From Saccoglossus kowalevskii (Eukaryota > Hemichordata > Enteropneusta > Harrimaniidae): a DNA stretch of 40,951 bases. The stretch's first letter is position 1, and the number at the start of each line of letters is the position of its first letter. This document shows positions 1 to 40,951 of the stretch, piece by piece. The notes under the pieces are model-generated. The model made no database searches and had not been told where the DNA came from. It saw nothing but the letters and a program-made list of their open reading frames with translations. The position numbers and the translations under genes were made by a program. The stretch covers positions 574,094 to 615,044 of the forward strand of contig NW_003158724.1 in the NCBI RefSeq assembly GCF_000003605.2, written 5' to 3'.

Positions 1-3000
1 CTTCGTAATAACCTTATTATTATACATCTTTTCCCTTCAAGGATACATCATGGAAATGCCGAAATCCAAGAAATTTAGAACAGAATCAGCGAACTTCTTT
101 GTATGGAGTCCGGTCAAATCCTGGTGGCAGCCATGTTTGTTTTTATTAATAGAGGATGCTTACGCGCGTAATCATTTCATATTTGGAATTCGCATTTCCA
201 AATTTTGTAGTATGAAAATACCCCGTAAAATACCGCAAAATTACGGCACGCTGTAACTTAAGGCGTTACGGTGACAGATGTATAATAATAATAAATTATT
301 CACATGAACTTTTCACCCTTGAATGTTTCTCTCAATATTGATATAACTATTAATAGTTCATATCTGCTGGAAAATATGCCGTGAAAACAAAATTTAGATT
401 TCATTTTGTACATTGTACATGACAACAAAACGTCTAATGCTATTGTGATTGGCACCATGCTCTGTGAAAACCAACAGTCGAGGGGTCAGGAAAGCTTTAC
501 ACTAAACCCTATTGGGTTTTGATAGACTGTGCATGTACAATCATTCTTATTTGTTGAAGCATTAAACAAAAATGTCATTTTTTTTTTTCTTTTGAAAAAT
601 AAACAAATAATCGTTTCTGGCAATAGATGTGTACTGAATATAAACAGGGAGGAAACAGTAGGTTTTGGCATATATATGTCATAGTCTTTCATTTATCGTG
701 CACCAGATGTGACTCACTTGTAAAGGCGGAAATTGATTTCAGTGTTGTGAGCTTCATTCAACACACTAGAATAATATTCTAAAATATCACAGAATTAATT
801 AAAATATTGTCCCTCACGTTGTAAGTAGATTTGTGTGTAGATTTAACAAAATAAGCTTAACATACATAATGTTATGAGCATTTATGCATAATTTTGAATA
901 AATTTTCTAATTCTCAACGTCTCGATAATTTGATTATACTGTGACCAATTTTATTATAAAATACAATGGACATTTGAATTCGGCAATGTTAACATATACA
1001 TTGTGTATCTATCAACTAACAACTGGATATTTAGTGTATATAAAAGCAACATTTTTAGCAACATTAAATATATGAAGCCCATTTTAAGACACATAATTCT
1101 TGATTACCATTTGGGAAGACTATTTTAATTATTTTGTGAGGGGGAGGGGGAATTGGTTTTCTTATATATATAGTGTGCTGCCATTTTGAAATTAAGAAAC
1201 ATGAAAAACCAATAAATGTTAGCTTGCTAAATAGGAGTGTGTTTATAAGCACAGTTTATAATTCCACCTCCCTAAATTGAAATGGTCTGCCCCCAATCTT
1301 TCAGTCAATCTGCCTCTAAAATATGAGTCAGTTCTTCATGGATTTTGCACAGAGAGAGACAAAAGTGACAGATGAATGCCTATCAATCAGATTTCTATGT
1401 TCTTTGCACACAATGGTCACCAGTAATTTCATTTTATCAACAAATATTGATAAGTCCAATGTAAATTTGTAAGCCGTGTACTTACTATTATATCAATAGG
1501 TAATTTATTCATGAAATCTGCGCTATCAAGAAAACGCTTTGTCTGTTTCAGGTGTTTCGTTGCTGAGTAACTGATTTCAGTATTTCCTATTTTAATTTTA
1601 AAAAAAAGAGCCACCTGCCAAATTCTGCCTTATTCAATGAATGCTTCTTTTGAGCCAAGATTGCGGCTTAATTCTAGTGTTGGTGGATATATTTGTTGTG
1701 GTTTTAAACTGATTGTGATTGTGTGAAACAAGGTAGATGAAAAATTAAATCCAATTATAGTGAAGTGAATAATGTTCTTACGAATACTTCACTGATTTTT
1801 AACGCTGTCCATCAGGCCTCCTTTATGTCAGTGCTAATTTCACTTAAAGGGGCAGTAGGTGTAACTTTTTTTGCAGATTTGTTTCTTTGAATAAAAGCAT
1901 TTCCCATATTGTTATATTTGTTGTAAAGTGTTGATGCCATGAATGTTGATTGTATTTTCAATGCGGTGTGTTCGTTGTATGGAACACATATCAAATACAT
2001 GGCATTATGACGAACGCGGTGCTTTAGAATCACCATATGATAGTTTTCTAATAGCTCACTCACGTTTCTACTAAACAGTTAAAATAACCCAAAAAGTCCC
2101 TGTTTTATATTCTCAGTTCCTCAGGTGCTAATATACACTGTGTTTGTAAAATTAATGCTATTGTTAAGTTTAGTAGACATTAATATTTCATTCATTTTGA
2201 TAAATTGATGTTTTGAAGTGGTGTGTATAGATAGACAACATATGTTCTAAATATTGATAACAAAAAAGGTAGTTTGTGCTGTACTTAAAAAATACACAAT
2301 ACACAGAATAGCATGCAGAACTCTATGATGGTTCGTTCAACTATCAATTCTCTGCATTTGTATATGCCCATCTGGGCAAAACATTGTGACTGTGTACAAT
2401 TTGTACTGCTAATCATGGAAGTTCAAAGGTCACTTAATACTTAATGACTTAAAAAAAATGATTGAGAATAGTAAAACCAAGATGTATAATTAAGCAAGTT
2501 CTTTTTGCTTCATTTTGACCAAATCTGCTAGTTTCAAATGAATCGCTTTATGAGGCAAAGATGTTAGTTTAAATCCCTGAACCTGATTTCAGTGTCTTTG
2601 TAATCTCTTCCAATAATAATCTTATTTCAACTTGCTCAAATAAAATCAAATAATTTTGATGGATTTCTTTAAAAACAGAATTGTTTGGGCTATGGTTACA
2701 CTATTAATGGCCCCACCCACTTAATGCTCACTTTGATCTAGATTGAAATGTTAGGAGATCTTGTTAATTAATATTGGGGTATTTTGATTAACTATGTATT
2801 ACTATGATTTTAACACAGTTTCTCACTTTGTAGCTGGCTGGTTTCCAGTATATCCCATGATAAATTGTGTAGAGGGGATTACTGTTACTTTGTGTGATTT
2901 GATTATATTACTGATATGAGGCATTCATGGGGACAGCTTTATTACTCACTTCAGTCTAAGTTGCCAAATTTTGAATTTCATTTGATGTCAAATAGGTAGC

Positions 3001-6000
3001 TTAGACATACACTGATTTGATATTAATGAAATAAACTGAAATATATTTGCCATCCTTCTGGTACAATATCCAAATCCTTTGAGAATGCCTCAACATTTGC
3101 GGTATTAATATTAAATGAGTACAATCAAAATCTTTGAAAACCTTAAGACTGAAATCCAATGTAATTGAATGACCAAATACAGTATGGAAGGTTGATTTTA
3201 TAATAGATTCAGCTTGCCAAGACAACAAAGGTACCTCAATCCATATTGTGGTAGGTGTATGTTATCCTGGTGGTTAGTTTTTTCATCTACATGTATCGTA
3301 GCATTCTTTCATGAAATAAATATTAAAACATTCATTATCAGGTTTATTGCATGATTGTAAACAGTATTGTGTTTTTTTGTATCATTAACATTGTAAGTAC
3401 ATGTATATGGTTGAGTCTATGTAGGAATGCAGTGGTTCATTTGCTGTTACTATAATATATTCATTGCAAACTTCTTGGTCGATTTGCATTAAAATTATTC
3501 TTTAAGACATTCATAGACTCCGATTGGTAAAAAAATTCAGCAGACATAAAATAGTGCAGAGGAATTACAAATTCATCCAGTGTATGTAATATTACCCCTT
3601 CATATGGGAGTCCTGGAAGCATAATTTTGGGGTAAGATAATAGTGAAATGCAAGCACTTTAAATGAACAAATGCTCTGTTTTAAAAGCCACTAATAATAC
3701 ATTATATTAGGTGAGTATAGAAATAATTGTAGATGAATTAAAAAAACACATTTACTGTGAATCTTTTAAGTGTGTCCGCAGGCCTTCACAGAGACTGGTT
3801 ATACATGTACATGTATATATATACATAATTGCAGTTAATAGCTGCAGTGTTAATAGCTCAGTTTGATATTAGATTTACTTACATCTCTGTTACCACACTG
3901 TATACCCTCAACTATATTATTTCATATCCTGTCAGTCGAGTTCAATATCTGAACCTCTCAAGTAACAATAAAATATATTACAATATTGTAGATGGGGGCA
4001 ATTGTTCATAACTTATTTAATGACTGACTATTTCTCGTTAACAGCAGGTAAATATCCAGAATGATGATCGTAATCTGAATCAGGATGCTAACCAAATCTT
4101 TCAAAATGGTAGCATTCAACAACAAGGAATGAACAGAAGAGTCAAATTCATAAATTAGAAAAAATGGCAAAAACATTGAACCTTCTCTTGTCCGTCAAGG
4201 CAGAGTGATTTTTGTGAAATCTTGACGCTCCAAGTGTTCTCATAAACAGTGAGACCATTTATAGTTTATGCTCGACACATTGTTGTGAGCCACGGCCTAA
4301 TTCGCAGAATCTCAAAGCAGAAATAACGTCTGGTTGCGAGAATGACTTGCCAACAACAAGAAAGTATAGACAGGTGTTATTACTTATGCCAAATAATCAA
4401 TATTATTGATCTTCAGTAAAAAATAGTATTTTCAAGTAACAGTTTAATAATTCGTATCGACGTGGTTGCATTCATACCCACCAGTTCACCAAAAACCTTT
4501 GTGGAGGCAATTATACACCACGGAATATAATGAGAACGTGAGAGTGACAGGAATACTAATGTTTAAAACGTCAATGCATTGTGTCTATTCACTATCCTGC
4601 ATGTGACATTTCATATCTAACCAACTCAAGCAGATGAATGCGTTTTACCTCCTTATATTCATATATTTATCAAACTCATGTCTACTCATGCATGCGTAAT
4701 GATGAATATTTGACTTTTTGACTTCATCAAGGTAGAAGACGAATATTTTATTTATAACTGCCGGGCTTCAATTACGCCACTTTAAATCATTGACAATATT
4801 GCTCCTTTGAAAATTTCAGACCTCGAAAATTTGTATCTGTGTCCTCGCTTGGGTTGCAGCATCAAACTCATAAATATTGAAATGAAGTAGATATCTTCGC
4901 AAAGATTACAAACAAACCTGTCATTTATTAGGAAGGTAATATCAGAGGTAGATAATAAATAAGCGTACTGTGAACGTAACTTTCATAACCCTGTGTAGTG
5001 ACATGCGATGAACGTCCCCTTGAAATGGAACTAATCTACATATCAAGTGTATGATTTTCACTTCTTGATGTGTTTTTCATGCAAGTGTCAATCAAACTCA
5101 TTCTTACAAGTACTGTCACAGACTGCCATTGACAGTCAATGCTATAATATCGCAGACACCATTGACACTTTTAAAATGTTTGCCCATGTCTAGACCATGG
5201 AAAAAATTCTGTGTTTCCAGTAAAAAGATAAAATATTGGGTAATGGCTGGTAGGTAGTATTTTTTACTTTCCAGTCATCTACTACATTAAAGAAAGTAAA
5301 TAAACAAAATTATTTTTGTGGGTAGAAAACATGGCTAATTTGCATAAAAATAAATTTTAAATAGACTCACCTGCCTAAACTAAAAGTTTGGGGCTCGTGA
5401 AATATATGCACTAAGGGTAGAGTAATGAGAAATAGAATTACTTTTCCCCTCAGACTAACAGAAACTAATCTAGGTTATATTGGAAAAATGATTCTACATC
5501 ACACAATGAAGAAGATAGAAACATGCAGCACATCAATTCTAACCAATTCGTTCATGGTCATTTTTCTTGTAATGAGCACATGGCACAATAGTTGCGTGTC
5601 CTAAATCTCCCTTTGTTAATTTCATAGTTAAGTTCACATACATTCATGTATACAGATTGTCAAATCACCCCCTCATTGTTCATTGGGTTGACTAGAAAAT
5701 ATAAAACCACATTGCCATGGATACTCAAGTCTTCTTTTTTCAGGAATACTTATTGCGTAACCTTAATAATTTAATAACGAAGCACTAGGATTATTCGTAT
5801 ATTGTGATATCCAAAAATATCAGAGCTCAGGATTTAAAATTTAATAAAAACCTTCCTGTCAGAGTTGTCAGATTTGTAGGTTCACCATTGTCTGTTTTCA
5901 AAATAATCTTTTCCATTTGTCACCATGAATTTAATCCCCAGATGAATGGAAAAAACTTCCCATTGATATACACACATGTGACAACATACAATGTACATGT

Positions 6001-9000
6001 ACTGTTAAATTATCAATTCCCATGAATGTCAAATTTCCGAAAGCTGCTCCGACCCCCCTGCCTTAAAACCCCAGTGAAATTGTCAATGTTAGACTGACTT
6101 GATAAAAGCCGTTTACAGTACAGTAGTCACTGCTGTGCATGAAATGCTCATGAATTATCAGATGTTAGGTCTAATGACGCCACAATTTGTCAGTTTCCAA
6201 CTAAATTGTTACTTTCTTCTCCATCTGCTGAGAACGTGAATCGAAAATAAAAACCAAGCATTTACTGATATCGTCTGACCTCTTGTATTGACTCCCTATT
6301 ATTGCGATTCTAAGAACTGTTCATCCCCTTCAATTTACTGTCCTAGGTTGACATTCTATGAAATTGGAGCAGTCACCGAAACATCCACTGTGGGCCGTTA
6401 ATTGGCTTCACTTGTCTCTTGCACTGTTCTTACAGTTAGATAAAGCTGACCCTTTATGACAGTTGATAAGTCTCCCTAATCTGTGTCAACTCGGTGCTGT
6501 CATATTGCGGGTATCAATTTGTTAAGTCTAGGCATTGATAAAAATCAGTTCATTTTAAGGAAGAAAACACAGCATCATTAGGTCTGCTTTCATCAATATC
6601 ATTGGAGAACATGCTTCCATCTTTTGTAATGCCACTGAGAAGGTTAGAAGAGGATAGACATTCTATCCACCCAAATCAGGACAACTTTGTAATTCAATTG
6701 ATGCATGTCAGTATTGGATCATGTCTACCTCATCCCCGGATTCAAGTTGACAGCTTTCCCTTCCATGTAGATTTATTTAAAACCTAATACCATTATGTAC
6801 GCTTTTTTCACGTCTACTTAGCCACTCATTTCTAGTGTTGTCTCTTTTATTCGTAAGTCTGTGTCAGTTCCAGTTTATATTCAAGCAGAGTGCTTTCATC
6901 AGTCATATACATTTTTCAAGTGTTTTCTCAGATCCAACTGCTTTCAAACTGGATGGTATGAGATTGAATTAGTTAATGAAAATAATCAAGTTTTAGAATA
7001 ATTTTCTTTTTCTAGGGGTGAGAGCCTATGTAATGTAACTTTGTAGTATTGTCATAAATGAAGCAAGAGACACTATAATGTACATGTATGTTATGTTTAT
7101 TTCATATACATTGTATCTACTGTAACTTTTAATTACATCTAAACTCACTTCCTAACCAGTTATCCAATTCACTACATGTTCTAGGTGCTGCTGCTGTTGT
7201 ATATGCGTAGTGACACCCTAACATTTCACCACATGTGTCTTCATTTGTTGCCACAAAGGTCACTTTGGTTCAGCATTACATGAATTAAAAAAATGATGAC
7301 AAACACAGCTGTTTAAAATAGACACACCTGAATATAATTTGTGTTCAGGTACATGTATTTTGATGATATCTCTGGCATCGATTGTAAAATCAATCATTTG
7401 TAATAAAGAAAAGAAGCCCTTGGTAATCTGGACGTACATTTACTGCGATAATTATCAAGACGTTTTCGCCTGATTTACAAAAACATTCAGGTAGTCTTCT
7501 CATTACTTTTAACAAGATAGATGGTTTGGAGATTAATGGTTTTGAAGAAGCTTCACAGACAAGATAAACTTGAAATGTTGGTGGAAGCCAAACAAGCGTT
7601 TAGCCACTGTGGTTAAACTGTGTGACCAGGGCATAGCTATAGATCGAGTTGTTGTTGCGTAATGATTGACTGTTATAGGTAATAGACTGTTTTTAATTTT
7701 AATTGTGTTTAGAAAGAATCTGTGACAGTTTTCTGACAATGGGAAGGAGACCAACGATGTTTGATGACATGAAATCGATTCTAGCCTTTTCACTTCAACT
7801 AGCTACAAAATTAGTTCACCTTTATAGCGTTGATTGTTACTGCTCCTGTCAGTTAGCAATGAGTACTCTGTAAATGACAGTTCTATTGGCTAATTCGTAG
7901 CTGTCATGCGAGGTGCCCTGCGACTTCTTCGATAAAAAAGAAAGCCTTTTATAATAGAATTGTCAGCCCAGTATGACTGGCATGGAGGCACAATGAAACT
8001 AAAACGATACAAATTGCTTACGCCCCATGTTTTCTGCAATAGCATTTACGGCTGTATTATCGTCTTTTAAAGCGTTAATGAAATTTACTCAGTACAAAGT
8101 TTTCTCTTTGAATTCACTATTCAACAAGCATTACTGTGAGTTCACATTACTTATAAAGACTAAGAACATGTCATTTTTGTTCTGACGCAGCCTGGAACTG
8201 ATGTACTTTTCTAAATTTGTAATATTCAAATAAAGGAGCCAGTCTGTTGAGGAAAATTCAGCGTCAGTTTTTGTATGTTTTTTAAAATTATTGACCATTT
8301 TATCTTAAATTAGTTTTTGGTCTATTGGGATTTCAAAATAAACTTGTCTATCAATGATACATGTATAAGTGAATGAAGTGAAGGTAATAACTAATTATGT
8401 TATCAATATTTGGTTTGCAAAATAACTATGTGTGACTAGCGAAGGATGTCTCTTTTAGAATTATTTCAGAATGAGAAAGCTTTGTTTCCATAGCTGCGGA
8501 ATTAATTTTCATGTTGCTGGTGCATACTATGGAGAATGGATGGAATCAGTGTTTCTCTTTATAGTCAGATATGTTACCTATCTGGTGCTATGGATTCTAG
8601 ATTGATATTAAAATAAATGTATAATCAGTGAGAAATCAAATTTTTGGTAATCATTTAATTTTTATTTTACTATAGATATTATCGCTGCTATTCTTAAATT
8701 ATAAACACACTATGCATTAATCAAACTGTGGATGTATGTTAGTTTGTGGTTTGTTTCTTCATTTAGATATATTTGTGTCAACAATTATGTAAAAAACTTG
8801 TTTGTATATGCATTCAAAGAATTCCAAAGTGTGTCCAAACATTGATTTCATTTATATGTATAGTTGCAGACCATTATTACTTCACTATCTATTGCTACTG
8901 TGATTTGAGTGTTACATAAATTTCATGAACATTGCTATGAAACCAAAGTGATAAATTTTCTTTGCTGAAAATGTTGCAATTTTACTACCAATTCTGGGTT

Positions 9001-9978
9001 ATTCTCAAATATTGGTCTCCTGTGAAATTTCATTAGATACGTACTAAAAAAATTTTACAGCTAAATATCCATTTTTGTCAGTGTTGTTGGCCACCTTTCA
9101 CATGTACAGCGTGGTTCTCTCCTCAAGCCTCCTTTACAGTCGACAGTCATATTCAACGGTTCATTAGTCATTCTGTTAGTTTTATTCAGTGTTGTCAACT
9201 CATTGGAGTCGTGGAATCTGACCCTAATCAGAAGAGAGAATTATGCAACCAGTTTTATAGGGAGTGTTGTTACGAGACCCCCTTTGGAGTGCACACAAGG
9301 GTTCTAAATTACTCCTTTGCGTTAGCCAATTTGTGGTTTGCCTGTTTGGGTTGAGGGTGGGGGCTCTATTCATCTGAACTCTCACATGTATTTCATTTTA
9401 TCTTAGGGGGTGTAACTTTATTTGCACTAGGCTAGACTGTACAAGGGGTTGTTATGGGTGGATACATGTACAAGACTGTCATCAGGCTGTATTCATTCAG
9501 ATTTATTATTGTCAAGTTACTATTTCCCACCCATGAGTACTTGTCAGGTTTGTGACAGCCCTGTCAGCTGTTGTATGTGTACTATTTGAACAGAGAGTAA
9601 TGTTGTGGCCTATTTATAGGAAAAGAAAACTTAAAAAGAAAAAAAAAATGTTTGAATACATATATATACTACATGTATATCTGGCATTTTTACACATAGG
9701 CATACATACATGCATCATTACTTTTTTAGAATTTTTTTTTTTCAACTTTATGAACATCAATATAATATGATTACAAATCAACAAATATTTAATTAATGTG
9801 TTCCGTATTTTTTTATTTCAAATTTTTAGTAAAATTATGATAGTTAATAAAACTAATACATTGAAAAGACTATTTGTTAATTATGTTATATTAGCATGCT
9901 AATTTCACTATCCTGAAATTTTGTTGATTTAATATGCAGTGAATGAAAACAAATGTTTTAACATCGATAATATTGACA
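1..9978. other. Non-coding block, no exon identified
   Basis: About 10 kb of AT-rich DNA with frequent stops in all frames. The longest open frames are short, lack convincing splice partners and have low-complexity translations. Small local structures are present: several TACATGTA palindromes (3288, 3398, 3802/3808, 5994, 7081, 7350, 8358, 9463, 9670), a 15-nt inverted repeat CATTGACAGTCAATG at 5127-5141, and a TTAA-linked fragment at 1844. I searched for the missing first LRR exon of the receptor (72 nt, one base before the first codon, two bases before GT) and found nothing acceptable. The block is either intergenic or part of a long 5' intron; the sequence alone does not decide. Confidence 0.6.
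1844..1861. repeat. Possible end of a TTAA-type MITE
   Basis: TTAA is followed by AGGGGCAGTAGG. This resembles the terminus of the complete small element at 9979-10059, which begins TTAA then AGGGCAGTG. No matching inverted end was found downstream, so this is at most a solo or decayed terminus. Confidence 0.25.
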
Positions 9979-10059
9979 TTAAAGGGCAGTGATCATTTTG
10001 CAGTGTTCGATGTGAGTCACTGGCAACATGTGTAATACATGGCAACCACTGCCCTTTAA
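9979..10059. mobile_element. 73-bp miniature element flanked by TTAA
   Basis: A TTAA at 9979-9982 is followed by AGGGCAGTG, and CACTGCCCT at 10047-10055 is followed by a second TTAA at 10056-10059. The inner 73 bp thus has perfect 9-bp terminal inverted repeats, extending imperfectly inward, and a duplicated TTAA target. TTAA duplication is the hallmark of piggyBac-type transposition. Assigning so short an element to that superfamily is inference. It encodes nothing. Confidence 0.65.
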
Positions 10060-10331
10060 TCAAGGTTCATGTAATTCATTTATGAAGTGAAATTCTTTAA
10101 AAAGTCGCTACATGTATGTATGTAACCATAAGTGTTTTACAGAATATCTAAGAGAGGTGCTTCACCTTTATTTATATCCTTCAGTATTTTCAGGTAAGAA
10201 TGTGATTGCTTGTCATTAATGTTTATAGCAATCTCCAACCTCTAACTCGTGATTTGCCGCTGTAATTTAGATCCCTGTCTGGCTTTAGAACTGTCCTTTT
10301 TGTTCAATAATATATTCTAATCAAGTTATGC

Positions 10332-11290
10332 AATTTAATCACAGTCCCTCTATCATTGTGATTTAACCACTGTCCCTCCATCACCTGTGATTTAACCACT
10401 GTCCCTCTATCACCTGTGATTTGGCCACTCAGGCCCTCCATCACCTGTGATTTAACCACAGGCCCTCCATCACCTGTGATTTAACCACTGTCCCTCCATC
10501 ACCTGTGATTTAACCACTGTCCCTCTATCACCTGTGATTTAACCACTGTCCCTCTNNNNNNNNNNNNNNNNNNNNNNNNNNNNNNNNNNNNNNNNNNNNN
10601 NNNNNNNNNNNNNNNNNNNNNNNNNNNNNNNNNNNNNNNNNNNNNNNNNNNNNNNNNNNNNNNNNNNNNNNNNNNNNNNNNNNNNNNNNNNNNNNNNNNN
10701 NNNNNNNNNNNNNNNNNNNNNNNNNNNNNNNNNNNNNNNNNNNNNNNNNNNNNNNNNNNNNNNNNNNNNNNNNNNNNNNNNNNNNNNNNNNNNNNNNNNN
10801 NNNNNNNNNNNNNNNNNNNNNNNNNNNNNNNNNNNNNNNNNNNNNNNNNNNNNNNNNNNNNNNNNNNNNNNNNNNNNNNNNNNNNNNNNNNNNNNNNNNN
10901 NNNNNNNNNNNNNNNNNNNNNNNNNNNNNNNNNNNNNNNNNNNNNNNNNNNNNNNNNNNNNNNNNNNNNNNNNNNNNNNNNNNNNNNNNNNNNNNNNNNN
11001 NNNNNNNNNNNNNNNNNNNNNNNNNNNNNNNNNNNNNNNNNNNNNNNNNNNNNNNNNNNNNNNNNNNNNNNNNNNNNNNNNNNNNNNNNNNNNNNNNNNN
11101 NNNNNNNNNNNNNNNNNNNNNNNNNNNNNNNNNTATCACCTGTGATTTAACCACAGTCCCTCCATCACCTGTGATTTAACCACTGTCCCTCTATCACCTG
11201 TGATTTAACCACTGTCCCTCCATCACCTGTGATTTAACCACTGTCCCTCTATCACCTGTGATTTGGCCACTCAGTCCCTCTATCACCTGC
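10332..11290. repeat. 29/31-bp minisatellite, interrupted by gap
   Basis: Tandem units run on both sides of a gap: about 224 bp to the left and 157 bp to the right. The basic unit is 29 bp, containing GTGATTTAACCACTGTCCC and then TC(C/T)ATCACCT. A longer 31-bp variant reads GATTTGGCCACTCAG and occurs once in each flank (near 10419 and 11259). Variable positions are mainly C/T in TC(C/T)ATC and TG/AG before CCC. Open frames through the array are artefacts of the repeat and the gap. Confidence 0.95.
10556..11133. other. Assembly gap (578 N)
   Basis: A run of undetermined bases begins and ends inside the same minisatellite, so the gap is a collapsed or unresolved repeat. Its N count may be an estimate of length rather than a measurement. 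Confidence 0.99.
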
Positions 11291-13032
11291 GTTTTAAAAT
11301 ACATATACACTTTGTGGTTTTCATGCTCTCTCTCAGCAATCACAGAATCTGTTTACTGTCAGGTGATAACCGCAGACACAGTCAGCTTACTGATCATTGA
11401 ATTCTGTTATTCCAAGGTGTTTTTTAATATCAGCTCAACGATCTCATCTTGGCATGCATTTTCCTCTGTAGAGGACCATAAATTGTCATGAAATATGGAT
11501 ATTTATTGTCTTTACCATCTGTATGCCACAGACTACCTGCTATAAATTATGTGCTAACATCTTGTGAAGATTGCTCAGTGACATGTGTTTTATAGCATGT
11601 GTTTGTGTCACATTGCGCAATAAATCAACATACTGCTAAGTAATGTGTTCTGGCTAGGTCTCTTCTGGCGCTATTTAGTAGGTGACTGATTCCCAGTTTA
11701 CAAACAAATTCTACTTAGTCCCACTGTAGCTTTATTATATTCATCTGCCTTAATGGGTTTTTCATATATTATTTACTTGTTTATTTAATTTACATTCAGA
11801 TATCACATACAGGAAATATTTTACAATATATTATATTATATAGTTATGGGATTTGAAATTTAGTTTATACATGTACATGTACAAATTTATGTTAAACAAA
11901 TTAGTAATAATAATCAAGGTAGAACGCTAAACATAATAAATAAATAAATATTTGGTATGTCAAAGATGAAGAAAATAAATTAAAATTATGAGGTGATCGT
12001 TCCCAATTTAGATAATATCGACTAATAAAATACAATGAAAATAGAATGTTTTGTCTGTTTTAGGATATTTTACCATTGTTTTCTCCAGCTAAAATATATA
12101 TAAAAATTTGCTTGGTGACATTCATTGTATAAAATATATGATATTTTTTATATATTTTACCGCTTTTCTCAAAAAACAGTTTGACAGTGACTGTTGACTA
12201 ATACCAAATAAATTAATTGTAGACGGATTTTGACTCAAATCAATTTTGCAAAGAATTTGCATTTCTTCTATTTTACACAAGTCAAAACTTATATCTGCAT
12301 GCATAGATGGTTGGAAGACAGATACGTTAAGTGCAATCCTGGCTGTCAAAGCTTTCACAATTGTTTAACTCTCATGAGTATGGCGTGACAGGTTTGGGGT
12401 CTGAATCCAGAAGCAGTCAACTTGGCTCCACACAAGGAAATTCAATAAAGTTAGCAAGATGTTGCCTAATGCTGATCAGATTGCATACAGTCAGACAAGA
12501 AACTGGAAAGCTTCAGCCTTCCATTGTCTGGATTACTATTATTTACCAATTTTTATTATTACTCAAAAAATAAATTCATTTTCTTTTATTGCTCCAATTT
12601 TTGAGGGGCTTCACCTTATTTTTAGAAAAATTAGCTTTAACTATTGTGTAACACAATATTTTGTAAATAGTTGCATACTAACATAAAAAAATATTTGTAG
12701 ATAAAAGTAGAGACAGAGAACAGTAATTTCACTGTTTTTTTTTTTATATTTAATGATTTATACCTTCATTGATACTATTACAATTCCAAGTGACAAGTAG
12801 AAAATGTACATTATCAGCTACATATGGAAAATGTCAACATGTTTGAATACAGCTGTGATTTTATGAAGTGATAATGAACTTGGCAATTGTATTTTTACTT
12901 CATAGTGCATGGCAGTGCACCTGACCTTCACTGATTTGAAATGACACTTGATGTATGCTGGGTCAGTGGTGAGACTATGATTCAAAATTCAAGCTATGTG
13001 ACCCACATGTTTGTGTATGCAACCTCATTAGT
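11291..13032. other. Non-coding block
   Basis: AT-rich DNA with no supported exon. Two overlapping TACATGTA palindromes occur at 11868 and 11874, amid A/T-rich low complexity (11760-12180). Two overlapping short + frames at 12331-12686 show no domain, splice pairing or start context worth calling. Confidence 0.6.
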
Positions 13033-13260
13033 TAGGGATTGGCCATTTGAAACATAGAGAAGGATGGATTTGGAAAAATATATTTGGTGAGAGAAAGTTT
13101 TGAAAGCAAATTAAACAGGAAAAAAAATGATAAAAAATAAATGTTTACAGGTATAACAAAAAAATTACATGTAGTTGATAGAGGAAAGCCAGCTAAGAAC
13201 AAAGTGAAAGAAAACTGAATTTTGTGTCTCCCCTTTCAAAGTTCCAATGGTTAAATCCTT
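13033..13260. mobile_element. Possible diverged short inverted-repeat element
   Basis: AGGGATTGGCCATTTGAAAC near 13034 and the complement of the sequence ending at 13260 (AAGGATTTAACCATTGGAAC) are imperfect inverted repeats about 20 bp long. They resemble the termini of the clearer element at 13976-14190 (GGGTTGACCATTAGAAAC). This may be an older copy of the same family; the match is weak. Confidence 0.35.
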
Positions 13261-13975
13261 AGATCAAGGTACTGTAAACCAATTTACTGATAATTTCATG
13301 AGAGACAACTTGTTGTGAATTTTGTAAGTCAGTAAAAAACAATATTTTGTAGCAATGACATTTTCTCCGTGGTCCTATGACACAGACTGTCAGTGACTTG
13401 TAAATGAAATGTTGTCTTTATGAATGTCATGAAATCAGAAAAATTGAGTGATTTACAGAATTTGTCAAGATGGTATGATGCTTTATGGATACATTGTGTT
13501 TGATAATGGCACTGAATAGTTTCAGGCACATCCATCATTATAAGTATATGCAAATTAATCATCCATCTGGTATCTATGGTTGCAGCATGCTGAACAAGTA
13601 GCAGGGTTGACCATTTAATTCTCTATTGGTGGGGAGGACACACACACAACTGCAGTTATAAATGTCTGATATTGAATTTTGGCCAGTCCCTAATTAATAT
13701 GTACATGTATATGCCAAGTTCACTGATATCATTTATTTATAGTGAGTTAAGTTCACAATGGTAGGTGGCCCAACTGAGGTTTGTTTATTAATGCTTCCTG
13801 TTAGAGTGATTGTTAACTGTTGTTCCCATGTGTCCACCCTGTGGATGGTAATATGTCCCTCTATCTCATGAATAAGCCATATCTCTAAAATACAGTACCT
13901 GACATATTCATCTCTTCACTTTTGTTGGAAAATATATATGTAAAAACTTGTGTGTGTGAATAGTTGAATAGTTCA
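13261..13975. other. Non-coding block with one MITE-end fragment
   Basis: No exon is supported. At 13602 CAGGGTTGACCATTTAA repeats the left terminus of the neighbouring MITE at 13976, but no inverted partner was found. One TACATGTA lies at 13702. Confidence 0.5.
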
Positions 13976-14190
13976 GGGTTGACCATTAGAAACTTGGGGG
14001 GGTGAACTTCTTGCAATTTTTTCTTTCTTACTTATTTGTTTTTTGAGCTAGATTTTTGATATTGTTTTGATATTGCTGAGATTTCTGTTATGTATTTTTT
14101 TTCTATCAAGTGTAAAATTGTTTTTCTCAATATGTTTTCAGTGCTGATTTTTTTCTTTAAAATTCACCCCCAAGTTTCTAATGGTCTCCC
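13976..14190. mobile_element. 215-bp MITE with ~31-bp inverted ends
   Basis: The left end (13976-14009) contains GACCATTAGAAACTTGGGGG and the right end (14160-14190) contains its complement, CCCCCAAGTTTCTAATGGTC. The inverted ends match over about 31 bp with few differences. The interior is T-rich and non-coding. The left end is preceded by CA, giving CAGGG, which recalls hAT termini. The right end reads CCCTT rather than CCCTG, and no clean 8-bp target duplication is visible, so family assignment is open. Confidence 0.75.
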
Positions 14191-16671
14191 TTAAGTGGGT
14201 AAATAAATAATAATGTAGATCCTTTGTCGTAACTATTTCTACCCTACTTTATTGTCAGTTAAGTTTTCTTTCTTTAATTGAAAACATGTTCAATTATTTC
14301 AAATAAATAATGCACAAAGTAATTTTAAAAAGTTTCTGAATTACAGGGAGAAAAAAAAATATTCTGTCAGTATTATAATGAATATTGTATTAAAAATGTA
14401 ATTAAAAATAAAAAGTCTAGTACCATGCCATATAGCTATAGTCAAACTTGTCAGCTTTTGTAAGGTCAGTACTCAGGTCTGTATTTGCTTTATGTGTTCT
14501 TTGATCTGTTCCAGGTCAGTGAACATGCACAATAAAAGGAATAGATATATTTGTGAAAGCCATCTTGTCACATTTGTTCGTACTCTATTATTATATTCTT
14601 TTGATTCATTCCCTGTTAACAAATTCAGCGCTGGTTCACCAGTGGACTTTTGAGGTGCTTCCTGATCAGTTGATTGAATGCAGGAGAATTGAAAGCAATC
14701 AATGTTTCCTGCCCGCCATTTGAACTTTGGAGTAAAGTGACTTCTCTTCTTCAATTATCATGTGAGGTAAAAATTTTGAAATTTACGGCGTTAACTATTT
14801 AATGGATTGAATTTATATTTGTTAATTTGTAAATTAAAAAATCATTATATTAATAATAAACATTATTCCAAATACTTCACTAGACAAGTGTGTGAGCAAT
14901 TTTGTTATTAATATTGGAAATATCTCGAATAATTAGTTATAATAATAATATTTCGCAAATTTAAAAATAGTGGCTTGACTAATGTATATAACAAATGATT
15001 GCACAGTCACTATTATAAATATATACATATGTATTTAATAATTTAAAACTACAGTTTATTTTTACCACTGTTGACTGTCTCAGTTTATAATCTAAGTACT
15101 CTACAGATGGTAATAATACATTGAGTTGTATCCGTGAAATGTAACACTGAAAGCCTAATGTATCATTCTGTGGTGATTCTTTCCATGAGATCAATCTGAG
15201 ATCTCAGTGACACATTGACAGAAAATACTTCCACCTCAAAGAAGATCAGCTGCAGGTACACTCATTTAAAATGAACAATTTGGGTCATTTGTACAAAATA
15301 CAGAGGTGAAAGCATACACACTCCAAACACAATAAATGTTCATTTCATACTTGACATGCGAGATATCATGGGCAAAACTGTATTTGATAGATCAAAGTAA
15401 AATAAAACAATACCAGCATAAATCAGTTGTTGATTGCCTCCATAGATTGACTACCAGTATATGTGTTCTCTTGATAAGCTAAATGTTTTTGATCATAAAT
15501 CTGATTACATTTAATACTGAATTACAACTTATATACAACTATGAGGCATTTATTATACACAGGCTTGTCATCATTTCTTGATCTAAGTGAGTTTGCAAAG
15601 TTAAAGTTGAAGTTGCATTCTGAAAGCATTTATTGGGGTCTTGGGACTATTTATCTGACATATTTGATTGTCTGAATTTGTGGACACTTCAGAGAAAATT
15701 AGGATTCACCAGGATTCTGTTTTGTTTTGAATTATTGCGGCATTTGTAATTCAGAACAGAAGCTAACTACATTGTATGTAAATCAACATGCGTTAGAACG
15801 GTCTTCAAAAGTGTTAGCAAAAGAAATTCAAACATGCAAACAAATTGGAAGCAGACACAATCCTCATCATTCATTGATCCATAATTCTGTTTGGTGTGGA
15901 CCAGATAAAATTGTTCTCAATTTTATATATAATCATCAAAGCAAGGACAGAATCATAGATTTGACCATACCGAAAAGGTGTACAAGGTTCTAATATCAAA
16001 TTTTAGTTATTTTCTGACTGCATATGCTTTTGAAAATAAAGCAGTTTACGTACCAGAGTACTCAAGTCTGTTTGTTTTCTCTGAATATGTTATCATGCAA
16101 TGACTTTATCAAATGAAATCCATAACTCATTGCTCATAACAAATTAGCATTATTTTAATCATTTTATGCATGAATTAGCAAACCCAGTCATTCGCTCCAT
16201 GTTAACTACACTACAAACACCTTCTCCAACAGAATCAACATACAGTAGTGAATATACATGTATTAATCTTGCAATTAATAACATTTATGTTATTTTAAAT
16301 CAAATTAAAAAATGTATTTTACTGAATTGAATCATTAAAAAATTCTATATTCGTTTACTGATATTCAATAATTCAAAATATGCAATACAGTGTTCAATCA
16401 GAGAAAAAAAAAGTAAATCAGACAATAAAGCTGAGCATTATGGGTAATATTTGCAGATTGAAATACATTGTGTACATTACAGTGGCTCATCATATATCAC
16501 ATTTAGTTGTCATAGTTATGACTGGTTTGTGAAAGAAACAATACCTTCTATTGTTAAATTTGAATATCCACTGGATTTTATTTTAGTAAAGTTAGCTGTA
16601 AGCAAAAGAAAAAAAACACTGCAAATATATATAGTATATGATAAGTATGCATGGGTATAATTAGGAGATGG

Positions 16672-16715
16672 AATTCGGTTAATGTCAGAGGTCATGCCTC
16701 AAAATAAACCGAATT
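16672..16715. repeat. 44-nt imperfect hairpin
   Basis: AATTCGGTT at 16672-16680 pairs with AACCGAATT at 16707-16715. Between them GAGG and CCTC can form a second short stem around TCATG. The whole could be a very short foldback element or a chance palindrome. Confidence 0.45.
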
Positions 16716-18193
16716 AATGCTAAAGAGTTGGTTTCTAGTGATATTTCCCTGTCTGTGAAATCCAATTGATCGATAATTAAGCTGTCATCTGTTCTATAAT
16801 GTGGTTTGTGCAGTATGTAGTTTGTAGTTGTATAGAGTGCATTTGCCTGGAACATGTAACCTCAGGCGAGCTGTCTACCCAGCCTACATATCTATTTATT
16901 TCTTTGTAAAACAGGTCTGTAGTGTATAGCTTGTAATGTAACACAGTTGAGTCCTAAAAAACATTATAATTGATGCAAATTCCCTTCAATAAAAATTATC
17001 TTGTCCTGTGAATATTTATATTTATCATGCACACTTTAATTTGAGTAAATAATTAATTATTCAAATTTGGCATAATTTGACCAAATAAATTACAATTTAC
17101 TTGCTCATTTGACGTGGAAAATGAAGTTTTAACTATCAAATTTCATCATATTATAATTAAACATTTAATATTTTAATTATATTTTGATGAATATCATAAT
17201 AATAGATTAACAAATCCAATTGGAAAAACCTTTAAACACACGATATAACATTTCTTTCTGCCTGTATTGCAATTTTTTGCAATCTGCAAGGGTTGTTGTT
17301 TTTCTTTTCCTGATTTCATCAAGAACAATTGGCTTTCATGACTGCAATGGTTACATGGAATTGCTATTAACTTGTCCCCTTATCATGTTTTCATTGGGGA
17401 AAAAAGAAACGTATTTACTGTTCTCAAAACTTTCAAGAAGGTGTAGTTGCGTTGAAATCAATATCTGTCATCTGATAAATTTACCTTCTTGATAAAACTA
17501 GGAATAATTTATTTACAGTCACCAATGACAAATTAATTTCAAATAATCTTGCTGCAAATTATGTCTTTTTCATCAGCGATGGCTCAGACTAGAAAAAATG
17601 GTCGTCATTTTAAAAACATCCACAGAAAGGTAGATTAATCTTAAGCATATTATATTACAGTATTTTGTAAATATTTATGTATCGGTAGATTCAAATCAAA
17701 CAGGAGGTTTTGATTGGCTATTTTTGCACTGCCTTCTATGTGCGAAATCATATACATTCACTCCAGTAGTGTCAAATCACTGTGATTGGTTGGCTAAAAC
17801 TATTTAGTTATTACTTTTATTAGAGATATGCTACTAATAGAGCAAGTACAATATTATTACAGCTTGCAAATAGTAGTAGCCCTCAAGGCCCTCAGACTAC
17901 CAATTCTCTTGTCTTAAGGGTTATAATTTTTCAAATTTGATATATTTGTGAGTGGGCATTCTCTCATCTATAGTAGTATTTACAGTATTGTATATTTTGG
18001 AGGAAATACTTAATTGCCATCAAAGTAAACTAAAATAAAATATTCACTCAACTTGATGCCTAAGTCTGTAAATTACACATGATTTTTTTCACAAAAAACA
18101 TTTCTACTTTTCGAGGAATTTGACAACAGCTTGCTAATTAACAATACATTCACATGTGCCCATGAATGCTTGGTTTTAGGTAACTGTCTCATA

Positions 18194-18300
18194 CACTAAT
18201 TTCTGATGAACGCCTGGCTGTTTGGAGACTGCCCCTAACACTTACTAATTTATCCAGATCACCTGGCTGTTTAGAGACTACCCCTGACACTAATTTCTTG
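18194..18300. repeat. Two-copy 49-bp tandem repeat
   Basis: CCTGGCTGTTTGGAGACT at 18213 recurs as CCTGGCTGTTTAGAGACT at 18262, with flanking CCCCTAACACT/CCCCTGACACT and ACTAATTTCT also repeated. Period is 49 bp with slightly over two copies. Confidence 0.7.
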
Positions 18301-19308
18301 GCAATCCATCTTGTTATTCAGTGGATGGATCTTTCCCTGAGGCTATGCACATTCCTAGTGTCAATTTCTCTCAGCTTTCTTATAGTTGCTGATCATTCAG
18401 ATTTTGTGGCTGTAGATTGACAAGCAGGAGTCTAATTATGACAGACTACCTTAGCCTGACATAGCAGAGGTGCAAGGTATACTGTAACAGCCAAATTGTC
18501 ATTCTCCACTGATATCACTTGAGTCATTGATGGATTGGTGTAATATCCCCTTCTAATGTTAACAGACACTATTGACTTAGAAGCCTTTCCATCTTTGTCA
18601 AACATAATCACTAAGGTTATTCTCTGATGCATTCATGATGCATCTTCTCTGTATACCCTCATGCATCCTAAATGACACTTAGATACTGATATTTTGCTAG
18701 AAGGCTCTTCTTCAGTAGTTATTAGTTTTTCCATCTGCAATATACATGTAAATATTTCAGGATTGTGGACAAAATTGAGAATCTGCTGTTCCCAACAAAC
18801 AAATAATTACTGCCCTGGAGGAGAGATATAAGAAACGATAGTAGTCAACATGTCATTTTTTCTGGCATTATTGGGAGCAAATATCCGAGCATTTTCACCG
18901 CCATCCATGAAAGCAATGGTCAAAACATTCAGAAAACTATTTGGGCTAGTTGTTGAATGTCTCCTGGACAGTATAAGACTATCCCTACATGTGCAACATA
19001 CATGTATATCAATTCGGTTCTTCAGGATTGCCTCAAAGTTGAGTTTGCACTGTTTTCTTTGTTTTAGCTTTATTCACTGGCGCTTCGACCAGTGTTCCAT
19101 AGTAGCTCGCACAAAGCCAATAGAAATATACCCACCCCCAAGAATATGCACAAATATGTAACATTTCTAGTTTTCTAGCTTCTGGTGAATGTTTTAAGTG
19201 GTAAAGAAAACAGCATTGACATGTACAGAAGGGGTCAGTAGAGGAATGAATTGTAAATTTGGGAGCTGTGGTTGCTCAAGGGAACTGAAATATTGATATT
19301 TTGTGAGG

Positions 19309-19520
19309 TACTGTAGAATACTTTATTTTCGCTTGGAATTTATTTTCGCTATTTTCGCTGAAGGGATGATTTCGTGAAAATAAAATCCAGCCAATATACT
19401 GTTTTTCCTATATTTCACATTAAACTCATCAAAAATCAGTGAAAATAAATTACATACAAAACGCCCAAAAAGCCTTTTCAGCGAAAATTAATTCCAGCGA
19501 AAATAAAGTATTCCACAGTA
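19309..19520. mobile_element. 212-bp MITE with ~40-bp inverted ends
   Basis: The left arm begins TACTGTAGAATACTTTATTT and the right arm, read on the other strand, begins TACTGTGGAATACTTTATTT. The arms match over roughly 40 bp, including TTCGC blocks. It starts and ends with TA and is flanked by TA, consistent with a TA target as in Tc1/mariner-like elements (inference). The interior has no coding capacity. A split copy lies at 27617-29753 and a fragment at about 22720-22800, so this is a local multi-copy family and the intact copy serves as its reference. Confidence 0.85.
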
Positions 19521-22500
19521 TATACCATTTGAAGGCAGCTGGTATAATCTGAAATAGTGTTAGTATTAGGAATGATTGTGGAAAAACAAAAACATGTCAT
19601 CATCCTGCCCACCCTCCGTGAAATCCCATTCACTTCACATATTCTCTGACAGATCTTGAGTTCAACTACATGCCCAATGACAGAATAGCCAAGATTCTTC
19701 TAACCAGCGGGAAGCCAAAAATCTCTGAAATGAAAATCAAGTTCAATTAATCTACATTTCCCAGTCTGTCACATCACTAAATAGAGAATTGGTTTTTTAA
19801 TTGTTAGATGATTATTTTAATGATCTTTGGAATTAAATTGTACTAATAGAACCAGGGGATGGAAATTCCATAAGTAAATAGATATATGTGGGTGTTTGTA
19901 GATAACTGTCATCAGGGCTCAAAAATATCCATAGCTATTCGTGTTTTGATTTAGGCATGATAAATGGCATTTACTGTCAGTGTTCAAACATTTGTTTGTA
20001 AAAGCTTTAGGGTTTGATCATTAATATGAAGGGGGGGGAGGGTTACGAATTATCATAAAATATAACATGTATGATATCAGATATTGTTTATACATAGTTA
20101 AAACTGAAACAATGTAAACATACCTACCCCCATTACCATCACATACAAAACATAAAAAAAAAAACTAAATTAATCCTATTTTAATAATATTAATGTGTAC
20201 TTTGATTGTTTCGAGTTTAAAGGAATGGTTTTGTATTTTGTGGAGTCCCAGAATGTTCTCATCTTTAAGCTTACTAATCCTGTGAAGAAGAAAAAGAAAA
20301 AAACCTACGCTTAAAAGAGATAGTTGAAAAAGTTCAGTTCATTTATTTGATATATTAGTTGTCGACTTATATAGAATGATGTAGTGGATTGCCTCAGACT
20401 GTTTCATGTCAGAATTTTTCTGACCCTTTGATCATATGACAGATGGGGTCATCGGAACCCCACTGTTGGACTTATGGTATCTGAATCACCAACTGTACTG
20501 GGCGTGCAAATCAGAATGTAGAAAGGTCAAAACCATTGTATTCCTGTGCTTTTTAAAGTCCCTTCTGAATATATTGTATTCTTACACTGCTGGGGAATCC
20601 TTTTCTGACTCTGATTGTAATTGTGTGTACTCTTGGAAAATGGAGTAAATTTCTAATTGTCTGTAAAATATAGTGTATTCTGACCTTTTTCTACATGCTG
20701 TCCCCTGCCTCTAAGGAACGAGACTTGGCATTCCATGACCACAAGACGCTGGGATGACTGCCGGTTTCTATTCTGATAACATTTTGAGATGTGGAAAGTG
20801 TCTCGGATAATTAATTGGACTTTCTTTCTTTGTGAAATGTCACTCGCTGGTAATCACAAGTGGATTGGATTTTGAATGAATAGACGAGGGGAGGAAATTG
20901 AGCTGAATGGTTACCTCAGTTCAGTGGAAATTAAAACGTTTTTCAAGAAAATGCAACTGCTGTTCTTATTTACACAAGTGGACAATTTATCACGCAGTGA
21001 GGCAAACATAAAGAATTCTAAATAGGTGGAAGGAACATGTATAACCATAGGTGATGTGAACACACATGTTTCTTTGCAGTATCTTGTGTGCCGCAAAGCA
21101 AGAAATTTATAATTGGTACACTGTATTTCCTCTATTAGTAGCACTGCTCATTGCGTCAAGCCGCAGTGTTGTTTCTATGTTTTCGTTAGAAATTCTTGAT
21201 TTTTATGATGTCGCAAATAGCTGGTTGTAGCTCATTAACATTTCAACAGGTTTTGATATTGACCTGGACTACTTCATAATGGATGTCAAAGGTTGAGTGC
21301 TCATACTGTGTATCCATCAACACTGAACATATCTCTACCACATGATTTACGGCCCCCAAATCATGCAATTTATATCAATTTCACTTTCATCTTACATTCT
21401 GTCGCCATTGGTGATTGCTTTTTTTATTTAGAATAATTTTCCTAATTCATGTTTTCCAATACCCTGCTGCACATAGGCGGTCTTTCAGAGCTTTCTTTGA
21501 TTGTTTTTTTCTGCCTTTATCAAATACCTATACTCTCTAAATGAGTAGAATATACAGATTTCATTTCCGGCACTAGTTTAAAACCACTCTAAGAGAGACT
21601 CAGGATTATACAATCCATTTTCAAAATACATGGAGAGATAAAAAAAAAAAAATGCTTTCACAAATTGCAACTAAAGGGATATGCTGTAATTCCAGACGGC
21701 ACCCCTCAAATCGCTTTTTTGCAAATTAGTATCTTGAAAGAATACTTATGATAAACAGGTATAGTTCTCACTTGTAATTTACCTTAGCAAAGTATCTCAA
21801 ATGATGAATATTTAATACTTTGGGAAATCGAAGTGGATATGCCTGTCAAAAAATTAATGGATAAAAAAAAAACACCTACTATCAGCACTCATTCAACATA
21901 ATGGATATTAAAATTACTTGTATTCAAATAGCGTTATCACTTTTTAAATTTAATAATTTGGTGGGATAAATTAAAAAAAAAAATAATGAAATATGTAAAT
22001 GTTATGAATTGAAATAAATTCTATAAACTATCAATAATATACATAAATTTTATTATAATTTATTGACAATATTTTGTGATGCACTGTATTCAGACGGAAA
22101 ACAATTTATATCCAACAATTCAGTCGTATGTTATGTTATGTGTACAGTATGCACATCAGGTTGGCAAGCATGTTGAATTTATGGTATGATAACATTTATT
22201 GAGCATTAGACACTATTAAGTTGTTTTGTATAAAGTGATTATCAGTTGGACAAGGTTTTCCATAGCAGTTATGATATATCTGTATCATAGTAGACAATAC
22301 AATATCCATAAATTTAATGTCTTATTTTATTGCTTGTTTTTATTACACAATATGATATAGCGTCTGGTGAAAATTGTTTTAATAACGGTTAAAATACCAT
22401 GGAAATTAAAATAAACATGTCAGCATCCAAGGACTCCGTTTGTATTATTAATGGCATCATGCATTTAAAGTTGAAACGGTTTTTCCATAATTGCAGACTG

Positions 22501-22801
22501 CTGCTCAGTGCTTGTTTATTTGTTTGGAATTTATTGTCTCCTGAATTCTCTGTAGCAAAATGAATATCCAATTCTCAATGTTTGAAATTTTGTACCTGGT
22601 GCTCAGTTGTTTTGTACAGCCCCCTGACATTTTGTTGTTTTCATACTTTGCTTGTAAGACAATCTTTTCTCTATGTAATGTATTTCTAGAAGCTTTTGAT
22701 ATTTGAGTTGATTTTTACAAACACTTTATTTTCGCTATTTTCATCAGAATGTTAAATTGAAGTGAAAAAAGTTTGTTTTTGCTAATTTTATCATTCAGCA
22801 C
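19521..22801. other. Non-coding block
   Basis: No supported exon. It contains a G8 run (20031-20038) and several A-rich stretches (20150-20170, 21640-21660, 21860-21980). The open frames at 20436-20648 (+), 20911-21144 (minus) and 22389-22571 (minus) show no domain. Confidence 0.55.
22720..22800. repeat. Decayed fragment of the 19309 MITE
   Basis: ACACTTTATTTTCGCTATTT resembles the left part of the intact MITE at 19309. The fragment ends where the TTAA-flanked element at 22802 begins, so that element probably inserted next to or into it. Confidence 0.45.
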
Positions 22802-24049
22802 TTAAAGTGCCTGTGAAATGGCTGCTATTTTTATGCCTAAAATTATCCATTGATACATAAATATTATTAATTTTTATGTTTCTAAGCATGAATTATTTTT
22901 TTAAGTGAAAAAATGTGTTTTAAACTCATCTACGGCAACTTTATTCTTGTGTATTTTAAAACGAGGCTCCTCATTAGCTTCTTATTTGCGACGAGGGCAA
23001 GTGCGTTAAAAGCGGCGTTTAATTGGATAACAAAAATAATCGAGATCGACACACATACAGATAAATTCAGAGTGGATTCGAGTTAGCGTGATCCATGGCA
23101 TGATTGTCATAATTATAACATCATATTAAAACTTTATTTAGTGGAAACACATTGACCAAGCCCGGATTCTAATATTTCATAAATTATTACGCAGATCAAG
23201 CTGCAAGCATGGATGTAAAAAAAGAACAGAGGTGTGAATTCGACATTCAACACCAATCACCAAACAATTCAGAAACTTTTAGCCTTCGAAAATGAAAACA
23301 ATTAGCAGTGTGTAAGGGCTGTGTAATTTCCTATTTGTCCGATGCTTCGTTTTCGTGTCACTGTCAAAATTATTGCTACCTTTTACTTAACAGGAACTAA
23401 ATGGTCTCTATAAAACGATAATTAGGATCGCAAAAAAAGTCAACTCATTTGAAACACTTGCCGGACGTCTCTCTCTCTTCTGAAATCCGCCTCGGTGATC
23501 ATGGTCCGGAATCTATTTCTTTCAAAAGTGTTGCGCCAAGTTTATGTTGTCGGCGTTTCTCTTTAAACCTAGATGTTTTTTTCATGGACGAGGAAAGTTT
23601 TTCCAAAAAATTGGAATCTGAGGTTAAGTGGCTTTCGTCCACTGATGTCGCACCTTCGGATCGATTAGAAACGTGTGAATACTTACACTATGACTATACG
23701 TTTCACTGCAACTGCCCACAACACAACATCTAAAAACTCTCTCTCAAAAAAAGAAAGAAAATATACAAAAAAAAAAAGAAAAAAAAACGCCGACCAGTGT
23801 TATTACGGCTCAGGGGTATGACTTCCTCTCACATTTTGGCATTTGGTGGCGCACTTCCGGCGAGAGTCGGAAATCCGGAAACAGTTGACCATTTCAGGAT
23901 AGGTGGGCGTGGCTACAACACGAGAAATATCCCAAATTTACTTGGATACGAGTAATCATTTTCCGCAAAAAAATCAATAACTGCCCATTTCAGTGGGACA
24001 CAGATCTAAAATGGGAAACGTGGGGGTGGGCATTGCACAGGCACTTTAA
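22802..24049. mobile_element. 1.24-kb non-autonomous element flanked by TTAA
   Basis: TTAA (22802-22805) is followed by AGTGCCTGTGAAATGGC. On the other strand the right end reads AGTGCCTGTGCAATGCC, and it is followed by TTAA (24046-24049). The terminal inverted repeats therefore match at 15 of 17 positions, the first ten perfectly. TTAA duplication suggests piggyBac-type mobilisation (inference). The interior (22806-24045) is visibly richer in CG dinucleotides than its surroundings and carries one short + strand frame (23449-23733), but no transposase is recognisable. A/G-rich low complexity occupies 23730-23795. Confidence 0.75.
23584..23733 (+). CDS. Unrecognised small ORF inside the TTAA element
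   Basis: The frame is open from 23449 to a TAA at 23731-23733. The first ATG in frame is at 23584, giving 49 residues starting MDEESFSKK, with an acidic/basic N-terminal half and a Cys-rich end (ETCEY, then FHCNC). Upstream of the ATG the frame stays open and also looks codon-like (LCCRRFSLNLDVFF). I do not recognise the family. The context suggests either a relic of element-encoded protein or a captured host exon fragment. Composition differs from the AT-rich flanks. It may equally be a chance frame in a GC-richer insert. Confidence 0.25.
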   Translation: MDEESFSKKLESEVKWLSSTDVAPSDRLETCEYLHYDYTFHCNCPQHNI

Positions 24050-24224
24050 TACTGCAGATGCCAGTTGTTAAATTGTCATGATTTGATGATTGAAAAGTAT
24101 ATATTCTTGAGACATTTCACAAAAGTCACTCATTGGGATTTTCCAGACTCTCAAAATTTGTGAAAATATATCTCCCACAAAACTTGGTTTATGATATAGG
24201 GACTGTAATGAACTTATAAACATA
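24050..24224. other. Non-coding spacer
   Basis: Short AT-rich interval between the TTAA element and the tandem array. Nothing distinctive was seen. Confidence 0.5.
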
Positions 24225-24655
24225 CTGACAGTGAACCATGCAATAGAGGAAACACAAACTTTTATATGGGCGTATCCACTAACAATGTTCATTGCATTGC
24301 ATAATAGAGGGGTCGACCACAAACATATACATGGACGTACCCTCTGACAATGAACTGTGCATTGCATAATAGAGGAACCGAACACATACTTTCACATGGG
24401 CGTAAGCACTAACAATGTTCACATTGCATTGCATAATAGAGGGGCCGTACACAAACATATACATGGACGTACCCTCTGACAATAAACTATGCCTTGCATG
24501 ATAGAGGGACCGACCACGTACTTTCACAACGACTTACACACTAACAATGTTCATTGCATTGCATGATAGAAGGACTGTACACAAACATATAATGGATGTA
24601 CCCTCTGACAATAAACCATGTCTTGCATGATAGAGGGATTGTACACAAATACATG
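24225..24655. repeat. Two-type ~65-bp tandem array with ~130-bp higher order
   Basis: Monomers begin GAGG at 24246, 24307, 24372, 24439, 24504, 24569 and 24633, spaced 61-67 bp. Two types alternate. One contains TTTCACATGGGCGTA, then CACTAACAATGTTC. The other contains ATATACATGGACGTACCC, then TCTGACAATGAAC. Both end TTGCAT(A/G)ATA. Like types are 126-132 bp apart, so the array has a dimeric higher-order unit. The two overlapping minus-strand open frames here are by-products of the repeat. Confidence 0.9.
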
Positions 24656-24658
24656 ACT

Positions 24659-24882
24659 TTATGTATGTAGAGCAGCCAGCAGTAAGGTTGCATAAACATT
24701 ACAGTAATTTAAATTATGTTTAGAAGATGTACATTTATATGTCTGGATGTATTCCTTGACAGCTACAAATATGGTCATATACATCAATCGTCGTATGACA
24801 TCACTCTGGATTCCTCTGTACAGTTGTAGACTAGATCTGGTTCCCCATTGTGTCTTCAAAATTCCTTCAGTAGATTCCTTCA
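24659..24882 (-). CDS. Candidate terminal exon, possible carrier-like end
   Basis: On the minus strand a good acceptor (TGTTTGTTTTCCAG) ends at 24883. It is followed by an open frame entered with one base from a previous exon and closed by TAA at 24659-24661. The 74 residues contain LQLYRGIQSDVIRR and IFVAVKEYIQTYK. A YRG turn followed by a basic pair, a hydrophobic helix and a final EY resembles the last half-repeat of mitochondrial carriers (SLC25). However, the usual Pro after the YxG turn is missing and no PX(D/E)XX(K/R) exon was found. No upstream exon with a compatible phase was seen; the only nearby candidate donor (25263) is phase 0 and would create a stop. It may be a real last exon, a pseudogene fragment, or chance. 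Confidence 0.22.
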
Positions 24883-24884
24883 CT

Positions 24885-26774
24885 GGAAAACAAACATTAT
24901 GTTCAGTTACTCAGTATAGAGTATAGGTATTGTTGAAAGAGGAAAAAAAGGAAAGGAGTATATAACAACTTTTTTTTTGCAATACAACATGTAGGAGGTT
25001 AAGTGATCCATAAATTAAACCACCAATGAAAGAAGGTGTGTGTGTTTTATTTCGCTAGTGAACAATTTATTGATCTAACACACATCAGAGATTCTTTTCC
25101 TGACAATATATAAAACACTTGAGGTTGTTTTTGAGTGCCGTAAAATTTTCAATAAACAACGTTCATCAATATTGCGGTTTAATATGAGGTTGATTATGGC
25201 TGTGGCAGAATGATGTGGTATTTAAATAGCTATCAATGTGTGATTCCTTCCAGAGTGAACACATTGATTTGTTTTACTCTTACAATGTATGTGTCTGGAA
25301 GTAAAGACAATATTGACGCCTTGCTCCCTAAGCAGCTGTCATGGATGACATGGACTGTATTGATAGATCCAATCTCATAACTGATGGCAGAATGATGACA
25401 TTCAAATATCATCATTACTATGTCTTCTTTGTCTGTATTCTCTCCTGTCATCATCATCAAAGTAGCTCTGTTTGAATCAGTTCATTTTGGCTATACCCAT
25501 AATATCAACAATTTTCAGGATTCTACTTTAAGAAAATATATTTTTCCCACAGTTGAAGTCAGTCACCATGATAAATTATCACTATTACTAAGTGCATAAT
25601 AATATAACTATTGTAATTATTAATATCATGTTTTAGACCAAGTTGTTTGGTTTCCATGGCAGCCATCTTGAATTTTAAGAAATAAATATTAAAACTGAAA
25701 TACCCAAGTAGTTTGTCTGTATTCTCATATTTGTTAGGCTTCATTATTTGCATTTTGCAATCTCAATAATATATACTGTATCTGGTGATCATAATACTTT
25801 GGTGTTAATGAATAAGTAGATGTGAAGTACATAATGAGCCGATCTCTGCTTAGCTTATTGTCATGGTTACTCTTGCTGTTCTGAACCCTATACAACAATG
25901 AGCTAGCTAGTGTATCCACACATGTATTACGAGAAAAAGGGGGTGGGGGCTTCAACAAGGAATTTTGAGGGCTGTAATATAATGCTATACATGCGCTAGC
26001 ACTGGAGCATTTTGGGTAATTTATCGTGTGATGCATGATGGGTAATGATTACATCATTCCATTATGACTCAATATATATATACATCAATTTTTCTTCCAA
26101 ACAATTATTATAAAAAAAAAAATTCTTAATTTAGATTTTGTGCGCAAACAGATTTGTTTGCTCTCAGCTTTCAAAATTTTTTAAACTGAATTTTTATTCT
26201 TTTATTAAAATTTGATGATGCATTGGTAACTTGATATATGCATGTATATTACATGTATATGTTCTAGGAAAACTGACCCTATGATGGTGATGGGTTACCT
26301 TGCCACTGCTTAAAAAGTAAAATAATGTGCATTATATTCCCACATGTGTGTCATAGGATATGATTGCACTCCCAGCAGATCTCACAATGTTTTATCCTTC
26401 GCTAAATTGCATACACAGTTACACTTTTCTTAAAATGTAAATGATTTATATTGAATTTATTTGTTAATTTCACTTATTTTTATTATTCTTTCACATATTT
26501 TTTCTGTAAATTCTGATATGATCTGAAATATCCCTAAAAATGAAAATAATAAAACATTAATGTCAAAAAAAAAACAATATTTAGGGGATAAACATGCTAG
26601 CTCTGTTTGATCATCAGTATATCAATGTCTCATTACGACTATACAAGTGTATCCCGAAGACTTCAATGAATCATTCTCATGCGTCATGCATAATTCTCCC
26701 GTCTTCAGGTGCTTGAATCGTAATACTAGAAGACGATGACTAACAAACGACTATCTCTTCTTTTGTGTTTTCAG
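24885..26774. other. Non-coding block before the first visible exon
   Basis: No exon supported. Minus-strand open frames at 25233-25460 and 25734-26036 have no recognised domain. The last 250 bp end in a pyrimidine-rich tract (CTTCTTTTGTGTTTTCAG), the acceptor of the LRR exon at 26775. Confidence 0.55.
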
Positions 26775-26846
26775 AGACTTGTCTTATAACCGTATCAGCA
26801 TTATACAGCCTGGTGCATTTGAAGGACTCAATTCACTCAAGAAATT
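26775..26846 (+). CDS. ADGRA3: ADGRA exon: leucine-rich repeat (LRR2 equivalent)
   Basis: A 72-nt exon between TTTTCAG and GTGAGT. One base completes the previous codon, then 23 codons, then TT carried to the next exon (phase 2 to phase 2). The peptide reads DLSYNRISIIQPGAF, then EGLNSLKKL, a textbook 24-residue LRR (LxxNxIxxIxxGAFxGLxxLxxL). It corresponds to the second LRR of human ADGRA3 by position and by the PGAF motif. The preceding LRR exon must end in two bases that with A give the codon before Asp, probably Leu TTA. LRRs of this ectodomain form the N-terminal ligand/partner-binding solenoid. Confidence 0.93.
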
Positions 26847-27184
26847 GTGAGTCATTATTTTTGTATTTTATGCTGTCAACTTTTGAACACCATGATGTTT
26901 GACCTACCAATGTTTTGCAGCAATATTTTTACATGTAATATGTATTTTTTGATAATTTCTTTGTTACGTTTCATGTTTGAACTCACTTTGATCAACATTT
27001 AAAAAAACAAAATTAAAAAAATATATTTTGTGTGGTTTAATGCACAACAATATCATTCAGACTGTTTACATAATGATTGTTTTCATTTTCCTATTTCAAC
27101 ATAAATCATTTCAACCACTAGAGGGCACTGTTCACACGACTCATCCTTAATCCTGTGTGGTGTGTCTGTCTGTGTGTATCTGTC

Positions 27185-27188
<4 letters not shown>

Positions 27189-27217
<29 letters not shown>
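27189..27217. repeat. (TG)n microsatellite
   Basis: A pure TG run of about 14 units, preceded by interrupted TCTG/TGTG units from about 27163. Confidence 0.95.
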
Positions 27218-27219
<2 letters not shown>

Positions 27220-27220
27220 A

Positions 27221-27470
27221 AAATCTCAAAAACTTCTGAGCAGATTTTGATTAAATTTGGAACATAGGTGCCTTCGGATAAAGCATAGCACAGACATGAT
27301 TAGTTTTGGAGCCTTGACATCTAGTGCATATTATTTACATATTGTTTATTTCAACCTACATGTATATAAACAAAATCTCAAAAACAACTTCAGAATAGAT
27401 TTTGATCAAATTTGCAAAATATTGGTGCTGAACATTTGCTGACTGAGAATCCTAACCTCTAATGCCATTT
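27221..27470. repeat. Imperfect ~148-bp dimer
   Basis: AAATCTCAAAAAC and GATTTTGATTAAATTTGG near 27222-27260 recur as AAATCTCAAAAAC and GATTTTGATCAAATTTGC near 27369-27415, and both halves end in TCTA(A/G)TGC. The CTCAAAAAC/CAAATTTGG wording resembles the internal units of the AGTCCC elements (27696 and 39854), so this may be a distant relative. Confidence 0.6.
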
Positions 27471-27695
27471 CTACTTTACTGACCGTTGGGAATTTTCATT
27501 TCCTTGATATGTTTTTATAAAACAACAATGCTTGCATATATTCTGTATTCACACTAGAGCTTTGTAGAGTTTGATTTGAAAATGCTGCTTATACTATCTA
27601 GAAGAGGCATCAAAACTAATGTAAAATACTTTATTTTCATTTGGAATTATTTTTGTGGAAGGAATGTTTCAGAGAAAATAAAACCCAACCTTTTT

Positions 27696-29650
27696 AGTAC
27701 CCGTCCGAAAACTGGGTTTTACAAGTATGGATTGACATCTGTGTGTGCATCTGTATGTGCATCCGGACCTATATCTTAGACATGCCTGGACCGATTACAT
27801 TCAAACTTCACACATACAGGGATCTCGCCAGCCCAACGTGAGTGCCGGTCGGTCATGAATATTAATGAGCTATATGAATATTAATTAGCAATGAATATTA
27901 ATGAGTTCGGTCGCAGTCGCAAATATTTTTGGAATTAAGACATTATGTTTCACAATTTAGAAGAGTTTGAATTTAAAAATTAAATATATTCGAAATGCGA
28001 ATGCTGCAGACTAAAAAACAGAAACAAATAAATTATTGTTGCAATATCAATGTCTATTGTAAAAAGTTAAATAAAACGCATTTGAAACGTTTCAGCCAGG
28101 AATATTTTCACGATCTTATTTACCCCAAATACATTCTCTTTCAAAAAATCGACCACGTAATTATTTGGAGTATTGTTGTAATTTATTATTCGTACAATCA
28201 ATTTCTAAAACGTATATATTCACAGTAATGAACGAACAAATAAAACTTCCGAACTTTCAAAGTTACGACGTGACATAACTTACTTCGTGATGTTATACAC
28301 CGATTATACCAATAATTCCTCTTACTCAGTCATGATGCCAAGCAAAATTTGTTTTTTTTTGATAAGAAATAAAAGTGAAATTTGACTTAGTTTTATCAAG
28401 AGTGGATATTTTTGATCACTTGATCGCTTCGGTAAAAAACACAGCCCGCCATGATGTTTGTGACGTATTAGTTGATCGGCATGTGTCCTTTGACCCGATG
28501 GGTCAATAATTCCATTAACCAATCAGAATGCCGCATGGTAATGCCGATAGAATCCGAAGTTTTCCGAATGGTAGCGATCAGAAAAATTACATTGCAGAAG
28601 TAAAGCAATGTCGTAGCACGATGTGTTGACATCGATTTCAGTTGAAAACTGCACGATGGTTATCGAAAGAGGTGATTAGCAATTTTTAAAAGGTAAAATA
28701 GGTCTTGAAAGAAGAGTATTTACATGAATCGCGATGATACCAGTTCAAATGTATTTTACCAAATCACGCAATAAACACGTTGATTTTTTTCTTGAGTAGC
28801 GTAAACTGTCAGATCGTGAACTCCGCTTTGACCCACACGCGCTTTGACCATGTTATATCGGGGTGAAATTGATTTTGAAAGAATTTTAGCTTTCAATCTA
28901 AAGAATGTGTTTATCACAGAAAGTATTTACTTACAAACAAAGAGGTGCTAATTTCACAAAATTGACTAGCCGCTACGTATCATGCGACTAGGTTTATTGT
29001 TTACAAATTATAATCCATGACTGACAGGATGCGTGTCAGTCAGTACATAATTATAATAACAATCGAACAATAGTCCTGGTCGGAAGCATTTCCGTGGTGG
29101 TCGCTAATTTTGAGTGCCGGTCGGGGCCGACCACCGCCATGGCGAGATCCCTGCCCATACATAATATTATACATATGCACATAAATATGTTTCACGATTT
29201 GATTCAAGATGGCAGAATGACGGCCATTTTTGTGCTGAAAAATCATCAAAATCAAGCATTTCTGGCATCCCCCAATCGAATCTTGGCTGTTTACAGATGG
29301 ATTTTGTTCAAACTTGGTACATACACAGGACATTACTGCATGTCATTTTGTTTTTCAGATAAGATTCAAAATGATTGACTGGCGGCCATTTTGCTTTAAT
29401 AAATGCAGTTCTAGAGCCATACATGACTGATTATGTTCAAATTTTATATATTCATTATACATCATGTCATAGATACACAGATGTATTGGTTTGATGATCC
29501 GATTCAAAATCATTTTGTTATAATTAATGCTGTTCCAGAGCAGCTTCTGGATCCATATCTGACACAGTTTATGTTCAAACTATATTACTCTAAACAAAAC
29601 TATATATCTTAAATTTGATAACTAACAGGGACTATGCCATGCATGGCTTG
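27696..29650. mobile_element. AGTCCC-type element, copy 1, itself interrupted
   Basis: 27696-27816 and 29154-29650 together match the element at 39854-40659. Shared parts include AGTNCC at the start, GTCCGAAAAC, a CATCTGT(A/G)TGTGCATCC-like tract, GGACCGATTACATTCA, repeated units with GATTTGATTCAAGATGGC and GGCCATTTT, and a terminal AACAGGGACT followed by GCCATGCATGGC and TTG. It is inserted in the MITE copy, with TTTT on both sides as a possible target duplication. The 5' hairpin is shortened. No coding capacity or known class is recognised. Confidence 0.78.
27817..29153. mobile_element. 1.34-kb element with 14-bp perfect inverted ends
   Basis: CAGGGATCTCGCCA at 27817-27830 is exactly complemented by TGGCGAGATCCCTG at 29140-29153. 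GAGTGCCGGTCGG occurs just inside both ends in the same orientation (27840 and 29112). Near the left end ATGAATATTAAT occurs three times (27855, 27874, 27891), and a GTCGGGGCCGAC palindrome lies near the right end. CAGGG termini suggest a hAT-type element (inference). The 8 bp expected as target duplication are CACATACA/CCCATACA only if a CA is taken to be lost at the left junction. No transposase frame is recognisable, so it is non-autonomous. Confidence 0.8.
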
Positions 29651-29753
29651 TTTTCTATAGTTTACATTCAGCTCGTTAAAAATCAGTGAATATAAATTCC
29701 GTACAAATACCCAAAAAGTCTTTTTAGCGAAAATGAATGTGATATGGTCAGTA

Positions 29754-32691
29754 TTTGTAAATTGACAATGAGTTCTTACATTTTATTATTACCAGTACTA
29801 TAAACTCAAGGTTTCCACGTTTCTGAATCAATAATTTCACAAGAAATACATCGGATTATTTTCACATTTGGCAACTCATACACATATGACTGTCATAGAA
29901 CTTGTTTATATTATTTGGTTGTTTTTGAGATTTCACTGTTTCTACCTTGGTATATTTTCGAGTGTATTTGTTCACATCGTGGTCAATTGATTACATTTTT
30001 GAAAAGCCCCTTGTTGCTACTTGAAATAGTCATCAAACAATCAATCACCTATTTATTTGATTGATAAGGATGTACCTCATTAATTATCATTTAACTGTTC
30101 ATATTAGTTTTATTTAATTGCTCTCCATAATTACTGAGGCGAACATCACTAAATGAAATACTATAGAAACCATAAACTAAAATTTATAGCCATTTTAATT
30201 TTCTTTAAAGACTTAAAACACAATGGAAACATAAAAACTATATTAAATCTATTTTTTAGGAACAAGGGCAGTAAGATTATTACTTGATAACTGTTTTTTT
30301 TTTAATGACAATACATCTATATAAAAGAATGAAGCTAAATGTTAAAAACAGATCTGTTCTCAGTGTTGATCTCTTTTATTGCCCTCAAGTGTTTTTTTGT
30401 ATTTGATTAAATATATGCTAATATATATCTATGCTAATTTATACAAATAGCATCAATTTATAAAGCAGAAGTCATCTTTTATTTGTACAGAAACTAATCT
30501 CACAGCTGGTCAATCTGGTTAAAATAAATATGTATTGTGCAAGCTAGACTGCGAGATTTATTGTAGATTTCACAATAAACAAAAACATAAGGCAAGAGAG
30601 AAAAAATGTCAAACAATAGATCTTATTTTAATCAGATTGTCATCTTTATGGACGTTGACATAGCAACAATAATGCCAGGTCCTGACATTAAAGGTAGTCT
30701 TTTAGCCCAGGATGAGAAGAAATTTGTACATAGTAACAACAGACTATAGTAAATATATAGGCAACATACAAGTCAGTTTAAAACTTTTAACATCAAGTCT
30801 AAATCCAATGCACTTGGCAATTTTCATTTGATCAACTGTTTTGATGCGAGTCTTCTACATGTATCTGTGATATTAATACGTTGTGTCAAATTCCTCATAT
30901 GCTGATTTCCCCTGGAAGTTGGATCCCAAAAAATAATAATATAGAAAGAAAGATACTACAAGTAGAAATACTTCTTGTCCTGTATTTTTGTCAAAATATA
31001 CCTATCAGTTTATGAAACATGTGCCAGTCAACTAGATCTACTCTGTATCTGTCACTAAGGATACTTAAATTGTATACAAAATATCACCAGTTCTGGCAAT
31101 TGATCCATTTGTTTGTTTGTATTCTATGGTATTCTGTCAAAGTACCATTATCATTTATTTCCCATGAGTGTATAAAAGTTCATAATTTATTTTGAAATTA
31201 CTCATGCTTCGTAATTATTTGATACCCATCCAAATCTGGGGCAGGTCATAAACTGGACCAGATGACAATGGCATTTGACATACCCGTAAACACTTTCTTC
31301 AATATTGTAAACCATTTAATTTTTGCTGCTAGTGATTTCCATGATTTGATTATTAAAGGCATTTGTGAAGACAAATTTTGGTAAATGTCAGTACTCAGTG
31401 AATGTAGGAAAAAAAGTCACAGAAAAAAAACAAACATATGTAACAAATGTTTTACATATCGATAGCAACCAGTTTTTAGAAAGGCAAGCTAGTAAATTCC
31501 AATTGATGTGTCATTATTGAGGAGCATTTTGCCATTCTTGATGAATCACTATTGCTTGTTATTAGAAAATATTGATGGCATTATTCTCAGTATATCCGAA
31601 CAAATGGCCAACAACATTGCCCTTAGTCTGTACTAACCACTGTTTTCTAACATGCGTGAATGCTATTGGGTCTAGCCGATATGCAAATATATGAGATTAG
31701 ATTTAATCTTATCCCGTACTTGGTGTAGCCTGAACATGACTATAGTCACACACGGGTTTGTCCCCCTTGTCCCCCTTGATGAAACTGTTAAGCTTCTTCA
31801 CTGCAAATTACTGGTGTGTCCTTTTATCCTGTGCACCATTGTACACTTCAGAGAAATTGTCACTGCTGCAAAATTTTGCAATATTCACTGACTCATGTAA
31901 ATTTGTCTCTTGCAAATCAGTTTACAGTAGCTTTACCATATTCTGTTAGAAACATATATGCTTAGGTTCAGTTTACATTTAGTGTGCTTAAAATTCCACT
32001 AACATTTCATGTGTCTCTACTGAAGATGCACTCTTTTAAATACAGCAAATATAGTATGTCAATTTAGTAAATTCGGCCTCAAAACTGATTTATTATCGTC
32101 TTGATTGGTGAAATACACATTTTGCCTGCATTTTATGCTTTACAGAAAGTATTATACTGTATTTGTCAAAATAAGTAACATTTTAATGATTCAATATACA
32201 ACAAATGTAATTTACAGTTTATATGTGCTTCTGTTGGAGCAAATATGGCATATGTACTTAGAGAGGAAACAATGTCGCCGTATCCGTTTGCTATTACAAT
32301 CTGTTTTTTGAAATTCAAGATGACACATCTTATAAATATATAAATTTGTATTCATTCAAAAAATACACACAGTACAGTACAGACATGTATTTTCAAATTC
32401 ACCATGGCAACTGTTGCTAAGGTCAGTAATAATAGAGAGATATAAAGATGATACATAAAGCGAAAGTTGATACATGTGTGAAATGAGCGTGTATGTTGTC
32501 ATCCGTAATATCCAGCTTATTATGTTTTGATGCGCTGTACGTGATTCTCTGCACATATATGTCAAGTACCCTGCGATAGAAATAATGTACCAGATGGTCA
32601 GTACTAATAAATTTGTTTCAAAATGCCACATTATATATATTTACTACATTGTTTTGGATAATAACCACATTTTATGTGCTTTCACCTGTAG
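29754..32691 (+). other. Intron, distal part
   Basis: About 2.9 kb AT-rich intron sequence ending in a pyrimidine/ACCTGTAG acceptor. It has a TACATGTA at 30856 and a diverged copy of a local dispersed repeat at 32200-32265. No exon is supported; open frames around 31691-31949 and 32105-32311 overlap each other in different frames and look random. Confidence 0.75.
32200..32265. repeat. Dispersed repeat R2, copy 1 (diverged)
   Basis: ATATACAACAAATGTAATTT and GGAGCAAATATGGCATATG correspond to GTATACAACACATGCAATTT and AGAGCAAATACGGTATATG in the copy near 35650. The similarity is partial. Confidence 0.5.
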
Positions 32692-32763
32692 GGATTTATC
32701 TGGTAATAGACTTGGTAGTATCAACAGTAGCATGTTTTCTGGACTTGATCGCCTTGAAAGATT
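32692..32763 (+). CDS. ADGRA3: ADGRA exon: leucine-rich repeat (LRR3 equivalent)
   Basis: A 72-nt exon between ACCTGTAG and GTAAGT, phase 2 to phase 2. The first base G with TT of the previous exon gives Leu (TTG). The peptide reads DLSGNRLGSINSSMF, then SGLDRLERL. Hydrophobic positions and the Asn of the LRR ladder are in place; Met replaces the common Ala/Thr before the Phe. It corresponds to the third LRR of human ADGRA3 (NNRIG..N...F.GL). It is separated from the previous LRR exon by a 5.8-kb intron that carries the nested mobile elements. The reading frame is intact despite the shortness of the exon. Confidence 0.93.
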
Positions 32764-33220
32764 GTAAGTAGTGATAATCCTTTTATGGGGCCTATGCTGA
32801 CCTGTTGATAGAGTAATCAGTTATTAAACCTTATAACCTAGATATTTTGAAAAATGTTAGGAATTTATTCTCGGTATAAATAGCAACTCACTGGTTGCAG
32901 CAAAGGTGTTTCATGTTATATATTGAGAATGGAAATAAATATCTAGTTAAACTGATTCACCAGAAATTTCAGTTCATTTAGATTTTTTAACACAAGATTC
33001 AGATCCTCTTTTTGAAATGCAACACAATGTGAAAAGCATATGATAGTTGGATCACCTGTATGACTCTATTGGAATGTACCATTTTATTTGGGAGGGGGAC
33101 AGTTGGAATGTATTGTGGTGACAAATTGTTGTAGGACTGCTGTAATGCTAGTCTTATACTTTTGACCCAGTATGACCATTGAAAGGCCAAATGTACAGGT
33201 AAATAAACCATATTGTTTCT

Positions 33221-33416
33221 CTGTTGCTGAATGAGCTGTTCCAAAGGCACCCAACTCTGCTATGTTGTCACCCCTGTTACTGAATGGGTTATGCCAATGG
33301 CACCCAACTCTGCTATGTTGTCACCCCTGTTATTGAATGGGTTGTGCCAATGGCATCCAACTTCACCATGTTTTCACCCCTATTACTTAATGGATTGTGC
33401 CAATGGCATCTAACTG
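33221..33416. repeat. 53-bp tandem repeat, ~3.7 copies
   Basis: Units start at 33221, 33274, 33327 and 33380, exactly 53 bp apart. Each contains CTGTTACTGAATGGGTT, then TGCCAATGGCA(C/T)CCAACT and TATGTTGTCACCC with small changes. Because 53 is not a multiple of three, the open frames over it shift from unit to unit and are not genes. Confidence 0.95.
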
Positions 33417-33956
33417 GTGTGTTGCTATTAGAGTGTAAATTGACAGGAAATCACTTCACAGGTCATTCCAGTCTCTAATGTTTCCAAATTTGATGCATTA
33501 CATGCTCACCTATTTGCTCATCTTTTGACTTCTCTCTCATCTTTCCTTTTGGAGTCATTGTCATTAAGAAATAGTTGAGTGGTCCACTGTGGAGGTGTAG
33601 GTAGAAGTATGATTTATGTTTCTAATCAGCTGTTTTACATGGCTATAGGCTGTTTTCCGAACTGTAGATATAGGAGCATGCATACAATGTATGTGTGCAG
33701 TTACTTCTCTATGTGAAAAGTCCGATTTTCACCTCAGCTGCTTGAAAGACTTGTTCTCAGAACTGTCAACTAAAGCACCACACTGTGTCTGTTTTACATA
33801 TTATTTGATTTTCCTTTGCTAGTTTGCATATTTGGAGTAGTGGGAAAAAGTTTTTAAAAAAATTCCTTTTGTAGTGAATAATACTTGACAATTCCACAAA
33901 ACTGTTTAAAAATTATATTTGCCCAGAATAGGTTGATTGTATCCAGGGAGCTGGAA

Positions 33957-33971
33957 GGGGGGGGGGGGGGG
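33957..33971. repeat. G15 homopolymer
   Basis: Fifteen consecutive G on the + strand in an otherwise AT-rich intron. It could form a G-quadruplex in the transcript, and its length is prone to sequencing error. Confidence 0.9.
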
Positions 33972-34173
33972 TCATCTTCCATCTATTTATTTGTACTTGA
34001 ACCATTGACATTTGCCAATCACTTTACAATAGAGATCAGCTATATTTATTAATTCTGAATGTGACAAATATAAAGTGATGCTTAATTTATTATCTGACAC
34101 ATTGAGGCAACTTTCTCTATATATCGTATACGTCACCAATGCAAAGCACTAGGTGAATTTTCAAAATAGAAAT

Positions 34174-34530
34174 TACTGTAAAATCTGTATTAGAAAATGC
34201 GACTTCTATTAAAATGGTACAATGCAATGGAGGGTATGTGGCTTCTATTAGAGCACCTACACATATGAGAAATGATGAATTTTTGGTTTTCAATTATTCA
34301 AAAAGAATCTGTGTGACTTCTATTAGGGATGTAGCTTCCAATAGTGATTAAACAAAATTATTTTCTATTTTAAAATTGTTTTTGCTCTATTAGTACTTGT
34401 TCTATTAGTAGTTTATGTAAATGACATGGTGTGAAACTATGGTCAAAGTAAGTGTCATTGTTATCAAGTATACAATCAGTGCATATTTTGGCTTGTGTGG
34501 AGATGCGCTTCCAATAGAACAAATACAGTA
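34174..34530. mobile_element. Probable 357-bp inverted-repeat element
   Basis: It begins TACTGTAAAATCTGTATTAG and, on the other strand, its far end begins TACTGTATTTGTTCTATTGG. Both ends carry TACTGTA and TATT(A/G)GAA followed by GCG. Inside, variants of GGCTTCTATTAGAG recur. The ends match imperfectly, so this is an old copy. It ends 254 bp before the next exon. Confidence 0.5.
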
Positions 34531-34784
34531 TTTAAATTGTGTGGGAATTGTATCTTGTGAATGACATACAAATTGTGGTGATCATCGTTCCAAGAAAGAT
34601 TGCACAACATGACGCGATAAAACAAGCTGTTTCATGTCAACCACAACTTCTTCAACATACTTCTACGTTACCATGTCTAGTGGTCTCTTCCTAAATGTGT
34701 CATTTGCATCCTACATTAATGTATCACGTGTGTAAGATTTCTTGTCAGAATAATAATAACTGTCATGTTTTTCCTTATTTTCAG

Positions 34785-34856
34785 AAATCTTTCCGACAAC
34801 CAGATAGCTACTATTCCTCAAGGCACGTTCAATTCCCTGAGGAACTTAGACATTGT
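34785..34856 (+). CDS. ADGRA3: ADGRA exon: leucine-rich repeat (LRR4 equivalent)
   Basis: A 72-nt exon between TTATTTTCAG and GTGAGT, phase 2 to phase 2. The first base A with TT of the previous exon gives Leu (TTA). The peptide reads NLSDNQIATIPQGTF, then NSLRNLDI, with a final split codon GT|T (Val) shared with the LRRCT exon. The QGTF motif matches the last LRR of human ADGRA3. An alternative donor two bases earlier would break the frame, so 34856 is the exon end. It is the last repeat of the solenoid and is directly capped by the LRRCT module of the next exon. Confidence 0.93.
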
Positions 34857-35109
34857 GTGAGTCATGTTACTTATTTGTTGATATGTAGCAGCAATTAGAT
34901 AATTGAGTTGTAGTGTGTAGATTGTTTTTTTTTTTCCTAATCCTTAAAACATCACTCTGCAAACAAACAGCCTTATGACATTTACAAGATGACAACAAAT
35001 GCATGTCTACAACTAATTGCAATTCGAGTGATAATTACTGTTACCATGACAACTGGGTGAACTTCAATACTGGTACTGGAACTATGTATAATATTGTTGT
35101 TTGTCTATC

Positions 35110-35400
35110 AACTAGTATGTTTGACTACAGGCCCAATTGTTTTGGATGACCTCTGGTTGTTCATTTCATGACATTATATTTCATTATTACTCTCTTTATT
35201 AACACCGGAGCTGTTCATATTACTGATTATCCCTCAGAGTTAACTTTTACATTTTCGACATCTTCTTGAAAATGGCACGATTTGTTCATTTGTTTAAGAT
35301 ATCTTCACATCTCCAATTTTGATGAATATTTTTGCCATTTTCGGTAAAAAAGGGTATTTTATACTTCTTTAAAATGGTTAGCCTGGTTACTATGATATTT
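35110..35400. repeat. Dispersed repeat R1, copy 1
   Basis: Shares with 36952-37275 the blocks GCCCAATTGTTTTG, CTCTCTTTATTA, GAGCTGTTCATATTACT, CATCTTCTT, GATTTGTTCATTT and GAATATTTTTG, then GGTAAAAAA. The two copies are in the same orientation in the same intron. Confidence 0.75.
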
Positions 35401-35639
35401 TATTTTTGGGTCAGACCGAGCATTTCATTTCTGAAGGTCAGATAGGTCAGTAAGAGCCTAAAGAACTTTAATGCTCTGAACTTGACCTCAAAGTGCTTTC
35501 TTGTATAAAAGTTTGAATTAGAATTGTATAGTAGATATTAGATTGTCAATTTCATCACGTCTGATATGAAAGAGGAAAAACATTTATCATATTTACTTTA
35601 TTAGTGTTGCTTGTATATTACAGGTGTGTTCCTATTGTT

Positions 35640-35785
35640 AAAATATTTAGTATACAACACATGCAATTTTTTATTTATATGCAATTCTACATGAAATAGA
35701 GCAAATACGGTATATGCACCATGCAAGATCATTTCAATAAAAGTTGGTCAATAAAATTTTACATTAAAGGTGACTTATACTTGAA
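35640..35785. repeat. Dispersed repeat R2, copy 2
   Basis: Contains AGCAAATACGGT, CAAGATCATTTCAATAAA and GGTCAATAAAATTTTA, shared with 37361-37430 and partly with 32200-32265. Confidence 0.65.
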
Positions 35786-35793
35786 CCTTTAAT
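35763..35793. repeat. Perfect 9-bp hairpin with TTAA in both arms
   Basis: ATTAAAGGT at 35763-35771 is complemented by ACCTTTAAT at 35785-35793 around a 13-nt loop. Both arms include TTAA. It may be a minimal foldback element or a folded end of repeat R2. Confidence 0.55.
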
Positions 35794-36951
35794 GCTGCTA
35801 GACTGTATGTGTAATAAAAATTGGCAATTAGGACACAAATAAACGTTCTTGTATCACTTTATCATGGATGTACAATAATAAAATTGATCAAATGGTCGCC
35901 TTTGATGTGCATGATGTATGCGATGAATCATTTATAATTTGTGATTTAGAGATGGTCTCTTCATAAATGTTCAACATTTAAACTTATAACATGGTTATAA
36001 AATTTCCAGTAAAACATGAGTCGTTAATGTGATAAAACCAGTTTTAAGATTTGCAGTCTCATGGATATACATGGTGATAGTCGTAAATTTTCGCTTTGTG
36101 TTAATGTTGAACTTGAACTTAATGTTCAGTGATAAAACAAGTATCGTTGAGAGAAAACCACTTGTATTGTGATACCATTAGAAAACATAGACCGTGTATC
36201 ATAGTTAGATTGTCTCTCAAATTCCTGTATGCTGTAGAGCATACATGACTATAAATGAAGGATTATTAAATTAAACTCAAATTTGAATTGTTTGAACCAT
36301 TATACTGTCTGTGTCAATTAATATCACCATTCTCTATGTACATGTACATTAATGTCTTGGGGTTGTCTCATATCTCAAGCTTGTATAGTCTAAGGTGCAT
36401 CCAATCAGCCTCAAAGAAATCATTGAAATACAAAATGTTGACTGTACTGAACGGATGACAGGATGATGTCCTCATTTACTCAAATATACATGTAATTGTT
36501 AATATGGATAATTCTTTTTAAATGTGCTCGTTATCAGTTTGTTTAACATTGTCATTCTGAATAAGAAACTCACCTGATGCAAAAATTGTACAGACCCATA
36601 AACAGTTCATCCTGAAGTCAAGTGAGAGTTTGTTTCCCCGGAGACGAGGATGATGACATTTTATCTGTTAATAATGTTGAGAGAAGAATTGAATTTCCCT
36701 GTGCATGATTTTATTAATGGTCCAAGGTCCCAGGGGTTCACACTGAACTTGGAAATGCTATAATGTCATTTCGTACAAGTGCTTGTTGACATCTTGCCGT
36801 TGTAGGTGCTTCTGCCATCTCCTTGACATTTATAAAATGTATCAAAACTCTACAACTGACACCCATGTGCTGTGCAGGTCTGTCTGATTAACTGCTTGAA
36901 GATAACAAAGCATCTGTTCATTATAGGTGGCTGACATCTAGTGTGTTTTAC

Positions 36952-37275
36952 TTCTTCTCAAAAACTACAAGCCCAATTGTTTTGTAATTTGATATGTACC
37001 TTGGGTGTTCTCCATATGACAATAACTTCATGATCGCTCTCTTTATTAGCTGCGCTGTGGACTTGACAGAGCTGAGCTGTTCATATTACTAATTGTCCGT
37101 CATCTTCCAACTTTGCATTTTTGACATCTTCTTAAAAAAGACGAAAAAGCCCAATTGCTTTGATATTTTATATGTAGACACCTTGAGTGGACCTTAGTCA
37201 GATTTGTTCATTTTGTGACGATACCTTTCTCTAATTTCAGTGAATATTTTTGGTAAAAAAATGCTTTTTTAAACT
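36952..37275. repeat. Dispersed repeat R1, copy 2
   Basis: Fuller copy of R1. It shows internal repetition: GCCCAATTG(T/C)TTTG occurs at about 36971 and again near 37149, so the unit itself looks like a decayed tandem pair. Confidence 0.75.
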
Positions 37276-37282
37276 GTCAATC

Positions 37283-37430
37283 TACAATGTATACAGCAGA
37301 GTGTATATTAATTTTAACCCTTTTTTCTCTACTACTTATTTGCATTTTTAATACAGCAAATACGGTCACACAAGATCATCTCAATAAATGGTGGTCAATA
37401 AAATTTTATGTTGAATTTAAGGTGAATTTA
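37283..37430. repeat. Dispersed repeat R2, copy 3
   Basis: Contains GTATACAGCAGAGTG, CAGCAAATACGGT, CAAGATCATCTCAATAAA and GGTCAATAAAATTTTA. It follows R1 directly, as R2 copy 2 follows R1 copy 1, so R1 and R2 may be one composite element. Confidence 0.65.
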
Positions 37431-37487
37431 AAATGCTATTTTCAATATTCTCATTCTTTCAACTTCTTGTTTCATTTCTATCATCAG

Positions 37488-37651
37488 TGACTTCAAGTCT
37501 GATTATCTTGTCTGTGATTGTTTGATGGCCTGGATTCCTAAGTGGACTAAAAATAACAAACGCAATATAGCCGATACAACCACCTGTGTCTATCCAAGAG
37601 CTTTAAAAGGGGAAAAATTAAGGGAACTTCGTAAAAGAGATCTTCATTGCG
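37488..37651 (+). CDS. ADGRA3: ADGRA exon: LRR C-terminal cap (LRRCT)
   Basis: A 164-nt exon between TCATCAG and GTAAGT, entered in phase 2 and left in phase 1. About 54 residues begin VDFKSDYLVCDC and include MAWIPKW, TTCVYPRAL and DLHC. Four cysteines (the CxC pair, the one before VYP and the last) give the usual LRRCT disulfide pattern, capping the hydrophobic core of the LRR solenoid. YLxCDC, a W-x(4)-W spacing, TxCVYP and the closing Cys agree with the ADGRA2/3 cap. The basic stretch before the last Cys (LRELRKRD) is more charged than I recall for the vertebrate proteins. No frame break. Confidence 0.94.
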
Positions 37652-38384
37652 GTAAGTGAATAAGAAATATTTGAGTTACAAACAGAAAAATTAAAAAATT
37701 GAAAATTGATCTCTTTCAGATATTTTATTTATCTGCTGTTTGAGTCAAAAACTACAATATGTGTTTCATTCAGTGCTTTAATATGATGTTATTATCATCT
37801 TATATCACACACTCTTATAGATTAGTTTGGAAATGAACCAAATTGCTTTCATTCAGTCAGCAAAAAAAAAGTTACAGTACACACTGAAGGAAACAGAGCT
37901 TTTAAAAGCAATAATTCAGAATCCATCTTGAACTAGCTCACCATACATTAAATCTATCTGACAAGCAACCCAAACATCGATTTATGGATTTTACTATTAA
38001 TATTTGTTGGTGGGCACATGCTTGTCTTGGCATTAACTTCTACGCAATTTACTTCAAGGTATCCACGCAGAATATTGTATACAAGAATAACACACCTCAA
38101 ACAATGGCTGTTTCTGAACACGTGATCCATTCCAAATTCCAACTCATACTCATAGAAAACAATAACTCTTTTAAATCTAATATCTTGTCATGTTACGGTA
38201 TACATTCATGATGTTGTTGTACACAACTATCTTGTTATTGCAAACATGACAAATGCTCTCCATAATATGATGTTTGCACACGATATTAGGAAGCATGTAC
38301 AAACCTTCTACATTTTAACTTTAATATAAAATATTAATTCTTTAGGACATTTATAATAAAAATACTCGTATTTCAAATTTTCAG
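37652..38384 (+). other. Intron between LRRCT and Ig exons
   Basis: Begins GTAAGT and ends CAAATTTTCAG; 733 bp. No repeat, element or coding signal was seen. The two short frames around 37954-38211 overlap on opposite strands and are chance. Confidence 0.85.
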
Positions 38385-38753
38385 ACTATCCTTTGGAGCT
38401 GCCCGTGTTTGACTTGTCACCTCTTAACAATCAAGTTGTGTTTCTTGGTGACACATTGCCAATGACGTGCATGGCAACTTACCTCGATGAGTCTACGAGA
38501 ATGTCATGGTTTAAAGACTTGAAAGAAGTCAAACAAAACGCATCTGCAGGAATTGGAGTAGAGGAACACATATCTCGTGATAGGTCCATAATAACAAGCA
38601 AGTTGATAGTACATAACTTAGTGATGAGTAATGGTGGTTTATGGGAATGCCGTGTGTGGACGTCAAGAGGAAATGACTCGCGTGCTGTCAGTATAATCGT
38701 TTTAAAAGATAGTGCTGAGTTTTGTCCAAAGGAGAGCACCTCAGATAATAAAG
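38385..38753 (+). CDS. ADGRA3: ADGRA exon: immunoglobulin domain
   Basis: A 369-nt exon between AATTTTCAG and GTAATT, phase 1 to phase 1. It encodes about 123 residues. The first Ig cysteine is in LPMTCMATY, the core Trp in RMSWFKD and the second cysteine in GLWECRVW, spaced as in an I-set Ig fold. It opens with PLELP and closes with SAEFCP and DNKG, both as in ADGRA2/3. Possible N-glycosylation sites are at NAS and NDS. A single Ig domain after the LRRCT is diagnostic for the subfamily. In vertebrate ADGRA2 the LRR/Ig region mediates the RECK partnership (established knowledge). The symmetric 1-1 phase is typical of a mobile Ig module. The donor lacks the +5 G (GTAATT), so it is weaker than its neighbours. 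Confidence 0.95.
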
Positions 38754-38908
38754 GTAATTGATCTATAGAGGGCACATTTTATAACATAGAGGGCGTACTT
38801 TATCATTAATCATGATTATGAGATTATTGTTTCTTTTCTCTGTCATTTATTTATTATCATCGGAAATGCTAAATAGAAATTTGTTGATAATTGTTATTTC
38901 ACTTTCAG
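38754..38908 (+). other. Short intron between Ig and HormR exons
   Basis: 155 bp, the shortest intron of the gene; begins GTAATT and ends TTTCACTTTCAG. It holds a two-copy motif, ATAGAGGGC at about 38765 and 38787. Confidence 0.9.
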
Positions 38909-39111
38909 GCACTATATCATGGCCATTGACAGTTGCTGGTATAAAATCATATCGTCTTTGTCCGAGAGGTGCTGGTAGTGGATATACAGGTGTACCTGGT
39001 AAACCTTCAGCCAGCAGACAGTGTAACATAAATGGTAACTGGGAAGTACCAAACACATCTGATTGTCAGTATTTTAGTACTGATACCAAATGGTTAGAAG
39101 ATTTATCCTTG
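38909..39111 (+). CDS. ADGRA3: ADGRA exon: hormone-receptor (HormR) domain
   Basis: A 203-nt exon between CACTTTCAG and GTAAGC, entered in phase 1 and left in phase 0. About 68 residues carry SWPLTVAG, a Cys in SYRLCPRG, another in SRQCNING followed by NW, and a third in TSDCQYF, ending KWLEDLSL. The W-P-x-T-x-AG opening, the three cysteines and the NW pattern fit the short HormR domain of ADGRA2/3, which also has fewer cysteines than the class B hormone-receptor version. NTS before the last Cys is a possible glycosylation site. In adhesion GPCRs the HormR sits directly before the GAIN domain, as here. Confidence 0.93.
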
Positions 39112-39433
39112 GTAAGCTAAACCCTCAATCTTCTCACCACCAGTTCCTTTTTTTCATCACAAATGAGTCCCATTTATAGTCTGCTCTTTCCTTCAGAAGT
39201 AAAAAAACCACATTTTTTGAGTAAAAACTAAAAATTGACTTAAATTGTGTCCAAAATTATGGTTCATTTCCAGAAATAATGCAGAATTTAAGAAAAAAGT
39301 GCAGACAAATTTGGTTGAGAGAGTCTGGTGGTGATGAGGTTAGCCTATTGGTACTTCAACATGACCTGTATGTAATTCTAAAATAGTGCCTAGGTACATG
39401 TATTGAGTATTAATTTGAATTTTTCATCCACAG
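39112..39433 (+). other. Intron between HormR and GAIN exons
   Basis: 322 bp from GTAAGC to TTTTCATCCACAG. One TACATGTA lies at 39395. Nothing else was seen. Confidence 0.85.
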
Positions 39434-39577
39434 AGCAATATTAACAGTACAAATGCTTTGAGACTGGCTAAGGAACTCGAAACACAGACATCAGATGCAC
39501 ATACCTTTAGCAATGATATGGATGTGGTGTTCATAGCAAGAACAATGGAAAAGTTCAGTAAATTCATTGATCAAGAG
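39434..39577 (+). CDS. ADGRA3: ADGRA exon: start of GAIN subdomain A
   Basis: A 144-nt exon between CATCCACAG and GTGAGC, phase 0 to phase 0, encoding 48 residues. It contains NSTNALRLAKEL, SNDMDVVFIARTMEKF and ends KFIDQE. This amphipathic, helix-rich stretch (TNAxxLAxxL, FSxxMDVxFxAxxxxKF) matches the region after the HormR domain in ADGRA2/3, the first helices of the GAIN fold. NST is a possible glycosylation site. The rest of GAIN, the GPS site and the seven-helix domain must lie beyond the window end. The next exon should begin in phase 0. Confidence 0.92.
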
Positions 39578-39853
39578 GTGAGCTTCATGTCTGTATTTGT
39601 TTGTGAGAACTTTCTTTAATCTTGCATGGTTTCATTTAAATATGGAGAAATGTATGTTTTATTAAACTTATAAAAAGCTTGATGTGACAAAAAGAGATTA
39701 AATACAGCACTTGTCTCACTTACCTTCAAAGCTGTCATGATGTTTGGCTACTTGTTGAACCACAAACAGAGTTCCCCATATCTTTACAGAGATATCCTTA
39801 TAAACAAGGGGAAAAAATCCATATATATGAACGTGGATGTATTGTACATTATT

Positions 39854-40659
39854 AGTCCCTGTTCGGACGAAGTCCGAAAACGGGGACTTATAATTCGGTC
39901 TGCGTCCGTGCATCTGTGCGTCCATGCGTCCGTCCGGAGTCATATCTCAGAATCCCTTAGACCGATTACATTCATTCTTTGCATGTGCCCAGTACTTTAT
40001 GTGGGACATATGCATATGCAGTGGTTTAGCGATTTGATTCAGAATGGCCCACTGACAGCCATCTTGTTTTTTGAAAATGTTGTATTTTGGACATGCTTTG
40101 TCAGTTGTCATTCAAGCTTGGTACATAGATTATACATGTCAGGATACATGTTCATGATGATTTATTTCACAATTGGATCAAAGATGGTCGACTGGCAGGC
40201 ATCTTGTTTTTTTTTATGTGGTATCTTGGACGTGCTCTGTCAGTTTTCATTTAAATTTGGCACATATATGTACTTTATACATGTTAGGATGCATGTCCAT
40301 GACAATTTGTTTCAAAATCTGGTCAAGGGTGGCCAATTGACAGGCATCTGACTTTTTGGCCTTACTACTATATTTCCACAATTTATGTACCATTTTCATT
40401 CGTATTTGGCACATACATCATACATATCAGTGTGTTTCATAATCTGATCAAAGATGGCCGAATAACGGCTGTTTTTATTTTTGGCCATATTACTACTACA
40501 CGTAACACGTGTTTTGATGTAAATAAACAATGTGTTGTATACGCCACTTGGAACTCAAGTTTCAAGGACATGCTTGCGACAACCCCTCCGCTTTAATATG
40601 ACGAGCACAAAGAGAACTTTCAAAAATTTAACGGGGACTGTGTCATTTTCAATGACTTG
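39854..40659. mobile_element. AGTCCC-type element, copy 2 (uninterrupted)
   Basis: The 806-bp element opens with a hairpin: AGTCCCTGTTCGGAC, loop GAA, then GTCCGAAAACGGGGACT. A CGTCC-rich tract follows, then four units of about 125-145 bp, each with a TTGGCACATA-like motif and TC(A/C)AAGATGG(C/T)CGACTGGC (units near 40030, 40171, 40316, 40440). It ends in GGGGACTG, a GTCATT/AATGAC hairpin and TTG. Flanks TTATT and TTATA may be a target duplication. No transposase or reverse transcriptase is recognisable. The 204-codon + frame across it (39737-40351) is not a gene. Confidence 0.78.
40642..40656. repeat. Terminal hairpin of the AGTCCC element
   Basis: GTCATT and AATGAC pair around TTC. At the same place in copy 1 (29636-29647) the stem reads GCCATG/CATGGC. 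A T-A pair has become C-G on both sides, so the structure rather than the sequence is kept. Confidence 0.65.
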
Positions 40660-40735
40660 TTATAAATATAATTTGTTACTAAATATTGTCAGATTGAAAC
40701 TTTTTGTTCAGGGGATAGTCACCTGATAATAGTGA

Positions 40736-40951
40736 TAATGTAAGACTGTCAATGAACCAATCATGTTACTAGAAAAATATCACATGGTATGAAGATAGTC
40801 AAATGTCAAACTTTCCATGAACCAATCATATTGCTAGAATAACATCACATGATATGAAGATAGTCAAATGTCAAACTGTCCATAAACCATCATATTGCTA
40901 GAATAATATCACATGATATGAAGATAGTCAAATGTCAAACTGTCCATAAAC
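40736..40951. repeat. 65-bp tandem array, runs off the window
   Basis: Units contain GTCAAATGTCAAACT(T/G)TCCAT, AACCAATCATATTGCTAGAA and ATCACATGATATGAAGATA. Unit starts are at about 40735, 40800, 40865 and 40929 (spacing 65, 65, 64). The last spacing is shortened by loss of one base in ACCAATCAT. At least 3.3 copies are visible and the array continues beyond 40951. Confidence 0.93.

What the first reader, a model, noticed from the sequence alone, without database searches (positions are those of the whole stretch)
27617..29753. Three-level nested transposon insertion in the LRR2-LRR3 intron
A MITE related to 19309-19520 is split by an AGTCCC element related to 39854-40659, which is split by a 1.34-kb element with 14-bp perfect inverted ends. 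Both outer families have an uninterrupted relative in the same window, so the order of insertion can be read directly: MITE first, AGTCCC element second, CAGGG-ended element last.
Basis: seen in the sequence. Interest (0 to 1): 0.7.

Follow-up and report, generated by a model that had tools for sequence, protein, structure and literature searches.

The report
Three nested transposons in one intron
An intron of an animal receptor-like gene holds three decayed, apparently non-coding transposons stacked one inside another; the stack is real but made of ordinary kinds of element.

Summary
Both split elements align collinearly to uninterrupted relatives in the window: in five pieces tested, 0 of 500 dinucleotide shuffles each reached the observed score, and freely chosen breakpoints fall within 4 bases of the element ends. 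The nest lies between two 72-bp LRR exons.

Identities added here. The middle element has the layout of a HINE (non-autonomous Helentron). The outer one is a TA-ended MITE. The inner one belongs to a dispersed family: 21 of 21 loci examined hold at least 1 kb of it in a 572-Mb genome. There a 6-bp target duplication is typical (perfect in 6 of 14 copies with both ends recognised, 0 of 182 mismatched pairs), not hAT's usual 8.

Five HINE copies at four other loci run through the inner element's site without it, so it is an insertion. In one search (40 of 4608 candidates scored) only the window's own locus spans the nest, so 'MITE, HINE, inner element' is the best reading; arrival of a ready-made composite is unlikely, not excluded. 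Against: this copy's own duplication is doubtful (all five empty sites fit better without one). Ordinary for transposon-rich introns.

The parts
27617..27695 (+). left part of the outer MITE with the T-run 27691-27695 at the insertion point
   Evidence: 27617-27690 aligns to 19309-19395, 62 of 73 aligned columns identical, 0 of 500 shuffles
29651..29753 (+). right part of the outer MITE, ending in CAGTA; lacks 13 bases near its end in the alignment to the intact copy
   Evidence: 29655-29753 aligns to 19396-19520, 71 of 83 aligned columns identical, 0 of 500 shuffles; gaps
27696..27816 (+). left module of the middle HINE-like element (degenerate AGTCCC end, 12-bp microsatellite 27736-27763)
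   Evidence: 82 of 104 aligned columns identical to 39854-40000, 0 of 500 shuffles
29154..29650 (+). right module of the middle HINE-like element: degenerate repeats, 3' subterminal repeat 29624-29633, palindrome 29636-29647, 3' end TTG
   Evidence: matching 3' end in L010 and L024
27817..29153 (.). inner 1,337-bp element with 14-of-14 terminal inverted repeats CAGGGATCTCGCCA
   Evidence: dispersed family in the genome
27839..27852 (+). TGAGTGCCGGTCGG, direct repeat with 29111-29124 inside the inner element
   Evidence: repeat D15
29111..29124 (+). second copy of TGAGTGCCGGTCGG
   Evidence: repeat D15
19309..19520 (+). uninterrupted MITE of the outer family, 212 bp, 25-nt TIR 96% complementary, TA at both ends
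39854..40659 (+). uninterrupted HINE-like element of the middle family
   Evidence: 5' hairpin 39854-39888 and 3' hairpin 40642-40656; microsatellite 39901-39933 and 145-bp repeats 40044-40349
26775..26846 (+). 72-bp LRR exon upstream of the intron with the nest
   Evidence: AG/GT borders; LRR_8 E 9.9e-06, 25.7 bits, below the cut-off of 27
32692..32763 (+). 72-bp LRR exon downstream of the intron with the nest
   Evidence: AG/GT borders; LRR_8 E 0.0023, below the cut-off

Best explanation
Three successive insertions of non-autonomous DNA transposons in one intron. A TA-ended MITE (probably moved in trans by a Tc1/mariner-type transposase) came first. A HINE, a non-coding Helentron relative that by published accounts belongs to the rolling-circle elements, then inserted in the T-run in the middle of the MITE. 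Last, a 1.34-kb non-coding element of a dispersed family that makes 6-bp target duplications inserted between the HINE's left module and its first repeat. Shown: nesting, boundaries, HINE layout, dispersal and 6-bp duplications of the inner family, empty sites for the inner element, no Pfam match in the inner element. Inferred: the enzymes that moved each, and that the inner element came last at this very locus.
For: Collinear halves, 0 of 500 shuffles for each of five pieces; breakpoints within 4 bases of the element ends; uninterrupted relatives in the window and elsewhere. HINE traits from PMC4067079 and PMC7492417 (passages) in the intact copy: 5' hairpin, 1 of 200 shuffles as good, and 3' hairpin, 9 of 200; GTCC-type microsatellite and ~145-bp repeats; insertion between Ts. 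Inner family: 21 of 21 loci hold at least 1 kb of it; 6-bp duplication perfect in 6 of 14 and at least 5 of 6 in 9 of 14 copies, against 0 and 2 of 182 mismatched pairs. Five HINE copies pass through the inner site without it. Only the window's own place spans the whole query.
Against: This copy's own 6-mers match 5 of 6 (CACATA/CCCATA), but all five empty sites fit better with both flanks kept whole than with one 6-mer removed (by 15 to 32 points), so its duplication may be a chance effect of CATA repeats or be masked by a small deletion; an earlier test with a candidate 8-mer and six references in the window was split 3 to 3. Five of 14 copies of the family show no duplication of 5 or 6 in 6. 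The nested HINE is decayed: own subterminal repeats 7 of 10, palindrome with 50 of 200 shuffles as good, microsatellite not GTCC-type, no array of ~145-bp repeats found by TRF. Subterminal repeats in the intact copy are 10 bp with 9 matches, shorter than the published 11-12.
Confidence: 0.88

Rival explanations
1. The HINE already carried the inner element when it entered the MITE, so this locus saw two events, not three.
For: Nesting alone cannot exclude it; PMC7492417 says that rolling-circle elements tend to capture and spread other sequences (passage). This copy's target duplication is doubtful.
Against: No other place matches across both junctions with both HINE arms (40 of 4608 candidates scored; a composite should rank high, by inference). 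Two further elements of the inner family inside HINEs sit at other points (L010, L024). Five copies of the HINE lack it at this point.
Confidence: 0.07
2. The inner stretch is original HINE sequence lost from the relatives, and its inverted repeat is a coincidence.
For: This copy's target duplication is doubtful; four other groups of 14-bp inverted repeats lie in the window.
Against: The same sequence with the same ends lies in many other flanks, with 6-bp duplications.
Confidence: 0.01

Closest known systems
HINE (Helentron-associated interspersed elements), including Cg_HINE of Crassostrea gigas and the Pearl family of bivalves
   Same: subterminal inverted repeats with a 5' complementary repeat, GTCC-type microsatellite, ~145-bp central repeats (published 140-180), 3' palindrome, insertion among Ts (PMC4067079, PMC7492417: passages)
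   Different: 10-bp subterminal repeats; nested copy decayed; not compared by sequence with any published HINE
TA-ended MITEs of Tc1/mariner type (recalled)
   Same: 212 bp, 25-nt TIR, TA at both ends
   Different: no transposase partner sought; split copy has deletions
hAT superfamily, non-autonomous members (recalled)
   Same: CAG...CTG ends, short TIR; relatives with a similar interior have CAGTGTTCTCCC ends
   Different: target duplication of 6 bp, not the canonical 8; no transposase match in this copy

Membership tests
HINE / Helentron | subterminal inverted repeats, 11-12 bp or more | tested here: inconclusive
   intact copy 9 of 10, nested copy 7 of 10, nested 3' against intact 5' 10 of 10; shorter than published
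HINE / Helentron | 5' inverted repeat complementary to the subterminal repeat | tested here: met
   39854-39889 folds at -12.3 kcal/mol, 1 of 200 shuffles as good; 12 bases of it are missing in the nested copy
HINE / Helentron | microsatellite and central repeats of about 140-180 bp | tested here: met
   intact copy: TGCGTCCG x4.1 and period 145 x2.1; no such array reported in the nested copy
HINE / Helentron | palindrome near the 3' end | tested here: met
   intact copy 9 of 200 shuffles as good; nested copy has GCCATGCATGGC but 50 of 200
HINE / Helentron | insertion in TT or a T-run without target duplication | tested here: met
   TTTTT/TTTT in the nest, TT/TT at the intact copy, nothing beyond Ts shared
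HINE / Helentron | autonomous Rep/helicase partner in the genome | not tested
   no search was made for it
Tc1/mariner-type MITE | terminal inverted repeats | tested here: met
   25-nt arms, 96% complementary
Tc1/mariner-type MITE | TA target duplication | tested here: inconclusive
   TA stands at both ends of both copies, but it could be part of the TIR; no empty site examined
hAT | 8-bp target duplication | tested here: not met
   0 of 14 copies match at 7 or 8 of 8; 6 bp is the length that stands out. Not filed as hAT
hAT | transposase or remnant | tested here: not met
   no Pfam family at E up to 1 in six frames of this copy; expected for a non-autonomous element

The most novel reading that the evidence does not exclude
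HINE repeats are favoured landing sites for this 6-bp-duplicating family: three of the 21 loci examined have a member inside a HINE (the window, L010, L024), and two of these (the window and L024) sit about 13 bases apart at the start of the repeats, with different ends and opposite orientation, so as separate events.
Probability: 0.12. Interest if true: 0.4.

Novelty: new member of a known kind. Interest (0 to 1): 0.24.

Why it matters
It is a clean small example of how introns grow by stacked insertions of different transposon classes, and it orders the activity of two, probably three, families in one genome. If HINE repeats do attract other transposons, abundant Helentron repeats would act as insertion sinks; the present sample cannot show that.

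Tried and rejected
Fourth level: a 16-bp inverted repeat (27373-27388 and 29918-29933) flanks the nest, but the next base differs on both sides and the flanks share no evident duplication (by eye); probably chance.

An 8-bp target duplication for the inner element (7 of 8 with one end shifted by 2; 328 of 20,000 random position pairs do as well, and 568 of the 20,000 scored 0, probably at the N gap): dropped once the family showed 6 bp.

Age from divergence: not attempted. Relatives in other collections: three patterns in viral contigs, 0 loci each; plasmids, no match; six end sequences, 0 papers; Rfam, 0 in 27000-30500. Paper listings gave nothing that I used. The joined alignment left out 27695 and 29651-29659 and matched the middle element's 3' end out of register; one search replaces it.

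Dropped rows: of 21 copies, seven with more than 3 mismatches at an end were left out of the duplication count. Three of these have CAGTGTTCTCCC ends; their flanking 6-mers are identical in 2 of 3 (L024, L028) and L027 shares 5 bases. One counted copy, L021, matches 7 of 7. Loci L002-L008 overlap L009-L015 and were not counted apart.

Full report
Observation. The stretch and its two relatives were read directly. BLAST of the pieces against the window gives the expected matches.

Strength. Five pieces were compared with their counterparts and with 500 dinucleotide shuffles each; none of the shuffles reached the observed score. The narrowest margin is the middle element's last 40 bases (76 vs 69). 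Two control comparisons were at chance (494 and 222 of 500). The aligned identity of the controls (74-75%) is about that of the weakest piece (74%), so identity by itself proves little here.

Junctions. Scoring all breakpoints in a range without use of the inverted repeats gives 27815/29153 for the inner element (tied with shifts down to 27812/29150) and 27698/29650 for the middle one (tied with two neighbours). The excised length, 1,337 bp, equals the distance between the outer ends of the 14-of-14 inverted repeat.

The genome. The window's own genome has 572 Mb in 4,830 contigs. A search with the whole nest gave 66 matches; 40 of 4,608 candidates were scored. Only the window's own place spans the query. 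The others are mostly copies of the inner element. I fetched 20 of these places. With the window's own locus, all 21 hold at least 1 kb of the inner element; the flanks printed are mostly unlike each other.

The inner family. In 14 of 21 copies both ends are recognised. The 6 bases on either side are identical in 6 and match at 5 or 6 in 9, against 0 and 2 of 182 pairings of left and right flanks from different copies; lengths 4, 5, 7, 8 and 9 do not stand out. Relatives with a similar interior have CAGTGTTCTCCC ends at both sides in three loci, with identical 6-mers in two. So this is, by inference, a cut-and-paste type family with 6-bp duplications. It looks hAT-like by its ends (recalled), but it is not filed there, because the duplication is not 8 bp and no transposase was matched in six frames of this copy.

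Empty sites. Five HINE copies at L010, L014, L020 (two) and L025 run through the point where the inner element sits. Against this, all five fit the window's flanks better when both are kept whole, with one single-base gap, than when one 6-mer is removed (by 15, 22, 24, 24 and 32 points). The window copy's own duplication (CACATA/CCCATA, 5 of 6) is therefore doubtful; the HINE here is rich in CATA. An earlier test of an 8-base candidate against six references in the window was split 3 to 3.

The middle element. Its intact relative has the published HINE layout (PMC4067079, 12 of 19 places shown; PMC7492417, 12 of 13): 5' subterminal repeat with complementary repeat (hairpin, 1 of 200 shuffles as good), GTCC-type microsatellite, repeats of 145 bp, 3' subterminal repeat and palindrome (9 of 200), Ts at both sides. 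The subterminal repeat is 10 bp with 9 matches. The nested copy is decayed (7 of 10; palindrome 50 of 200). L010 and L024 match the same 3' end.

The outer element. 19309-19520 has 25-nt inverted ends and TA at both ends. L018 and L023 hold MITE sequence that reads across the insertion point; L027 lacks 23 bases there.

Setting. Three 72-bp exons with AG/GT borders (26775-26846, 32692-32763, 34785-34856) match LRR_8 at E 9.9e-06, 0.0023 and 0.0012, all below the curated cut-off, as single 23-residue repeats may. An Ig domain and an HRM domain are encoded at 38360-38761 and 38785-39120. This fits an adhesion-GPCR-A-like gene (recalled).

Order. The MITE preceded the HINE here. The inner element entered a HINE, most simply this one and last. 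Two other elements of the inner family sit in HINEs at other points (L010 in a repeat; L024 about 13 bases on from the window's point, opposite orientation, other ends). The sample was ranked by likeness to a query that holds HINE sequence, so it cannot show preference.

Noticed in passing
L024:944-2493, L027:953-2434, L028:1012-2510: relatives of the inner element with CAGTGTTCTCCC ends in place of CAGGGATCTCGCCA: a similar interior with two kinds of ends.
   Followed up: partly
27373-27388 and 29918-29933: 16-bp inverted repeat flanking the whole nest, probably chance.
   Followed up: partly
22719-22736: 18-mer with 2 mismatches to the MITE end; possible fragment of another copy.
   Followed up: no
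10333-11297: 29-bp minisatellite with 578 N (10556-11133) inside it.
   Followed up: no
24251-24649 and 40729-40951: two tandem arrays of 65-bp period with different consensus units.
   Followed up: no
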